A DNA stretch of 64,000 nucleotides from assembly GCF_000422905.1 (NCBI RefSeq), contig NZ_AUGY01000009.1, positions 1-64,000 on the forward strand. The letters are read 5' to 3'. A program made the translations under genes and the position numbers. This document shows positions 1-64,000 of the stretch, piece after piece (positions within the stretch are counted from its first letter, which is position 1; every line of letters starts with the position of its first letter). The DNA comes from Paenibacillus alginolyticus DSM 5050 = NBRC 15375. Its GTDB lineage: Bacteria; Bacillota; Bacilli; Paenibacillales; NBRC-103111. The notes beneath the pieces were generated by a model that worked only from the letters and a program-made list of their open reading frames with translations, did no database searches and had not been told where the DNA came from.

Positions 1-327
1 ACCTACATTGAAGCTGGATCAACGATTGCCAGCGATAGATATCGTTCTTATCAAGCTTTGGCCAAAAATGGCTTCCACCATGAAGCCAAAAAGTACGACC
101 TGAAAGAAAATCCAGATCATCTAAAGTGGCTTCATACGATCATCTCTAATGCGAAAGCTTTTATTGGTGGTACCTACCACGGCTTAGATCCTAAGCACCT
201 ACAAGCATATCTCGATGAGTTTTGCTATCGATTCAACCGCCGTGAGGTCAAAAGCGAGTTATTCAATAGGTTAGTTCATTGTTGCCTATCGTCTACGACG
301 ATTACCTATCCTGAGCTAGTTGGATAA
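1..327 (+). CDS. IS1595/ISXO2-type transposase, C-terminal part (5' end outside window)
   Basis: The reading frame is open from base 1, so this is the 3' part of a gene that starts before the window. The translation has the C-terminal signature of the ISXO2-like DDE domain: a SDRYRSY segment, a block like NAKAFIGGTYHGLDPKHLQAYLDE and then FCYRFNRR. IS1595-family transposases characteristically end their catalytic domain this way (thin-finger region, His-Gly, then a Tyr-Leu-Asp-Glu-Phe-x-x-Arg-Phe-Asn-Arg-Arg helix). About 108 residues are visible. I could not identify the right terminal inverted repeat in the AT-rich sequence after the stop, so the element boundary is undefined. Function: cut-and-paste transposition of its own element. 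Confidence 0.85.
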   Translation, partial: TYIEAGSTIASDRYRSYQALAKNGFHHEAKKYDLKENPDHLKWLHTIISNAKAFIGGTYHGLDPKHLQAYLDEFCYRFNRREVKSELFNRLVHCCLSSTTITYPELVG

Positions 328-451
328 TCAAATAAAATAATTCTATTCATTAAAAGTTTACAAGACTTTTGTAAAGGGATTATAGGATTAATTGGCGTTT
401 TGTGTAAAATTGACATGAATTTTTTGTAAAGATCCATCTAGCCAAACAAAA

Positions 452-516
452 AAACACTCCGTTTCATAGAGCTAGACTAAAATCAAATTTAGTCTAAATC
501 TAAAAACGGAGTGTTT
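452..516 (-). terminator. terminator of the heat-shock operon, downstream of dnaJ
   Basis: A 13-bp stem (AAACACTCCGTTT at 452-464 with its complement at 504-516) encloses a second stem (TAGACTAAA at 473-481 with TTTAGTCTA at 488-496). On the minus strand the hairpin is followed by a run of seven T residues, as expected of an intrinsic terminator. The plus side also has pyrimidines, so it may work in both directions. Confidence 0.8.
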
Positions 517-537
517 CTATTCCATTTATAACTCTAT

Positions 538-1653
538 TCAGTCGCCTAAGAAGGCTCTTTTCATACGCTCGAAAATAGACTGATTCTGCTCGTGCGTATT
601 CTCGCCGTTTTGCTTACCGAATTGACGGAGCAAATCCTTTTGTTCTTCGCTCAAATTCGTTGGCGTCATCACGATTACTTTCACGTGCTGATCCCCTTGA
701 CCGAAGCCGCGAAGGTGAGGAACCCCTTTGCCTTTTAAGCGGAAATACGTATCGGTTTGTGTACCGGCTGGAATTTTGAGCTTAACCTTCTCAGTAAGCG
801 TTGGAATCTCGATCTCATCACCTAACGCTGCCTGCATGAAGGTTAATGGCACTTCACAATAGACGTCATTGCCTTCACGCTCAAAGAATTCATGTGTTTT
901 CACGCGAATAACGACGTAAAGGTCGCCCGCAGGGCCTCCACGAGTTCCGCCTTCACCTTCACCGGAGACACGCAATTGTGCTCCATCATCGACACCAGCA
1001 GGAATCTTGATGTGGATGGTACGCTGTTTTTTCACCTTGCCAGCACCATGACACGTTCCGCATTTTTCTTTAATGATCTTCCCTTGGCCATTACAAACCG
1101 TACATACACGACGGTTAACAATACGGCCAAACGCTGTATTCTGAACCACTTCCTGCTGCCCGCTGCCATGACAACCGCCGCAAGTTTCCGGCTTCGTACC
1201 TGGCTTAGCACCGGATCCGTTACATGTATCACAGTTTTCAGTTCTTGGAATATGGATGTCGGTTTCTTTCCCGAAAATCGCTTCTTTGAACTCAATCGTC
1301 ATTGTGTATTGCAAATCGTTCCCGCGCTGCGGAGCATTCGGGTTACGACGATTTCCACCGCCGCCACCGCCGAAGAACATATCAAAAATATCCCCAAAGC
1401 CGCCGCTGAAGTCTTGGCCGCCCATACCTTGGTTAGGATCTACATGACCAAAGCGATCATATTGGGCTTTTTTCTGATCATCGCTCAAAACATCATAAGC
1501 GTCTTTCGCTTCTTTGAATTTATCTTCCGCATCTGCGGCTTTGTTCACGTCAGGGTGATACTGACGAGCCATTTTACGGTAAGCCTTCTTGATATCATCT
1601 TGCGATGCATCTTTGCCTAGCCCAAGCACCTCATAATAATCACGTTTACTCAT
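538..1653 (-). CDS. dnaJ: chaperone protein DnaJ (Hsp40)
   Basis: Cytosolic co-chaperone that delivers clients to DnaK and stimulates its ATPase. The 371-residue product has a J domain with the HPD tripeptide at 33-35, a Gly/Phe-rich stretch at about 74-100, and four zinc-binding CxxCxGxG repeats starting near residues 141, 158, 184 and 198, followed by the two beta-barrel client-binding domains. This is a full-length type I DnaJ. ATG start with GGGAGTGG upstream. It is the last gene of the hrcA-chaperonin-grpE-dnaK-dnaJ operon, separated from dnaK by an unusually long 282-bp gap containing three stem-loops, which may set its relative level. Confidence 0.98.
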
Positions 1654-1688
1654 TGTTCCACTCCCATGTTCAAGACTACAAACGGAAA

Positions 1689-1889
1689 GTCAAAGCCACG
1701 GAGAATCTCCAGATGGCTTTGACTATTCGTTGATTAATAAAATACAGGTTTAAAAATTGGCTGAATAACATCGTTATGAGATAAACCTATATCGAGGTCA
1801 TTCGAAGATGAGCGACCGCGTCTAGATGTAGGTTTATTCGCCAATCAGAATCCATCCTCTACACGATGACGCAAAGGTTGGATTCTGAT
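1689..1889 (-). other. three successive stem-loops between dnaK and dnaJ
   Basis: Three inverted repeats occur in the dnaK-dnaJ spacer: 10-bp arms GTCAAAGCCA (1689-1698) and its complement (1714-1723); 9-bp arms ATAAACCTA (1781-1789) and complement (1829-1837); 11-bp arms ATCAGAATCCA (1844-1854) and complement (1879-1889). All arms are perfect. None is followed by a long T run on the minus strand, so they look more like mRNA structures (stability, processing or partial attenuation) than a full terminator. The role is inference. Confidence 0.55.
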
Positions 1890-1935
1890 GTGGACAAAGT
1901 CAACTTTTTAAACTTCATATTTAATTAGGATATGT

Positions 1936-3774
1936 TTATTTTTTTTGTTCGTCAACTACTTCGTAATCCGCGTCGACAACATTTTCTCTTCCTTTAGGTG
2001 CTTCGCCTGCGCCGGCTGCACCTTCAGCTCCTTGAGCTTGAGCAGCTTGCTCATACAGCTTCACGGAAAGCTGTTGAATAACTTCTGTCAACTCTTCAGT
2101 TGCTTTTTTGATCGCTTCGAGTTCGTTACCAGCTAGAGCAGCTGTTACTTTCTCTTTTGCAGCGTTCGCTTTGTCTATCTCGACTTGGTCTACTTTATCG
2201 CCAAGATCTTTGATCGTTTTGTCAACGGAATAGACGAGTTGATCCGCTTCGTTGCGAGCTTCAACAAGCTCTTTACGGTTACGGTCTTCCTCAGCATGAG
2301 CTTCCGCATCTTTGACCATTTGTTCAACTTCTGCATCGCTTAAGCCGCTGGAAGAAGTGATCGTAATTTTTTGGCTTTTGCCAGTACCTTTGTCAAGTGC
2401 AGACACGTTAACGATACCGTTCGCATCGATATCGAAGCTAACTTCGATTTGCGGTACACCGCGTGGAGCTGGAGGAATATCTCCAAGCATGAAGCGGCCA
2501 AGTGTTTTGTTCCCGCTAGCCATTGAACGCTCACCTTGAAGAACGTGAATCTCAACGCTAGTTTGGTTATCAGCATAAGTGGAGTACACTTGTGATTTGG
2601 TTGTAGGAATCGTTGTATTGCGGTCGATCATTTTCGTGAACACGCCACCCGCTGTTTCGATACCCAAGGAAAGTGGAGTTACGTCAAGAAGAACGACGTC
2701 TTTCACTTCACCCGTCAATACGCCCGCTTGAACAGCTGCGCCAAGAGCAACAACTTCATCTGGGTTAACGCCTTTATGAGGCTCTTTACCCGTCAATTTT
2801 TTGATCGCATCTACAACTGCTGGAATACGCGTGGATCCACCGACAAGAACAACTTTGTCGATTTGGCTAGTGGACAAACCGGAATCCTGCAGTGCTTGAC
2901 GAGTTGGTCCAAGTGTTCTTTCAACAAGGTGAGCGGAAAGCTCTTCGAACTTCGCACGAGTTAGGTTCAACTCCAAATGCTGAGGAACGCCGTCAGCTAC
3001 TGTGATGAACGGTAGGGAAACGGTTGTTGTCAAAACGCCGGAAAGCTCTTTTTTCGCTTTTTCAGCTGCATCTTTCAAACGTTGTACTGCTGCTTTATCT
3101 TTGGAAAGGTCGATGCCTTGCTCTTTTTTGAATTCAGCTACGAGGTAATCGATGATGACTTGGTCGAAGTCGTCGCCGCCAAGCTTGTTGTCTCCACTTG
3201 TTGCTTTAACTTCAAAGAAACCATCGCCTAATTCAAGGATGGATACGTCAAATGTACCGCCACCAAGGTCATAAACGAGAATCGTTTGATCTTCTGTTTT
3301 TTCCAAACCGTAAGCTAGTGCTGCTGCAGTTGGTTCATTGACGATACGAAGAACTTCAAGACCGGCAATTTTACCCGCATCTTTCGTAGCTTGACGTTGG
3401 CTGTCATTGAAATAAGCAGGAACCGTAATAACGGCTTGCGTTACCGTTTGACCAAGGTAAGCTTCAGCATCAGCTTTCAGCTTTTGCAGGATAATGGCTG
3501 AGATTTCTTGTGGCGTGTAATCTTTGCCATCGATGTGTTCTTTGTGGTTAGTACCAATGTGACGCTTGATGGAACTAATTGTTTTATCTGGGTTTGTGAT
3601 GGCTTGACGCTTTGCTGTTTCACCAACAACACGCTCGCCATCTTTCTTGAAACCAACAACGGAAGGGGTTGTACGGTTACCCTCCGGGTTAGGAATTACG
3701 ACGGCTTCGCCGCCTTCCATTACGGCAACGCAAGAATTTGTTGTACCTAAGTCAATACCAATTACTTTACTCAT
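1936..3774 (-). CDS. dnaK: molecular chaperone DnaK (Hsp70)
   Basis: ATP-dependent Hsp70 that binds exposed hydrophobic peptides. The start is the ATG giving [14 protein letters not shown], preceded by AAGGAGGCAG with good spacing; an 11-residue upstream extension in frame lacks such a site. The 612-residue product shows the Hsp70 ATPase signatures ([10 protein letters not shown] at the N terminus, [13 protein letters not shown] and [12 protein letters not shown] in the middle, [12 protein letters not shown]), the linker [13 protein letters not shown], the substrate domain, and an acidic C-terminal tail rich in Gly/Ala/Gln. Central gene of the CIRCE-controlled operon, 68 bp after grpE. Confidence 0.99.
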
Positions 3775-3842
3775 GTAAAGCTGCCTCCTTTTGCTCCTAT
3801 GGAACAATTCGTTTATTTGAATGTTGAGAAAAATAAGATCTC

Positions 3843-4427
3843 TTACACGCTAACTTTGACCATGGCAGGTCGAATGACTTTATCCTTGAGAATATAGCCT
3901 TTTTGCAGTTCTTCTACCACGATACCTTCTTCGTGCTCTTCGGATTCAACCTGCATAACCGCTTGGTGGAATTCCGGATTGAACGGTTGACCTACGGAAT
4001 CGATCGGTTTAAGCCCTTCTGCTGTTAGCAGTTGATCGATGCCGCGGTACGTCATATCCAAGCCTTTCACCAATGCGTCGAAATCCTTCGTCTCTTTGCT
4101 TGAAGACAGCGCGCGATCGAAGTTATCTACAATCGGTAAAAGCTGTTCAATCAATTTAAGCGAAGCGTATTTCGCGAAATCTTCCTTCTCCGCTCTAGCG
4201 CGGCGGCGGAAGTTGTCGAAGTCCGCTTGAACGCGTAATAAACGCTGATAGTTTTCTTCTGCTTGCATACGCGCCGTCTCCAATTCGCTAACTTCTTTGG
4301 TTTCTTCAGAAACCTCCGCTTGCGAATCTTGGCTCACCGCTTCTTGCTGTTCAGCGGCTTGCTCACCTTCGGCTGCGTATGTAGTGTTTACGTCTTGCTC
4401 GGCTGTTTTGTTATCTCCAGTACTCAA
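3843..4427 (-). CDS. grpE: nucleotide exchange factor GrpE
   Basis: Exchanges ADP for ATP on DnaK. The 194-residue product has a low-complexity Gln/Glu-rich N-terminal arm (about 1-55), a long coiled-coil helix containing [19 protein letters not shown], and the C-terminal beta domain ending in [14 protein letters not shown], all typical of GrpE. The start codon is TTG, chosen because AGGAGGTG sits 8 nt upstream. Lies 60 bp after the chaperonin gene and 68 bp before dnaK, in the same transcript. Confidence 0.98.
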
Positions 4428-4487
4428 TTGTCCTTCACCTCCTAGACTTAATACATCATAATCTCTCTGACGTCAGTTTGCCCATCT

Positions 4488-6029
4488 TTAGGCCTCTTCA
4501 AAAGGCTGTTTCATTTTAATGACCGTATGAATACGCAGCACAGCGGCAGCGACTTCTCCAGCCGCTTGCAGAGCGTGAATTTTCACATCAGCTGGATCCA
4601 CAATGCCTGCTTCCAAGAAGTCAGTCACTTGTCCGGTATCGCAATCGATACCAAGGCTATCGGTTTCCAGCGCAATCTGCGCGGCTTTCAGCTCTTCAAC
4701 CTTCTCAAGCGGATTATATCCCGCATTGACGACGATCTGAGCCACCGGCTTGCGAAGTGCCCCTGCGACAGCGGCAACCCCGAAGCCTTCCATGCCCTTC
4801 ATCGTCTCGCGGACGCGCTCGAGATCATGGGCGACCGCCATCTCCGCGGCGCCGCCTCCGGGCAAGTACCCGCCGCGCACGGCGGCTTGAACGGCTGACG
4901 CAGCGTCCTTCGCAATGCGCGAGCGCTCATGCGCCGCTTCGCGTGTCGCGGCGCCAACGATCACGGTCACGTGCTGCTCCCCGTGACCGCGCGCTACGCG
5001 CACGCGCTCCAGCCGCTCGTCGTACGCGGCATAGCCCGCGTGCCCTAGGGCGGCGCCGAGCTCCGGCGCGCTCTTACGCAGCGCTGTGCGCCGCACCGGC
5101 CTAGCGCCGGTGTGCTCGCTCAGCAACTGCATGTCCCTGCGGGACAGCCGCTGCAGCACGAGAATGCCATGGTCGGAGCAGAACTGCTCCGCCTCGGGAT
5201 CAACCCCGCGGTCGGATGCGATCAGACCGACGCCAAGCTCCAGCAGCAAGCCTAAGCTGCTGCGGAACTGCTCCCGCAGCAGCATGTAGCGCTGGAAGCC
5301 TGCCTCGGTGACCAGCGCTTCTTCGCTGACCGCCTCAGGCTCCAAGGCATCATGCAACACGAGGATTCGAGCATCTCGCTGCTCGTGCTCGAGATGCAAG
5401 TTCATAGGCTTCTGGTTCAGCAGAATGCCGGTCCATACCTCGCTGCTCGCCTCTTCGTGAGCGAGCACGCTGTCTGCGAAGCGGTAGCCGTCTTCGCGAA
5501 GCTTCGCCTCGCCGACCGCTTCGGCTGCCTGAACGATGAGCTTTGCGATATCCGCTTGCTCCCTACCGGCCGTGATAGCAATGCGCTTCAGCGCGCTATC
5601 ATTTAAGCCGACGATCGCGCGGCTTCGGCTCTGTAAGCTTTTGACTGCCATCTCGATGCCTTGCAGCATGCCGCTGACGACCTTCGCAACCGGTACGCCG
5701 CGCGTCACCTGAGCGACGCCTTCTTGCACCAATGCTCCGGCAAGAACCGTTGCCGTCGTTGTCCCGTCGCCGATTTGGCGCTGCTGGCTGCGTGCGACCT
5801 GAATCATCAACCTGGCAGCGGGGTGGGTAACGTCCATCTTTTCCAAAATAGTCACACCATCATTAGTAATGATGACTTCACCCTGCCCGCCAACCAACAT
5901 GGTATCGAGACCTTTGGGACCAAGCGTCCCCTCGACTGCCGAACAAATCGCTCTTACAGCAGCAGCATTGTTGACCAGCGTAGAGTAACGTTCCTCACCC
6001 TCGCTATGAACTGTTTTCATTCCGCTCAT
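4488..6029 (-). CDS. group III (thermosome/CCT-like) chaperonin
   Basis: A 513-residue HSP60-fold chaperonin whose closest signatures are archaeal thermosome/CCT, not GroEL. Visible blocks: SAVEGTLGPKGLDTMLV, the nucleotide-binding ITNDGVTILEKMDVTHPAAR, the catalytic-loop GDGTTTATVLAGAL, PGGGAAEMA, and the C-terminal block GIVDPADVK...AAAVLRIHTVI, which resembles the thermosome segment ending in LRIDDVI. Bacterial genes of this kind inside dnaK operons are known from Carboxydothermus and some other Firmicutes (group III chaperonins). The ATG overlaps the hrcA stop in an ATGA, implying translational coupling; there is no strong ribosome site of its own. The middle of the gene (about 4750-5600) is visibly richer in G+C than its neighbours. 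Likely an ATP-driven folding chamber made under HrcA control; clients unknown. Confidence 0.92.
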   Translation of the reverse strand: MSGMKTVHSEGEERYSTLVNNAAAVRAICSAVEGTLGPKGLDTMLVGGQGEVIITNDGVTILEKMDVTHPAARLMIQVARSQQRQIGDGTTTATVLAGALVQEGVAQVTRGVPVAKVVSGMLQGIEMAVKSLQSRSRAIVGLNDSALKRIAITAGREQADIAKLIVQAAEAVGEAKLREDGYRFADSVLAHEEASSEVWTGILLNQKPMNLHLEHEQRDARILVLHDALEPEAVSEEALVTEAGFQRYMLLREQFRSSLGLLLELGVGLIASDRGVDPEAEQFCSDHGILVLQRLSRRDMQLLSEHTGARPVRRTALRKSAPELGAALGHAGYAAYDERLERVRVARGHGEQHVTVIVGAATREAAHERSRIAKDAASAVQAAVRGGYLPGGGAAEMAVAHDLERVRETMKGMEGFGVAAVAGALRKPVAQIVVNAGYNPLEKVEELKAAQIALETDSLGIDCDTGQVTDFLEAGIVDPADVKIHALQAAGEVAAAVLRIHTVIKMKQPFEEA

Positions 6030-7054
6030 TTGCCATACCAACGTCCAAGAACGACTTCAAGATGCTTCGACAAATGCTCCATTAAACTAATGACCCTGCC
6101 GTATTCCATTCGAGTTGGACCCAAAATCCCTATCGTTCCAAGCGGCTTATCACCGATCGAATAGGAGGCTGTTATTAAGCTGCAATTATTGATAGCTTCA
6201 ATACTATTTTCAGCACCAATTTTAATCTCAATGCCTTCATTTGCCGATGTAAACAATTTGATAAGGGTTGGTGCTTCTTCCAATAGATCAAAGATGCTCT
6301 TGACCTTGTCAACATCCTTGAACTCGGGTTGGGTCAACATATTCGTCATACCGCTTAGGAAGACGCGATCCTTCTCATTGCTTTGAAGCACACTTTCCAC
6401 AACCGCAAGAAGCTCTTGATACCCATTCACATATTTGCTTAACTCGCTCGAAATTTCATTATAAAGCCTAGATTTAAACTCAATCAACGGTACATTTTTA
6501 AGCTTAGCATTCAGAATATTAACGACCTTCTCGATCTCAGACATCCGTATACCTTCAGGAATGGAAACTGTTTTATTCTCCACATGACCCGTATTCATAA
6601 CAATAATGGCTACGGCTGTCGTCTCTGTAAGCGGGATAATCTGCAGGTGTTTCAGCGTTGTACTGAATACCTCAGGGCCAAGCACGATCGATGTATAATT
6701 CGTAAGACTGGAGAGCATTCCCGCAACATGCTGGATCACACCTTCCATCTCTTGAATGCGTTCGGCAAAAGCACCCTTCATGGAGTCCAAATCGTTATTA
6801 TGCAAGGTACCGTGTTGAAGCAAATGATCGACATAATAGCGATAACCTTTGTGTGAGGGTATACGGCCTGCGGACGTATGGGGCTGCTCCAAGTAACCCA
6901 TTTCTTCGAGATCAGACATCTCGTTACGGATCGTCGCCGGACTGAATCCGACATTGCCCCGCTTCGAAATACTTCGCGAACCAATTGGCTCTGCTGAACG
7001 AACATAATCATCAATGATAGCACTTAAAATCATGCGCTGACGCTCCGTCAACAT
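6026..7054 (-). CDS. hrcA: heat-inducible transcription repressor HrcA
   Basis: Repressor that binds CIRCE and shuts off chaperone genes when chaperonin is in excess. The 342-residue product begins MLTERQRMILSAIIDDYV, a winged-helix DNA-binding domain with SPATIRNEMSDLEEMGYLEQPHTSAGRIPS, then the GAF-like and inserted dimerisation domains; it ends in LGRWYGK. I placed the start at the ATG preceded by AGGAGGGG; an upstream extension of nine codons runs through that ribosome site. First gene of the operon, downstream of a perfect CIRCE, and coupled by ATGA to the chaperonin gene. Confidence 0.98.
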   Translation of the reverse strand: MLTERQRMILSAIIDDYVRSAEPIGSRSISKRGNVGFSPATIRNEMSDLEEMGYLEQPHTSAGRIPSHKGYRYYVDHLLQHGTLHNNDLDSMKGAFAERIQEMEGVIQHVAGMLSSLTNYTSIVLGPEVFSTTLKHLQIIPLTETTAVAIIVMNTGHVENKTVSIPEGIRMSEIEKVVNILNAKLKNVPLIEFKSRLYNEISSELSKYVNGYQELLAVVESVLQSNEKDRVFLSGMTNMLTQPEFKDVDKVKSIFDLLEEAPTLIKLFTSANEGIEIKIGAENSIEAINNCSLITASYSIGDKPLGTIGILGPTRMEYGRVISLMEHLSKHLEVVLGRWYGK

Positions 7055-7096
7055 AAGGTACCCCTCCTCTTCACAAATCACTATTTGCCACTTTCG

Positions 7097-7123
7097 TTAG
7101 CACTCGTATTTAGTGAGTGCTAA
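7097..7123 (-). promoter_or_regulatory. CIRCE operator for HrcA
   Basis: Perfect CIRCE: TTAGCACTC, 9-nt spacer, GAGTGCTAA. It lies just downstream of the hrcA promoter and about 45 bp before the hrcA start. HrcA bound here should repress the whole operon, including the archaeal-like chaperonin. No second CIRCE was seen before grpE, dnaK or dnaJ. Confidence 0.97.
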
Positions 7124-7134
7124 ATCCTAATACA

Positions 7135-7164
7135 AAAATAACAGACCCTAAGGTCTGTTGTCAA
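7135..7164 (-). promoter_or_regulatory. sigma-A promoter of the hrcA operon
   Basis: On the minus strand TTGACA (7159-7164) and TATTTT (7135-7140) are separated by 18 bp; the predicted start falls at or beside CIRCE. The spacer is occupied by the terminator hairpin of the preceding gene. Confidence 0.75.
7140..7159 (-). terminator. terminator of the GNAT gene, nested in the hrcA promoter
   Basis: AACAGACC and its complement GGTCTGTT form an 8-bp stem with a 4-nt loop, followed on the minus strand by ATTTTTGTATT. It begins only six bases after the GNAT stop codon and lies between the -35 and -10 boxes of the hrcA promoter. Confidence 0.75.
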
Positions 7165-7165
7165 G

Positions 7166-7645
7166 TCAATCCAATCGTTTAAGTACGGCGATTTCATCGC
7201 AGCAATACTGTTTTTTGCAATGCATACAATCTTTCCAAACCTTCTCCGGGAAAATATCTTTCGGCACGAGGGTAAAGCCGTTTTTTTGAAAAAAAGCGAC
7301 TTCATACGTGAGCGCCATCACTTTAATAATTCCTTGGCTCCTTGCCTCTTCAACTAAGAAGTTCACAAGTTTTCCGCCAATTCCTTGCCCCTTGTAGCCT
7401 GGGGTCATCCCAAGTGAGCGAATCTCAACAAGATCAGGCCCAAGCCGTGTAAGGGAGCCGCAGCCAATCAGCAAGCCATCCGATTCAGCGACAACGAAAG
7501 TGTCAATCTGCTCCTCCAGCATCTCTTTGCTCCGCGGCAGCATAATTCCCTGCTTGGCATACCCTTGTATAATATCATGCAGCTTCTCAATATCACTTAT
7601 CGAAGCTTTCCTAACGGACACTGTAGTTGATAGATTCACTGTCAT
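7166..7645 (-). CDS. GNAT family N-acetyltransferase (ArgA-like)
   Basis: Acetyl-CoA dependent N-acetyltransferase. The product (about 159 residues) has the GNAT core: VRKASISDIEKLHDII at the N terminus, EIRSLGMTPGYKGQGIGGKLV (the acetyl-CoA-binding Q/R-x-x-G-x-G/A loop), and ALTYEVAFFQKNGF. The C-terminal stretch PEKVWKDCMHCKKQYCCDEIAV, with a Cys-x-x-Cys pair, is typical of the short ArgA-type N-acetylglutamate synthases (COG1246), so an arginine-pathway role is plausible but not certain. The start is uncertain: ATG 7645 has only a close GGTGGG; an in-frame GTG at 7690 is possible. A TGTATA/TATACA dyad lies upstream. Confidence 0.8.
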   Translation of the reverse strand: MTVNLSTTVSVRKASISDIEKLHDIIQGYAKQGIMLPRSKEMLEEQIDTFVVAESDGLLIGCGSLTRLGPDLVEIRSLGMTPGYKGQGIGGKLVNFLVEEARSQGIIKVMALTYEVAFFQKNGFTLVPKDIFPEKVWKDCMHCKKQYCCDEIAVLKRLD

Positions 7646-7723
7646 CCCACCAATCGCAACAAAAATGCATAAAACCCACGCTAGCGCCACTACGGCTTTG
7701 CCGCTGATTCGCTTGTGGATTCA

Positions 7724-7737
7724 TGTATAAATATACA
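7724..7737 (-). promoter_or_regulatory. dyad upstream of the GNAT gene
   Basis: TGTATA, two bases, TATACA: a 6+6 dyad about 80 bp upstream of the GNAT start, in an AT-rich stretch. It could be part of a promoter or an operator (an arginine box would fit the suspected function, but the match to the ArgR consensus is weak). Confidence 0.3.
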
Positions 7738-7809
7738 ATAAAGCGTATATTTGCACAAGAGTTTTTTGCATCAAATTTGGATCCAAACAGGTCTCCCTAT
7801 ATTACTCGT

Positions 7810-8961
7810 CTAGGCAAGGAATGATGCAAAGACCTCGTTGCCAAGCAGGATGCCATGTTTGGACAATCGATACCCATCCGGCGTTTGTTCAAGCAGCTGT
7901 TTTCGCAGCCAGCCATTCAAGGTTTCCCCGAATTGCGATTCGATGGTAGTTCCGAATTGATCGATAAAATCCACGTTCCGTACACCTTCCAGCAATCGCA
8001 AGCCAACCATCATGAAATCTTCCATAGCTTCCTGCCGCGTTACCTCAAATTGTTCCATGATCGGCATGCCTACCTTTGAAGCATCGATATAAGGTTGAAT
8101 TCCCTTCATGTTCACATGACGCTGGCCATTCATGTACCCATGAGCCCCTGCACCGAGTCCATAGTAGGAACGATTGCGCCAGTACATTGAGTTGTGCCTG
8201 CTCTCTCGACCCGGTTTAGCAAAGTTGCTGATTTCATATTGCTTATAACCAGCTGCTTCTAGCCTCTTCATGATGAGTTCGTACATATCTACTTCCTCAT
8301 CTTCACTTGGAAGAGGCAGTTGATTCTTATTGAATAATGTGTGAAACAACGTATTCTCTTCTACTTTTAGGCTATAGATGGAGTAATGCTGGAGATCCAG
8401 AGATAAAGCCTCATCTAAAGTAGCCTGCATGATATCTACGGTTTGTTTCGGAAGCCCGAACATCAAGTCAATGGAGAGGTTATCAAAACCTAGCTTTTTG
8501 GCATTCGCGATGCTTCGATGTACGTCATCTGTATTATGGATTCGTCCAATTGCGGCCAGCAAATCATTATTGAAAGATTGCACACCGAAACTAATCCGAT
8601 TGACACCGCCTTCTTTCATAACGGCCAGCTTATCTTCATCCGTCGTTCCTGGGTTTGCTTCCATGGAAAACTCAACTTCTGTGCTATCTGCCGGAAAATA
8701 CGTACGAACCATGCGCAGAAACCGCTCCATTTGATCAGGAAGCAGCACCGTCGGTGTTCCCCCGCCAACGAAAATCGTTTCCACCTTGATCGGTGGATTA
8801 TTTCTAACTGTAAGCTCCATCTCGCGCTCAAGCGCATCCAGATACTCCATAACGGGCTGGCCTTTGAGTACATAAGAATTGAAATCGCAATAATGGCATT
8901 TGTTCGTGCAAAAAGGGATATGAATATACACAGCGGTTGGAGCCGCATAGGTTACTAACAT
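7810..8961 (-). CDS. hemW: HemW, radical SAM heme chaperone (formerly oxygen-independent coproporphyrinogen oxidase-like)
   Basis: The 383-residue protein has the radical-SAM cluster motif CTNKCHYC (Cys18, Cys22, Cys25), GGGTPTVL, an EANPG segment, RISFGVQSFN and the GAGAHGY motif near the C terminus. HemW proteins bind heme and a 4Fe-4S cluster and insert heme into acceptors; they lack the extra N-terminal features of true HemN, and this one starts directly at the radical-SAM domain. ATG start with AAAGGA upstream. Located between lepA and hrcA, as in Bacillus. Confidence 0.95.
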   Translation of the reverse strand: MLVTYAAPTAVYIHIPFCTNKCHYCDFNSYVLKGQPVMEYLDALEREMELTVRNNPPIKVETIFVGGGTPTVLLPDQMERFLRMVRTYFPADSTEVEFSMEANPGTTDEDKLAVMKEGGVNRISFGVQSFNNDLLAAIGRIHNTDDVHRSIANAKKLGFDNLSIDLMFGLPKQTVDIMQATLDEALSLDLQHYSIYSLKVEENTLFHTLFNKNQLPLPSEDEEVDMYELIMKRLEAAGYKQYEISNFAKPGRESRHNSMYWRNRSYYGLGAGAHGYMNGQRHVNMKGIQPYIDASKVGMPIMEQFEVTRQEAMEDFMMVGLRLLEGVRNVDFIDQFGTTIESQFGETLNGWLRKQLLEQTPDGYRLSKHGILLGNEVFASFLA

Positions 8962-9087
8962 AGGGGTATTTCCTTTCTATCTAGGATAGACTACTTCACC
9001 GGCCACAGGGACGGGCGATTTGTCAAGGTTGATGCAAAGCAAAGTATTGAACTTATACTTAGCATCAATTAAGAAAAAGCCAAGGGA

Positions 9088-9100
9088 CAGAGTTACTCTG
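9088..9100 (-). terminator. possible terminator after lepA
   Basis: CAGAG-TTA-CTCTG stem-loop about 28 bp after the lepA stop; on the minus strand it is followed by pyrimidines and then TTTTTC. The stem is short, so termination would be weak. Confidence 0.35.
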
Positions 9101-9127
9101 CCACCCCAGCTTCTCATTCATTTCCAT

Positions 9128-10942
9128 CTATTCGTCGATTTTGAGAACCGCCATGAACGCTTCTTGCGGCACTTCTACACTGCCGACTTGCTTCATGCGT
9201 TTCTTACCTTCTTTTTGCTTATCAAGGAGTTTACGTTTCCTTGAAATGTCACCGCCGTAACATTTGGCGAGTACGTTTTTACGCATCGCTTTAACCGTCT
9301 CACGCGCTACAATCTTTTGTCCAATCGCCGCTTGAATCGGCACTTCGAACATTTGCCGCGGGATCAGTTCCTTCAGCTTATCACAAATGATTTTGCCACG
9401 ATGATACGCGGTGTCACGGTGAACGATGAAGGAGAGCGCATCTACCTGCTCGGAATTCAAAAGTATGTCCATTTTCACGAGATTCGATTTCTTGTAGCCA
9501 GATACTTCATAGTCAAATGAAGCATAGCCCTTTGTTCTTGACTTCAACATATCGAAGAAATCATAAACGATCTCGGATAACGGAATTTCGTAGGTTAATG
9601 TTACGCGATTGGTATCCAGATATTCCATGTTCAAATATTCACCGCGTTTGCCTTGGCAGAGCTCCATAATCGTTCCTACATAATCATTCGGAACAATAAC
9701 CGATGCCTTGACATAAGGCTCTTCGACGAAGTCAATTCGCTGTGGATCTGGATAGTTCGATGGATTATCGATTTCCATCACATCGCCATTCGTTAATGTG
9801 ATGCGGTAAATAACGCTTGGCGCCGTCGTAATTAACGGAATATTGAACTCACGCTCAATCCGCTCCTGAATAATTTCCATGTGCAGCAGACCCAAGAAAC
9901 CGCAGCGGAAGCCAAAACCTAAAGCTGTCGATGTTTCCGGTTCAAATCGCAGCGAAGCATCATTCAGCTCTAGCTTCTGCAAAGCTTCGCGCAGATCGTT
10001 GTAATCCGTTGTTTCGATCGGATACAGCCCACAGAATACCATCGGGTTAATCCGTCGGTAGCCAGGCAGCGCTTCAGGTGATGGACGATCTGCTTCAGTT
10101 ACGGTATCCCCAACACGTGTATCGCCAACATTCTTGATACCCGCTACGATGAAACCTACATCTCCAACTTCGAGGGAAGGTACAGAAGACATTCTAGGTT
10201 TGAATGCTCCTACCTCGATAACTTCAAATACCTTATTCGTCGCCATCATCTTGATTTTGGAGCCTGCTTTGATCGAACCATCAACGACACGCACATAAAC
10301 GATTACACCTTTGTAGCTGTCGTAATGGGAATCGAAGATCAATGCTTTCAACGGATTATCCGGATTTCCTTGAGGAGCCGGTACTTTTTCACAAATTTGC
10401 TCGATGATCTCTTTAATCCCAATACCGGCTTTCGCAGAAGCATGGACAGCCTCACTGGCATCAAGTCCGATAACGTCCTCGATTTCCTGCTTCACTTTGT
10501 CAGGATCAGCACTAGGTAGATCGATTTTATTGATAACAGGTAAAATTTCTAAATTATTTTCCAGTGCCAGGTACACGTTGGCAAGCGTTTGCGCTTCGAT
10601 ACCTTGTGCAGCGTCTACAACCAGCAGAGCGCCTTCACAAGCGGCAAGGCTTCGGGATACCTCGTATGTAAAGTCTACATGTCCCGGTGTATCAATTAAA
10701 TTAAGAATATAATCGATGCCATTGTCAGCACGATAAGCTAATCTAACTGCCTGAAGTTTAATCGTAATTCCGCGTTCCCGCTCCAAATCCATCTGGTCCA
10801 GCACTTGCTCCTGCATCTCACGCGATGATAATGCGCCCGTATATTCAAGTATGCGGTCGGCAAGTGTTGACTTGCCATGATCGATATGAGCGATAATTGA
10901 AAAGTTGCGAATTCTTTGTTGTCTTTCTCGAATGTCCGTCAT
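9128..10942 (-). CDS. lepA: elongation factor 4 (LepA), ribosome-bound GTPase
   Basis: Translational GTPase of 604 residues. G1 AHIDHGKST (from residue 18), switch region [13 protein letters not shown]3 DTPGHVDF and G4 NKID are all visible, followed by EF-G-like domains II, III and V and the LepA-specific C-terminal domain ending near [15 protein letters not shown]. The full family length and the absence of EF-G domain IV identify LepA rather than EF-G or TypA. ATG start with a GGGGGT ribosome site. Sits between yqxA/spoIIP and hemW in conserved Firmicute order. Confidence 0.98.
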
Positions 10943-11016
10943 GCTAAAGACTAACCCCCACTACATGCAAATAATTTTCATTATAGCAGTTGTGGGAAGT
11001 TGCAGCAATGTACCCC

Positions 11017-11412
11017 TTAACCTTTCCCTAAGATGGCATCAAACAAGGACACGAATAACTTAATTCCGTGATGCGATGCAATCTGCAGTAAGTCCCCTAA
11101 TTTATTCCCGACATGATTCAATGAGTTATCGTGATCAGCAACCGGTTCCGCCTTCTTTTCAGCTTCTGGTTTCGCAGCAGTGTTAGCTTTCGCTGCTGTG
11201 TCACCTTTCAGAGAGGGCGTTGGTGACGTCTTAACTGTGGTTACATTCCCTGGTGGCGTTTTGACAGCCGGCTCCTGTGCAGCTTTAGAGGATGGCTGAG
11301 GCCCTTGTATACGGTCCATACCGCTCGATGCCAAGCTGACTCCGAATAAAATACAGAACAACAGCAAGAGTCCAAACAAGCCTACTTTCATATAAAAATG
11401 CCTCAGCCTCAT
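11017..11412 (-). CDS. yqxA: YqxA-like small membrane-anchored protein (DUF3679 type)
   Basis: A 131-residue protein with a basic N terminus (MRLRHFYMK), one membrane segment at about residues 8-27, a Pro/Thr/Ala/Lys-rich linker and a conserved-looking C-terminal segment (NHVGNKLGDLLQIASHHGIKLFVSLFDAILGKG region). In Bacillus the gene between spoIIP and lepA is yqxA, and the length, topology and position fit; function is unknown. The ATG at 11412 is chosen because AAGGAGGATC precedes it. Its upstream region contains three copies of a short hairpin repeat, the nearest ending just before the ribosome site. Confidence 0.75.
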   Translation of the reverse strand: MRLRHFYMKVGLFGLLLLFCILFGVSLASSGMDRIQGPQPSSKAAQEPAVKTPPGNVTTVKTSPTPSLKGDTAAKANTAAKPEAEKKAEPVADHDNSLNHVGNKLGDLLQIASHHGIKLFVSLFDAILGKG

Positions 11413-11427
11413 TTTGAGATCCTCCTT

Positions 11428-11534
11428 AGAGTTTTGCTTTAGCAAAACTAGCTTCGAAAGCATATGCTTAAGTTTTCGTAAGAAAACTGGCATCGTAAGC
11501 ATTAACTAAGTTTTGCCTTAGCAAAACTAGCTTC
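11428..11534. repeat. three copies of an AGTTTTGC hairpin repeat between spoIIP and yqxA
   Basis: Copy 1 (11428-11461): AGTTTTGC, TTTA, GCAAAACT then AGCTTCGAAAGC. Copy 2 (11469-11500): AGTTTTC, GTAA, GAAAACT then GGCATCGTAAGC. Copy 3 (11507-11534): AGTTTTGC, CTTA, GCAAAACT then AGCTTC, reaching the spoIIP stop codon. Each is a near-perfect stem-loop with a related flank. The same element occurs at 28668-28744 and, degraded, at 44114-44134. Confidence 0.8.
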
Positions 11535-12760
11535 TATGACTGCTTAGGGGTAACAGGTGCATCCACTTTCTTCGCGTTCAAAATTACCTCTGAAATGGCA
11601 TCTGCCAACCAATCTGTTGTTCGATAGCACTCTTCCAGTGAATTATATGGACCGCCGACCTCAATCAATATATTATTTGGCGAAAAGTTCTGATTATATA
11701 ATCCGTTGCCTTCGCTGGCTTCTTTTGCATGAATGCCTTTGGATATGCCGGGATGCTTGGCTTCTAACGCCTGATGAATCTTGCTCGCGAATTCCTCATT
11801 CTTTTTCCAATTCGGATTTTTACCGCCGATGATGAAGTATACCTGGGCATAATCTTTGCCGTCGAAGGTTGCGGTCGTTTTATTGCGTGCAGCTGAATCC
11901 CGATGAATATCGAAATAATATTGCAAATCCGGATGTGCAACTGCAGCTTCCTGCAACGTTTTCAAGGAATATTTGTAAGAGTACGGATATTCAAAATTTT
12001 TGACTGTACTTGGATAGACCGTCTTGGAATGTACGGCACCGATGCCGTCCTTCTCCAAATTTTGTGCTAATCGTTGACCTACGGAAATGATATTCACCTT
12101 ATCGCTATAAGCATTATCAGGATTGGTAACACCTTTTAGCTCTGGCAAAAAAGACTCATTGCTATGTGTTTGATAAATGAAAGCGATATTTTCCCCCGCG
12201 GTTCTTGGCGGTTGTCCTGTTGGATTAGTGATCAGTGCCGCACCACCCACAGGTGAGGGTTCTGGCGATGGAGACAGCCCAGGATTCTTCGCCTCTGCCT
12301 CCAGATCCTGAGAGTTTGGAGGATAGTCAATAGGGTCACTGGGATTCGTTTCACTCCCTTTAACCAATACTGTCGTTCTATTCGCATCCATCCCCGGAAC
12401 TTCACTAGCCACGAGACTTTTGGGATCGCTTGGATTAATGTCCGTCATGAACTGAAAAGCGAAATGAAACACATTATGCTGAGAAAATGTAAATTTCTTC
12501 TGATCATTATGTAGATGAGGCACTTCCATGCCCAGCATATCGATAAAAAACTGATTCGTTACGGATGCAGCTAAGCTCTTCATTGATGAAACTGGCGAAG
12601 TCGTCATGACTCTATTTTGCAAGAAGCCGCCTACGCCAATAAGTACAAAAAGAGCTAAGGTGCCGAAACTGAGTATAAAAAATGTTTTTCCGACGGAACT
12701 TGCGCTCTGAAACGTTTTCCGAACATGGCTGAGATTCAAAGTAGCTGATGTCCATTTCAT
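11534..12760 (-). CDS. spoIIP: stage II sporulation protein P (SpoIIP), peptidoglycan amidase/endopeptidase
   Basis: Part of the SpoIIDMP machine that degrades septal peptidoglycan during engulfment; an N-acetylmuramoyl-L-alanine amidase and endopeptidase. The 408-residue product has an N-terminal membrane anchor (about 25-47), a Pro/Ser-rich linker near 150-185, and a C-terminal catalytic domain with the zinc-ligand-type motifs IYQTHSNESF, YYFDIHRDS and ILIEVGGPYNS. ATG start with AGGAGG. In Bacillus spoIIP directly follows gpr; here roughly 2.4 kb of other material separates them. Confidence 0.96.
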   Translation of the reverse strand: MKWTSATLNLSHVRKTFQSASSVGKTFFILSFGTLALFVLIGVGGFLQNRVMTTSPVSSMKSLAASVTNQFFIDMLGMEVPHLHNDQKKFTFSQHNVFHFAFQFMTDINPSDPKSLVASEVPGMDANRTTVLVKGSETNPSDPIDYPPNSQDLEAEAKNPGLSPSPEPSPVGGAALITNPTGQPPRTAGENIAFIYQTHSNESFLPELKGVTNPDNAYSDKVNIISVGQRLAQNLEKDGIGAVHSKTVYPSTVKNFEYPYSYKYSLKTLQEAAVAHPDLQYYFDIHRDSAARNKTTATFDGKDYAQVYFIIGGKNPNWKKNEEFASKIHQALEAKHPGISKGIHAKEASEGNGLYNQNFSPNNILIEVGGPYNSLEECYRTTDWLADAISEVILNAKKVDAPVTPKQS

Positions 12761-12857
12761 AGTTTGATTCCTCCTAATCTATCTTACTTCAATCTATGAA
12801 ACGAGCTCCGTCGATAGAACCAAACACTAGAATTTTTCTGATAGAGGGAAATACTTA

Positions 12858-13140
12858 TGCCTTCTCGGGTACCAAACTTGCTAACTTGCCTTCTCTCAGC
12901 AGTTGAGAGGTCCTTTTCAGACGTCTCGCGGCACATTAGCTGCATTCGAGCCTCCGAGACGCCCCTTTATGCCTTCTCAGGACGCAAAACCCGCTAACTT
13001 GCCTTCTTTCAGCAGCTGAGAGGTCCTTTTCAGACGTCTCGCGCCACATTAGCTGCATTCGAGCCTCCGAGACTCCCTTTTCTGCCTTCTCAGGCTGCAA
13101 ACCCGTTAACTCTCTTTTTTTCAGCATCCGAAAAGTGCAT
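12858..13140. repeat. 112-113 bp tandem repeat, about 2.5 copies
   Basis: Units begin with TGCCTTCTC at 12858, 12970 and 13083. The first two are nearly identical over their whole length, sharing CTAACTTGCCTTCT, AGAGGTCCTTTTCAGACGTC and ACATTAGCTGCATTCGAGCC blocks; the third matches for about 50 bp and then decays. No gene is supported here: the open frame that runs through the repeat on the minus strand is a by-product of the repeat. It lies upstream of spoIIP. Confidence 0.85.
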
Positions 13141-13267
13141 TTTCAACCACTCACTTCGCTTTAGCACCATTCCCACACTTTAGCGATGAATAGATCCGTT
13201 TCCGCGGCGGCCCTATAAATCATGGGTAAGCTTCGCTACAACAAATAAATGCTTAAACGTAAAGAAA

Positions 13268-13290
13268 GACCTGAGGCTTTGCCTCAGGTC
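13268..13290 (-). terminator. strong hairpin terminator
   Basis: GACCTGAGGC, TTT, GCCTCAGGTC: a perfect 10-bp G+C-rich stem with a 3-nt loop. On the minus strand it is followed by TTTCTTT. It begins ten bases after the stop codon of a 25-codon minus-strand ORF. Confidence 0.8.
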
Positions 13291-13299
13291 CTTTGTGTG

Positions 13300-13377
13300 C
13301 TAATCCATATGTTTGAGCTTGGGCAGGGAATTGGATATAGGGCCCCAACCGCCCATGTCCGCTTTCTCCATGATCAT
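13300..13377 (-). CDS. candidate 25-aa small protein
   Basis: Short minus-strand ORF starting MIMEKADMGGWGPI and ending with KLKHMD, followed immediately by a strong terminator. Only a weak purine-rich ribosome site (AGAAAAGAAG) precedes it. I do not recognise a family. The stop-to-terminator spacing of about 10 bp is the main reason to list it; it could equally be the untranslated end of a small RNA. Confidence 0.35.
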   Translation of the reverse strand: MIMEKADMGGWGPISNSLPKLKHMD

Positions 13378-13725
13378 CTTCTTTTCTCTGCAGACCGATT
13401 TTGGAAGCTGTCGCAGAGCTAACGAACCGTGCACACGTAATTGTCCTCATCATGCGCATACTCGAATGGCTAACGAATCGCAGCCTCGTTACATTAGCGA
13501 AAAAGCGTGATTTGGGGCTGTCTTTCCTGCAATAGCGTTTTCTCGATTCGTTAGACTATCAAAAGCCCGCTTTTGGGCTTCATAACGTTTTCTGAGTTCG
13601 TTAGCGTTTGTCCACAATGAATCGACAGCCGACTTTGCACAATTGCAGAAGTTTTTGAATGCCACCTTAGAAAGGGGATACCCTTAAGCTCTACCTCGAA
13701 ACTTATACTTTCTATTATGTCAAAA
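13378..13725. other. intergenic stretch with a CTAACGA inverted-repeat cluster
   Basis: No gene is supported. The motif CTAACGA occurs at 13419 and 13470, and its complement TCGTTAG at 13548 and 13598, giving two copies in each orientation at 50-51 bp spacing. A separate small hairpin (AAGCCC/GGGCTT, about 13563-13580) lies between the inverted copies. The cluster has dyad symmetry overall. Confidence 0.55.
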
Positions 13726-13747
13726 AAGAACCCCTCACGGGGTTCTT
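13726..13747 (-). terminator. terminator after the 55-aa ORF
   Basis: AAGAACCCC, TCAC, GGGGTTCTT: a 9-bp stem with a 4-nt loop, followed on the minus strand by a T run (TTCTTTTTTG). It starts 13 bp after the stop of the 55-aa ORF and probably ends the transcript containing the TIR-like pair. Confidence 0.85.
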
Positions 13748-13759
13748 ATGTTTATCTTG

Positions 13760-13927
13760 CTATGCAAGGGATTCGAAATCAAATGACCCTTTGGCTACAA
13801 TCGTTACCCCGCTTGTTTTATTCAAAACAGTGGGTCCGTTATATAATTTGAGCAGCGTCTTGTCACTCTGTTTATGTTTATTGTCGGTGGTTGGTCGGTT
13901 ACGAACTTTCTTCATGTGCTTCAGCAT
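13760..13927 (-). CDS. hypothetical 55-aa basic protein
   Basis: Small ORF beginning MLKHMKKVRNRPTTDNKHKQ and ending in GSFDFESLA. It has a clear ribosome site (GAAAGGAAGGA, about 8 nt before ATG) and a strong terminator just after its stop, so it looks like a real gene. The N-terminal half is strongly basic; the C-terminal half reads as a short beta-rich segment. No signal peptide or membrane span. It lies 69 bp downstream of the second TIR-like gene on the same strand with no terminator between, so it may be the third gene of that operon. I do not recognise a family. Confidence 0.6.
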   Translation of the reverse strand: MLKHMKKVRNRPTTDNKHKQSDKTLLKLYNGPTVLNKTSGVTIVAKGSFDFESLA

Positions 13928-13996
13928 AAATAATCCTTCCTTTCACAATGGATTTGAGTGAAGACACGAGCTTCGCATTTCTTTCCGATAACTCCA

Positions 13997-14596
13997 TCAT
14001 GACTTGATGATGATTACGCGCGGGAATATCCGTCCTTGTTTTGAAATGTATGGATGAAACAATGGTCGGATGCAGCTTAATGCAGTAAATGTATTCAAAT
14101 TCGCCATCTTCTTTATCCTTGGCTTGCGTATAGCATCGTTTTTTTTCATATCGGATAACTTGTAACGATTTTTATGAACACCAATACTATGCTTTATCGG
14201 ATAGAGGTGAGGACCTCCTAACTCCGCGATTCCAGAGACAGCCTGCTGCGCATCAATTCGCAGTGGGTTGTAACCCTCCAGGTACTCAGGCAATTCACAA
14301 TTCTTTGACATCACAATGAACGTGCGACTGTGGCCCAATTCTCCAATACAAAGCCCTATCAATACAAGTATATTTCCGTAAACCAAGGGATCATGACAAT
14401 CCGCATGCGTGATAATAAGAAGGGCAAAGTCCGTCTCTTCGATGTGCTTTTTTAGCATTTTCAATTTATGATTGGACGCCGTAAGCACACCCTGATTAAT
14501 AACCGTAACCTCAGATAATGAAGACAACTGTGCTTGATAGAATTCAGCCCATAGCGAACTTGCCGGGGAGCAGCCAATAAATATCTTTGGTTTCAT
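13997..14596 (-). CDS. divergent TIR-like nucleotide-binding domain protein, probably catalytically dead
   Basis: A 199-residue protein that parallels its upstream neighbour over about 130 residues: KPKIFIGCSPASS corresponds to AKLFIGSSAES, TDFALLIIT to SDFAIFVF, and NILVLIGLCIGELGHSRTF to NVILELGLFIGQIGLERTY. This matches the predicted nucleotide-binding TIR-like family (PF10137). The Glu of the ELGLF motif (Glu92 in the neighbour) is Leu79 here and the WSQ motif is INQ, so NADase-type catalysis is unlikely. A basic C-terminal extension of about 60 residues (KKNDAIRKPRIKKMANLN and on) is absent from the neighbour. ATGA overlap with the upstream gene implies coupled translation and possibly a heteromer. 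Confidence 0.7.
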   Translation of the reverse strand: MKPKIFIGCSPASSLWAEFYQAQLSSLSEVTVINQGVLTASNHKLKMLKKHIEETDFALLIITHADCHDPLVYGNILVLIGLCIGELGHSRTFIVMSKNCELPEYLEGYNPLRIDAQQAVSGIAELGGPHLYPIKHSIGVHKNRYKLSDMKKNDAIRKPRIKKMANLNTFTALSCIRPLFHPYISKQGRIFPRVIIIKS

Positions 14597-15075
14597 TTCT
14601 CTCTCAGCCCTAACTCTTTGAGCATTTGCTTGACGACGAAAGTTGCCGGTCCTAGGCCAGCCATTAGCCCAGAGGAATGATTCGCATCATAGGTTAGTGG
14701 GGTTAGGCCGATTAAATCAGAGGCTATATGTAAGGTTTCTTTTTCGGGAATAAGAAAATAAGTTCGTTCCAAACCTATTTGACCAATAAATAGACCCAGT
14801 TCCAAAATAACATTATCACGTACTGTGCTGACCAATGAATCTCTCAAAAGTGTCAAATCATTCGGTTGAAAGACAAAGATAGCAAAATCACTAGACTTCG
14901 CCTGCTTAATGAGTGGAGCTAAGGTGGTATGTGAAGGAGGAAACAACAATTGACTCCAAACGGTTACATCAAATGAAAAATGGAGATTAGACTGAAAAGC
15001 CTCTGCAACTTCAACACTTTCAGCAGATGACCCTATGAATAGCTTCGCTTTCTGTGCGCTGCTCAACAGAACCAC
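14593..15075 (-). CDS. stand-alone TIR-like (PF10137-type) nucleotide-binding protein
   Basis: A 160-residue protein consisting of a single domain with every family landmark: KLFIGSSAES (10-20), TVWSQ (38-42), SDFAIFVF (62-69), RDNVILELGLFIGQIG (86-101, with Glu92 the candidate catalytic residue), and SDLIGLTPLTYD near the C terminus. Domains of this family act as NAD-hydrolysing effectors when fused to sensors in CBASS and Pycsar anti-phage systems; here no sensor domain or cyclase is attached or adjacent. The start is uncertain: GTG 15075 is used, but TTG 15066 has better spacing from GAGGA. First gene of a coupled pair between gpr and spoIIP. Confidence 0.78.
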   Translation of the reverse strand: MVLLSSAQKAKLFIGSSAESVEVAEAFQSNLHFSFDVTVWSQLLFPPSHTTLAPLIKQAKSSDFAIFVFQPNDLTLLRDSLVSTVRDNVILELGLFIGQIGLERTYFLIPEKETLHIASDLIGLTPLTYDANHSSGLMAGLGPATFVVKQMLKELGLREK

Positions 15076-15157
15076 GTCCTCATTTAAGTTGATCGTCCCT
15101 TATTTCGACGCCCCCCTCCTTATTCCTTCCAAATTACGTAAAAATGGATAAAAAAGA

Positions 15158-15194
15158 AAGAACTGCATCCACCAAACTAGCGGACTCAGTTCTT
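15158..15194 (-). terminator. terminator of gpr
   Basis: AAGAACTG (15158-15165) pairs with CAGTTCTT (15187-15194); on the minus strand the hairpin is followed by TCTTTTTT. It starts 9 bp after the gpr stop and separates gpr from the TIR-like pair. Confidence 0.8.
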
Positions 15195-15202
15195 ATAATC
15201 AT

Positions 15203-16201
15203 TTAGTGCGTGTAGGCTGCTACATTATCAATACTTACGGCATCGTGTAAGGCTGCGTTTAAGCCGCTAGCAATAATATTGGCGATGTCTTCAATAAACT
15301 GGTCGATCTCCTTCGGCGTGACAAGCAGATCGTGTCCTACGGGGTTCAGCACCTCTTTAACCAGCAGCAGCCGCTCATCTTCGTGGATATTGTCAAGAAG
15401 CCCTAGAATCTGCCCTGTGTTGCTCGTTTGCTGGCTAAAATGCTTGTGCATTAAGTCAAAAGCATTATTCACGATGGTCGATGCATACACAACAGTCGGA
15501 ACCCCAATAGCTACCACGGGAATGCCAAGATTTTCTTTGGTCAGCCCTTTGCGTTTATTTCCGATGCCTGAACCGGGATGAATGCCTGTATCTGCGATTT
15601 GAATAGTCGTATTGACCCGATCTAAGGATCTGGAAGCCAGCGCATCAATGGCGATTATGAAATCAGGTTTGGACATATCGACTATCCCCTGAACGATGTC
15701 ACTGCTCTCAATCCCCGTTGTTCCGAGCACCCCTGGCGCTACCGCGCTAACCGCCCGATACCCTGGACTAACGTCATCGGGAACTAGTTCAAAGTAATGA
15801 CGTGTGACCATCACATTATCCACAACCAGAGGGCCGAGCGCATCGGGTGTCACATTTGAGTTGCCTAGACCGATAATAAGCGCTTTGGCATTCTTGGGGA
15901 TGCCGATATCACGCAGAAACTGTTCAAACTCTTGCGCTAATTTCGTAGCGACGCGGTCCTGTAGTTGGCTGTCTTTCTCCCGCAGAGCTGGAACTTCTAT
16001 CGTTATATAATGTCCGAGAAGCTTACCAAGCGCTTTGGAGCCCTCTTCGTTCAGAACGTTGATCTTGGTAACTCGTATCCCGTTTTCACGCGTCGACTCC
16101 TGTTCAATGCCAGGTATCGGCTGCCCCTGATTGGCTGCATGAGCCATATCCCTTGCATCTAACGCAAGATCCGTATGTGTTGTAAAAGAGCTTAAGTCCA
16201 T
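15203..16201 (-). CDS. gpr: GPR endopeptidase, germination protease for small acid-soluble spore proteins
   Basis: Degrades the DNA-protecting SASP proteins when spores germinate. The 332-residue protein has an N-terminal propeptide-like region (ends near the segment GIEQESTRENGI), followed by ALIIGLGNSNVTPDALGP, APGVLGTTGIES and DFIIAIDALASRS, the hallmark blocks of the A25 protease. ATG start preceded by AAAGGGGAAC. In Bacillus gpr lies next to rpsT and spoIIP; here rpsT is still adjacent and divergent. Expected to be made in the forespore under sigma F/G, though I could not place the promoter with confidence. Confidence 0.97.
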   Translation of the reverse strand: MDLSSFTTHTDLALDARDMAHAANQGQPIPGIEQESTRENGIRVTKINVLNEEGSKALGKLLGHYITIEVPALREKDSQLQDRVATKLAQEFEQFLRDIGIPKNAKALIIGLGNSNVTPDALGPLVVDNVMVTRHYFELVPDDVSPGYRAVSAVAPGVLGTTGIESSDIVQGIVDMSKPDFIIAIDALASRSLDRVNTTIQIADTGIHPGSGIGNKRKGLTKENLGIPVVAIGVPTVVYASTIVNNAFDLMHKHFSQQTSNTGQILGLLDNIHEDERLLLVKEVLNPVGHDLLVTPKEIDQFIEDIANIIASGLNAALHDAVSIDNVAAYTH

Positions 16202-16266
16202 TGAAGTTCCCCTTTCTCAAAATATAAGAATTTATATGTTTAACATTATAAGCTTTGCATATTTCT

Positions 16267-16309
16267 GGGTAAACGCGCCTGTCCTTGGCGGACAGCTTAG
16301 CCGTTACCC
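16267..16309. other. long imperfect hairpin in the gpr-rpsT divergent region
   Basis: GGGTAA...TTACCC outer arms and an inner CTGTCC-TTGGC-GGACAG stem form a 43-bp imperfect hairpin about 70 bp upstream of gpr. No T run follows on either strand, so it is not an obvious terminator; it may be an mRNA leader structure or operator. Confidence 0.4.
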
Positions 16310-16393
16310 TTGGGTGCATTGCATCCCTTATTGTGCTACGATTTACAACCACTTATACAAAAACAGAGACCACTGAAAACCTATTGACAGGTC

Positions 16394-16422
16394 TTGCATT
16401 TTCAATTATTGCATGGTAGAAT
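16394..16422 (+). promoter_or_regulatory. rpsT promoter
   Basis: TTGCAT (16394-16399), 17-bp spacer, TAGAAT (16417-16422), about 68 bp upstream of the rpsT start. A TTGACA at 16384-16389 is too far from this -10 box. Confidence 0.65.
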
Positions 16423-16489
16423 ACTTAAAGTTGTCAGCAAACATACAAATGTAACGTTGAACGTGTTTTGTAAGTAGGAGGTGAATTTC

Positions 16490-16741
16490 ATGCCAAACAT
16501 TAAATCCGCTATTAAACGAGTAAAAGTTAGCGAAAAGCGCCGTCTTCGTAACGCTTCCCAAAAGTCCGCTCTGCGTACTGCTGTGAAAGCTTTCGAAACA
16601 GCTGTAACCCCTGAAGCTCTAGTTATCGCTTCTAAGAAATTAGACAAAGCAGCTTCTAAAGGTTTAATCCATAAAAATGCCGCTAACCGCAAGAAGTCCC
16701 GTCTGGCTAAAAAGCTGAACGCTCTTACGGCTCAAGCGTAA
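16490..16741 (+). CDS. rpsT: 30S ribosomal protein S20
   Basis: 83-residue basic protein starting [21 protein letters not shown], the canonical bS20 N terminus, and ending [22 protein letters not shown], rich in Lys/Ala/Arg. Binds 16S rRNA and acts early in 30S assembly. The ATG at 16490 is preceded by AGGAGGTG; the three in-frame codons upstream are not needed. It is transcribed alone on the plus strand between gpr and holA, with its own promoter and terminator. Confidence 0.98.
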
Positions 16742-16758
16742 TAAAACGGACATAAAGC

Positions 16759-16795
16759 AAAAGTCCAGTTCTCTATCACAGAGAGCTGGACTTTT
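16759..16795 (+). terminator. bidirectional terminator between rpsT and holA
   Basis: AAAGTCCAGTTCTCT pairs with AGAGAGCTGGACTTT (one mismatch region near the loop) and is followed by TTTTT on the plus strand; the minus strand has TTTTGC after the hairpin, so it can also end holA. Confidence 0.9.
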
Positions 16796-16817
16796 TACTA
16801 TTCGAAAGGCCGTCCTC

Positions 16818-17837
16818 CTAGGCAGCAAGCCTAAGAAGGAACAACTCTAAGCCTAACACTTTATCGATTTTCCCTGTTTTCATTTGAAAATCGAGATCCG
16901 CAAGCTGCGACATGATCCGGCTCAGCTTCTCAATATCATATTTGCGCGCTTGCCCTTCAGCCACCTTCACGGCAAAGGGATGCAAACCGATCTGTGAAGC
17001 CATTTGCTGCTGGGAATAGCCCTGTTTACTTAGCTCTTTCACCTGCAGCATGATACGGAACTGTCTTGCAATGAGCGCCGCGATCTTGATCGGCTCCTCA
17101 CGCTGCTTCAGCAGTTCCTCGAGAATAACGAAGGCACGTTCCAGTCTTACATTTACAATATCCTCTATTAGTATGAAGACGTTCTGTTCTGTACTGCGCG
17201 CCACCAATTGATCGATTACATCAACCGATGCTTCCGAACCGACTCCAACATATAATGAAATCTTCTCAATTTCTGCAGATAAGGACTGCAAATTTCCTCC
17301 GGTGTATAGGATCAGCTGGTCGGCTGCCTCCCCCGTGAACGTAAAACCCAGCTGCTGGGCTTGTTTAGCTACCCATTGCTGCAATTCTTCTGGGCTAAGT
17401 GATAAGAAGGGAACCGCAGCTTCAAGGTCCTTGAGCGCTTTCACAATCTTCTTACGCTCGTCCAATTTATCTGCATCTACCGTAAATACCACAACGGTAT
17501 GATCGGCTGGAGATTTCAAATAATCCGTCAAACGATCCAAGTGATGTTCAATCTTCGAACTTTCCTTCGCCCCTGTGAAAAACAGCGCATTCTTCGCGAT
17601 GACCAGCTTCTTCGGAACCATAAAGGGAAGGGTCTCCGCATCCTCCAGCACCGCAGAGAGACTTATCTCACTTAAATCAAATTTACTCACTGCAAACTCT
17701 TTGTGCTCAGGCTCAATGAGCAAATCTGTTAATACCTGAATAAATTCCCTCATCTTATATTTCTCAGGACCATAGCACAAATAAACCGGTGCAGGGCGCC
17801 CTGCTTGTATATCTTTCAATGCTCTCTTTGCGTCCAT
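16818..17837 (-). CDS. holA: DNA polymerase III subunit delta (HolA)
   Basis: Clamp-loader delta subunit that opens the beta sliding clamp. The 339-residue product starts MDAKRALKDIQAGRPAPVYLCYGPEKY, typical of the HolA/YqeN N-terminal domain, and contains the LSPEELQQWV and AADQLILYTGGNLQSLSAEIEKISLY segments of domains II/III, ending KTGKIDKVLGLELFLLRL. Size and position (beside rpsT) match Firmicute holA/yqeN. Upstream of it lies the end of the sigma/anti-sigma operon. Confidence 0.95.
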   Translation of the reverse strand: MDAKRALKDIQAGRPAPVYLCYGPEKYKMREFIQVLTDLLIEPEHKEFAVSKFDLSEISLSAVLEDAETLPFMVPKKLVIAKNALFFTGAKESSKIEHHLDRLTDYLKSPADHTVVVFTVDADKLDERKKIVKALKDLEAAVPFLSLSPEELQQWVAKQAQQLGFTFTGEAADQLILYTGGNLQSLSAEIEKISLYVGVGSEASVDVIDQLVARSTEQNVFILIEDIVNVRLERAFVILEELLKQREEPIKIAALIARQFRIMLQVKELSKQGYSQQQMASQIGLHPFAVKVAEGQARKYDIEKLSRIMSQLADLDFQMKTGKIDKVLGLELFLLRLAA

Positions 17838-17875
17838 AGCTAGCGTTCACTCCTTGCAACCATTTTACCAACAAC

Positions 17876-17919
17876 AAAGGGATTACGTCAAAGCCCGAAG
17901 ACCTTGAGGTAATCCCTTT
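17876..17919. terminator. hairpin between the anti-sigma gene and holA
   Basis: Perfect 11-bp arms AAAGGGATTAC (17876-17886) and GTAATCCCTTT (17909-17919). On the plus strand GTTTGTC follows, on the minus strand GTTGTTGG. No strong T run, but the position about 130 bp after the anti-sigma stop suggests it terminates that operon. Confidence 0.5.
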
Positions 17920-18051
17920 GTTTGTCTATTTAAACACCGGCTAAAGGCTCTAGAAACCTTATACCGTGTGGACAAACCACCAAACCATTGCCGTTTCCTT
18001 ATCTTACAACATACGCTAGAACCGTCACATTGGTGCATTCGCATCACAAAT

Positions 18052-19254
18052 TTACTTAGCTGCTTCCTCTTTCGCATTTAAATCAATGAGAAAAGTTTGA
18101 AGCGAGCCTTCACTTTGAACTTGATAAAATAATTTGTCGTCCTTAGACCATTCCACTAGCGTGATAAGATCACCAGACTTCCAAACTTGCTTGGACGCAA
18201 AAACGACTTCTTTGGTAGAGCTGTTTCGGATCACGACATGCTGCTCTTCAACAACAGCCTCGAGAACGCCCGTTGCTGACTTCAACGGATTAGCACTGAC
18301 TGGTGCTGTCAAAGAATAGATGCCTCCGACATCACTCGTAGTTCCACCCTTCTTAGCAGCTGGTGTAGGTGTTGAATCGGTCGTTTTCAATACCTTCTGC
18401 TCTTCCGGCACCTTACTATCGGTTGGCGGATTCGTTGATGCAGGGTCCGTTTCCTTCTTCACATTAGACCCAGCGGAAGCAGGGTCTTTCAACCGTTCAG
18501 GCTCTGAGGTAGAAGGTGCTTGGCGCAAACCATCCGTACCTTTTGTGGTCCCAGATGAACTCAGCGTTTTGGGCTCTTCCAGGTTCGCATCTGTAGTAGC
18601 CTGCGGTCCCACTAGCCCATTGCCCGCTGTTGCTTCCGGCTGCGGCGCTTTCCCTTGCCCTACTGACCCAGCAGCGGCTGGGGTATTAGGGGCCGCCTGC
18701 TTCGCGTCTGCACTATTTGCCGCGTTCTTCTTAGCAGCATCTTGTGCGGCGTTCGAATCGGATGCTGCCGTGCTTTGCATCTGCCCGGCACTTTGCTTGT
18801 TAGACCTTGGCTGCAGCAAACCATCTGCTTGATCCAGCACAGGATGCTTCAGATTGAATGCGAAGAAACCAAGGATAAGACCTGCGGCAACGACACCGCC
18901 TGCGAATTTCCAGGAGAACTGTAATCCTAAACGGCGTGTCCAAGGGAGTTTGGGAGGCTGCATAGAAGCTGACTGGTTAGCACTGGTGCCGAAAGCAGCC
19001 ACCTTGTCGGTAATGGACGCCGCGGCATGTCTATCTATATCAGCCAGCTGCGGCATGATAGCATCGACCAAACTGTATGGAGGAATGACCTTAGGTAACT
19101 GGGTCAGTTCATCGGACAATCTTTGTAAACGTTCAAACATCTGTGCACAGTCCAAGCAATGCATCAGGTGAGCATGAAGCTCAATTTCCTCTTTCGCATT
19201 TAAATCTCCATCCAGCTGTCTTTGCATAAATTCCATCACCTCTTGACAATTCAT
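18052..19254 (-). CDS. transmembrane anti-sigma factor with zinc-finger (ZAS) domain
   Basis: Negative regulator of the adjacent ECF sigma factor. The 400-residue protein opens with a ZAS/zf-HC2 domain: His29-x3-Cys33-x2-Cys36 in HAHLMHCLDC. One membrane span follows at about 116-134 (FAGGVVAAGLILGFFAF). The outside part is a low-complexity Ala/Ser/Thr/Pro/Lys/Gln linker of about 170 residues and a C-terminal domain of about 90 residues that reads like a small beta domain (VLEAVVEEQHVVIRN, VFASKQVWKSGDLITLVEWS). Architecture matches RsiW/RsiV-type factors released by regulated proteolysis. ATGA overlap with the sigma gene. The signal sensed is not evident. Confidence 0.88.
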   Translation of the reverse strand: MNCQEVMEFMQRQLDGDLNAKEEIELHAHLMHCLDCAQMFERLQRLSDELTQLPKVIPPYSLVDAIMPQLADIDRHAAASITDKVAAFGTSANQSASMQPPKLPWTRRLGLQFSWKFAGGVVAAGLILGFFAFNLKHPVLDQADGLLQPRSNKQSAGQMQSTAASDSNAAQDAAKKNAANSADAKQAAPNTPAAAGSVGQGKAPQPEATAGNGLVGPQATTDANLEEPKTLSSSGTTKGTDGLRQAPSTSEPERLKDPASAGSNVKKETDPASTNPPTDSKVPEEQKVLKTTDSTPTPAAKKGGTTSDVGGIYSLTAPVSANPLKSATGVLEAVVEEQHVVIRNSSTKEVVFASKQVWKSGDLITLVEWSKDDKLFYQVQSEGSLQTFLIDLNAKEEAAK

Positions 19255-19799
19255 CCCCGAACACCTCCTTTCTGATATTCTTGGAGCAGCGACTGTAATT
19301 GCTGTCTAGCTCGAAATAAGTAAGACTTCACCGTGTTTAACGGTAGGTTTAGAGATTCTGCAATTTCATGATACGAAAAGTCCTGCAAATAACGGAGAAC
19401 AACAACAGATCGATGGTGTTCGGGAAGCTTTTCGATTGCTTCTCTAATATCTTTGGCTAAATAGCCAACTAACATTTCCTGTTCAACATTATGCTCTGCT
19501 GTAAAGGTCATATCATGCTCATCAATCGAAACCGTTGGTTTCGCCTTGCGAAATTTATCGATGCAGATGTTCGTTACAATCCGCTGTACCCACGTCTTGA
19601 AGAGCGCTTTTTCTTCATAGGAATTAATTTTTGTATAAATCCGAAGGAGTGCCTCCTGTGAAGCATCGAGGGCATCCTGTTCATTATTCAAAATATAATA
19701 AGCGGTTCGATAAACGTGAGACTCAATTTCTCGCAATAGGGTAATGAGAGCATCACGATCACCGGCTTGTGCAGATCTTACCAGTTCGGGTGCTACCAC
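19251..19799 (-). CDS. ECF-subfamily RNA polymerase sigma factor (SigW-like)
   Basis: A 182-residue sigma factor with region 2 (AYYILNNEQDALDASQEALLRIYTKINSYEEKALFKTWVQRIVTNICIDKFR segment, given here only as a guide to position) and region 4 (KLPEHHRSVVVLRYLQDFSYHEIAESLNLPLNTVKSYLFRAR segment). No region 1 or 3, hence ECF. I place the start at the GTG after GAGGGAGGGATCCCA; a TTG seven codons upstream overlaps that ribosome site. Forms an operon with the anti-sigma factor and is preceded by an ECF-type promoter, indicating autoregulation. Likely a cell-envelope stress regulon; inserted between holA and comEC relative to Bacillus. Confidence 0.93.
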   Translation of the reverse strand: MVAPELVRSAQAGDRDALITLLREIESHVYRTAYYILNNEQDALDASQEALLRIYTKINSYEEKALFKTWVQRIVTNICIDKFRKAKPTVSIDEHDMTFTAEHNVEQEMLVGYLAKDIREAIEKLPEHHRSVVVLRYLQDFSYHEIAESLNLPLNTVKSYLFRARQQLQSLLQEYQKGGVRG

Positions 19800-19827
19800 T
19801 GGGATCCCTCCCTCTTGCAATCTTACA

Positions 19828-19854
19828 GACGCAGCAGCGCCTCATAAGGTTGCA
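19828..19854 (-). promoter_or_regulatory. ECF-type promoter of the sigma/anti-sigma operon
   Basis: On the minus strand TGCAACC (19848-19854) and CGTC (19828-19831) are separated by 16 bp. An AAC core at -35 and CGTC at -10 is the classic ECF pattern, about 30 bp upstream of the sigma start. Supports positive autoregulation. Confidence 0.75.
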
Positions 19855-20147
19855 ACTCTTTTAGAATAAAAAAACGATGGCAGTCTTGCAACTACCAGAA
19901 TAACAAACTTCCAGAAATAAATACACTTGTTATTAGACGTATACCAGACCGATTAGTTTCATCTTCGCCTCACAAACCGCTCTCCCCTCTCTCTTATCCA
20001 TCAAATTACTCTCCATTGTAAACTTTTTTAAAAGTTGGAAAAGTACTATGTTTGGATAGTACCGCCTAAGATATTGTCATAACCGTTTAATTCTACCCGA
20101 TGTGGTAAATATTACAGATGAGCTATTCGAAAGTGGAGGGCTGCATC

Positions 20148-21716
20148 ATGTTCAAACAATTATTTGGCAGAAAGCGTCTGCTTCGAACCCCTCAGGTTCA
20201 CAACCAGCCAAACACTTCAAATTCAGATTCCAGTAAACCATTATCATCGTCATTGCAAGAAAATTTGACTACCATTCAGACGATCCTGCACCATCCAAGC
20301 GATCTACTCATTAGACATTTTACAATCGGTACAAACCAATATCCGTGTGCATTAGTCAGCATTGATGGTCTGGTTGACATTGCTATGATTAATGAGCAAT
20401 TACTAAGCCCAATGCTCCATTCCTTTGATCACCCTGTTTCTTCAACTTCGGACTTAATAAACGTATTGAAGCAGCAAATTCTAACGGCTTATGAGTTGGA
20501 GACGGTTGAACTTCTGGACGACGCTTTAATGGCCATTCTATCTGGCGATACGATTCTTCTATTAAACAATCTCTCACAATGCATCATCATTTCTAGCTGC
20601 GGTTGGAAAACACGTTCAATTGAAGAACCGCAAACTGAATCAATCATTCGGGGACCAAGAGCAGGGTTTACAGAAGATATTCGAACCAACACCGCTTTAC
20701 TTAGAAGAAGAATTAAAGAAACCAACCTTGTTTTTGACACCTATCAAATCGGGCAAAGAAGTAGACGCGAAGTGATCGTCACTTATATCGCTGACATTGT
20801 GCATCCCGACCTTGTGAAAGAAGTTACTCGCAGAATAAAGACTATAGACATAGATGATATCGAAGGTTCAGGTTACTTGGAGCAATGGATAGCAGATAGC
20901 TTCCTTAGTCCATTTCCTCTCATTATGAATACAGAACGGCCTGATCGCGTATCTGGAGCACTTCTCCAAGGGCGAGTTGCCATTCTAGTAGATGGAGACC
21001 CCTTTGCCCTCATATTGCCGATTACTTTCGCTTCAAGTTTGCAATCACCTGAGGATTATTATCAGAACTGGCTCATCTCATCGTTGACGCGGGTACTTCG
21101 ATTAATTTCAGCTTTCATTGCTACCTTTCTGCCAGCTCTATATATTGCTTTGCTCGAATTCCATCATGGAATGATCCCTTCCAAGCTGGCTTTCTCTATC
21201 GCTGGAGCTCGGGAAGGGGTGCCATTCCCGGCAGTCGTTGAAGCCTTCGCAATGGAATTCACGCTCGAACTTCTCAGGGAAGCAGGACTACGACTGCCCA
21301 AACCCATCGGCCAAACCATCGGGATCGTAGGCGGTTTAGTTATTGGCGAATCTGCTGTGGCTGCGGGCATGGTAAGTCCCGTTATGGTTATTGTTGTAGC
21401 CGTCACAGCCATCTCTTCCTTCTCGCTGCCCTCTTATTCCTTTGCCATTTCACTGCGCGTCATGCGATTCAGCATTATGTTGGCCGCTGCTTTTTTAGGC
21501 TTATATGGGATCATCCTAGCTTACATCATGATCAATATCCACCTGGTAAATCTGAAGAGTTTTGGCGTTCCATACTCCACCCCTTTTGCGCCAATTTTAT
21601 TACGGGACTGGAAAGATCTTATTTTAAGATCACCCCTGTTGTTCGTAACAAAGCGGCCAAAAATGATGCAAACAAAAAATGAACAGAGAATGAAAGGAAG
21701 GAGAAACCGGGGATGA
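20148..21716 (+). CDS. spore germinant receptor subunit A (GerA/GerAA family)
   Basis: Inner-spore-membrane subunit of a Ger-type nutrient receptor. The 522-residue product has a soluble N-terminal half with paired sub-domains, then the family block NTERPDRVSGALLQGRVAILVDGDPFAL and about five membrane segments from residue 320 on (LLEFHHGMIPSKLAFSIAGAREGVPFP loop between them). Start at ATG 20148, preceded by GGAGGG; the in-frame upstream ATG lacks a good site. First gene of an A-B-C operon with ATGA coupling to B. Expected forespore (sigma G) expression. Which nutrient is sensed cannot be told from sequence. Confidence 0.93.
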   Translation: MFKQLFGRKRLLRTPQVHNQPNTSNSDSSKPLSSSLQENLTTIQTILHHPSDLLIRHFTIGTNQYPCALVSIDGLVDIAMINEQLLSPMLHSFDHPVSSTSDLINVLKQQILTAYELETVELLDDALMAILSGDTILLLNNLSQCIIISSCGWKTRSIEEPQTESIIRGPRAGFTEDIRTNTALLRRRIKETNLVFDTYQIGQRSRREVIVTYIADIVHPDLVKEVTRRIKTIDIDDIEGSGYLEQWIADSFLSPFPLIMNTERPDRVSGALLQGRVAILVDGDPFALILPITFASSLQSPEDYYQNWLISSLTRVLRLISAFIATFLPALYIALLEFHHGMIPSKLAFSIAGAREGVPFPAVVEAFAMEFTLELLREAGLRLPKPIGQTIGIVGGLVIGESAVAAGMVSPVMVIVVAVTAISSFSLPSYSFAISLRVMRFSIMLAAAFLGLYGIILAYIMINIHLVNLKSFGVPYSTPFAPILLRDWKDLILRSPLLFVTKRPKMMQTKNEQRMKGRRNRG

Positions 21717-22822
21717 AATCTTTTGAATATGGCGATAGTGAGATCGGTTACGTAGATATAGTGATCACGATTTCATCCATGATTATTGGCGTAGGTATAC
21801 TCTTTCTTCCGAGGGAACTAGCAAAAACGGTTCAATCTTCTGACGGGTGGGTATCCATCCTGTTGGCAGGTCTTCTTGCGATCGGCGCAGCCTGGATGCT
21901 AGCCAAAGTTGCCATTCATTTTAGCAAACAAGGCTATTTCGCTTATGCCTCAGCAGCCGTCACAAAGCCAATCGCCCTCATTGCTATCATTTCTCTTACC
22001 CTATACTTCATCCTATATAGCGGTTATGAAGTGAGGGCAATTGCTAATATTTCCAAACAATATCTATTTGAGCGCACACCTGTAGAAGCAATATCCTTAA
22101 CCTTCTTACTTGTCGTCGTATATGCCGTTTCTGGCAGTCGAGTCGGTATTATTCGTCTTAACATTTTATTCTTACCCATTGTTATCGCCATCTCACTAAT
22201 CGTACTCTCCTTTAGCATGAGCATATTTAACCTGGATGACTTAAAACCGTTTATGAGCTCGGATTGGAAAAGTATGGCGAAGGGCATAAAATCCAGCGCA
22301 TTCTCACTCCTAGGTTTCGAAGTCATCTTAATTTACATCACCCTAATGAATCAACCGAAAGATGCCCCCAAAGCAGTTGTCTTCGGCGTAGCTATTCCTG
22401 TTGTGCTATACACGGCAATCTACATAGCTTGCGTTGGTGTATTTTCAAATTTCGCCCTGCAACAAATTACGTATCCCGCCGTTGAGCTTGCCAAGGAAAT
22501 GCAAATTCCAGGCGCATTCTTTGAGCGGTTTGAATCTATATTTTTTACAATTTGGACGATGACTGTCTTTACCACGACCATGATGGCTTTTGACTGTTCC
22601 ATCTATTTGCTTATGTCCGTTTTTACTAAAACGAAGAAAAAAACATGGGTATTCATACTTAGCCCAGTCATTTATTTACTTTGCATGTTCCCACGAAACT
22701 TAGCTGATTTCGATGAGTTAAGCAGTTATATTAGTTATGTCGGATTAGTTGTCGGCATTCTGTTTCCAATTCTCATACATGTTGCTGCTAAACTTCGAGG
22801 AGTGAATAGTGATGCTTCTTAA
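21713..22822 (+). CDS. spore germinant receptor subunit B (GerAB family, APC-superfamily permease fold)
   Basis: 369-residue membrane protein with about ten hydrophobic segments and the GerAB opening (EIGYVDIVITISSMIIGVGILFLPRELA), related to amino-acid/polyamine transporters; this subunit is thought to bind the germinant. The ATG overlaps the stop of subunit A (ATGA), and its end overlaps the subunit C start by 14 bp, so the three proteins are translationally coupled. Confidence 0.93.
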   Translation: MKSFEYGDSEIGYVDIVITISSMIIGVGILFLPRELAKTVQSSDGWVSILLAGLLAIGAAWMLAKVAIHFSKQGYFAYASAAVTKPIALIAIISLTLYFILYSGYEVRAIANISKQYLFERTPVEAISLTFLLVVVYAVSGSRVGIIRLNILFLPIVIAISLIVLSFSMSIFNLDDLKPFMSSDWKSMAKGIKSSAFSLLGFEVILIYITLMNQPKDAPKAVVFGVAIPVVLYTAIYIACVGVFSNFALQQITYPAVELAKEMQIPGAFFERFESIFFTIWTMTVFTTTMMAFDCSIYLLMSVFTKTKKKTWVFILSPVIYLLCMFPRNLADFDELSSYISYVGLVVGILFPILIHVAAKLRGVNSDAS

Positions 22823-23990
22823 AAAAAGGAGCTGCTGGTCCAGTCTAATCTGCATCCTCTTCCTTCTAACAGGCTGCTGGGATCGTATAGAAATTGACCA
22901 ACGCGGGTTTGTAATCGGCGTTGCTATCGATTACAGCCATATATCGAAACACAAATTCAAGGGAACCTATCAAATTGTCGTACCCAGTGGGTTGAAACAA
23001 AGCAGTCAAGGACAAAGAGGATCTGACAGTTCCGGTAAAGCCTACTTTAATTTATCAACAACTGAAAACTCCATGCCTGCAATTAGTGCAAGATTGGCCG
23101 CCAGGACAAGTCGTACCCCTTATTTCGAACATCTAAAAATCATTATCGTTTCCAGCGAAGTAGCCAAAGACGATAAAATTTTCGCCGACTTGTTGGACTT
23201 TTTCTTACGAAATAATGAAATGCGAAGAAGCGTTCAAATATTAATTGCCGATGGTAAAGCTGCAGATATTCTAGATATTCCTACTTTTAATGAACCCACA
23301 CCGATAGATTATATTACATCTATTGCTAGAAACGATCGAAAAACTAACTACATGTTACCTGAATCACGTATTGGCGATGTCCATGAATTTTTGGTCAAAC
23401 ATGAAAGCTTCGCCATTCAAACCGTTAGATTGGAAGAGAAAGGGGTTTCGATGACCGGATCCGCCATATTCGATGGTAAAACCAAGGAATTTGTCGGATT
23501 CTTGCAAGGCGAGGAAACGCAAGGGTTGAACTTCGTCACTGAGCGAGTTAAAGGCGGTATCATCGAAGCTAAGATTAAAGATCACACCTTCGCCTTCCGA
23601 GCGGAAAGAACGAAAAGCAAAATTACCATGCAGCAGTTTAGTCCAACAAAGTTTAAGTTCAATATTAAACTCGCAACTGAAGGCGTTCTTGATAAATCGA
23701 TGTCCGAATATGATCCCTCTAATTCAGAAGCAATTAAAGATTTAGAGAAAAGTCTGGAAGATGTAGTTAAAGCCAATACCCTTAAAGTAATTAAAAAACT
23801 CCAACAAACTTATAAAAAAGATGCATTGGGACTGGGGGCTTTTTTATATGAAAATCATTATAAATTATGGAAACCAATAGAAAATGATTGGGATCAGGGA
23901 TTAAATATTTTCACACAATCAGAGATTAACGTGCAGGCAGAAGTCATTATAAGACGTATCGGAAACATCATCAAAACGACAAAGGAGTAA
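22809..23990 (+). CDS. spore germinant receptor subunit C lipoprotein (GerAC family)
   Basis: 393-residue lipoprotein. The signal peptide ends in the lipobox LLTGC (Cys23), followed by the family hallmark WDRIEIDQRGFVIGVAIDY. The rest has the GerAC three-domain layout, including the C-terminal segment with YENHYKLWKPIENDWDQGLNIF. Two adjacent starts are possible, GTG 22809 or ATG 22812; GAGGAG precedes both. Subunit C is lipidated and sits on the outer face of the inner spore membrane. Confidence 0.93.
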   Translation: MMLLKKRSCWSSLICILFLLTGCWDRIEIDQRGFVIGVAIDYSHISKHKFKGTYQIVVPSGLKQSSQGQRGSDSSGKAYFNLSTTENSMPAISARLAARTSRTPYFEHLKIIIVSSEVAKDDKIFADLLDFFLRNNEMRRSVQILIADGKAADILDIPTFNEPTPIDYITSIARNDRKTNYMLPESRIGDVHEFLVKHESFAIQTVRLEEKGVSMTGSAIFDGKTKEFVGFLQGEETQGLNFVTERVKGGIIEAKIKDHTFAFRAERTKSKITMQQFSPTKFKFNIKLATEGVLDKSMSEYDPSNSEAIKDLEKSLEDVVKANTLKVIKKLQQTYKKDALGLGAFLYENHYKLWKPIENDWDQGLNIFTQSEINVQAEVIIRRIGNIIKTTKE

Positions 23991-23997
23991 GGCAAGT

Positions 23998-24183
23998 ATG
24001 TGGTTTTCTCTCATTGGAAGGATGCCTTCAGGCATGATATTGATCTGTACCCTCCTCTCATTCGTCATTCCCTACGGTGTTCATTGGATTTACAAAGAGC
24101 TGCATGCCAATGGTGATCCACCATGGAAACAGGATCCTAAGGCGGAAGAACACCAAGATCCACAATCGAACAACTCTGGATAG
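23998..24183 (+). CDS. small single-span membrane protein, fourth gene of the ger operon
   Basis: 61-residue protein starting MWFSLIGRMPSG, with one hydrophobic segment (about 13-33, ILICTLLSFVIPYGVHWIY) and a hydrophilic Pro/Gln/Glu-rich tail. It starts 7 bp after the subunit C stop, with GGAG about 14 bp upstream of its ATG. Some ger operons carry a small D subunit with membrane segments that modulates receptor activity; position and size fit such a role, but D subunits usually have two spans and I cannot confirm homology. Confidence 0.65.
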   Translation: MWFSLIGRMPSGMILICTLLSFVIPYGVHWIYKELHANGDPPWKQDPKAEEHQDPQSNNSG

Positions 24184-24202
24184 AGACTATTAACGATGTC
24201 AA

Positions 24203-26761
24203 TTAATCCATTATTTTTACACGGGAGTAAATACCTTCTTTGCGAACTTCAAGCTGCACTTCACCCATTTGATCTGTTCGTAACACCTGAATCTCATTCT
24301 CTTCCAAACGCGTTAACACATCAGGTGCCGGGTGACCATAACTATTCATACCACCAACGGATATGACGGCCCATGAAGGTTTCCAAAAGTCGAGCCATCC
24401 AGGTGTCGTCGACGTTTTGCTCCCATGATGAGCAACTTTCAGTACATCGATCTTGTGATTAATTTTTAGTTCTTGATCCAATAAAGAAGGGTGATCTTTT
24501 AAATAATCGACCAACTCTGTTTCAGATTCTTTCTCCATATCCCCTGTAAATAACCAACGCGTCCGCTGCATCTCGAGCAAAAAAACAACAGACCGCGCAT
24601 TCTGTTCTTTGACAATTTCGATGAGCCGATTATCACTTTCCAAAGGATATAGGACCTGCAATCTGGTAAGCGGATCAATCTGGATCCAATCACTTACATT
24701 TGCAGGCAGAAGCGGCACTCTGCGAGCTAGCAAGGTATCAAATAATTTCGCTATGCTCGCCCCCGGCTTGAGCGTCCCATTAAAGAGAAATTGCTTGACG
24801 GGCATTTGTGAAATAACAGCCTGCAGACCACCGCTATGATCCGTATCTTCATGTGTGAGAACTACGAGATCTAGTTGATGAACACCGCGTTTCTTGAGCA
24901 GCGGAACGAGCATCTTTTTGCCAACTTCATAAGGATCCTTGCGAATTTTCCAATCTTCACCAGGTTTCCTAAATGTAAGAGTCCCTCCACCATCAACAAG
25001 AATATGTCGTCCATAAGGCGTCCGAATCAGAATCGCATCACCTTGACCAACATCAATAAATTGAACGAGACCGGATCGGTTGAAGCGCTCAGGCGAATAC
25101 CCCATCCAAAGCAATAGCAGTAAGCCTCCTATCGCACAGATTAGCCATTTCGATAAGTTCACTTTCTTTGTCCCTTTGACTCTTACCAAAATAATCGGAG
25201 ACTCTCCTCCAGCTTCTTGCAACAAGCGCTGACATATCCCATAAATCAAAATGAGAAAAGCATAATAAAAAGCAATCCAGGGTAAGCTCGGCGACGGCCA
25301 CAGCATCTTAAACTGGTTTAAATGCTGCAGCTTGTCTGTCATCCAGAAAATCACTTCGTTTAACCAAGAAATAAGCAAACCGATGCTTTTTCCAGCAGGA
25401 ACGTAGACGATTCCCAGAACTAAAGCAAGCAGGCCAGCTGGAAATACAATCATACTAATAACAGGAACCAAGACGGCATTAGCTAGCCAAGATAATAAAG
25501 AAAACTGATTAAAATAATAAATAGATACAGGAAAGGATATCATTTGGGAAACAAGCGTAATGGAGGCCGAACTCCTGATCATTGGGGAAGAAATCCACCG
25601 AGTGAATAAATCATTGACTCTTTGTACCCCTACAATGAGACCAAGTGTAACCAGAAAAGAAAGCTGAAAGCTAACATCCAGCAGAAAGTAAGGATTCCAC
25701 AAAAGCATGCTCCATGCCACAATCGCCATAATATGCAATACATCCTTAAAATGCCCTCGCCGGGCTGCATAGAGGGCAATGATCGACATGAGTCCGGCCC
25801 GAACAATGGAGGGCGAAGCACCTGTCAGTAGGATATAGAACGGCAATAACCATATACAAATTAGTAAATAGGTCTCCTTTGCCAGCTTTAATCTGCGCAT
25901 GATCCAAATGCAAACGCCAAGAAATACGGCAATATTCAAGCCGGATATAGCTAAAATATGAGTCAATCCCAGCTCCGAAAACTGCTGGAAGCGCTCAGGA
26001 TCAAGATCGTCCGTCTGACCGATCAGCATGCTCTTCATGAACCCCGCCTGCTGCGCGGGGAAGATAAGGTCCATGCGCCTGCTGAGGGCACCGCGCAGCT
26101 CGTCGTTCCAGCGCAGCAGCTGGACGACGCTTACGCGCGCAGCCGCAGGCTCGACCTGCGCCTGATCCACCCCTTTGGCTGAAAGCAGCCAATGGGTGTG
26201 GTGAAGGCGCAGGTATCGGCGGTAATCGAAGCCGCCGAAGTTGCGGGCCGGGGACGGGCTGCGCAGCGTCCCGTGCAGCGTCAGGGCGTCGCCTCGACGC
26301 CAGCCCGACGCTACCGCCTGCTGCGCCTGCTGGAGCAGGCGCAGCGAGACCTGCACGCTTTCCCCGCCGAGCGGGAAAGCTTCCGTGCCTGGGAAGCGGA
26401 TGGATTCCGCTTCCATCGTGAAGCTGGCCCTGTCGCCGTCTACGGTGACAGGGCTGGAGAACCGGCCGAGCAGCGTGACCTTGCTGCCGTCCAGGGTTTG
26501 CTGCTGCGCCAGTGGCAGCAGCGCAGAAACGTTGCGCTGGTCGGTCCACTGGAAGTAGCCATAGGCTACTCCGACCAGCAGCAAGGCGCACAGCGGCTGT
26601 CTGCCAGGCAGCCGCAGCGCATAAATGACGATAAGCGCGGCTAACAGCAGCGCGCTCGTCATCAGAGATAACCACCGCAGCTCGGTATAGAGCGCCAGCG
26701 TATAGCCAGTTATCCACAGACAACACCCTATAACAACTGGTCGTTTCATTAGCATTTGCAT
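24203..26761 (-). CDS. comEC: DNA-uptake channel protein ComEC/Rec2
   Basis: Membrane channel that imports single-stranded DNA during transformation. The 852-residue protein has, in order, N-terminal spans and an OB-like DUF4131 domain (to about 210), the multi-span Competence domain (LTHILAISGLNIAVFLGV, GASPSIVRAGLM, VSFQLSFLVTLG) and a C-terminal metallo-beta-lactamase-like domain with DVGQGDAILI, LTHEDTDHSGG and VAHHGSKTST. Full length, no breaks. The part encoding residues about 40-240 is visibly G+C-rich and opens long false frames on the opposite strand. ATG 26761 is used, with GAGGAGAGGAG about 12 nt upstream. A heptanucleotide repeat lies about 90 bp upstream. Confidence 0.97.
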   Translation of the reverse strand: MQMLMKRPVVIGCCLWITGYTLALYTELRWLSLMTSALLLAALIVIYALRLPGRQPLCALLLVGVAYGYFQWTDQRNVSALLPLAQQQTLDGSKVTLLGRFSSPVTVDGDRASFTMEAESIRFPGTEAFPLGGESVQVSLRLLQQAQQAVASGWRRGDALTLHGTLRSPSPARNFGGFDYRRYLRLHHTHWLLSAKGVDQAQVEPAAARVSVVQLLRWNDELRGALSRRMDLIFPAQQAGFMKSMLIGQTDDLDPERFQQFSELGLTHILAISGLNIAVFLGVCIWIMRRLKLAKETYLLICIWLLPFYILLTGASPSIVRAGLMSIIALYAARRGHFKDVLHIMAIVAWSMLLWNPYFLLDVSFQLSFLVTLGLIVGVQRVNDLFTRWISSPMIRSSASITLVSQMISFPVSIYYFNQFSLLSWLANAVLVPVISMIVFPAGLLALVLGIVYVPAGKSIGLLISWLNEVIFWMTDKLQHLNQFKMLWPSPSLPWIAFYYAFLILIYGICQRLLQEAGGESPIILVRVKGTKKVNLSKWLICAIGGLLLLLWMGYSPERFNRSGLVQFIDVGQGDAILIRTPYGRHILVDGGGTLTFRKPGEDWKIRKDPYEVGKKMLVPLLKKRGVHQLDLVVLTHEDTDHSGGLQAVISQMPVKQFLFNGTLKPGASIAKLFDTLLARRVPLLPANVSDWIQIDPLTRLQVLYPLESDNRLIEIVKEQNARSVVFLLEMQRTRWLFTGDMEKESETELVDYLKDHPSLLDQELKINHKIDVLKVAHHGSKTSTTPGWLDFWKPSWAVISVGGMNSYGHPAPDVLTRLEENEIQVLRTDQMGEVQLEVRKEGIYSRVKIMD

Positions 26762-26849
26762 AGGTATAACTGCTCCTCTCCTCTTGAATGTTGTAAAACC
26801 AAATAGTAGTCATTTACACGACCTATTAAATTGAAGAACAACCTGTCAA

Positions 26850-26926
26850 CATTCATCATTCATCATTCATCATTCATCTTTCTTCTTTCTTCTTTCTTCT
26901 TTCTTCTTTCTTCTTTCATCGTTTAT
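26850..26926. repeat. heptanucleotide tandem array, 11 units
   Basis: Four CATTCAT units (26850-26877), five CTTTCTT (26878-26912), one CTTTCAT and one CGTTTAT, all in the same 7-bp register. Such arrays are prone to slippage. It is 90-165 bp upstream of the comEC start. Confidence 0.92.
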
Positions 26927-27152
26927 CTTCATCTTTCATCTTCATCTTCGTCGTTAGACTTCCTCCAATATTTCCCACACCACATCTCGTTCACCTTTGA
27001 GGAGTCTCAATATTGAGATCCATCGTCCTTTTATGCTCATTTGATATTGTCGGATGAATGAATCATATTCTTCGTTGAACGATGTTGTAGATAGTGCAAC
27101 AATTGATGTCTAGATCCCGCATTTTCCCCTTAGTTGTTGCATTCTCTGGTGT

Positions 27153-27181
27153 ATGACTCAAAAATCGAATTTTTGAGTCAT
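27153..27181. other. perfect 13-bp inverted repeat
   Basis: ATGACTCAAAAAT, loop CGA, ATTTTTGAGTCAT. It is not next to a stop codon, so it may be an operator or a stray terminator-like hairpin. Confidence 0.5.
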
Positions 27182-27284
27182 CCCCACAATTTATAAGGTT
27201 GCATAATGGATTAATCGACAGTCTCGTCATTCCTATAGCAGTCCCTTCAAAAGGCAATTCGCAAGGGCAAACAAACAAATAAAC

Positions 27285-27323
27285 AAAAAAAACCTCTCCC
27301 CCAGAGCAGCCACGTTGGCTGCT
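27285..27323 (-). terminator. terminator of comEB
   Basis: AGCAGCC, ACGTT, GGCTGCT stem-loop; the minus strand continues CTGGGGGAGAGG and then a run of eight T residues. About 40 bp after the comEB stop. Confidence 0.65.
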
Positions 27324-27362
27324 TCTAGAAAAAGGTTCTTCCTCTCACTACAATAGACATAT

Positions 27363-27875
27363 TTAATTCACAACAACAGAAACTGTGCCAGGCGGAGGTT
27401 CATATCCTTCCATTCTACGGAACACGATGCCTCTGTCCTCCATCAAATGACTTACTTTCTCATGATCCTTGGGGTATCCGCGATGAAAAACGATCTCCAT
27501 CACTCCGCTGTTGGCCAGCATATTCGCACATGTCCAGCAAGGCTGATCTGTCACATAGACAGTCGATCCTTCGCGATCTTCCCGATCCGTAAACAGCAGA
27601 AGATTTTGCTCTGCATGAATCGTGCGAATACATCGCTGTTTACGAACAACTTCCTCGGTATCATCCACTACTTTCAGCTCGATTTCTTCTACAAGCATGC
27701 AGCCAGCCTCTGTGCAATCGGGCACACCCATAGGCGCACCATTGTAAGCTGTTCCAAGCAGCTTCTTACCCTGAACCAAAACGGCTCCCACATGTCGGCG
27801 GTTACACCTTGATCGCGTTGATGCCATGTAAGCAATATCGAGGAAATAAGTATCCCAATCTTTACGGTTGCTCAT
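27363..27875 (-). CDS. comEB: deoxycytidylate (dCMP) deaminase family protein ComEB
   Basis: Zinc-dependent deaminase converting dCMP to dUMP. The 170-residue product has the zinc/catalytic motif IHAEQN and the PCWTC motif (DQPCWTCANML), plus the RSRCNRRHVGAVLV N-terminal block and the internal GVPDCTEAGC segment of dCMP deaminases. Start placed at ATG 27875 (MSNRKDWDTYF); AAGGAGGAG lies upstream and an in-frame TTG at 27887 is an alternative. In the com cluster between comEA and comEC but known not to be needed for transformation in Bacillus. Confidence 0.95.
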   Translation of the reverse strand: MSNRKDWDTYFLDIAYMASTRSRCNRRHVGAVLVQGKKLLGTAYNGAPMGVPDCTEAGCMLVEEIELKVVDDTEEVVRKQRCIRTIHAEQNLLLFTDREDREGSTVYVTDQPCWTCANMLANSGVMEIVFHRGYPKDHEKVSHLMEDRGIVFRRMEGYEPPPGTVSVVVN

Positions 27876-27985
27876 AACGGAATGCAACTCCTCCTTCCGA
27901 AGACCTATGTATACAAGTGGATTCCTTTTTTCATTTCTAGTATTCTCTCATATTTCCTAGCAAAATAAAAGAAATGAATGGACTA

Positions 27986-28654
27986 TTATGACGTTACATA
28001 AAGAAATACCTTTAACTTCTCAAGCATTTTTTCCCCGATGCCCTTTACCTCCATTAGCTCCTCAATCCGGCTAAATCGTCCCTTTTTCAACCGATAGTCC
28101 AGTATGGCCTTTGCCTTGCTCTCTCCAATACCCGGTAATTCATCTAATTGCTTGAGCGTAGCTGTGTTAAGATCCAATTGTCCGGTATTCCGCGCTGCTG
28201 GCAAACTAGCTTCCGATTTTTCATTTGGCATAACCGAAAGCTTAGGTAATTCCGTAGATGACGGCGCTGTTGCTTTCCGTTCTGTGTCTATGGTTACTTT
28301 CTGTTCCGCTTCTATGGTAGCTTTCTGTTCTTTATCTATGGCTGTATTCGGTACTATGTCCATGGTTGATTTCTGTTCTGCATCTATAATTGTCTTCTGT
28401 TCAGTGTCTGTAGCGACCTTCGGTTTTGTGTTTTTACTTAACTTCGAATCTGATTTTCTTATTGGCTTCGCCTCAACTGCCGGCTCTTCTCCATTTTGAG
28501 AAATCATAGCCTGCATCTGAGTGTTCATAGGCATAAAATTTGTCTGTATCATAGACCTGCCTCCACGAAGAAAAGGCCAAACGACAAAAGCAAATAAACA
28601 GATCGCTGCCATCATAAGCAGTATCCTTCCTCTTTTAGATCCAAAAAAATCCAC
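27986..28654 (-). CDS. comEA: competence DNA receptor ComEA with a repeat-rich linker
   Basis: Membrane-anchored double-stranded DNA receptor for transformation. The 222-residue product has an N-terminal span (about 10-29) and a C-terminal helix-hairpin-helix domain (QLDLNTATLKQLDELPGIGESKA and VKGIGEKMLEKLKVF). Between them, where Bacillus ComEA carries an SLBB domain, there is instead a Lys/Glu/Thr-rich segment with a degenerate 8-10 residue repeat of the form T-I-D-x-EQK (about 85-130). The start is GTG, with GGAGGGAATTC upstream. Two hairpin repeats lie immediately upstream of that ribosome site. Confidence 0.93.
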   Translation of the reverse strand: MDFFGSKRGRILLMMAAICLFAFVVWPFLRGGRSMIQTNFMPMNTQMQAMISQNGEEPAVEAKPIRKSDSKLSKNTKPKVATDTEQKTIIDAEQKSTMDIVPNTAIDKEQKATIEAEQKVTIDTERKATAPSSTELPKLSVMPNEKSEASLPAARNTGQLDLNTATLKQLDELPGIGESKAKAILDYRLKKGRFSRIEELMEVKGIGEKMLEKLKVFLYVTS

Positions 28655-28667
28655 GAATTCCCTCCTC

Positions 28668-28744
28668 AGAGTTTTGCTTTAGCAAAACTGACTTCGTAAG
28701 CATTAACTTTAGAGTTTTGCTTTAGCAAAACTGACTTCGTAAGC
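28668..28744. repeat. two tandem copies of the AGTTTTGC hairpin repeat upstream of comEA
   Basis: Identical 34-bp units at 28668-28701 and 28711-28744 (AGTTTTGC, TTTA, GCAAAACT, then GACTTCGTAAGC), 43-bp period. The first abuts the comEA ribosome site. Same family as 11428-11534 and 44114-44134. Confidence 0.85.
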
Positions 28745-28874
28745 TTTTCCTAACATAATTGCTGACATAAGAACATATACATGAAAAAGCATCCGAATGG
28801 CATGGCATTTAAAACGAACCCCGTTCAATAAATGATGAAAGAAAGTGACTGATTTTTTCGGGAGGGATTACTGG

Positions 28875-29702
28875 ATGAAAGCAGGATTCATCGGTACTGG
28901 GAGTATGGGAAGTATTCTGATTGAAGCATTCATTCATTCTGGAGCTTTCAATCCGGAGCAAATTATAGCGGGAAATCGAACGATTCGTAAAGTTGAGCTG
29001 CTTGCGGAGACATATCCTGGACTTCATGTTGCCGCGTCGAATAGAGAAGTTGTACTGGGGAGCGATCTCATCTTTCTATGTGTGAAGCCGTCTGAATTCA
29101 AGAAGGTTATTGATGAAATTAAAGAGGACGTGCTTCCCTCTCAGCTCATCGTATCCATTACAAGCCCTGTCCTGCTCAAACATTTGGAAGGTCTTCTGCC
29201 AGCGAAAATCAGTAAGATTATCCCAAGTATCACGAACTATGTGTTAAGCGGTGCTACACTATGTATTCATGGGAATCGAATGCAGCCTGAGGACAAAGAG
29301 TGGCTTGAGAACCTGTTTGCGCATATTTCCTCACCCATTCGTGTTTCCGAAAATTTTACGCGGATCTCTTCTGACATATCCAGCTGCGGTCCCGCATTTC
29401 TTGCCAAATTTCTGCAGTCATTTATTGATGCAGCTGCCCAGGCAACTGGTATTTCGATTGAGGAAGCTACCTTACTTGCCAGTGAAATGACGCTAGGCAC
29501 AGGAAAGCTGCTTACGACCGGAGGATTCAACCCTATTACTCTGCAAAAACGCGTATCTGTACCGGGTGGAATTACAGAGGAAGGCTTACGTATTTTGGAC
29601 GACGAGCTTGCGGGGATATTCTCAAGTGTCATCTCTGCTACACATGCCAAATATGAAGAAGACATTGAGAAGGCCGAGCTGCTTTTTGCTTTGAAGCAGT
29701 AG
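28875..29702 (+). CDS. comER: ComER, pyrroline-5-carboxylate reductase-like protein
   Basis: 275-residue protein with the P5C reductase fold: N-terminal Rossmann motif GFIGTGSMGSIL, LIFLCVKPSEF, and a C-terminal helical domain with SDISSCGPAFLAKF and VPGGITEEGL. In Bacillus comER is divergent from the comE operon exactly as here; a role in sporulation entry and biofilm control has been proposed, and catalytic P5C reduction is uncertain. Start at ATG 28875, preceded by GGGAGGGATTAC; the upstream in-frame start runs through that site. Confidence 0.92.
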   Translation: MKAGFIGTGSMGSILIEAFIHSGAFNPEQIIAGNRTIRKVELLAETYPGLHVAASNREVVLGSDLIFLCVKPSEFKKVIDEIKEDVLPSQLIVSITSPVLLKHLEGLLPAKISKIIPSITNYVLSGATLCIHGNRMQPEDKEWLENLFAHISSPIRVSENFTRISSDISSCGPAFLAKFLQSFIDAAAQATGISIEEATLLASEMTLGTGKLLTTGGFNPITLQKRVSVPGGITEEGLRILDDELAGIFSSVISATHAKYEEDIEKAELLFALKQ

Positions 29703-29728
29703 CCTTCCCAAATTGCCAACTTCCCTTA

Positions 29729-32197
29729 CTATCCTACTACAATATTGACTAATTTACCTTTTACAACAATCAATTTGCGAACGGCCTTTCCGGCGGTCGC
29801 TTCTTTGACTTTATCGAGGTCAAATGCGATTTTCTCCATCGCAGCTTCATCTGTATCTTTGGAAATCAGCACACGATCAACAATTTTACCATTAACCTGT
29901 ACAACAATCTCTATTTCATTATCGACTGTCCACGCTTCATCGTAGGTTGGCCACGGCTGATACGTAATTGATTCTGTGCCGCCAAGCTTCTCCCAAAGTT
30001 CTTCGGCCAAATGCGGCGCAATTGGAGACAGCATCTGAACAAAGTTTTTCATCGCTTCAAGCGGTAAACGCTCTGTTTTATAGGCTTCATTAACGAAAAT
30101 CATCATTTGACTGATCGCCGTATTAAACCTCAGGGCTTCGAAATCCTCCGTTATTTTTTTGATCGACCGGTGCCAAGTACGTTTGAACGTATCACTGCCC
30201 AATGTTTCATCGGCGCTGATTTTAGCGTTTATTTGACCATTCTCGTCAACAAACAGCCTCCACACACGATTCAAGTAACGATAAATCCCATCCACACCCG
30301 TTGTATTCCATGGTTTTGTAGCTTCAAGCGGTCCCATGAACATTTCGTAAATACGCAGTGTATCGGCACCTTGATCGTTAACGATATCATCCGGATTAAC
30401 AACGTTACCGCGAGATTTACTCATTTTCTCCATGTTTTCGCCAAGAATCATCCCTTGGTTTACGAGCTTATGGAAAGGCTCTTTGGTATGAACAAAACCA
30501 AGATCATAAAGTACCTTATGCCAGAAACGTGCATACAGCAAGTGAAGTACAGCATGTTCGGCTCCACCGATGTAAAGATCTACAGGCAGCCATTGCTGCT
30601 GAAGCTCATGCGAACAAAACTCTTTATCATTACGAGGATCGATAAAACGCAGATAGTACCAGCAGCTGCCGGCCCATTGCGGCATGGTATTCGTTTCACG
30701 GCGAGCTTTCATGCCGGTTTCCGGATCAATCGTGTTTACCCATTCGGATACGTTCGCAAGAGGTGATTCTCCTGTACCTGATGGTTTAATTTCATCAACT
30801 TGTGGAAGCAAAAGCGGCAGTTGATCCACGGGAACAGGCTTCATCGTACCATCTTCAAGATGAAGAATTGGAATCGGCTCTCCCCAATATCTTTGACGGC
30901 TGAAGAGCCAATCTCTTAAACGGTAGGTTACTTTGCCGCGGCCTTTGCCGTTCTGTTCCAACCAAGCGATCATATGACTGATCCCTTGTTCGATGTTCAT
31001 GCCATTAATCGGACCGGAATTGACGTGTTCGCCATCCCCTGCATAAGCTTCCTTCTCAACATCTCCACCTTGCACGACTTCGATAATCGGCAAATCAAAC
31101 TGTTTAGCAAACTCCCAGTCACGTTGATCGTGTCCAGGAACAGCCATGATAGCTCCCGTACCGTAGCCGCCAAGCACGTAATCAGCAATCCAAATTGGCA
31201 CTTTCGCGCCATTTACCGGATTAACAGCATACGCCCCTGTGAAAACACCTGTTTTGTCTTTGGCCAAATCCGTACGCTCAAGATCGCTTTTGCGGGAAGC
31301 CTTTTCTTGGTATTCCTTAATGGCAGCAGCTTGATCTCCCGTTGTAATTTGCGCAACAAGCTCATGCTCAGGTGCCAGTACACAGTACGTAGCGCCAAAC
31401 AAAGTATCCGGACGTGTCGTAAATACCGTCAGACTCTTCTGATCGTATCCATCAATCGCAAATTGGACTTCTGCCCCAGTTGATTTACCAATCCAGTTGC
31501 GCTGCATATCTTTGATACTTTCGGACCAATCCAGCTCCTCAAGATCTTCAAGCAGACGTTCAGCGTACTCAGTAATCTTCAGAATCCATTGACGCATCGG
31601 CTTACGAATAACGGGATGGTTGCCGCGCTCGCTCAAACCGTCAATCACTTCTTCATTTGCAAGAACAGTACCCAGCGCAGGACACCAGTTTACGGGCACT
31701 TCATCCACATAAGCGAGTCCTTTATTGTACAATTGGATGAAAATCCATTGCGTCCATTTGTAATACTCAGGATCTGTTGTACTAATTTCACGATCCCAAT
31801 CGTACGAGAAGCCTAGAGATTTAATTTGACGACGGAATGTATCAATGTTCTTCTTGGTGAATTCTCGGGGATCATTTCCCGTATCGAGCGCATATTGCTC
31901 AGCAGGAAGTCCGAAAGCGTCCCAGCCCATTGGATGAAGGACGTTAAAGCCTCTCATCCTTTTGAAACGTGATACGATATCAGTTGCCGTGTAACCTTCC
32001 GGATGTCCTACATGCAGACCAGCTCCAGATGGATAAGGGAACATATCCAGTGCATAAAACTTCGGCTTATCCGAATTTTCAAGCACCTTAAACGTTTTCT
32101 TCGCATCCCAATAAGCTTGCCATTTCGGCTCAATGGCTTGTGGATTATAGCCCTGCTGCTCTCTTGTTTCTTGGGTTTCTTTAGTTTCCTGTGTCAT
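29729..32197 (-). CDS. leuS: leucyl-tRNA synthetase
   Basis: Class I aminoacyl-tRNA synthetase charging tRNA-Leu. The 822-residue protein has the HIGH motif as HVGH in [17 protein letters not shown], the CP1 editing domain ([19 protein letters not shown] and the [15 protein letters not shown] loop), and KMSKS as EKMSKSRGN. Length matches bacterial LeuRS. Start at ATG 32197 after GGGAGGATTTTGCAC. A T-box leader precedes it, so it is induced by uncharged tRNA-Leu. In Bacillus subtilis leuS is elsewhere; here it is placed between yqeM and comER. Confidence 0.98.
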
Positions 32198-32257
32198 GTG
32201 CAAAATCCTCCCTGTATACAGCCATCCTCTTCATGATTCAAAAGCGCTATAAGCGCC

Positions 32258-32570
32258 AAAAAACCCCTCATCGCTAGCGGATATCGCTAGGGACGAGAGG
32301 TTAGATTCCCGTGGTACCACCCTAGTTAACACAAGGCATTCTTTGCCTGTGTTCACTCTGCCCCTTAACGCGGGTGAGACGATCCGGCTAGCTCCATATA
32401 TAGGGATCTTTGAGCGTTGCTCAAAGTCTCTCCGCTTTAAATGGTGATTCACCTTCTAGCTCCAAGGCGAGTTCACAAGACTGACATCTACCGGCTTCCA
32501 CCCTTTATCCGGCTCTCTGAGAGATGCTGTACAAGTTACTAATCCTCTTCTAAGCTTTAACAATCTAATT
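32258..32570 (-). promoter_or_regulatory. T-box leader (leucine) of leuS
   Basis: On the minus strand the T-box proper reads AGGGTGGTACCACGGG (32308-32323), next to the consensus AGGGTGGTACCGCG. Upstream is a Stem I with AGTA and AGAGAGCCGG/GGTGGAAGCCGG blocks; a specifier-position CTC (Leu), around 32469-32471, lies in GAACTCGCC. Downstream the terminator pairs CCTCTCGTCCCTAGC with GCTAGCGATGAGGGG, followed by six T residues (32258-32263). Uncharged tRNA-Leu should favour the antiterminator. A dispersed hairpin repeat is embedded between Stem I and the antiterminator (32396-32435). Confidence 0.93.
32396..32435. repeat. ACTTTGAGC hairpin repeat inside the leuS T-box leader
   Basis: The segment from ATATATAGGGATC through GCTCAAAGTCTCTCCGC is a stem-loop (CTTTGAGC/GCTCAAAG, loop GTT) and is the reverse complement of the element at 38684-38723 upstream of yqeG with only a few differences. 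It occupies the Stem II/III region of the leader. Confidence 0.75.
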
Positions 32571-32577
32571 AGCTTTG

Positions 32578-32607
32578 ATTATATGTAAAATAATGCCGCA
32601 CTGTCAA
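32578..32607 (-). promoter_or_regulatory. leuS promoter
   Basis: On the minus strand TTGACA (32602-32607), 18-bp spacer, TATAAT (32578-32583): perfect consensus boxes, just after the yqeM stop and directly before the T-box leader. Confidence 0.9.
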
Positions 32608-32629
32608 GCCGCAATGGACTTCATTGTCG

Positions 32630-33388
32630 TTATTTCTTTGCAATAAAGAAAGCTCGCTCCGTCATAGAGGTAGGTTGCTCCCAAGTAAAGTCAGCAGCCA
32701 TATGCACCTCAGTGAAACCGATATCAAGCAGCGTTTGCTTAAGCCACTGCAAAGAATAGGCCCTTTGAAGATGAGTTTCATCGATGCGTCGGAATGTATC
32801 CGTGCCGCTATCCTTGACAAATATCGTTAAATCGTGCTCAATCTGCACTCTTTCTTCATCCAACTCGCTTGTCCATATATAGGCAACATCGTCTTCATTC
32901 AGGAAAAAGGGCTGAGAGTCTGCATAAGCGAACAACTGCTCAGGAGTATGCACATCGAAAAGGAATAGACCCCCTGGCTTAAGCCCCTCAAAGGTTTGAC
33001 GGAAAGCACGGATGATATCGTCTTCCTCTAACAAATAGTTGAGACTATCACAGATCGAAAACGCCACATCCACTTGCTCACCTAGATCCCATTCACGCAG
33101 ATCCTGTTGTACCCAATGAATGGAGCCACCGCGGAGTCGACTTTTGTGCTCCCCCGCTTTTTGCTCGGCGACTGCCAGCATGTCTTCCGATAAATCAATC
33201 CCTGTCAGCTGGTACCCTTCCAAGGCTAAAGGAATCGTCAAATTCCCAGTACCACAGCCTAGATCAACAATCGTAGATGGTTTCATACCAAATCGATCGA
33301 AGCTTTCTTTAACGAAACGAAGCCAATCTTCATACGGCATGCTATTCATTAAGCGATCATAGGTATATGCGAATTTTTCGTAACTCAT
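32630..33388 (-). CDS. yqeM: YqeM-like class I SAM-dependent methyltransferase
   Basis: 252-residue methyltransferase with motif I VDLGCGTGNLTIPLA, motif II around GIDLSEDML and the DVAFSICDSLNYL block; the N terminus (YEKFAYTYDRLMN) is typical of the YqeM group. Substrate unknown. Last gene of the yqeG-yqeM cluster, one base after cvfB, so clearly co-transcribed. Confidence 0.92.
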   Translation of the reverse strand: MSYEKFAYTYDRLMNSMPYEDWLRFVKESFDRFGMKPSTIVDLGCGTGNLTIPLALEGYQLTGIDLSEDMLAVAEQKAGEHKSRLRGGSIHWVQQDLREWDLGEQVDVAFSICDSLNYLLEEDDIIRAFRQTFEGLKPGGLFLFDVHTPEQLFAYADSQPFFLNEDDVAYIWTSELDEERVQIEHDLTIFVKDSGTDTFRRIDETHLQRAYSLQWLKQTLLDIGFTEVHMAADFTWEQPTSMTERAFFIAKK

Positions 33389-33389
33389 G

Positions 33390-34283
33390 TTAACCTTGTG
33401 TCTCCTCTTGCTTCAGATAGGTCCAATCATCCTCCTGATAGATGAGCCCGTCCTTCATAAGCTTGCCTAAAGCGCGTTTGAACGCCGCTTTACTGAGGCC
33501 AAATCGATCCTTGATAATATCCGCCGACGTTTTATCCGAAAATGGCATCGCATTCCCTGGCCGTTCTTGGAGAACACTCAAAATTCGCTCGGCATCTTCA
33601 TCGCGGCCTTTTTCCTTCGGAAGCCTCATCGATAGATTAACCCGTCCATCCTCTTCACGTACGAAGGCAACACGTACTTCAACCAACTCACCTACACGCA
33701 GCAAGCGTGTCCGTTCCGGAGCAGCAATAAGTCCGATAACACCATAGCCGAGTACTCCGGCTTCGCAAATCACAAAGGTCCCAATTTGCAGCGGCCTGTA
33801 CACACGTGCTTTGACCCATTGATTACTCCAACTCGAAGGTGCGCGAACGCAAAGAGGAGCCAGATCCTCCTCCAGAGCCAGTTTAGCGATTAAACGTCCT
33901 TGCCGATCGTGTGCTAATGTGGCAAATACCTTATCACCTACTTGAGGACGCAGCTCCTCAAGTTCAGGAACATGTCGGTAAGGAAGCAATAGGTTGCGAC
34001 CTAGTCCCATTTCGAGAAAATAACCAAATCTAGGGTGAATATCTACAACTTCAAGGAGCCCTACTTCGCCCATGAGAAGATGAGGACGCTTCATTGTAGC
34101 CATCAATCGATCCTGTGTATCATGGAACAAGAAGGCTTCAACATGCTCTCCAGGTTGAATCTTGCCTACGATTTCTGCATAAGGCAGAAGAACATCCTGT
34201 TGGCCGTCGGTCAGGAAATAACCGTTAGGAGGAACTTCCCTCGCTACCTCTAGGGTAACAAGGGATCCTGCTTCCATTCTCAT
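33390..34283 (-). CDS. cvfB: CvfB-like S1 RNA-binding protein
   Basis: 297-residue protein with tandem S1-like beta-barrel domains (for example GSLVTLEVAREVPPNGYFLTD at the start and GLLEVVDIHPRFGYFLEMGLG in the second) and a C-terminal winged-helix segment (ADIIKDRFGLSKAAFKRALGKLMKDGLI). This matches CvfB/YitL, an RNA-binding regulator that affects virulence genes in Staphylococcus. The ATG at 34283 overlaps the rsfS stop (ATGA). Inserted between rsfS and yqeM relative to Bacillus subtilis. Confidence 0.88.
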   Translation of the reverse strand: MRMEAGSLVTLEVAREVPPNGYFLTDGQQDVLLPYAEIVGKIQPGEHVEAFLFHDTQDRLMATMKRPHLLMGEVGLLEVVDIHPRFGYFLEMGLGRNLLLPYRHVPELEELRPQVGDKVFATLAHDRQGRLIAKLALEEDLAPLCVRAPSSWSNQWVKARVYRPLQIGTFVICEAGVLGYGVIGLIAAPERTRLLRVGELVEVRVAFVREEDGRVNLSMRLPKEKGRDEDAERILSVLQERPGNAMPFSDKTSADIIKDRFGLSKAAFKRALGKLMKDGLIYQEDDWTYLKQEETQG

Positions 34284-34627
34284 ACGCGCTCCACAACTTT
34301 GGCATCGGACCAAAGTCTTTCGATATTATAATATTCACGATCATCGCGGTGGAAGACATGAAGAACAACATCCCCTAGATCAAGTAGGACCCATCTTGCT
34401 GTATCAATTCCTTCGTAGCCTCTAATATGAACGCCGTGCTCATGTGCTTTCTTTCTAGCTTCGCCGGCAATCGCTTGCACTTGTGTTTCTGAATTTCCAT
34501 GACAAATAACGAAATAATCGGCGATTAAGGATACGCCTTTCAAGTTCAGGGTTACAACATCTGCCGCTTTTTTATCTTCAGCAGCCTCAACAACAAAAGC
34601 CAATACTTCTTCTGGGTTTTTACTCAT
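34280..34627 (-). CDS. rsfS: ribosomal silencing factor RsfS
   Basis: 115-residue protein that binds L14 and blocks 30S-50S joining in starvation. Recognisable from VVTLNLKGVSLIADYFVICHGNS, HIRGYEGIDTARWVLLDLGDVVLHVF and EYYNIERLW. Usual family length. Overlaps cvfB by four bases. Confidence 0.96.
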   Translation of the reverse strand: MSKNPEEVLAFVVEAAEDKKAADVVTLNLKGVSLIADYFVICHGNSETQVQAIAGEARKKAHEHGVHIRGYEGIDTARWVLLDLGDVVLHVFHRDDREYYNIERLWSDAKVVERV

Positions 34628-34645
34628 TCAATCATCCTCCAAGGT

Positions 34646-35212
34646 TTATGTGTTTAATTGTGTTATCAAATCGTTCCGAGTCAAAATAGTAAGCGGATAA
34701 ATCCGTTTGCCTTTGGCAATTAAAAAGCTAATTGTGGAATCAAAGCCGGCGACCAGCGCCTTCTCAAGGCTGCGTTCAGCGAGTTCGCGAATGAGATCAA
34801 CACCCGGAAAATCACGTCCAGGCTCCATATAATCCGCTAAACATACGATTTTGTCCATTAATGTCATCTGAACTCGGCCTGAGGTGTGATACCGAATGGC
34901 ATCTAGTATCTCCTCATCATGAATGCCAAATTGCTCCTTAGCGATAAAAGCTCCAGCATGGGAGTGCCATAGCTCCTTCTCGTATTCCAGTAAATCCTGA
35001 GGCAATCCGTTCTCGCGGATAATCTTAACTTGCTCCTGAACAGGCCAATACTTGCAATAATCATGCAAAATGGCCGCTAGCTCCGCTTTGACCGGGTCTC
35101 CACCAAAACGATTGGCCAAAATGACGCTAGTTTCCATGACACCGAGTGTATGCAGCCAGCGGCGTTCAGGCATTTGTTCCTTGACCGCCGTTATCAGTTC
35201 TTCACGATTCAT
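34646..35212 (-). CDS. yqeK: HD-domain hydrolase YqeK (diadenosine tetraphosphatase type)
   Basis: 188-residue HD-domain phosphohydrolase. Metal-binding pieces: RWLHTLGVMETSVILA (first His), LAAILHDYCKYW (the HD pair), a downstream His in LWHSHAG, and KIVCLADYMEPGR. Members hydrolyse Ap4A symmetrically to ADP. The start overlaps the end of nadD by 11 bp. Confidence 0.93.
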   Translation of the reverse strand: MNREELITAVKEQMPERRWLHTLGVMETSVILANRFGGDPVKAELAAILHDYCKYWPVQEQVKIIRENGLPQDLLEYEKELWHSHAGAFIAKEQFGIHDEEILDAIRYHTSGRVQMTLMDKIVCLADYMEPGRDFPGVDLIRELAERSLEKALVAGFDSTISFLIAKGKRIYPLTILTRNDLITQLNT

Positions 35213-35789
35213 ACAACCGGTTCACCTCCATATAACTATTCACCGAGTCTGGGACAAGGTAACGGACTGAACCGTTCCTTTGCCGTTCTTTTCGAATAGC
35301 TGTTGACGAAATTTCAACAAGCGGCATGGGTACAATCGTTACTCGATTACGAATGTGAATAGGCATGTGCGACAAGTCAAGCTCATAGCCAAGCCTAGCT
35401 AATCCAATAAAGCGAATATGCCGCACGATGTCATCAATGCGATGCCACTGCGGCAAATATTGAACCATATCAGCACCTATAATATAAGCAAATTCCGTAC
35501 CAGGATATTCTTTGCTGAGCAGTTCAATCGTATCGATACTATAAGATACGCCGCCTTTGCTGATTTCGATATCAACTGGACGAAAAAAAGGATTGCCTTC
35601 CGCAGCAAGGCAAACCATCTCCCAGCGCTGATCTGGTGTCGCTTTCGGCGCATTTGGCTTATGCGGCGGCACATTTGCCGGCATCAACCACACTTCGGCG
35701 AGATCTGCTTCCACCCTCGCTCTTTCCGCCGCGATCAGATGACCGGTGTGGATAGGATCGAAGGTGCCACCCATTATTCCGACAAGCAT
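35202..35789 (-). CDS. nadD: nicotinate-nucleotide adenylyltransferase NadD
   Basis: Adenylates nicotinate mononucleotide in NAD synthesis. The 195-residue product has the nucleotidyltransferase motif GGTFDPIHTGHL, the segment MPANVPPHKP and the ISSTAIR motif near the C terminus (ISSTAIRKERQ). ATG start with a GAGGTG site upstream. Operon with yhbY and yqeK. Confidence 0.97.
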   Translation of the reverse strand: MLVGIMGGTFDPIHTGHLIAAERARVEADLAEVWLMPANVPPHKPNAPKATPDQRWEMVCLAAEGNPFFRPVDIEISKGGVSYSIDTIELLSKEYPGTEFAYIIGADMVQYLPQWHRIDDIVRHIRFIGLARLGYELDLSHMPIHIRNRVTIVPMPLVEISSTAIRKERQRNGSVRYLVPDSVNSYMEVNRLYES

Positions 35790-35801
35790 ACATCCACCTC
35801 G

Positions 35802-36095
35802 TTAGCGCGGCAGTTCAATCTTCTTCTTGTCACGCGATTCTTTGTAAAGCACGACGATTTTACCGATAACCTGCACAAGCTCTGCGCCAGACTTTTCGGA
35901 TAACTCAGTCCCGACCTCGTCGCGGTCTTCTCCACTGTTGTTGAGCACAGTAATTTTAATCAATTCACGAACTTCCAAAGCTTCTTGAATGTGACGGATT
36001 AAATGATCGTTCACGCCGCCTTTTCCTACTTGGAAGATCGGATCTAAATGGTGCGCCATGGAGCGCAAATAACGTTTCTGTTTGCCTGTTAACAT
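35802..36095 (-). CDS. yhbY: CRM-domain RNA-binding protein YhbY/YqeI
   Basis: 97-residue single CRM domain starting MLTGKQKRYLRSMAHHLDPIFQVGKGGVN, with the GxxG-type loop (VGKGGV) that contacts RNA; associated with pre-50S ribosomal particles. Start at the ATG with AGAGGG upstream; an in-frame ATG six codons earlier is less likely. Between aroE and nadD as in Bacillus. Confidence 0.94.
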   Translation of the reverse strand: MLTGKQKRYLRSMAHHLDPIFQVGKGGVNDHLIRHIQEALEVRELIKITVLNNSGEDRDEVGTELSEKSGAELVQVIGKIVVLYKESRDKKKIELPR

Positions 36096-36115
36096 AGATG
36101 TCCCTCTATTCATTC

Positions 36116-36979
36116 TTATTCAGCTAACGACTGTTCTACCACCTGTCTCATCGCCGCAACGGGCGCAGGGGCACCAGTCCAATATTCAAAGGCAAAAGCG
36201 CCTTGATAAATAAACATACCGAGTCCGCCATGTATGCGGGCTCCTCTTGCTTCCGCTTCATGAAGAAATCTTGTAATTCGCGGATTATAAATGAGATCGC
36301 TGACCAGATGATGCGAACGCAGGAATTCAAGCGGCAACGGAACTTCATCAACATGAGGATGCATACCGGCCGAAGTTGTATTCAGAACGAATTGGACCTC
36401 ATCTACGACATGTCCTAGCTCATCCATGCCAAGTCCAATCGCTTCGGTGTAGCTACTAATCGTGTCGGCTAGCTCCAAGGCGCGTTCTTTGGTACGATTC
36501 GCGATGTAGATTCGGCGAGCCCCTTCTTTAGCAAGCGCATAGGCAACGCCTCTGGCAGCTCCACCAGCCCCAAGGAGAAGTACACTTTTCCCTTTCAGTT
36601 CAATACCCGTCTCTTCCTTGAGTGATCGCACATAGCCGATACCGTCCGTATTGTAACCGATAAGCTTGCCAGATTCATTAACGATGGTATTCACCGCCCC
36701 AACGATCCTAGCGCCTTCATCGATTTCATCCAAGTACTGCATAACTTCCACTTTATGCGGAATCGTTACGTTAATACCTCGATATCCCAATGCCCGTATC
36801 CCGCGAACTGCATCCCCAAGTTCTTCAGGACGAACGTGAAAAGCAGCATAAACTGCGTTAATACCCGCTTCCTGAAACGCCCGATTCAACATAATCGGGG
36901 AACGGGAATGCCGTATCGGATCTCCGAAAACCCCATATAGAATGGTATGACTGTCAATCGTCGTCACCAGTTTCTCCAT
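36116..36979 (-). CDS. aroE: shikimate 5-dehydrogenase
   Basis: NADPH-dependent reduction of 3-dehydroshikimate in aromatic amino-acid synthesis. The 287-residue protein has the substrate domain (YGVFGDPIRHSRSPIMLN, NVTIPHK with the catalytic Lys, NTDGIGY) and the Rossmann motif VLLLGAGGAARGVAYAL. ATG start with AGGAGAGC upstream. Part of the yqeG-yqeM operon. Confidence 0.97.
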   Translation of the reverse strand: MEKLVTTIDSHTILYGVFGDPIRHSRSPIMLNRAFQEAGINAVYAAFHVRPEELGDAVRGIRALGYRGINVTIPHKVEVMQYLDEIDEGARIVGAVNTIVNESGKLIGYNTDGIGYVRSLKEETGIELKGKSVLLLGAGGAARGVAYALAKEGARRIYIANRTKERALELADTISSYTEAIGLGMDELGHVVDEVQFVLNTTSAGMHPHVDEVPLPLEFLRSHHLVSDLIYNPRITRFLHEAEARGARIHGGLGMFIYQGAFAFEYWTGAPAPVAAMRQVVEQSLAE

Positions 36980-36996
36980 GCTCTCCTCTTGTCCCC

Positions 36997-38112
36997 CTAA
37001 ATCAACGACTCACGCGTGATAACCTTAATCCCCTTCGGCGCATAAACGGCAAGCTGTGCTCCAGCTAAGCTGTTCACTTTAATCCAGCCTAGCCCAGAGA
37101 TCAACACATCCATCTGTTTCCCCTTAGGAATGTGCAGCGGATGCTTCACAAGCTTGGGCAGCTCGTCCAAGTCCGCTAGGTTAGGTGGCGCAAGCATGAC
37201 ACCTTTATGTTCTTCATACAAATCATCCGCCTTTTCTAGCTTTGTACGATGAATTTGAATGGCATTGGACGTGTAGCAAGTGAATGATTGATGTTCACCG
37301 CTAATAAAATCAAACCGAGCTAAGGCGCCAAAAAATAACGTTTGCGCTTCATTTAATTGAAACACCATCGGTTTCAGCGGTTTGTCAGGCATGATTCTAG
37401 CTAAATCACGCTTTTTCACGACTTCGGTTAAACGATGTGAATGCACGATTCCAGGTGTATCAACAATAAAATGACCATCATCCAGTGGGATTTTGACCAG
37501 ATCAAGTGTTGTACCAGGGTACAGTGATGTCGTCAGCTCCGACTCCAGATCACTATAATCACTGATTAACCGGTTAATCAGCGTCGATTTACCAACATTC
37601 GTTGCACCGACCACATAGACATCCATGTTGCCGCGGTATTCCTGCACAGCTGTGATAACACGATCGAAACCAATGTTTTTCTTCGCGCTGCAAAGGATGA
37701 TATCAACAACCTTGAGGTTCTCCTCTTTGGCTCTGCGCTGAACCCAGTTAATGATCTTGTTTGCGTTCGTCACTTTAGGCAGCAAATCAATCTTGTTTAC
37801 GACTAACAATACAGGATTCGTACCCACAAAGCGTGCAAGACCGCTAATCATACTGCCTTCAAAGTCAAAAATATCTACGATTTTCACAACTAGCGCTTTC
37901 GTTTGACCAACATGTCCTAGTAATTTAAGGAAGTCGTCCTGCTGCAATGTGATACTCGAAGATTCATTATAATGCTTGATGCGATAGCAGCGTTGACAAA
38001 TTAACGGTTCTTTCTGCATCGCTTCAGCCGGGATATAGCCCAGCTTACCCTTTTCTTCTGTTTGCAGCAAAACGCCGCATCCCGCACAGTGATTAATCAT
38101 TTCAGTACTCAT
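36997..38112 (-). CDS. yqeH: ribosome biogenesis GTPase YqeH
   Basis: 371-residue circularly permuted GTPase needed for 30S assembly. N-terminal zinc finger CAGCG...CQRC, then G4 NKIDLL before G1 GATNVGKSTLIN and G3 DTPG, the permuted order that defines the family, and a C-terminal RNA-binding domain. Start at ATG 38112 preceded by AGGAGG. It starts nine bases after the yqeG stop. Confidence 0.96.
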   Translation of the reverse strand: MSTEMINHCAGCGVLLQTEEKGKLGYIPAEAMQKEPLICQRCYRIKHYNESSSITLQQDDFLKLLGHVGQTKALVVKIVDIFDFEGSMISGLARFVGTNPVLLVVNKIDLLPKVTNANKIINWVQRRAKEENLKVVDIILCSAKKNIGFDRVITAVQEYRGNMDVYVVGATNVGKSTLINRLISDYSDLESELTTSLYPGTTLDLVKIPLDDGHFIVDTPGIVHSHRLTEVVKKRDLARIMPDKPLKPMVFQLNEAQTLFFGALARFDFISGEHQSFTCYTSNAIQIHRTKLEKADDLYEEHKGVMLAPPNLADLDELPKLVKHPLHIPKGKQMDVLISGLGWIKVNSLAGAQLAVYAPKGIKVITRESLI

Positions 38113-38120
38113 GAATCCTC

Positions 38121-38615
38121 CTAATTCTTCATCCTTCTTAAAGCCCATTTCTCAATACGGCGATTGATTTTCGTGAAAAAACCCTCATCCTTAATTGAGA
38201 TGGGTTGAACAAGGATCGTGTATAGCCCCATCCGATTGCCTCCAAGAACATCCGTTAACATTTGATCACCAATGACAGCCGTTTGTCTCGCATTCGTACC
38301 AAGCAGCTTCATGGCTCTGTGGAATGAAACGTTCGTTGGTTTCTTAGCCCGGTGAATGAATGGAATGCCTAGCGGCTCCGCAAAGGCTGAAACCCGTCCA
38401 TGATTATTATTGGACACGATGACGACCTTGAAGCCCATTTTTTGCAAACGATTCAACCACTCTATTAACTCCGGAGTCGCATGCGGATCTCGTGCGCCTA
38501 CGAGTGTATTATCGAGATCTGTTATAATACCACGAACACCAAATCCCCATAGGTGATTGGCATCAATATCATAGATCGTATGTACAGACTGTCTGGGCAC
38601 TAGCTTATTCAGCAA
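38121..38615 (-). CDS. yqeG: HAD-IIIA family phosphatase YqeG
   Basis: 164-residue HAD phosphatase with motif I DLDNTLVG, motif II VSNNNHGR and motif IV around VIGDQMLTDVLGGNR. Similar to the mitochondrial PGP phosphatase GEP4 group. The start is TTG 38615, chosen because GGAGG lies 7 nt upstream. First gene of the operon; its promoter and two hairpin repeats lie upstream. Confidence 0.93.
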   Translation of the reverse strand: MLNKLVPRQSVHTIYDIDANHLWGFGVRGIITDLDNTLVGARDPHATPELIEWLNRLQKMGFKVVIVSNNNHGRVSAFAEPLGIPFIHRAKKPTNVSFHRAMKLLGTNARQTAVIGDQMLTDVLGGNRMGLYTILVQPISIKDEGFFTKINRRIEKWALRRMKN

Positions 38616-38647
38616 ACAAATTACCTCCAACTGCTTCGTCGCAAAGT

Positions 38648-38726
38648 GGAGAGATTTTGAACTACGTTCAAAGATCCCTCCAAGCGGAGAGACTTTGAGC
38701 TACGCTCAAAGATCCCTATATTATAT
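38648..38726. repeat. two ACTTTGAGC hairpin repeats upstream of yqeG
   Basis: Copy A 38648-38681 (GGAGAGATTTTGAAC, TAC, GTTCAAAGATCCCTCC) and copy B 38684-38726 (GCGGAGAGACTTTGAGC, TAC, GCTCAAAGATCCCTATAT). Each forms a stem-loop; B is nearly identical to the reverse complement of the element in the leuS leader. They lie in the 5' untranslated region of the yqeG operon. Confidence 0.8.
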
Positions 38727-38731
38727 ACGTG

Positions 38732-38760
38732 ACTATACCATAGTGATCCACTTGTTGCAA
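38732..38760 (-). promoter_or_regulatory. promoter of the yqeG-yqeM operon
   Basis: On the minus strand TTGCAA (38755-38760), 17-bp spacer, TATAGT (38732-38737), giving a leader of about 110 nt that includes both hairpin repeats. Confidence 0.7.
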
Positions 38761-38783
38761 AAAGAAAAGAACATATTTTCCCA

Positions 38784-39560
38784 CTAAGAACGGGCCGGAA
38801 GCGGCAACCAGTTCAATACATTTTGAATTTTACGATCCCAATAGCCCCACTCATGTTCGCCTGGCTCTTCTTCATAGGTCAGATCTAGGCCTAATTTGCG
38901 GCAATAATCTCGGAATCGAACATTATCTTCGTAAAGGAAGTCCTCGGTACCACAGCATTGATAGAGCTTAGGAGATGGACTAGTCGCGCCTGATACTTGC
39001 TCAGCCAAATAAAACAAATCATCCCCGCTCCCTTTAATCTTAGACACATCTGCATAAATCAGTTTGAAATCGTCTGGAAAATTCGATGCTCGGTCCGATA
39101 TATCTAATGCCCCCGATAAGCTTGCCGCTGCTGCAAACCGATCCGGATGTGTAAGTGCCAATTTCATCGCGCCATAGCCACCCATGGACAACCCTGCCGC
39201 ATAATTCAATTCTCTTTCCTCAGCTAGCGGGAAAAATGATCGCGCTAAAGCAGGCAATTCTTCACTAATAAACGTCCAATATTTGGGCCCGTACGCCATA
39301 TCGGCATAAAAGCTGCGATTGACGGCTGGCATGACTACCGCTATCCCCAATTGCGAAGCATACCGTTCTATCGAGGTTCTTCGCATCCAAATGGTATGAT
39401 CATCAGATAACCCGTGCAGCAGATATAGCGTAGGATGCTTTTTCCCATAAACTGCAGATGCCAACCCGATTTGATTTTGAGCGGCTTGCGGCAAAATGAC
39501 ATGCATGGATGCTGAAACACCAAGGGAATCTGAATAAAAATGACAGTCGATAAAAGCCAT
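38784..39560 (-). CDS. alpha/beta-hydrolase esterase (S-formylglutathione hydrolase / EstA type)
   Basis: 258-residue serine hydrolase. Oxyanion region [11 protein letters not shown], nucleophile elbow GLSMGGYGA, and a late His in GEHEWGYWD; the Asp is likely in CGTEDFLY. This resembles tributyrin esterase EstA and the esterase-D family. No signal peptide, so cytoplasmic. ATG start with AGAGGAG upstream. Monocistronic: the next gene upstream ends in a terminator. Confidence 0.85.
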
Positions 39561-39583
39561 AATTGATAATCTCCTCTGATAGG

Positions 39584-39610
39584 AAAACCACCACCTAGAA
39601 GGGTGAGTGG
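39584..39610 (-). terminator. terminator of the transglutaminase operon
   Basis: CCACCACC pairs with GGTGAGTGG across a short loop; on the minus strand GGTGGTGG is followed by TTTT. About 10 bp after the stop of the transglutaminase-like gene. Confidence 0.65.
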
Positions 39611-39620
39611 CTTCTTTGTC

Positions 39621-41855
39621 CTATTTCATTTGTTCTTTTAATCGAATAATAGATTGACTAACGGTCTGATAGTCGACTTCAGTGGAATTCTGCTGACTGT
39701 ACTTCGCTCTCTCAAACAATTCGAGCACCGTTTCCAGCTCTTTTTTCATCCACTTGCTTTGGTTCGACCACCTTGTCGTCGCTTCTCGCATTGTTTCATG
39801 CTCGTGTCTCATGTAGCCCTTGCGACGGCTTAGCCGCAGCAGTTTTTCGAATTCAACGATAATTTTCTGATTAAAATTAACGACTTGCCTTTTCTTCCTG
39901 CGGTTTCGCCATGCTTTCCAGTTATCGCTTTTCAAAATAAAGAAAAGAACTACCGCAACTGCCGCAGCGGCTGCTACGCCACTTAACGTCAACCACAACC
40001 ATGTAAAGCTCGGAGCCGCTTTCGTTTCGTCAGGCACGGTAACAGGGGCACTGTCCGTTGATGGGTCAACGGGTGGCGGTGTTTGCTCTGGGAACACATT
40101 CGGCAGTTTGAAGCCTGAGGTTGGTTCAAAGGGTATCCAGCCAAAGCCTTCAAAGTAAACTTCAACCCATGAATGAGCATCCGAATTTCTAACTGTATAG
40201 GTACCAGCGCCATTCACATCGATTTCCGAACCCAGTTGACTCAAAATACCTAAATCCCTAAATTCCGGTGGAATCGGTGAAGTGCCTGATGAATAACCTT
40301 TCACCCAACGAGTTGGAAGCCCGATAGAACGGGCGAGTACTGCCATAGACGATGAGTAATAATCGCAATACCCTTGCTTCACTTCAAATAAGAAGCGGTC
40401 AACGAAATCCTTGCTCTTGCCCTTGCTTTCATCTGGGGTATTCGTATACGGATAATGATCTGATAAATACTTCTCGATGGCTTTCGCTTTGTCATAAGGA
40501 TTCGTCGCTGCCTTCGTAATTTCAACAGCAAGCTGCTTCACTCGTTCAGGAAGGTCGGCAGGCAGTTGTAGATATTCCGCCCATTCCAGTTGATTCGAAT
40601 AGTCTGATTTGACTTCTCGCAATAACGCTTCTTCCAGAATAGGTTCCTGGACAACGATTGTATAATCTTTAGGATAGTTATTTCTCCCTACATAGCGCAG
40701 TTCTGACTGGCGAGGAGACCATATCAGGCGTTGAAACGGGTTCTCACCTTTATTCACTTCCACAATTTTCTGGATGGCGAATCCCCCAAATAAAACGGGA
40801 AATACTTCCTCTCTATCCATTACAATCGTTTGTGTTACTTCTTTGGTTTTCAAAAGTGACAAATCAAATCGCGGGTCTAGCTGCAGCGGATTCCCATTCA
40901 CACGATTGACTGGCAATTTACGCTCCACGGGGCTGAGCTCCCAGCCTTTTCCGTTATATAGGGATCTCGTTTCCCCTCGAAAATAGGTTCTCTTGCTCGT
41001 TTCGACGGTCATAACTGGCGTGTAATCATAACGAAATCCGCCGCCAAGCCGACTGTCGTCTCGACTATAACCGGAGGAAGCATCTGCGTTCGTCGATGAC
41101 GTGACGCTGACTCCTTTTCCAAGCAGAGGAACAGCTTCGCCACGACTTACTTTCCAAGCTGTGTAAGGATCCGTTAATATCGGATTCACGGTTGGCGCTA
41201 GTAAGCCAACTAGAAAAGTGACACCGATAATCAATAGAACGGGAACAACGAGGGTTGATGGGTAATCCGTAATCGTTTCCCAAATAACAGGAGCCCGTCT
41301 CTTCAGTTGGCTAAAATGCTGTACCATCAATAGTGAGAATCCGCAAAATAAGACCATAGCTACTTGCGGCCACAAAAAAATCAGACTGAACGAATCACGC
41401 ATAGCAAAAAATAAAATACTGACAAAAATAAGGACAAATACACGCAGTCTAGATTGGACAGACCACATCGCAAATAAATAAGTAATCCAAGCAATTAAAC
41501 TAAACCAAATGTATGGTTCCAGCTGCCCTGCATTCAGAGCAATCCATTTCACCACATCTTTCCATGCTGTCACTTTAACCGCCACAAAATGATAGTTCAT
41601 ACCTATGCCGTGCAGCCATAAAATCAAACCGAATTGAATCAAGGAACGCCATCCGCGATGCAAGTGAGGTATGAGGTAAGTAACCGCTACAATGAAGAGG
41701 GTTCCCGTGACAAAAGCGACCGTTTCAGGCAACCAAAGTCCATCCTCTTTCATAATCCAGATGACAAATTGATAAAGGAAAATGCCAGTTAGAATGGCTG
41801 TGACTCGCTGCGACCAATCTGTCAGTAAAATTCTTTTCCATAATACGTTAGGCAT
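39621..41855 (-). CDS. membrane transglutaminase-like protein (TgpA/DUF3488 type)
   Basis: 744-residue membrane protein: about six N-terminal spans (DUF3488-like), an extracytoplasmic transglutaminase-like domain, one further span (about 645-665, LSGVAAAAAVAVVLFFIL) and a cytoplasmic tail resembling DUF4129. Catalytic candidates: Cys in KQGYCDYYSSSMAVLARSIG and His in SDAHSWVEVYFEGFGWIPFEP. In other bacteria this gene always travels with MoxR and DUF58 genes, as here; the biochemical role is unresolved. Its start overlaps the DUF58 gene by 8 bp. Confidence 0.92.
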   Translation of the reverse strand: MPNVLWKRILLTDWSQRVTAILTGIFLYQFVIWIMKEDGLWLPETVAFVTGTLFIVAVTYLIPHLHRGWRSLIQFGLILWLHGIGMNYHFVAVKVTAWKDVVKWIALNAGQLEPYIWFSLIAWITYLFAMWSVQSRLRVFVLIFVSILFFAMRDSFSLIFLWPQVAMVLFCGFSLLMVQHFSQLKRRAPVIWETITDYPSTLVVPVLLIIGVTFLVGLLAPTVNPILTDPYTAWKVSRGEAVPLLGKGVSVTSSTNADASSGYSRDDSRLGGGFRYDYTPVMTVETSKRTYFRGETRSLYNGKGWELSPVERKLPVNRVNGNPLQLDPRFDLSLLKTKEVTQTIVMDREEVFPVLFGGFAIQKIVEVNKGENPFQRLIWSPRQSELRYVGRNNYPKDYTIVVQEPILEEALLREVKSDYSNQLEWAEYLQLPADLPERVKQLAVEITKAATNPYDKAKAIEKYLSDHYPYTNTPDESKGKSKDFVDRFLFEVKQGYCDYYSSSMAVLARSIGLPTRWVKGYSSGTSPIPPEFRDLGILSQLGSEIDVNGAGTYTVRNSDAHSWVEVYFEGFGWIPFEPTSGFKLPNVFPEQTPPPVDPSTDSAPVTVPDETKAAPSFTWLWLTLSGVAAAAAVAVVLFFILKSDNWKAWRNRRKKRQVVNFNQKIIVEFEKLLRLSRRKGYMRHEHETMREATTRWSNQSKWMKKELETVLELFERAKYSQQNSTEVDYQTVSQSIIRLKEQMK

Positions 41856-43137
41856 AACGTTTCGCCCCTCCCAACAGGTTAGGCAAGTCCGTCAACTGAC
41901 TAACCTCATAACCCATATAGCCTTGTGAGCGAATCGCCTTTATCCAATCCTCCTGATTGTTGCCTTCCATGTCCACACCCTGCGGTTTGAATGCATGGTT
42001 GGACTTCCCATGAACCCAGATATGGCATGGATTCATCTGAAGATGTTCCAGGTGGTGAATCACCTGTATCATCGCTGAGCCCTTTTGCGGAGAAATAAGT
42101 ACAAAGAAGCAGCCTGCCGGCCATTCTCTCGAGCGTTCCTTGATAATTTGGTGAAGAGAGTGATAACCATCTGCCTCTACACCGACCAAATGCTGTATGA
42201 TTTGCTTGTGATGGTTCTGGCTCTGCTTCGGTTCAAAAAAGGTCGATTCCTTCCCAATCGAAAGTAATCCTAGTGCTAAGTCACGACTCGCACCATAGCG
42301 AAATAAGGAAGCCGCAACAGATACCGCCAGTTCAAATTCAGCAGTGTCCCGATAGGCACGGGCATTCCGATCTAATAAAATAATCGTCTTAGGAAGTGAT
42401 TCTCGCTCGAATTCTTTGGATTTCCAAGTACCTGTCTTCGCAGTGGCATTCCAATGGATACGTGATAAGCGGTCGCCATAAATATATTCACGGACACCAT
42501 TAATTTGCGTCGTTTCCCGATGTGCTCGCGTCGTTGTAGAGTGATGCTGCATGCCTTTAAGCATTTGATGAAATTGTGCCCACTCCCGTATTGCCACCGT
42601 TTGTGGATACACAGTGATAGGCTGCTGAAGCTCTAAGCGTCCTTTATGCTGAAAGAAACCAAAAATATCCTCCGTTAGGCACTCTGTTGCCCCAAAGCGA
42701 TAATATCCTCTTCTTAAAGGTGGTGTACTGTAAAGTAACTCGCCTCTACGTTTCCAATCCGGAACAAGGGAGCCTTCGAAAACCGTCTCTTCCCCATTTT
42801 GTCGAATAAGCTGATCTTTAATCATCATATATGGAATGGGCCAAAAACCCGGAATCTGCACCCCAATGCCAATCTGCAACGATTGCCCTGCTTCTATTTG
42901 TGTATCTTGCCCTACATTCGCTAGCTTGCGTGTACCTTGAGCACGTTTAATTCCACTCCAGTTGCCAGAGAGTAAATAGGCGGATAATAACGTGATAATG
43001 ATAAAAAGCATAGAGGCTAGCTTCCCACCTTGAAACAACAGGAACAATAAACTAGCTGTGAAACAAGAAATAAGAAGCCATAAAGCTGCCGGAAACCGGG
43101 GAAGCTCCCCGAATCGTTTGAATACCGGTCGATTCAT
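41848..43137 (-). CDS. DUF58 domain protein
   Basis: 429-residue protein with two N-terminal membrane spans and a C-terminal DUF58 (vWA-related) domain containing GVREYIYGDRLSRIHWNATAKTG and KTIILLDRNA. Start at ATG 43137, preceded by GGAG inside the end of the moxR gene. Middle gene of MoxR-DUF58-transglutaminase, a conserved set thought to act in protein complex assembly or envelope functions. Confidence 0.92.
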   Translation of the reverse strand: MNRPVFKRFGELPRFPAALWLLISCFTASLLFLLFQGGKLASMLFIIITLLSAYLLSGNWSGIKRAQGTRKLANVGQDTQIEAGQSLQIGIGVQIPGFWPIPYMMIKDQLIRQNGEETVFEGSLVPDWKRRGELLYSTPPLRRGYYRFGATECLTEDIFGFFQHKGRLELQQPITVYPQTVAIREWAQFHQMLKGMQHHSTTTRAHRETTQINGVREYIYGDRLSRIHWNATAKTGTWKSKEFERESLPKTIILLDRNARAYRDTAEFELAVSVAASLFRYGASRDLALGLLSIGKESTFFEPKQSQNHHKQIIQHLVGVEADGYHSLHQIIKERSREWPAGCFFVLISPQKGSAMIQVIHHLEHLQMNPCHIWVHGKSNHAFKPQGVDMEGNNQEDWIKAIRSQGYMGYEVSQLTDLPNLLGGAKRYA

Positions 43138-43141
43138 AGGC

Positions 43142-44101
43142 TCACTTCTCCAATCGTACCGGCACGCGTACTTGCTCGAAAATCGCGCCGAGAACTGAGG
43201 AAACCGTGGCTCCATCCATGCGGGCTTCGGAATGAAGAATCATTCGATGACCAAGAACATAAGGAGCAAGGTATTTAATATCATCAGGAATCACATAGTC
43301 TCTTCCATGAAGGAACGCAAAAGATTTGGAAGCTAAAACCAATGAAAGCGTAGCCCTTGGACTGGCTCCGAGGAATACGGCCTGATGTTCACGTGTTTTT
43401 CTGGTAATTGTCACTAAATAATCAGCTACTGCTTCATCCATGTGGACTAGACGAACCTGATCTTGGATGGCCAGCACCTGAGACATATCCATAATCGCCT
43501 GCAGCGCCTCCATCGGATGCACTTTGCTCTGGGACGTGATCATCTGCTTCTCTGCGGCTTCACTCGGATAACCTAGACTTAGCTTCATCATGAATCGATC
43601 AAGCTGCGCTTCAGGCAAAATATATGTGCCTTCGAAGTCAATCGGGTTCTGGGTTGCCAGCATCATAAATGGTGAAGGAAGCTCGTGAATATCGCCGTCA
43701 ACAGTGATATGTTGTTCTTCCATTGCTTCCAGCAAAGCAGACTGTGTTTTGGTTGTTGCCCGATTAATTTCATCGACAAGCAAAATGTTCGTCATAATCG
43801 GTCCTGAACGGAACAGGAACTTCTCTTCTTTGGGATGATATATAGAAACACCTGTTATATCGGAAGGTAATAAGTCCGGATTACATTGAATGCGGCGAAA
43901 TTGACCATCTATGGATCGAGCAAGTGCTTTAATCAACACTGTTTTGCCTGTACCCGGAACATCTTCAAGTAAAACATGCCCACCTGCAAGCATCGCAGTT
44001 AGCAGCAATTCAATCTCAGAGCTCTTGCCAAGAATGCATGATTCCAAATTCGCTTTCAATCTAGCTAGAACTTCTACATGATGATGGGTGGCAGTTTCCA
44101 T
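43142..44101 (-). CDS. MoxR-family AAA+ ATPase
   Basis: 319-residue ATPase with Walker A EDVPGTGKTVLIKALA, Walker B NILLVDEINRATTKTQ, sensor 1 MLATQNPIDFEGTYILPEAQLDRF and a C-terminal lid (GASPRATLSLVLASKSFAFLHGRDYVIPDDI). MoxR proteins act as chaperone-like ATPases, usually with DUF58/vWA partners. ATG start preceded by AAGGAGGATC, which directly follows a degraded hairpin repeat. Confidence 0.95.
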   Translation of the reverse strand: METATHHHVEVLARLKANLESCILGKSSEIELLLTAMLAGGHVLLEDVPGTGKTVLIKALARSIDGQFRRIQCNPDLLPSDITGVSIYHPKEEKFLFRSGPIMTNILLVDEINRATTKTQSALLEAMEEQHITVDGDIHELPSPFMMLATQNPIDFEGTYILPEAQLDRFMMKLSLGYPSEAAEKQMITSQSKVHPMEALQAIMDMSQVLAIQDQVRLVHMDEAVADYLVTITRKTREHQAVFLGASPRATLSLVLASKSFAFLHGRDYVIPDDIKYLAPYVLGHRMILHSEARMDGATVSSVLGAIFEQVRVPVRLEK

Positions 44102-44113
44102 GTTTGATCCTCC

Positions 44114-44134
44114 TTAGAGTTTTCGTAAAGCAAA
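44114..44134. repeat. degraded copy of the AGTTTTGC hairpin repeat upstream of moxR
   Basis: TTAGAGTTTTCGTAAAGCAAA matches the repeat at 11428 and 28668 but with rearranged loop bases; it abuts the moxR-family gene's ribosome site in the same position and orientation. Confidence 0.5.
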
Positions 44135-44730
44135 TTGTGGATGTGTTGCCATTTATGGTGAAAATACTTCCCTAAGTCCGTATTCCTTAAAAATGATAGG
44201 AAAATGAGCGTAAATCTAGTTTACAGTAAAGTTTTTCGCCCGTATACTTGTAAATCCTCTAAATTTATTTGTTAAATTTAACCATCCATGGCTTTAGGAC
44301 TTTTGCTCCTCTCAGAGGGCGGAATGATTCCTATCCGATTGAAGAAATATATTTAAATGCAACAGATTGCAAACTTTATTTTATGAGATTCTAGTAAGTT
44401 AGATCTATGATTTCCATGTTCCCAAACAGGTCGAGCCAATTTTCCTTATCAAGGAGATAGTTACACGTTGTAAATAGTTGGAGTATGGGGTGTAATAAGG
44501 AATGAATCCATCCTTTCTGTAGAATGAAAGCGCACAACATTTCAGCCCTCAAATCGATCATCTGATGAAAGACCAAGGATTATTTGAATAGTTGAGCTAA
44601 ATGAGGGAGTTTAGATAAACTCCGAACAGGTTGTATCTTGGATATCTCTCCAGCATTTGATGTACTATCATGCTGAAAATAAAGCACCAACCCTACTTAA
44701 ATGGTGAGTGTATGCTTTCAATGGAGATAA
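44135..44730. other. intergenic region with no supported gene
   Basis: About 600 bp, AT-rich, with no open frame that has both a ribosome site and recognisable sequence. A GGAGTTTA-GA-TAAACTCC dyad is at 44606-44623. It should hold the promoter of the MoxR operon. Confidence 0.5.
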
Positions 44731-44772
44731 AAAAGATGACTCCCGGCGAATACCGTACAGGAGCCATCTTTT
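44731..44772 (-). terminator. terminator of the spoVA operon
   Basis: AAAAGATGACTCC (44731-44743) pairs with GGAGCCATCTTTT (44760-44772), one mismatch; the minus strand continues TTTTTTATC. About 80 bp after the spoVAE stop. Confidence 0.75.
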
Positions 44773-44854
44773 ATCCATCCTATCCATCTTTTATCAGCCA
44801 GGTTCTGACTTTTTAGTGTCCACGAATGGGGTCACAATGCACAAAGCGTTCATC

Positions 44855-45205
44855 TTATCCTTTAGGTTTGACAAATACTGCCGCTATGAAGGAAAAAATG
44901 ATCGCCGCGGATATCCCTGCGCTGGTCACTTTAAAAATACCGGTAATGATCCCTATATAGCCGTCCTTATGGAGCTCTTCTAACGCCCCGTGTACAAGGG
45001 CATTGCCGAAACTGGTAATTGGTACGGTTGCACCCGCACCGGCAAATTCAATGAACGGATCATACAAATTACAACCGTCAGCTATAGCGCCCAGCACGAC
45101 GAGCGTGCTCATGGTATGAGCGGGCGTCAGCTTGCCCACATCCATCAAAAGTTGGCCTAATACACAGATGGCTCCACCTATCAGAAAAGCCCAAAAAAAG
45201 TTCAT
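44855..45205 (-). CDS. spoVAE: stage V sporulation protein AE (SpoVAE/SpoVAEb)
   Basis: 116-residue membrane protein with the SpoVAE/VAC-family pattern: span [57 protein letters not shown] and [19 protein letters not shown]. Part of the inner-membrane channel that moves Ca-dipicolinate into the forespore and out at germination. Coupled to spoVAD by ATGA overlap. Confidence 0.95.
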
Positions 45206-46221
45206 GCGTACAACCCTCCAGACTCAATTGACACAGCATGTGCAATGCAAGGAATGCTTTCCCCTTGCTGGAAAGAAAGCGGTGAGAGCAAAGCTCCAGT
45301 CGCTACGACTAGGATTCTCTTCAATTCTCCACTCTTAACCCGCTTCAGGAGATGACCGTAAGTGACGGTTGCTGAACAGCCACAACCGCTCCCTCCCGAT
45401 TGGACAGCCTGCTTCTCGCGATCATATATGATCAAGCCGCAGTCGTTATATGTCGTTTGATCAATTGGGAACTGATGCTTATCGAATAGTTCGCGCGCAA
45501 TATTCACACCCACTGTTGCCAAATCACCGGTGACAATTAGATCGTAATAGCTAGGCTCAATATTCAATTCACGGAAGTGAGTTTGAATCGTATCTACCGC
45601 TGCCGGCGCCATCGCAGCGCCCATATTAAACGGATCCGTGATCCCCATATCGACGACTCGTCCGATTGTGGCCGAGGTAACGACGGGGCCGTCACCGCTT
45701 TTGCCAAGCACGGCGACTCCGGCGCCGGTGACGGTATATTGAGCTGTCGGCGGCTTCTGCGATCCGTATTCTGTCGGATAACGGAACTGTTTCTCCGCCG
45801 TACAGTTATGGCTGCAGGTGCCGGCCATCACGTAGTTGGCAGCCCCCGAGTCGACCAGCTGCGCGGCTATCGCGAGCCCTTCCATCGATGTGGAGCAAGC
45901 GCCGAATATGCCGAGAAACGGCATATTCAGCGTGCGCACAGCGAAGGTATTGGAGATGATCTGATTCATCAGATCGCCTCCAATATAGAACTGTATGTTG
46001 CCACCTACCAACCCTGCCTTATCAAGTGCTCGCTGCGCTGCTTCCTCTAGCAGTGCCTTCTCGGCTTTTTCCCACGTTTTTTGACCAATGGTCAAATCAC
46101 CGTGAACGATATCAAAATCTTCACTAATAGGCCCTTGGCCTTCATCAGGTCCTACAACCGTCCCCGTTGATAAGATGACAGGGCGATTTTCAAAGACCCA
46201 GCTCTGATGTCCCTTCAGCAT
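45202..46221 (-). CDS. spoVAD: stage V sporulation protein AD (SpoVAD), dipicolinate-binding
   Basis: 339-residue thiolase-fold protein that binds dipicolinic acid. Blocks: [31 protein letters not shown], the [21 protein letters not shown] segment, and [19 protein letters not shown]. Start at ATG 46221 with GGGAG upstream; an in-frame GTG five codons earlier overlaps that site. Overlaps spoVAE; starts four bases after the spoVAC stop. Confidence 0.97.
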
Positions 46222-46225
46222 AAGG

Positions 46226-46699
46226 TCAACTCCCACCCGAAATGATAAGATGTACGATACCTACAACGAAGGCTGCCACGGTTCCGAATACAATGACGGA
46301 GCCAGCTAACTTGAACATATTACCGCCTACCCCAAGCACAAGTCCTTCCGCCCGGTGCTCAATAGCTGCTGAACATAACGAATTTGCGAATCCAGTTACA
46401 GGAACAGAGCTTCCCGCTCCGGCCCATTGGGCAATTTTATCGTACACACCAAAGCTCGTCAGGATGACGGATATGATAATCAACACGGCAACCGTTGGAT
46501 TCCCTGCCGTTTTTTCTGTAAAACCAAACCAATTAACGAACATCTCCATGATGCATTCACCAATTAAACAGATTGTCCCTCCAACGAGAAAGGCTCGCAG
46601 GCAATTCATTAGAACGGGTCTTTTGGGCTCTTGCTTCTTTGCTAATTTCTGATACTCCTGCTGCGTCATTGTCAGGTTCTTCTTCTTGTTGTTGGCCAT
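46226..46699 (-). CDS. spoVAC: stage V sporulation protein AC (SpoVAC)
   Basis: 157-residue membrane protein with a Lys-rich cytoplasmic N terminus and the SpoVAC core NCLRAFLVGGTICLIGE, DKIAQWAGAGSSVPVTGFANS and EGLVLGVGGNMFKLAGSVIV. Known as a mechanosensitive channel subunit of the SpoVA complex. ATG with GGAGGGAATAT upstream. First clear gene of the spoVAC-D-E operon. Confidence 0.96.
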   Translation of the reverse strand: MANNKKKNLTMTQQEYQKLAKKQEPKRPVLMNCLRAFLVGGTICLIGECIMEMFVNWFGFTEKTAGNPTVAVLIIISVILTSFGVYDKIAQWAGAGSSVPVTGFANSLCSAAIEHRAEGLVLGVGGNMFKLAGSVIVFGTVAAFVVGIVHLIISGGS

Positions 46700-46767
46700 A
46701 TATTCCCTCCTGCTTCCTTTAACGCCCTAAGTTCTAAGCATTGTATACAGATTCTGAATAACCTTCG

Positions 46768-47247
46768 TTAACTGCACCGAACATGCCTCGTACATATTCT
46801 TTGCTTACGGATGACAAGTCGCAATGAAAAAAATTCAAGTTCTGCCTCACATTTCTTCAGAGTGGCTAATAATGCGGGCCTTTCACTTAGCTGAGGCACT
46901 TTTAATTTATCATCATAAAGATCGACCGTTAACTCGCCATGCGTGTCAACTTGTGCGAGGAACACATTCTCCTTCGTTACTCCTAGCTTATCCAGTTCTT
47001 TATGTAGCCATCCTCGTCCTCTACCCGCTGCAGCCAAGAGTTCATCTTGAATGACGCCGTCCATAATGACAGATTGCGTCGGTTTCTCAATATTAAGCTT
47101 CATGCCCAAATGATTTGGTGTCAGAGGCTGAAGTTCACTTTTAAGTAGAACAGTTAAATCACCACTAGGCTCGAGCATAGCGAATTCAACATCTGCCAGG
47201 CGAAAAACACTTTTGCCCGCAGCTGCGCCAGCAGCAATCTGCCACAA
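46768..47247 (-). CDS. DUF421 (YetF-type) C-terminal domain, stand-alone or truncated
   Basis: 159-residue frame that starts directly in the cytoplasmic domain of DUF421 proteins: FRLADVEFAMLEPSGDLTVLLKSE, VIMDGVI, THGELTVDLYDD, then ALLATLKKCEAELEFF, which resembles the start of a DUF1657 helix. The N-terminal membrane spans of full YetF proteins are missing, yet a TTG start with GGGAGGGAAAGC upstream is present. After a T7 run on the minus strand (46827-46833) the frame goes into an unconvincing tail; dropping one base gives an alternative tail ending near 46735. Either a small domain gene or a decayed one. DUF421 genes are usual partners of spore spoVA clusters. Confidence 0.6.
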   Translation of the reverse strand: MWQIAAGAAAGKSVFRLADVEFAMLEPSGDLTVLLKSELQPLTPNHLGMKLNIEKPTQSVIMDGVIQDELLAAAGRGRGWLHKELDKLGVTKENVFLAQVDTHGELTVDLYDDKLKVPQLSERPALLATLKKCEAELEFFSLRLVIRKQRICTRHVRCS

Positions 47248-47372
47248 GCTTTCCCTCCCAATCCTAAAGCTCGAAACAACCTCATTATGTGTAATTTAGG
47301 CAGCAAGTATGATCATTTTGAGTTGGATTTAAATGTTAACTAAGCAAGTGAAAAATAGCTTGCAAGTTTAAA

Positions 47373-47386
47373 TTTACACGAGTAAA
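47373..47386 (+). promoter_or_regulatory. operator 1 (probable LacI-family site)
   Basis: TTTACACGAGTAAA: a dyad (TTTAC/GTAAA) with a central CG, typical of LacI-family operators. The identical sequence recurs 77 bp downstream; the shared stretch extends to TTTACACGAGTAAAATACA. Confidence 0.65.
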
Positions 47387-47400
47387 ATACATTTTATAAC
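47373..47400 (+). promoter_or_regulatory. promoter of the PhyH-lacI operon
   Basis: TTTACA (47373-47378), 16-bp spacer, TATAAC (47395-47400), about 85 bp before the PhyH gene. The -35 box lies inside operator 1. Confidence 0.5.
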
Positions 47401-47449
47401 AAATGGATAATGAGTAACTTGCTCCTTTTCCATTTTATTTTCAACTCAT

Positions 47450-47463
47450 TTTACACGAGTAAA
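47450..47463 (+). promoter_or_regulatory. operator 2 (probable LacI-family site)
   Basis: Second copy of TTTACACGAGTAAA, ending six bases before the AAGGAGG of the PhyH gene. Two identical sites about seven helical turns apart suit DNA looping by a tetrameric or paired repressor. Confidence 0.65.
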
Positions 47464-47483
47464 ATACAAGGAGGAAGATGAGA

Positions 47484-48317
47484 ATGACGACAGTGACTCT
47501 GGATATCCCTGAGCTCTCACGACAATTTGAAAATGATGGTTACTTACTGCTTCGCAATGTACTATCGGAAGAAAGGATTGCAGAATTGAATAGTGCCGTT
47601 GACGGCATCCTTTCAGATGAGCAAGAGTCGTTATCCTACAACATTTACAATAGCGTAGTGCGAGCACCCTCTATTTTGTCCTTAATGGACAATCCGACAA
47701 TTCTTCCACTGATCGTTAATTTGATGGGTTATAACATCCAACTTCATATCTCACATCTGACCGTGCGCAAACCAAATCCTGATGATTTCAAGACTGAGAC
47801 CAACAGCTTCATAAACTGGCATCAGGATGGACCCGCGCCCAAATTCCCAAGTATTAACGGACTTACATCCACCTACTACATTAAAGTTTGTTATATTTTG
47901 AGCGATATGTCTGAGCCAGACCGCGGGAATACGAAAATCATTCCGGGCAGTCATAAGTGGCCAGATTACCAACCTGTTCAAATCGACGTGAATGTGCCTT
48001 TACCAGGAGAAATGCAGATTTGCGGTAAGCCTGGGGACGTATTTATATTTGCACAAAATCTTTGGCATGCCGGTTCCCCGAACCGCTCTGACTTCACACG
48101 TCGCCAATTATTCATTGGCTATAGCCCGATTTGGATGAGGCCTATTGATTACCATGCTGCTTCTCCAGCTCTACTTGAAGGGGCAGATCCGATACGCCGC
48201 CAACTACTTGGGGCAATTAGTGAAAACTATTTCAAATTCTACGTTCCGGAAGAGTCAATGGTCCCGCTTAAAAAGCTATGGTTAGGCGATGATGCTACGA
48301 AAAGTGAGTACATTTAG
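47484..48317 (+). CDS. phytanoyl-CoA dioxygenase (PhyH) family protein
   Basis: 277-residue Fe(II)/2-oxoglutarate-dependent oxygenase. The metal triad is visible as His-x-Asp in INWHQDGPAPKF and a distal His in NLWHAGSPN, followed by RRQLFIGYSP with an Arg for 2-oxoglutarate. The N terminus (LSRQFENDGYLLLRNVLSEERI) is typical. ATG 47484 is chosen for its spacing to AAGGAGG. Substrate unknown; the linked LacI regulator suggests a catabolic or small-molecule-inducible role. Downstream lacI gene is 51 bp away on the same strand. Confidence 0.9.
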   Translation: MTTVTLDIPELSRQFENDGYLLLRNVLSEERIAELNSAVDGILSDEQESLSYNIYNSVVRAPSILSLMDNPTILPLIVNLMGYNIQLHISHLTVRKPNPDDFKTETNSFINWHQDGPAPKFPSINGLTSTYYIKVCYILSDMSEPDRGNTKIIPGSHKWPDYQPVQIDVNVPLPGEMQICGKPGDVFIFAQNLWHAGSPNRSDFTRRQLFIGYSPIWMRPIDYHAASPALLEGADPIRRQLLGAISENYFKFYVPEESMVPLKKLWLGDDATKSEYI

Positions 48318-48368
48318 ATTTGTCCAAATTTATGATACCCTTGAGGAAACAAGAAAAGGGAGTTCCTT

Positions 48369-49355
48369 ATGATTACCAGGAAAGAAGTCGCAGACCGGGC
48401 GGGTGTTTCGGTAGCTGTCGTTTCATATGTGCTTAATAATCGAAGCATCGTCAAAGAAGAAACAAGGCAAAAAGTACTTGCGGTAATCAATGAGCTAGGT
48501 TATCGTCCCAATCAAACAGCCCGCAGCCTCAAAACTAGGAAAACAGGGCAAATTGCTGTCCTCGTCCATTTCGTGGGAAACCCATTCGAGGGTGGATTGC
48601 TATTGTATATTGAGAAAAAAGCTAAACTCAGCAATTATTCTGTGTTTTTTCATTCATTTGAACCTGCTCGTGAAGAAGAATTAAAAAATACACTGATGGG
48701 GCGTGTGGACGGCATTCTTCTGCTGGGCCAAACGCTAAGCGAGGAAAGTCAGGCATTTTACAGCTTGATGGAGCTCCCCATCGTGTCTCTAATGCATCCA
48801 GGTGTTTCCATGCCGAACATCCCGGTCGTTGATGTGGATTGGGTAACTGAAATGCGGCGGTTAATTGTTCATCTGCGCGAACAAGGGCATGATCAGATTG
48901 CCTTTATGACGGCTGGCGATTCGCAGGATCCGATTGCTTATCGGCTTATTGCTTTCCGCGAAGCCATGCGTCACGAAGGAGTGGAACTGCCGGAGCCATA
49001 TATTCTCGAAGGAGCTGGCCGCTTCGAGATGGCTTTCCACACGTTAACCACAACACTAACGCAAGGTTTTGATTTTACCGCTATTGTAGCAGCAAATGAT
49101 TTGATGGCGGTTGGTTGCCTCGCGGCTTGCCGCGAATCCGGCATTCTTGTTCCACACCAATTGGCAATCGCCGGGTGCGAAGATATTCTAATGTCTTCGC
49201 AAGTCTCGCCAGCTTTGACAGCTATCTCTTATCCACGGATGGAGGTTGGCTTGGCAGCGACAGAACTGCTGTTATCACTCATCGACGGAGACAATAGGAA
49301 GACACCACGACTGGAAGGCAAGCTTTCAGTAAGAGCTTCTACAGTTGAGCCGTAA
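48369..49355 (+). CDS. LacI-family transcriptional regulator
   Basis: 328-residue regulator. N-terminal helix-turn-helix ITRKEVADRAGVSVAVVSYVLNN, hinge helix region RPNQTARSLKTRKTGQIAV, then a periplasmic-binding-protein-like effector domain with IPVVDVDWVTEM and ANDLMAVGCLAACRESGILVP. GGGAG ribosome site. It probably controls its own operon through the twin TTTACACGAGTAAA sites upstream of the PhyH gene. Effector unknown. Confidence 0.93.
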   Translation: MITRKEVADRAGVSVAVVSYVLNNRSIVKEETRQKVLAVINELGYRPNQTARSLKTRKTGQIAVLVHFVGNPFEGGLLLYIEKKAKLSNYSVFFHSFEPAREEELKNTLMGRVDGILLLGQTLSEESQAFYSLMELPIVSLMHPGVSMPNIPVVDVDWVTEMRRLIVHLREQGHDQIAFMTAGDSQDPIAYRLIAFREAMRHEGVELPEPYILEGAGRFEMAFHTLTTTLTQGFDFTAIVAANDLMAVGCLAACRESGILVPHQLAIAGCEDILMSSQVSPALTAISYPRMEVGLAATELLLSLIDGDNRKTPRLEGKLSVRASTVEP

Positions 49356-49486
49356 TGAACAATCTCAGTTGGAATAAATTGTTATATATGCAAGTGAAAA
49401 GTTAGGGCATATTAAAGATCGCAATCAATTGAAAACGATCAATTTGTTTGCTATCCTACACAAATCTTAAAGAAGAGGTGCACAAC

Positions 49487-49693
49487 ATGACAGTAGCTTC
49501 TCAAGTAAAAACAACATTGGCCTCGCTTAAAAGTGCCCAAGCAAGCTTGGAAACATTTGCTCTAGGCACGCAGAATCAAGAAGCCAAACAGCTGTATGAA
49601 ACGGCAGCCCTCACTACGCAAGACATCGTAAATCAAGTCGCCTCCCGTGTTCAGCAATTAGAAAATGAAGAACCTCAGTACAAAGGCTTCTAG
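49487..49693 (+). CDS. DUF1657 spore protein
   Basis: 68-residue helical protein starting MTVASQVKTTLASLKSAQAS and ending NEEPQYKGF, the signature of DUF1657. These small proteins are encoded beside spoVA operons, notably the mobile spoVA-2mob type that raises spore heat resistance. ATG at 49487 has GAGGTG upstream. Here it is separated from spoVAC-D-E by the PhyH and lacI genes, on the opposite strand. A strong terminator follows. Confidence 0.9.
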   Translation: MTVASQVKTTLASLKSAQASLETFALGTQNQEAKQLYETAALTTQDIVNQVASRVQQLENEEPQYKGF

Positions 49694-49704
49694 TTAATAG
49701 ACAT

Positions 49705-49744
49705 AAAAACAGCCGGCTGCAAGCTTATGCAGCTGGCTGTTTTT
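49705..49744. terminator. strong bidirectional terminator after the DUF1657 gene
   Basis: AAAAACAGCCGGCTGC (49705-49720) pairs with GCAGCTGGCTGTTTTT (49729-49744), ending in five T residues on either strand. It also terminates the convergent small ORF at 49748-49825. Confidence 0.95.
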
Positions 49745-49747
49745 ACA

Positions 49748-49825
49748 TTAGAGCAAGCAGGCGAAAAGCAGAGTAAGTAAAACGAACAGAATTAAGATGA
49801 GCAGTATCAGTTTATCTATTGGCAT
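49748..49825 (-). CDS. candidate 25-aa hydrophobic microprotein
   Basis: MPIDKLILLILILF and on to LLFACLL: one membrane span and almost nothing else. A GAGGGACGG sequence about 6-10 nt before the ATG could serve as ribosome site, and a strong terminator starts three bases after the stop. Similar one-span microproteins (YjcZ type) occur in spores and membranes of Firmicutes; no family can be assigned. Confidence 0.5.
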   Translation of the reverse strand: MPIDKLILLILILFVLLTLLFACLL

Positions 49826-49858
49826 TTAAGCCGTCCCTCGTTTCGGATGAGATTCCTA

Positions 49859-49999
49859 TTATTCCAATGGTTGGCCGGACGATTTCCTAAGCTCGTTGGC
49901 CAATCGGTGAAATTCTGCTCTTGCCTCCGCGTCCTCAGTTGCCGAATAAGCCGCAGACAAGAACGCAATAATTTTATTTGCATCTTCCACACTTAACAT
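49859..49999 (-). CDS. hypothetical 46-aa helical protein
   Basis: MLSVEDANKIIAFLSAAYSA at the start, then an Ala/Glu/Arg-rich helix ending KSSGQPLE. GGGAGGAG ribosome site at good spacing. It lies 26 bp downstream of the papain-like protease gene, so probably co-transcribed. Amphipathic, no signal peptide. Family not recognised; an inhibitor or accessory of the protease is possible but only an inference from position. Confidence 0.6.
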   Translation of the reverse strand: MLSVEDANKIIAFLSAAYSATEDAEARAEFHRLANELRKSSGQPLE

Positions 50000-50025
50000 A
50001 GATTCAGCTCCTCCCTGAAGTCGGG

Positions 50026-50784
50026 TTATTTACCAGTCCAATAATCAAACGTCAGCACATTGTTTTTGAAAAAAGAATAGGGCAAGTAACAATAGCCTTG
50101 ATCTCCCCATGCTTTCCCCCATGAATTCCGAACGATGACGGTTCCTTGGCCCTTCTGCTTACCATCTCGATATCCGACGGCCAATAAAGCATGACCGCCT
50201 AATAGCTGCTCTTTTTTCCGATTCGGGTAAGGGATCTTGCCTGTTTTTGCCGCCAGTGGGCTTTCGAAGGATTCATACAACCAGATTCCGAAGACAACAG
50301 GCTGGCCATCAGCTAATGCAGCTTTAATCCCTGCCAAATCGTGGATCCGATGATAGCCTTCAATACGATAGGCACCTGCTGCAGCTTCCGCCTCAGAATC
50401 AGGTGTTTCTTTAAATTTGGCTATACGATAAGGCCATTCGGCTTCCGTACATACCCCAATTTTATGCAGTACTTTCATGCCATCACGTACAGTTGCTCCC
50501 GAGTCACGGTTGATCGCACCTTCTAATTTACGCTCATGCCAATAATGAAAAAGACGAGATAGCCGGATCGTTGAATCTCGTTCTTGACGAAGCCAATACT
50601 CACGGAGCCCGCTTACAATGGCATTCGATGTGCAGGAGCCTAAATTTCCCTGATTCACAATAGGAGACAGCTCCTTGCGCAAATCCACTTTGCGAGGCAA
50701 TTGCGATTCCCGAATATAATTCACGCTTCGGTAATAATAATCCCGAAAATCACGCTGGTCCCGTTTAACCGTGTACTTACGCAT
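50026..50784 (-). CDS. papain-like (C1 family) cysteine protease
   Basis: 252-residue protein with the full C1 active site: oxyanion Gln and nucleophile Cys in VNQGNLGSCTSNAI, catalytic His in GGHALLAVGYRDG and Asn in VRNSWGKAWGDQGY. No signal peptide or long inhibitory propeptide is visible; only about 50 residues precede the catalytic Cys region (YTVKRDQRDFRDYYY), as in bacterial cytoplasmic C1 proteins. ATG 50784 has AGGAGG; the longer in-frame extension has none. Target unknown. Confidence 0.9.
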   Translation of the reverse strand: MRKYTVKRDQRDFRDYYYRSVNYIRESQLPRKVDLRKELSPIVNQGNLGSCTSNAIVSGLREYWLRQERDSTIRLSRLFHYWHERKLEGAINRDSGATVRDGMKVLHKIGVCTEAEWPYRIAKFKETPDSEAEAAAGAYRIEGYHRIHDLAGIKAALADGQPVVFGIWLYESFESPLAAKTGKIPYPNRKKEQLLGGHALLAVGYRDGKQKGQGTVIVRNSWGKAWGDQGYCYLPYSFFKNNVLTFDYWTGK

Positions 50785-50850
50785 CTCGTAGCCTCCTAGT
50801 GTGTTTGCAGAATTGTACTGCAGTATATTCAACCATAGGCTACAGCGTGC

Positions 50851-50886
50851 AAAAAGCACGCATCCCTATCGAATGCGTGCTTTTTT
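50851..50886 (-). terminator. terminator overlapping the end of the glycosyltransferase gene
   Basis: AAAAAGCACGCAT pairs with ATGCGTGCTTTTTT around a 9-nt loop. On the minus strand its 5' arm encodes the last residues of the GT4 protein (KKARIR-stop) and the 3' arm ends in TTTTT. Confidence 0.9.
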
Positions 50887-51855
50887 CTGATTACTTTTCA
50901 TTACTTTTTGATATATTTGCAAGTATTTTGTTGTCATCTGGGACGTTGTAAATCTACGAATGACATAACGACGAAGAACAGCCGGATGCGGGTACTTCCC
51001 TTCTTTTACCTTAGCAACCATTTCAGAAACAGAGCGGCAGATTAATCGAGGAAACCCCGCCATAACTTCGGACGCACCACGTTTCAAGGCAATTACCGGT
51101 GTGCCGCAGGCCATAGCCTCAATCATAACGAGTCCAAAAGGCTCTTCCCACAGCGTAGGAAACAGCAAACAACTTGCATATTTGAGCAGCTTCTGTCTAT
51201 TCTTCCCTCCAATAGGGCCAACAAAATTGATGTTGGGATTTCTTCTAATTCGAGGTGCAATTTCATTATTAAAAAATATTTTATTTTTTATCGGTCCAGC
51301 AATAATAAGTTTTTTATTCGTTCTCTCCGCAATCTCAATGGCTTGCAGAACACCTTTCTCTCGCAGAATACGTCCCATAAATAACATATAATTGCGCTTT
51401 TTATCACTGAATTCATATTCATTAGGGTTAAGTCCATTATATACATAGTGTCCTCGATTTTTGCCCATCACCTTTCTAGCTCGCATGGAAAGATATACAG
51501 GATGCTTCACTCTTTGCTTTACAGGGAGATGTAAGGTACACACTATCGGAATACGAAGATTGAGCCGTCCAAGTGCAGATCTAAACGTATGATCATGAAT
51601 AACGTTAACATCACGCGGCAACCTACTCAAGACATACTTTGCTATTCCTTGATTACGAAGCCCCCTTGGAAACGGGACAAGTTTAGCGCTTGTTCGACTC
51701 CCGCTAGCAGCAAAAATAGTAACCCGATGACCTCTTCGGACTAGATTCTCAGTCAATTCATAAACTATCTTTTCTGTCCCTCCCTGATTCGTGGGCGGAA
51801 GCTTCTGTGCATTTGGAAAGTTGGAAATCACCTGCACAATGTGAAGACGCTTCAT
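50866..51855 (-). CDS. GT4-family glycosyltransferase
   Basis: 329-residue GT-B glycosyltransferase. N-terminal Gly-rich loop GGTEKIVYELTENLVRRGH, HDHTF, and in the C-terminal half the nucleotide-sugar signature PTLWEEPFGLVMIEAMACGTPVIAL with the E-x7-E retaining motif. Basic C-terminal tail. It lies seven bases after galU, so the pair probably uses UDP-glucose to build a cell-surface or lipid-linked glycan; acceptor unknown. Confidence 0.9.
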   Translation of the reverse strand: MKRLHIVQVISNFPNAQKLPPTNQGGTEKIVYELTENLVRRGHRVTIFAASGSRTSAKLVPFPRGLRNQGIAKYVLSRLPRDVNVIHDHTFRSALGRLNLRIPIVCTLHLPVKQRVKHPVYLSMRARKVMGKNRGHYVYNGLNPNEYEFSDKKRNYMLFMGRILREKGVLQAIEIAERTNKKLIIAGPIKNKIFFNNEIAPRIRRNPNINFVGPIGGKNRQKLLKYASCLLFPTLWEEPFGLVMIEAMACGTPVIALKRGASEVMAGFPRLICRSVSEMVAKVKEGKYPHPAVLRRYVIRRFTTSQMTTKYLQIYQKVMKSNQKKARIR

Positions 51856-51861
51856 CCCCTA

Positions 51862-52734
51862 TCACTCCGTTTCTCTTAACATTTTTTCCATGTGTTCGCG
51901 AAGCCATGACCTCAGATCGGCTCTCTTGTTCGCTTCAGAAAGAATCGATGTAATAAATCCTCTATGATTTCCAACATCATGCCATTGCCCCTTTACCTCA
52001 CAGGCATAAATGGCTTCGATTTCGTTCAACGTAATCAGTGCGTCCGTCAACTGAATTTCTTTACCAACGCCTGGCTTTTGAGTGGCCAGCACATCAAAAA
52101 TCTGAGGTGTCAAAATGTAACGACCCAGTATGGCCAAATTAGACGGCGACATAGGAAGAACTGGTTTTTCAATAAGGTTTAATACACTATAAAAACCTTC
52201 ATGCAGATCTTTAGCATCTATAATTCCGTAATTCGAAACGAATTGATCCTCAACTTCCTGAACACCAATAATTGACCTCTGATATCGATCATAGTAATGG
52301 ATTAACTGCGCCAGTGCAGGCGTTTCGGCATCAAAAAACGTATCTCCTAATAACACCGCAAAAGGTTCATTTCCAACGAAAGAACGGGCGCACCAAATAG
52401 CATGTCCTAGTCCAAACGGCTCGGTTTGGCGAATATAGTGAAGATTGGCTAGCTGGGTTGGCTCCTGCACACGCCCAAGAAGATCAAACTTCTCACGCGC
52501 TGTAAGATAGCTTTCCAATTCAAAAGCGGTATCAAAGTGATCTTCGATCGCTTTCTTCCCTTTCCCTGTCACGATGATAATGTCTTCAATGCCTGAAGCT
52601 ACCGCCTCTTCTACGATAAATTGAATGGTTGGTTTATCTATGATAGGCAGCATTTCCTTTGGCATAGCTTTGGTTGCCGGTAGGAATCGCGTGCCCAAAC
52701 CTGCAGCTGGTATGACCGCTTTTCGAATCTTCAA
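51862..52734 (-). CDS. galU: UTP-glucose-1-phosphate uridylyltransferase
   Basis: Makes UDP-glucose. The 290-residue product begins MKIRKAVIPAAGLGTRFLPATKAMPKEMLPI, the nucleotidyltransferase signature, and contains FGLGHAIWCARSFVGNEPFAVLLGD and ILTPQIFDVL. The start is probably TTG 52734; an in-frame ATG four codons earlier (52746) is possible. Co-transcribed with the GT4 gene. Confidence 0.95.
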   Translation of the reverse strand: MKIRKAVIPAAGLGTRFLPATKAMPKEMLPIIDKPTIQFIVEEAVASGIEDIIIVTGKGKKAIEDHFDTAFELESYLTAREKFDLLGRVQEPTQLANLHYIRQTEPFGLGHAIWCARSFVGNEPFAVLLGDTFFDAETPALAQLIHYYDRYQRSIIGVQEVEDQFVSNYGIIDAKDLHEGFYSVLNLIEKPVLPMSPSNLAILGRYILTPQIFDVLATQKPGVGKEIQLTDALITLNEIEAIYACEVKGQWHDVGNHRGFITSILSEANKRADLRSWLREHMEKMLRETE

Positions 52735-52925
52735 ACATATCACCATCTCTCAATTAAAATGAATAAGCTTTATGTTTAAAATATGCAAATCCCTTTGGAA
52801 TGCTACGGACATGTATCTTTTTCTCTCAAAAATATAACTTAATTAATGTTAAGCTTCGCCTACCCTCACACCAACGATTAACTTAGTTCTGCATGTGTTT
52901 ATCCGGTTAATAGCGCACAAAAAAA

Positions 52926-52947
52926 GAGCCTACCCGCAGGTAAGCTC
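52926..52947 (-). terminator. terminator downstream of the copper-amine-oxidase-like gene
   Basis: GAGCCTACC, CGC, AGGTAAGCTC imperfect stem; on the minus strand it is followed by a run of seven T residues. Confidence 0.75.
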
Positions 52948-52967
52948 CATTTGAAACTACAAACTTA

Positions 52968-53815
52968 TTAATCTTCGTAAATCACGACTGACTTCGTCTC
53001 TTCTTCCCATTTAACCGTAGCTTTTAGAGCTTCGCTGATGAAACGAACCGGTACAACCGTGTTACCTTCAACGATGGCTGCAGGAACTTCCAGTGTTACT
53101 TCTTTACCGTCTACAGTAGCTTTCGTGCTATCGATAAAAAGCTTTACTGTAATTCCGCCACGAGTAACCGTTACTGAACGTTCTTCCGCGTTCCATGTTA
53201 CTTCAGCTTTTAGCGATTCCGAAATCGCACGGAATGGTACAACGTGCTGCCATCTTTAATAAAAGGATTTACTTCCAAAGCAGGCTCCTCACCATTCACA
53301 TACAAAAGCACGCCTTTTTTCCCTAGTTTTTCATAAAGCTTGCCCAGTTTCTTGTAGGAATTCAAGTTCTTTAAGTTTGCTTTTACGGCTTCCTTTTGAA
53401 CATAAACTGCATCGGTTACACTCCCCTGCTCGTCCAATACATCTGCAACAGCAGAAAGTGCAGCATCTCGATCTTTAATCGCATCAAGTTCAGCCTTTAA
53501 TTCGTCGCTAATGTGAGCACCGTAGTTTGTCAAAAGTAGATCAGCAATAACAGCTCCGGCTGGCTTATCCTTTACATTCTCGAGCGCATGAAGAAGACCA
53601 AGATAACCGTTTTTCCCTTGGTTTCCATATGTATCCGAGGTTACAGTTGCAGTCATATCTTCTTTAACTTTCACATTTAGTTCTACTGCTGGCTTGGACG
53701 AATCTGCTTTATCAGCATTGTTGCCATTCTCGAATTTTGCAAATGCAGATCCTGTCATAAGACTAGTTACAACAATGCATGTAGCTGTGATCATCCAGGG
53801 CTTGTTCATTTTCAT
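52968..53815 (-). pseudogene. secreted copper-amine-oxidase N-terminal-like (stalk) domain protein, frameshifted
   Basis: The N-terminal frame (201 codons) has a signal peptide ending GSAFA (about residue 26), a helical middle, and runs into the PF07833-type domain at YVNGEEPALEVNPFIKDGST. There it derails into a short tail and stops at 53210. In another frame the domain continues without break (VPFRAISESLKAEVTW, GKEVTLEVPA, VPVRFISEALKATVKW) to a stop at 52968-52970. One missing base near 53235-53244 (TTGTACC where TTGGTACC would restore LVPFR) explains it. Either a real mutation or a sequence error; if intact, the product is a secreted surface-type domain protein of unknown ligand. Confidence 0.85.
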
Positions 53816-53940
53816 AATAACGACGCCTCGGTTGTTGGGATTTATTAACTCCCTAACATATTCGACAGGATTCCAATTATTGGAGGGGTCTTAGAGAGAA
53901 TTGAAAAAAACCAACCAAACCGCAGAGTTGTTATGATAGA

Positions 53941-53976
53941 AAGAGCCATGAGAAGCAACTGCTATCCAAGGCTCTT
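53941..53976 (-). terminator. terminator of the rhamnose mutarotase gene
   Basis: AAGAGCC (53941-53947) pairs with GGCTCTT (53970-53976) around a 22-nt loop; TTTCTAT follows on the minus strand. Stem of 7 bp. Confidence 0.6.
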
Positions 53977-53983
53977 CTTCTAG

Positions 53984-54310
53984 CTATTTCAAATAAAACA
54001 CTTCACGCATTGGTTGAATAGGCGCCGCTTCACGGAAGTCGAAGGAACCTACGACCATCTTCGAAGTAATCGCATTCCATCGATTGCAAGCTTCACTTTC
54101 TGCTAAGTAAGCGAAAGCAGCTTCCACATCATCGCACAAGAAGCAATAAAAAAACTGTGTACCATTTTGAAAGATCGAGTAATCTCTAATCCCGGCTTTC
54201 GTGTGCTCTTCCATAATTTCCGGCCATGGAGCCAGATGCATAGTCACGTATTCCTCTAAGTCTTCTTCACGAATGGTCCATGTCCATGCGAATTTCCCGC
54301 TATTCGTCAT
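53984..54310 (-). CDS. rhaM: L-rhamnose mutarotase family protein
   Basis: 108-residue dimeric alpha/beta-barrel protein. Family landmarks: WTWTIREEDLEEYVTMHLAPWPEIMEEHTKAGIRDYSIF with the conserved His, and FCDD-like FLCDDVEAAFAYLAESEACNRW. RhaM interconverts alpha and beta L-rhamnose anomers. ATG 54310 has GAAGGGTG upstream. No other rhamnose genes are nearby, so the assignment to rhamnose itself is less sure than the family. Confidence 0.85.
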   Translation of the reverse strand: MTNSGKFAWTWTIREEDLEEYVTMHLAPWPEIMEEHTKAGIRDYSIFQNGTQFFYCFLCDDVEAAFAYLAESEACNRWNAITSKMVVGSFDFREAAPIQPMREVFYLK

Positions 54311-54408
54311 ATGGTCACCCTTCCCCCTTAACATGTAATCAATTGTACTTTACCGCGGTAACTTCGCATCGTCAATAAACATCGTCACCCATACTTATAA
54401 ACAGTAAA

Positions 54409-54436
54409 AGACGACAGCCAATTAGGGCCGCCGTCT
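54409..54436 (-). terminator. terminator of the MFS transporter gene
   Basis: AGACGACAGCC and GGCCGCCGTCT form an 11-bp stem with two G-U pairs in the minus-strand RNA, followed by TTTTAC. Confidence 0.7.
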
Positions 54437-54454
54437 CTTGTTACATGGTGTTTA

Positions 54455-55630
54455 TTATTCGATTTTACGGGATGCTACAATGAACCAAATGAGAAAAGCG
54501 CAGCACAATAGCGCAAGAAAGCCATAGCCGCCGAACACGTCATATTTTGAGGCAAAGTAACCGAAGCCAAGACCAGCGAGCATGTGCACGAGGTTCTCCC
54601 CTAACGACTGGAAAGAATCGATTGTTGCCCGCATAGAGGAATCCGTCCGGTGATGCAAGTAGCCCGAAGCGATTGGCTCCATCACGCCGGAGAACAAGCA
54701 AATGATGAACATTGCCGTGAGGCCGATGAAATCCTTACTAAGTGCGACATACGTGAAGCCGACGGCGAAAATAACCATAATCATGAAAATCAATACTCTA
54801 TGGCTGAACCAACGTATCAGCATGTGTGACATCAGATTGCCAGGAAGCTGCAGCAGCATGATCCCTGCTGATAATACGCCGAAGTATACAACTGGAATAC
54901 CTAGTCTGCTCGCGTATAACTGCCAGAACTCTTCAATATACCCCATCGCAGCGCCTGTCACCATGGCTGAAAGCATCACAATGGAGACACTTGGGTTCGC
55001 TCTAAAAAAGCGCAGAGACATCACGATATATGTCTTGAAAGGAATTGCTTCCTCGACAGAAGTGTTGTCCTCAGCAGCCGGTTCAATCAATACCAATGAG
55101 ATGGCTAGAGCGATTAGCGTGCTTCCGAGTGATATCCAGTAGTTCAGCTCAAGGCCGTACTTACTTGCAAGCAAGCTTCCGCACAGTGCAGCGAGTATGG
55201 CAGATACGAAGCCGCAGGCATTCAATCTGCCCAGTTGTTTTTCGAACGTAGAAGCCTTCCCTTGCAGCAGCAAGGAGTCGTAAAGCAAGGCATTCTCTGA
55301 GCCGCTGCTGGCTGATCTGCTCACGCCCGCCAAGAAAACAACCAAGGCAAAGTGCCAGAATTCCGTCGCATACAGTAGAATCAGAAACTCACTGCACCTC
55401 AAGAGGGAGCTTAGTACTAGCATCCTTTTTCGGCCCCACTTGTCGGCCATAATGCCAGTTGGAATCTCCAGAAGGACAATGGTCAGCGCATAAATGATTT
55501 CGGTAAACACGACCATCTGAATGGTCATGCCCCGCTCTTCCCAGAATAGCGTTTCGATAACGTAGGCTGGGATAAGGCTGGAAAAGAAGCGGAGCGCAAA
55601 TAGTTTGCGAAGATTGGCTGTGTAATCCAT
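54455..55630 (-). CDS. MFS transporter
   Basis: 391-residue protein with about 12 membrane segments. The loop 2-3 motif of the family is visible as GIMADKWGRKRMLVLSS, preceded by LLEIPTG. Resembles drug or metabolite efflux MFS proteins; no substrate can be inferred. ATG start with AGGAGAGG upstream. It stands alone, with a terminator after it. Confidence 0.9.
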   Translation of the reverse strand: MDYTANLRKLFALRFFSSLIPAYVIETLFWEERGMTIQMVVFTEIIYALTIVLLEIPTGIMADKWGRKRMLVLSSLLRCSEFLILLYATEFWHFALVVFLAGVSRSASSGSENALLYDSLLLQGKASTFEKQLGRLNACGFVSAILAALCGSLLASKYGLELNYWISLGSTLIALAISLVLIEPAAEDNTSVEEAIPFKTYIVMSLRFFRANPSVSIVMLSAMVTGAAMGYIEEFWQLYASRLGIPVVYFGVLSAGIMLLQLPGNLMSHMLIRWFSHRVLIFMIMVIFAVGFTYVALSKDFIGLTAMFIICLFSGVMEPIASGYLHHRTDSSMRATIDSFQSLGENLVHMLAGLGFGYFASKYDVFGGYGFLALLCCAFLIWFIVASRKIE

Positions 55631-55822
55631 GAAAGAACTCCTCTCCTAATCTGATTGGCTAGTTGGGCTCAATCAAATCAGGGGGGCGCTCGTGGCGGAC
55701 TAACGGTTACGTCTTAGCAAGGAGGTCGTGCGAAAGCTATCATATTGGGGTCTCTCCTTTCATTTAGATCGTAGTTAACCCCATCATAAGTTGCGAAACA
55801 GGGCGCGTCAATGATTCTAGGA

Positions 55823-56454
55823 TCATTGTCTCTTTTTTACTTTTTTCCGCCACAACACCCAAGCAAGCATGCACATCGAAATAACCGCTCCAGCTAATCC
55901 AAGTCCCATGTCTTTTTGAGTATCAAAAACATCACCTTGCAGACCGACATATTCCAATCCCTTTTGCCCAGCTACAAAAGCAGCCCCCATCTCTATGATT
56001 TCGAAACAGGCGCTGCAACTGAAACAGACAGCCACGGGAATGATATAAGACCAAAAACCACGTAGTGCGGCGGCTCGTGTTAGCAATTCACGGAATGGAT
56101 ATGTCCAGAACAAACCGAATGCGAAATGAACGACCCGATCGTAGTAGCTTCTCTGTGTATGAAACGAAGCTTTCAGCCACATATCGAAAGGTGTACCCTC
56201 ATAGGTATAATGAGCCCATAGGTATGTAAGCAAAGAAAAATAAACATGAGTAAATAGGAAGCATTAGAGAACCGAAAAACTTCATAAGTGAAAGCGAGAA
56301 TAAGCACGACGATAACGGGGAGTATGCTCTCAATAAGCCATTATATCCGGTCAGTGGGTGCGATGGCCGTAAATCCCCAATACACAGCAAGCATGAAGAT
56401 CATCAAATGCAAAGGCCAATTGCGGGAAAACGGTATGTCCGGGTTCGTCAGCAT
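55823..56454 (-). pseudogene. DUF2238 (YjdF-like) inner-membrane protein, broken
   Basis: The 3' part (55823-56233) encodes YDRVVHFAFGLFWTYPFREL and EIIEMGAAFVAGQKGLEYVGLQGDVFDTQKDM, signature DUF2238 sequence. The matching N-terminal part lies upstream in another frame: ATG 56452-56454 after AAAAGGAACGG, then SRNWPLHLMIFMLAVYWG and FSNASYLLMFIFLCLHTYG. It is interrupted by an in-frame TAA (DRI-stop-WLIES) and by a one-base loss at TATGGG(C)TCAT near 56216. With both repaired the protein would have about 210 residues with several spans. Two independent lesions argue for real decay. Confidence 0.85.
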
Positions 56455-56587
56455 GTTCGTCCGTTCCTTTTACACAGGCTGCTAATCATATAGAAGTTAA
56501 CCTTTCCGATTGTATGTTTTTTGTCTGGTTTACAAATACACAAAATCCCGTTAGCCATTTCGGCCATTGGGAGATTTATGTATGACT

Positions 56588-56746
56588 TTAGTCTTCTGGT
56601 GTACGATCCAAGTATAAACGGGTCACGGAAGTAGCATCGCCATTTTCAATATCTTCTTCCGTTGCTTTTTTTTCAAGAGGATCATGCGTGTTCATACCCG
56701 GTGCAATTGTCGGCTCGTTATGGTTGGATTGGGACTTCTCTTTCAA
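56588..56746 (-). CDS. hypothetical 52-aa acidic protein
   Basis: Start at TTG 56746, which has a near-perfect GGAGGTG six bases upstream. Product MKEKSQSNHNEPTIAPGMNT and on, ending in TSVTRLYLDRTPED; hydrophilic, acidic, no membrane span. A longer frame upstream has no ribosome site. Family not recognised. Confidence 0.65.
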   Translation of the reverse strand: MKEKSQSNHNEPTIAPGMNTHDPLEKKATEEDIENGDATSVTRLYLDRTPED

Positions 56747-57096
56747 ATTGATCACCTCCATCAACCATAGTTTGGATAAATTTGCCGATCCTATACTTGG
56801 ACGGTCAAATTCTGTGCAATAAGGGCAGAGAATCAAATATCCAAATTGGTTTTTTGGCATCCCCAGCAGGATGTTGGAGTTTGGGGTGGCTCTAGACAGT
56901 CATTAATGTAAAAAGTACATCAAAATTTGTTAAAAGTGACTCATCTGGCGAGTAATCATGCATTTTGTACATCAAATTCAGGCCAAACTCTGGCCTTGAG
57001 CCAGAATCGGTTAATTTTGATGTAATTTTTGCAGCTTCTGCCTATCGAAAGGTAGTTTTAACAGAAATTAACTGCACTTTTTGCATGAAAATTCGT

Positions 57097-57930
57097 TTAT
57101 AAAGCAATCTCTGCCGTTTCACGGACAAGCGCTTCAAATATGCCGATTGCCTTATACAAATCAGAACGTTCAGCTGTCAAGCAGGCGAAGCCCTCCCGAA
57201 CGCGTGACTCGAAATCACTTGGAGCCAACTGAAAACGACTACACTGTGCCACCGCCCCTTTTTCGTTCAAAAGATAAACCCCATTGCAAGCAAACAATAC
57301 TTGCGTTAAACAACTTACCGTCCGAAAGAGATGACCAGCCGCATAAGATACATCCTTGCGACTCCATGCTTTTTTGGCATTCGATACGGAAAAATCCGCT
57401 TCCCACATAAACTTCGCGATTGTCGCTTGCCGAAGGGGATCCGGATACGGATCTGTCAACGTCTTCATCTCAGCCACTAGGCCATCCGGATCCCAGAGAG
57501 GTCGGCAATACGCTGCTTCTCCCATGTAAATAGATGTGCAGAATCCATGAGGATGCCCAGGCTGATAATGGATGTCAATCCGCCCTTTACGACAATCGGT
57601 GATCACTCCAGTTACAATCTCAGCATCACGGTAGAGGAGGTCCATTGAATATCCTCCCATCTTTAACCAGCCTCCACCGTTAATCCATGGCCACCAGCCG
57701 CCTATCGGCGTAATTAGTCCATTACGATGTTCGTCGTCTAGTGCCGATGCTAAACTTTCGAGAGCCTCCGTGTCGATCGGGTATCCAGATTGATAGTAGA
57801 GTCCAATGTCAATGTCGGATTCCGATGTTTCAGTACCACAGGCCCGAGATCCGCCTAACACGACCGCTTTGATTCCCGGGATATGACGTAATTGCCGAAC
57901 AGCTGATTCCATTACAACGTTTGCATCCAT
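57097..57930 (-). CDS. nucleotidyltransferase-domain protein
   Basis: 277-residue protein with the pol-beta superfamily motif GGSRACGTETSESDIDIGLY (Gly-Ser and Asp-x-Asp for metal/NTP) and a later acidic residue in YSMDLLYRD. The C-terminal half is helical (about 150-275), as in DUF4037 or aminoglycoside-type transferases. No toxin-antitoxin partner is adjacent. GGAGG-type site upstream of ATG 57930. Substrate unknown. Confidence 0.85.
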   Translation of the reverse strand: MDANVVMESAVRQLRHIPGIKAVVLGGSRACGTETSESDIDIGLYYQSGYPIDTEALESLASALDDEHRNGLITPIGGWWPWINGGGWLKMGGYSMDLLYRDAEIVTGVITDCRKGRIDIHYQPGHPHGFCTSIYMGEAAYCRPLWDPDGLVAEMKTLTDPYPDPLRQATIAKFMWEADFSVSNAKKAWSRKDVSYAAGHLFRTVSCLTQVLFACNGVYLLNEKGAVAQCSRFQLAPSDFESRVREGFACLTAERSDLYKAIGIFEALVRETAEIAL

Positions 57931-57999
57931 GTTCCATAGCCTCCATTCCAGATGAAAGCCAGCCCAACAAGATGAAGGGCGAGCTCTATCACCTATGAT

Positions 58000-60627
58000 T
58001 TAAAACTGTAGGACAAGTTTGGTTTGCGGTTCAAGAACTATTTTTTCTTTCCATATTAAATTTCCCTCTGCCTGTTCAAAGGAGACGCTTTTGCCGCCAA
58101 TCATTACGCTCTTCACAGCTCGCCCAACCAAGAGTCTGCTTCCAAAGCTGGATAACCTTAATTCCCCCATCATTACCTCTAACTCGAGCTGTCCATCGCT
58201 GCTGCGGAACTCGCCCCAACCTTCGTTCAAGCTCCAGAAACAACGAAAATCATCAGCTTGCCATCTCGGGCTAAAGCCAACATGTCCTGCTACCATATCA
58301 TATTCGAATCCGCTTAAAGCAAGAAGCAGGCCATAGGACGCCATGGAACGGGCATAATTGCTTCCGCACTCGAACTCGTTCCATGGGTTGCGGCGCTCTC
58401 CATCATATCGGTCCCGGATGGACTTAACGGCACTCAGCCCTTCCATCACGAGTCCTTCATAAATCATATGGCAAGCAGATTGATATTCGAACCCATTCAT
58501 GCATTCGTCTGCATAAGGAACCGGCACGATCGGACTGTTCTCATCAGGCCAAGTACAGATCATCAGGCCAGACTCGTCATTCAATCCATAGATACGGCAG
58601 GCATTTGGAAAATCACGCAAATTCTCGATATAATTATGATCATAAATCGATTGAACCGCTCGTTTCACTTTCACAGGATCAAGGACATAACCGAGACCAA
58701 CCAGATGAGCAAACCATTGACCGAGTACTTGATCAATACCGCAGCCTTCACCTATCTGATACTTGTGCTCACCTGCCTCGTCATTCCAGTATACTTCTTC
58801 CGCTCCATATTTCTCTAGGATTGATCGGTCTTTGAGATCGACCAACTGATGGAAGTACCGGCCATTGAACATATGCTCGTTCGTCCATGCGGATCCTTTG
58901 GTGTAAATGGAGTCGTACTCTACCGCAATCTCCTGTTCCCCGAGAGCCTCCGCCATCTCTGCTGCCGCCTTCAACGCAGTCAAGTACATGCTCGTCAGCC
59001 AAGAATTGGGGCCGAACAATTCCATGTCCAGCGTATGATGCTGGCGCCCTTCCATGACACCGTCCTTGTCGGCATCCCATTGGTCTTCGTTGGTAGGATC
59101 CCAGGCATATTCGAGAGCTTTGCGAACATTTGGCCAAATCGAGCGCAGCCACTCGGTATCGCCTGAAATTTTCCATTCCCGATAGGACTTAATCACGCCT
59201 CCCATCTGACCGTCGGCAGCCGCCCTGAACGTGTTATCACGAGTCGTTCGCTCAGCCGGCAGCATGAGGCGGAACGCCATTTTTCCATTCTCGAATTGGG
59301 CGTGTTTGTACTCGATGTTTCGCATCGAACGAGCAAGTGCCGGGAACAAGAAAGCTGTCGCCTGCTCGTAATTCCACACATGGGTGCAGGAACCTTCACA
59401 CGAGCCTTCGTTCGTATGAACACCCTCGAAGCCGTAAAGTGTCCCGTCGGTCAAACGCAGCACTGTAGGAGATTTCAGGATCGAAATGTTGCCGCTAATA
59501 GCATCAATCACAATGTCGGGTAGTGTAGACCGGAACAGCGTCTCTTGGAATAACCGCGTTTCCTTATTCAATCGATCATAATGTTTCATGATGTAATTTG
59601 CCGTATCAGTGGAATCACGAAACAAAGTTGAGTAGTAGTTTTTCCATGAAGGTTGACGCCCGCTTTCATCACCACTGCCTGGATTCCAGAAGTTAACGCA
59701 ATTCGGAAAATTCCAGGCAAGCACAAACCGGAATCTAGCCTTCCCACCAGCCGCTACCGTACGATGCCCGCTCAGCAGACCAACATCCTGATGCTTTTCA
59801 TGCAGCCTTTTCGCATCCAGCTCACGCGGTCCTTCATATCTTCGCTCCTGAAAGCGGCCGGGTCGACGAAAATCCTTCCAGAACACGGTAAGGTTATCGA
59901 ACCATCCACCACGATACCAATACGATTGATAGCTGACGTCATCATTGTCAGTCATCAACGTCATATCGCCGAATTCCGCTTCGTCCATTTCATACTGTGT
60001 GGATGACATACGGATGGCTCGTCGCCCGTCGAATTCAACTGCTTCATTGACAGCACCCTGACGAAACGGATTCGACACATTGCCAACCACACTGATGTCC
60101 AACTCATCCGAAGACCGATTAGTCACCTCATATTCGAAAATGGCACAGGGTATAGATGAATCCCGATCATTCAGAGGAATGAATGGATTGAAGGCTGTCA
60201 GTTTGACCGTGATTGGGTCATCGACATCGTCGAACGTCATTTCTGCGAAAGGGAATTGTCCACGGAACGATGTATTTGTAAAGTGCGGAAATCCAGCCAT
60301 GTTTTCCCGTCTGGGTCCGTACCCATAACCTTCGAATTTGCCTTTCCCTTCTCCAGTATACGGGGCTTGCATATCGCCATTGAGTACTTTGGTCAGCCTG
60401 ACCTCACCCTTGCACTCTGCCTTAACGGCAAAGAATGAGAACCCGTTAAAGCTCAACTTGTTGGGCCGGTTGAAAATTTCCCAATCAATCAGCCGTCCGT
60501 TGCCAGCGAGACCGATACTTCCCGTTCCAATCCCGCCAAGCGGAAAAGAGATTTGGCTCGTCTTGGCTCCTGTATACATAAAGTCTTTGTCCATACGAAA
60601 CTGTTTGTTTACTATATTGTTGCTCAT
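58000..60627 (-). CDS. GH116-family glycoside hydrolase (beta-glucosidase/glucosylceramidase-like)
   Basis: 875-residue protein without a signal peptide. The N-terminal beta-sandwich (about 20-320) opens with SFPLGGIGTGSIGLAGNGRLIDWEIFNRP, the GBA2-type signature; the C-terminal (alpha/alpha)6 barrel has EGSCEGSCTHVWNYEQA (407-423) and HHTLDMELFGPNSW (530-543). By family comparison the nucleophile Glu is probably Glu411 (or Glu407) and the acid/base Asp534; the spacing is as in archaeal GH116 enzymes. Last gene of the ABC sugar operon, so it likely hydrolyses an imported beta-linked oligosaccharide or glycoside in the cytoplasm. TAAGGAGG ribosome site. Confidence 0.88.
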   Translation of the reverse strand: MSNNIVNKQFRMDKDFMYTGAKTSQISFPLGGIGTGSIGLAGNGRLIDWEIFNRPNKLSFNGFSFFAVKAECKGEVRLTKVLNGDMQAPYTGEGKGKFEGYGYGPRRENMAGFPHFTNTSFRGQFPFAEMTFDDVDDPITVKLTAFNPFIPLNDRDSSIPCAIFEYEVTNRSSDELDISVVGNVSNPFRQGAVNEAVEFDGRRAIRMSSTQYEMDEAEFGDMTLMTDNDDVSYQSYWYRGGWFDNLTVFWKDFRRPGRFQERRYEGPRELDAKRLHEKHQDVGLLSGHRTVAAGGKARFRFVLAWNFPNCVNFWNPGSGDESGRQPSWKNYYSTLFRDSTDTANYIMKHYDRLNKETRLFQETLFRSTLPDIVIDAISGNISILKSPTVLRLTDGTLYGFEGVHTNEGSCEGSCTHVWNYEQATAFLFPALARSMRNIEYKHAQFENGKMAFRLMLPAERTTRDNTFRAAADGQMGGVIKSYREWKISGDTEWLRSIWPNVRKALEYAWDPTNEDQWDADKDGVMEGRQHHTLDMELFGPNSWLTSMYLTALKAAAEMAEALGEQEIAVEYDSIYTKGSAWTNEHMFNGRYFHQLVDLKDRSILEKYGAEEVYWNDEAGEHKYQIGEGCGIDQVLGQWFAHLVGLGYVLDPVKVKRAVQSIYDHNYIENLRDFPNACRIYGLNDESGLMICTWPDENSPIVPVPYADECMNGFEYQSACHMIYEGLVMEGLSAVKSIRDRYDGERRNPWNEFECGSNYARSMASYGLLLALSGFEYDMVAGHVGFSPRWQADDFRCFWSLNEGWGEFRSSDGQLELEVMMGELRLSSFGSRLLVGRAVKSVMIGGKSVSFEQAEGNLIWKEKIVLEPQTKLVLQF

Positions 60628-60677
60628 ATCTTGGCCTCCTTAAGTTCCTAACTGATTTCATGAATCCTGACAGGCAC

Positions 60678-61535
60678 TCACAGTTTAAGTCCACCCGCCG
60701 TAATGCCATCCAGCAAGTACTTTTGTCCGAAAATGTAAAAGAGCAGCGGAACGATAAGCGACAATGTCACCCCTGCCAGGATAGCAGACAAGTTCCCTGT
60801 TCCGAACGCTCCGGTTAATGCCGTCATTCCGATCGGCAGCGTCATTTTTTCGAAGGAATTCAGAAAAATTAAAGGGCGGAAAAAGTCGTTCCAATGCGCA
60901 ATGAAACTTATGACCGAAGTTACGGCAACCGCCGGAAACGACATGGGAAGGATGACTTTAAGGAAAACCCATAATCGGCTAGCACCGTCCATATAAGCGG
61001 CTTCGTCATAGGTATAAGATATGGACATCATCGTTTGCCGAATCATGAATATTCCGAATGGGTTGATTAGGCCCGGCAAAATGAGCGCTAAGTGTGTATC
61101 GACCAAGCCTAATTTCGACATCAAAATGAACTGAGGAATGATGGTTACCTGCCCTGGAATCATAAGTCCTGAAAGAAAGATGAGAAAGAGGACGTTGCGT
61201 CCTGGAAAAGCAATACGAGAGAAGGCAAAAGCGGCCATGCTTGAGATGAATATATGCCCAATCACGATGATCAAGCAAATTTTCAGGCTATTGGAGATAA
61301 AGTCGGAAAACGGTACTTTTGCAAACACCTCTGCATAGTTGCTGATGTGCCACGCTGTCGGGAAAATGGCCGGCGGCAGTGAGAACGAATCTTTTGGCAG
61401 ACGCAGCGAGGTGGAGAAAATCCATAGGAAAGGGGTGAGCATCAGAAAAGAGAACACAAGCAAAGCGCCATCCAATAAGATGCGTTCTAGTTTGATCCGC
61501 CTCACGGTTCTTGCAGCCGTACCTGCAATCCGCAA
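60678..61535 (-). CDS. ABC sugar permease, MalG type (CUT1)
   Basis: 285-residue inner-membrane permease with six spans and the EAA loop DEAAYMDGASRLWVFLKVILP, which contacts the ATPase. Start at TTG 61535, with GGAGG eight bases upstream (an in-frame GTG five codons earlier overlaps that site). Second permease of the operon, 33 bp after the MalF-type gene's stop. Confidence 0.92.
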   Translation of the reverse strand: MRIAGTAARTVRRIKLERILLDGALLVFSFLMLTPFLWIFSTSLRLPKDSFSLPPAIFPTAWHISNYAEVFAKVPFSDFISNSLKICLIIVIGHIFISSMAAFAFSRIAFPGRNVLFLIFLSGLMIPGQVTIIPQFILMSKLGLVDTHLALILPGLINPFGIFMIRQTMMSISYTYDEAAYMDGASRLWVFLKVILPMSFPAVAVTSVISFIAHWNDFFRPLIFLNSFEKMTLPIGMTALTGAFGTGNLSAILAGVTLSLIVPLLFYIFGQKYLLDGITAGGLKL

Positions 61536-61568
61536 CTTGGTAACCTCCACAAGTAATCAACTCCTCTT

Positions 61569-62462
61569 TTAGTCCCGATCGTAATTTACCCACTTATGGC
61601 TAACGGAAAATTGCAAAATCGTCACGCACAAAATAATCAAGAACAGACTGAGTGAGAGCGTAGATGCATACCCCATCTCATGATGCTGGAAGGCGACCTC
61701 ATAGATATACATGTTCACTGAACGCGAAGCATCGCCAGGACCTCCCCCAGTGATAAGGTACGGTTCATCGAATATTTGCGTCGCACCAATCAGCGTAGTC
61801 ACCAAAACGAAGAATATGGTAGGGGAAAGCATCGGCAGTGTGATGAAGAAGAATCGCTGCATTTTGCTTGCACCATCAATTTCAGCTGCTTCATAGAGAG
61901 GCTCTGGAATGCTTTGGAGGCCGATCAAATAATAAAGAAATGCATTACCTATAAATTTCCAAAAACTGTAAATCGCAACGGCCAGATATACCCACTGCGG
62001 CGACTGCATCCAAGGAATCGGATCGACTCCAAACTTGCTAAGAAAGTAATTCAAAATGCCGAAATCCTTGCTGAAAATGAATTGCCATGCGACGGCGACC
62101 GCAGCAGAAGTCGCTAATACCGGGAAATAGAAAATCGTACGGTACAGATATTTCCAACATTTTCCTATATTCCGGTTAACCGCTAACGCAATGAACAGCC
62201 CGAGAATAACGTGCATCGGCGTTAATATTGCAATAAATTTGATGGTATTGCCGTAAGTAAGCCATAACCGATCATCAACAAATAAATGTGTAATGTTGTC
62301 AAAACCGATCCATTTGACTGGTGTGATTATGTTGTACTTCGTGAAACTGAGATAAATGGTTGCCACAACCGGTTCGCCGATAAATATAATGAAAAATAGC
62401 AAAGCCGGTGACAGAAATAAGAACCCGACGAGGATGTTGGACATTTTACGATTAACTGCCAC
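61569..62462 (-). CDS. ABC sugar permease, MalF type (CUT1)
   Basis: 297-residue permease with six spans and the EAA loop YEAAEIDGASKMQRFFFITLP. The GTG start has GGGAGGGATC upstream. Partner of the MalG-type permease. A G+C-rich stem-loop separates it from the binding-protein gene. Confidence 0.93.
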   Translation of the reverse strand: MAVNRKMSNILVGFLFLSPALLFFIIFIGEPVVATIYLSFTKYNIITPVKWIGFDNITHLFVDDRLWLTYGNTIKFIAILTPMHVILGLFIALAVNRNIGKCWKYLYRTIFYFPVLATSAAVAVAWQFIFSKDFGILNYFLSKFGVDPIPWMQSPQWVYLAVAIYSFWKFIGNAFLYYLIGLQSIPEPLYEAAEIDGASKMQRFFFITLPMLSPTIFFVLVTTLIGATQIFDEPYLITGGGPGDASRSVNMYIYEVAFQHHEMGYASTLSLSLFLIILCVTILQFSVSHKWVNYDRD

Positions 62463-62492
62463 GCTAGATCCCTCCCATGAACCGGGGCGCCG

Positions 62493-62512
62493 GGCGATCC
62501 GATTGGATCGCC
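62493..62512 (-). other. intercistronic stem-loop between binding-protein and permease genes
   Basis: GGCGATCC, GATT, GGATCGCC perfect 8-bp stem with no T run. Such hairpins after binding-protein genes stabilise the upstream message and lower permease expression. Confidence 0.65.
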
Positions 62513-62534
62513 GACGGCATACCGCGAGTCAACA

Positions 62535-63803
62535 TCATTTTTTCAGGATGGCATCAATTTCTTGTTTGGCTTTCTTCATGGCTGTCGCTGCATCGGACTG
62601 GTTAGACAGGATCTCCGATACATGCCGATCGAATACTCCTTGGATTTCACCATATTGCATCGGAGCTTCTACCGCTTTGGCAATATCGGCGCTTTCTGCG
62701 TATACCTTCCAATTCTGAGCTGGTGTCTTCGGCAAGACTTCATTCATAACAGAGATGCGGGTTGGAATTGACGTGTTGGAAAGCGTCGTTTTCTGCGAAT
62801 AGGCGCCGCTTAGGAAAGCAGTAAGTTTATATGCCGCTTCCGGGTATTTCGTTGATTTGAGCACAGGGAACGCCCCTGACCCGAAAATAACTTTGTTCGT
62901 CTTGAACGTTGGCAAATACTGTACGTCAATGTTCGTGAATTTATTTTTGTCATAGGTACCAAATGGCCATTTACCAGCTGATATCATAGCAATTTGACCA
63001 TTGATCAACATCTGGATTTGGTTATCCTTAGGGTCAGGAACCGGCGCAACTTTGTATTTATAGATGAGATCCTGAAAAAATTGCATCATCTCGATGGCAT
63101 TAGGATCATCTAATTTACTAGTGGTCATATCGTCATTCAGTACACTCGCATTGTTGTTAAACAACCATGCCGACGCTCCAAAATAATAATTGGGAATTGC
63201 AAAGCCGAAAGTTTTCTTCCCATCCTTCTCTGAGGTCAACTTTTGAGCGTACTGAAGAAAGTCATCCTTCGTCCAGCCTTTATTTGGAACAGATAGCCCG
63301 GCTTTCTTGAGGAGATCGGTATTGAAGTGCATAACGACGTTATTCCAGTCCCAAACAAAGCCGTACGTTTTATTGTCAATAACGAAAGGCGATTGAAGCT
63401 TTGGATGCAGATCACTATAGTTATCCAAAGCACCGGGATCTGTTTTCATATAGGGATCCAGCGGGAGAAGCAGGTTCTGTTTGGCAAACATCTGGATGCC
63501 TTCGATCGCTACGCGAATAACGTCAGGTGATTTGCCGCCAGCAATCATTGTCTGAATTTTATTAAAATAATCTGCCCAACCGTTGCTGACCACTTCGACC
63601 CTTTTCACAGTGATATCGGGGTTAAGCTTATTGAACTCGGCCAAAATATTCGTAAGCTGTTCATCGGATGCTTCATTTTTGCTCCAAACTAACGTAAGTT
63701 CGGCTTTACCTGATTTGGATGCAGTAGGTTTGCTTTCTGAGCTGCATGCGACTAGCGACCACCCAAGAGAAAGAATCAATAATAGGACCCAAGCCTTTTT
63801 CAT
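62535..63803 (-). CDS. extracellular sugar-binding lipoprotein (CUT1 family)
   Basis: 422-residue lipoprotein with signal peptide MKKAWVLLLILSLGWSLVAC and lipobox Cys20, then a Ser/Lys-rich spacer and a family 1 solute-binding fold (LTLVWSKNEASDEQLTNILAEFN, FNKIQTMIAGGKSPDVI). It captures a saccharide and passes it to the permease pair. First gene of the operon; AAGGATGG ribosome site. No ATPase gene is present in the operon, so a shared MsmX-type ATPase is likely used. Confidence 0.93.
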   Translation of the reverse strand: MKKAWVLLLILSLGWSLVACSSESKPTASKSGKAELTLVWSKNEASDEQLTNILAEFNKLNPDITVKRVEVVSNGWADYFNKIQTMIAGGKSPDVIRVAIEGIQMFAKQNLLLPLDPYMKTDPGALDNYSDLHPKLQSPFVIDNKTYGFVWDWNNVVMHFNTDLLKKAGLSVPNKGWTKDDFLQYAQKLTSEKDGKKTFGFAIPNYYFGASAWLFNNNASVLNDDMTTSKLDDPNAIEMMQFFQDLIYKYKVAPVPDPKDNQIQMLINGQIAMISAGKWPFGTYDKNKFTNIDVQYLPTFKTNKVIFGSGAFPVLKSTKYPEAAYKLTAFLSGAYSQKTTLSNTSIPTRISVMNEVLPKTPAQNWKVYAESADIAKAVEAPMQYGEIQGVFDRHVSEILSNQSDAATAMKKAKQEIDAILKK

Positions 63804-63904
63804 ATGCGAGACACCATCCTTAACAGATTGTGGGACGCACTGCCGGAACAGCGAACCCGGTGCATCCAGATGTCTGTCTATGCTGTTGAATCATGGTCGA
63901 AATT

Positions 63905-63930
63905 CACTTCCGTGCACGTGCACGGAAGTG
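63905..63930. promoter_or_regulatory. perfect 26-bp palindrome upstream of the ABC operon
   Basis: CACTTCCGTGCAC followed directly by its reverse complement GTGCACGGAAGTG, no spacer. It is about 100 bp upstream of the binding-protein start. No T run follows it on the minus strand, so an operator is more likely than a terminator, though a terminator of the next gene upstream (outside the window) cannot be excluded. Confidence 0.6.
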
Positions 63931-64000
63931 GCTAAAAAAAATTTGAAGCAAAGATCATATTACCGATAGGGGCGTCCCCCCTTGCCACCGTTCCTACTTC

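Follow-up and report, generated by a model that had tools for sequence, protein, structure and literature searches.

A close known relative of the chaperonin analysed here is Ch-CPN of Carboxydothermus hydrogenoformans, for which both ATPase and folding activity have been published (PMC5635000, PMC12696368). According to An et al. 2017, group III chaperonins (195 were counted) come mostly from extreme environments, share a set of catalytic residues and the lack of a nucleotide-sensing loop, and include one gene lying outside a dnaK operon (PMC5635000). Published work also places group III genes within dnaK operons, under regulation by HrcA (PMC5904260). Among group I chaperonins, GroE raises the binding of HrcA in Campylobacter and, as cited in the same work, acts on the repressor in Bacillus subtilis and Chlamydia (PMC8533110). 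No paper on group III chaperonins in Paenibacillus, or on such chaperonins acting on HrcA, was found by title or abstract start, most subscription papers being outside the coverage of the search.

The window, that is, the whole stretch of 64,000 nucleotides analysed from Paenibacillus alginolyticus DSM 5050, lies at the beginning of contig 6; the genome has a size of 8.3 Mb and is split into 214 contigs. Its minus strand carries the genes in the order hrcA-cpn-grpE-dnaK-dnaJ, with the following elements:

7135..7164, minus strand: sigma-70-type promoter-like site (TTGACA, 18 nt, TATTTT), a consensus match only, with 10 of 12 matches
7097..7123, no strand assigned: perfect CIRCE, 0 mismatches in two 9-base arms
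6026..7054, minus strand: hrcA, heat-shock repressor, 342 aa from its ATG, with the own-genome PF01628 match at G000:C6:6089-6742
6026..6029, minus strand: ATGA shared by the hrcA stop and the cpn start, a putative site of coupling, with a ribosome-site match of 3 nt (GGT) only
4488..6029, minus strand: cpn, group III chaperonin, 513 aa
5235..5357, minus strand: built-in lid of cpn, spanning about residues 225-265 and corresponding in the alignment to residues 223-263 of Ch-CPN (PMC5635000)
3843..4427, minus strand: grpE, 194 aa, TTG start preceded by the ribosome site AGGAGGTG
1936..3774, minus strand: dnaK, 612 aa
538..1653, minus strand: dnaJ, 371 aa

The original prediction had described a thermosome-like chaperonin of 513 residues flanked by hrcA and grpE, its ATG overlapping the hrcA stop, behind one perfect CIRCE, and each of these elements was recovered: the quoted motifs are all present in the translation, the gene order is confirmed on the minus strand, ATGA is shared at 6026-6029 and the CIRCE ahead of hrcA has no arm mismatch. 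From family knowledge this CIRCE is presumably the operator of HrcA; CIRCE-type matches with up to 3 mismatches have a mean expectation of 0.04 in shuffles of the window. Promoter-like sites number 15 in the region, where shuffled sequence gives a mean of 7.7, and no terminator-like site was found on the operon strand from hrcA to grpE. The promoter-like site at 7135-7164 overlaps a terminator-like hairpin (7140-7159), which may terminate the upstream acetyltransferase-like gene (7690..7166); site and hairpin both fall inside the interval 4488..7164 of the original prediction. The reading frame of cpn is intact and of full length. Its dN/dS is about 0.035-0.06 in six pairwise comparisons with relatives, as low as those of hrcA and grpE, and cpn is therefore under purifying selection.

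The product of cpn is a group III chaperonin and not a GroEL, on the grounds of the tree, the catalytic residues, the absence of the loop and the predicted fold. The protein matches Pfam PF00118 with 344 bits; it scores 263-265 bits with thermosome models and 148-173 bits or less with GroEL models, all of these under the curated cut-offs. The best sequence matches in the PDB are 9rwq, a reconstructed ancestor, and Ch-CPN of C. hydrogenoformans (5x9u). Entry 9rwq carries conflicting names, ancestral group II for the molecule and ancestral group III in the title. The predicted monomer has a mean pLDDT of 84, being poor (below 50) at residues 38-66 surrounding the TNDG motif, and a fold search with it ranks 5x9v and 5x9u first, with a TM-score of 0.85 and 43% identity. 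The chaperonin tree comprises 71 rows: 62 group III, 2 group II and 7 GroEL (eight GroEL regions were fetched, of which L232 yielded no protein and was left out). All 62 group III rows fall on one side with an SH-aLRT of 92 (not starred), the thermosomes form a separate clade (2 rows, 100, starred) and the GroELs are set apart at 100 (starred), with a warning from the tree program about the long branches of group II and GroEL, which meet. The cpn of the window nests with its order (15 rows, 100, starred) and its class (35 rows, 98, starred). The phylogeny that the original prediction had proposed as a check places the protein among the group III chaperonins and separate from groups I and II, and the scores, the lid and the structures agree with its description as thermosome-like rather than a GroEL paralogue.

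The catalytic residues of cpn are D57 (the Asp of TNDG), D88 (the Asp of GDGTTT) and D375, equivalent to Asp373 of Ch-CPN. The nucleotide-sensing loop is missing, as a six-column gap with respect to group II, and an Arg (R156) is present instead; D88, R156 and D375 are conserved in 62 of 62 group III rows. Residues L239, F245, Y248 and F255 of the lid match L237, F243, Y246 and F253 of Ch-CPN, at positions that are not strictly conserved (56, 56, 35 and 56 of 62 rows, in that order). The TNDG Asp, which is taken here to be the position of GroEL Asp52, is replaced by Ala in five of the 62 group III proteins (L100, L104, L165, L173 and L206), where the other catalytic residues are kept. The lid is shorter by some 13-15 residues in the proteins of L165 and L166 (genomes G512 and G535), which may therefore be natural near-lidless group III chaperonins.

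The arrangement CIRCE-hrcA-cpn is old and widespread. A total of 162 loci were read, 156 of them distinct by HrcA and DnaK sequence, and every one of the 162 has a perfect CIRCE no more than 700 nt ahead of hrcA. Among the five genes sought, cpn is the next after hrcA in 152 of 152 cpn-bearing loci, where the order is hrcA-cpn-grpE-dnaK-dnaJ in 148 and hrcA-cpn-dnaJ in 2, with 2 more truncated at the end of a contig or locus; the 10 remaining loci, picked for the absence of cpn, read hrcA-grpE-dnaK-dnaJ. A survey of neighbours comprised 80 of the 128 other cpn-matching genomes of the phylum and identified hrcA in 80 of 80, adjoining cpn in 77 (exceptions are G729 and G694, at contig ends, and G738, a split copy). 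In 75 of the 80, dnaK is near cpn. Exceptions are G682 and G866 (contig ends), G721 (no dnaK match) and two real cases, G798 and G844; eight genomes were hand-picked including these two, so 2 in 80 is no rate. In both, a CIRCE-hrcA-cpn-dnaJ operon was identified without grpE and dnaK (L226:7019-9720 in G844; L227:4993-8851 in G798). Their dnaK is located on another contig, has no CIRCE and adjoins a MerR-type gene with HspR as its best family (101.5 and 80.2 bits, under the cut-off of 105), with grpE adjoining in G798 and clpB nearby in G844. The cpn proteins of G798 and G844 form a sister pair in the chaperonin tree (99, starred), so the departure of dnaK may be one event. To the published setting in an HrcA-regulated dnaK operon this comparison adds scope: the incidence, the 152 loci and the operons lacking dnaK.

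Matches to the window protein were identified in all 30 sampled genomes of the genus, 91 of 104 of the family (the other 13 with GroEL-level matches only), 83 of 198 of the order (115 without), 61 of 398 of the class and 129 of 398 of the phylum, in samples that overlap, contain the genome of the window and count partial or decayed copies. A scan of named genomes with short peptides of the protein, a method that picks up close relatives, gave 71 loci, nearly all of Paenibacillus. The family includes soil and plant isolates, as judged from record titles. From the statement that such genes were known from Carboxydothermus and a few Firmicutes, the dnaK-operon setting stands and the rarity does not, given these phylum matches and the number already counted by An et al. 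(PMC5635000). Given the absences in the family and the order, the benefit of the chaperonin is conditional. The cpn-less loci studied are 10 of the 115 in the order sample and were chosen by hand. In a 90-row tree built from HrcA, DnaK and DnaJ (leaving out L098, L057, L091 and L095, with the twins of the last three, L209, L140 and L213, included) they represent at least six changes, or eight when two decayed copies in the order are counted, G032 with an internal deletion and G189 with a frame change, and the absences are read as losses. All ten genomes retain hrcA and a perfect CIRCE. Decay in place was observed in L138, L141, L146, L147 and L230, where a cpn with an internal deletion, frame change or stop lies by an intact hrcA. 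L103/L134 (G050) and L145 (G934) were rejected as broken copies, the reported stop being the natural end, and the frameshifts of L098/L219 (Paenibacillus sp. P25, G078), which affect both cpn and hrcA, are probably assembly errors.

The descent of cpn is read as mainly vertical with lineage-specific rates. Within Paenibacillaceae (67 loci) its distances correlate with those of hrcA (0.79) and dnaK (0.76), and a recent transfer was rejected, since cpn nests with its order and class and these distances track both neighbours. Over 57 diverse loci the correlations of cpn are 0.42-0.45 versus 0.81-0.85 among hrcA, dnaK and dnaJ; they drop to 0.25-0.28 when the most cpn-distant quarter of loci is removed and reach 0.69-0.72 after centring. 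Given this weak fit, a deep transfer is possible.

The ATGA overlap is a trait of some Paenibacillaceae and not of group III chaperonins generally. It was identified in 57 of 152 cpn loci, all of this family, requiring two changes on the order tree, and in 29 of 30 genomes of the genus, with a spacer in G008. In this count L172 and L188 were assigned by hand to the spacer class, the sole start at -4 being TTG, and the hrcA stop of L150 was misplaced. In 24 close named relatives the ribosome-site match is of 3 nt only (GGT). Among the loci with a spacer, 91 of 95 have a match of at least 4 nt near some candidate start, a count that takes the best over all candidate starts and flatters these loci. 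From the overlap and the weak site, translational coupling of hrcA and cpn in the group of the window is plausible.

A single groEL was found when it was sought elsewhere in the genome, as the original prediction had advised, on a different contig from cpn, with groES adjoining and a CIRCE with one mismatch. The genome-wide scan for CIRCE with up to 3 mismatches gave 5 forward-strand sites against 3 for a reversed control pattern, and therefore only the sites with 0 and 1 mismatches are convincing.

With good confidence, cpn is considered to encode a working group III chaperonin under the control of HrcA and CIRCE, second to GroEL and dispensable, which perhaps takes clients of DnaK; support is good for the part on a dispensable second chaperonin controlled by HrcA. 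The proposal builds on direct observations: the family of the protein and its catalytic residues, the order of the genes, the operator, the overlap, purifying selection on cpn, its descent with the taxonomic order and its patchy absence. The product would assemble into eight-fold rings and act as an ATP-driven folding chamber, closed by its built-in lid and needing no GroES. HrcA bound at CIRCE would repress cpn jointly with hrcA, grpE, dnaK and dnaJ. Under heat or misfolding stress, cpn should therefore increase together with DnaK, and GroESL separately. In this Paenibacillus group the ATGA overlap and the weak ribosome site probably link the translation of cpn to that of hrcA. A hand-over of clients from DnaK may complete the scheme.

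Other readings share part of this evidence. A divergent GroEL paralogue, which the matches to GroEL models might suggest, is extremely improbable and was rejected: thermosome models score higher, the tree sets the 7 GroELs apart and refutes it, a lid is present, and group III structures come first by fold. Hardly more credible is a fading relic with no current use, a reading that takes up the 13 family genomes lacking the gene and the decayed copies in G032 and G189; all 30 genomes of the genus carry cpn, its dN/dS is as low as those of hrcA and grpE, and the catalytic residues are intact. That cpn mainly receives clients of DnaK, hence its place in the dnaK operon, was proposed by An et al. 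(PMC5635000) and is a tentative alternative falling somewhat short of even chances. The proximity of dnaK in 75 of 80 phylum genomes agrees with it, although a shared operon may reflect shared regulation only, many relatives bearing DnaK lack cpn, and the two related genomes where cpn stays with hrcA and dnaJ, away from dnaK, weaken a strict partnership.

The same two genomes, lacking local dnaK and grpE, speak for a dedicated partner of HrcA, which would fold or stabilise the repressor as GroE does and, when titrated by misfolded proteins, would switch the CIRCE regulon. The position of cpn after hrcA in every cpn-bearing locus, the 57 overlaps and the effect of GroE on HrcA in Campylobacter, B. 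subtilis and Chlamydia (PMC8533110) point in this direction as well. The reading is nevertheless improbable: the ten sampled cpn-less genomes retain hrcA and a perfect CIRCE, only some Paenibacillaceae have the overlap, an alternative exists in GroEL, and HrcA shows no clear change of rate, the HrcA/DnaK distance ratio being 2.74 in the ten losers, against 2.55 in 12 near keepers (p 0.12) and 2.74 over the full set of 73 keepers. A crude column screen, which ignores relatedness, gave nothing clear as to special HrcA residues in cpn-less species. HrcA was identified in 392 of 398 genomes of the phylum and the 6 genomes without it are all absent from the cpn list; six are too few, and co-occurrence was dropped as uninformative. 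Similarly doubtful is the wider view of CIRCE-hrcA-cpn as a regulatory module of its own, in which cpn would be a second stress sensor of HrcA, separate from GroEL, and which would account both for cpn staying beside hrcA where dnaK and grpE left and for the joined translation in some Paenibacillaceae. The modulation of HrcA put forward in the original prediction found no support, the retained hrcA and CIRCE and the similar HrcA distances counting against an obligatory role only. It is unlikely that HrcA depends on cpn to function; an optional feedback is possible by analogy with GroE in other bacteria, and nothing here requires it.

Group III chaperonins, described in print as coming mostly from extreme environments (PMC5635000), are present here in 91 of the 104 genomes sampled from a family with soil and plant isolates, and related genomes naturally lack them. 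The culturable species of the family are a test ground for what a second chaperonin serves and for effects on HrcA or DnaK, and the two genomes with CIRCE-hrcA-cpn-dnaJ could separate the link to HrcA from the link to DnaK.

Compared with known systems, cpn shares with the archaeal thermosome (group II) the fold, the built-in lid, GDGTTT and the catalytic Asp, whereas the thermosome has a nucleotide-sensing loop, a longer lid and a separate clade. GroEL (group I) belongs to the same superfamily and both loci of this genome have a CIRCE, but GroEL is lidless, works with its partner GroES and forms a separate clade. The GroE-HrcA feedback of B. subtilis, Chlamydia and Campylobacter (PMC8533110) likewise involves a chaperonin gene under HrcA and CIRCE; it was demonstrated for GroE, whereas a role of group III on HrcA is a possibility by analogy. 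The closest system is Ch-CPN of C. hydrogenoformans (5x9u, 5x9v), of the same clade and 43% identical over the fold alignment, with the same catalytic Arg and Asp, a built-in lid and no nucleotide-sensing loop, encoded in a locus (L183) where the gene is also flanked by hrcA and grpE in a dnaK operon with a perfect CIRCE. The differences are that its host is a thermophile and that its cpn starts at least 15 nt past hrcA behind an AGGAGG site, whereas the cpn of the window overlaps hrcA and has a weak site.
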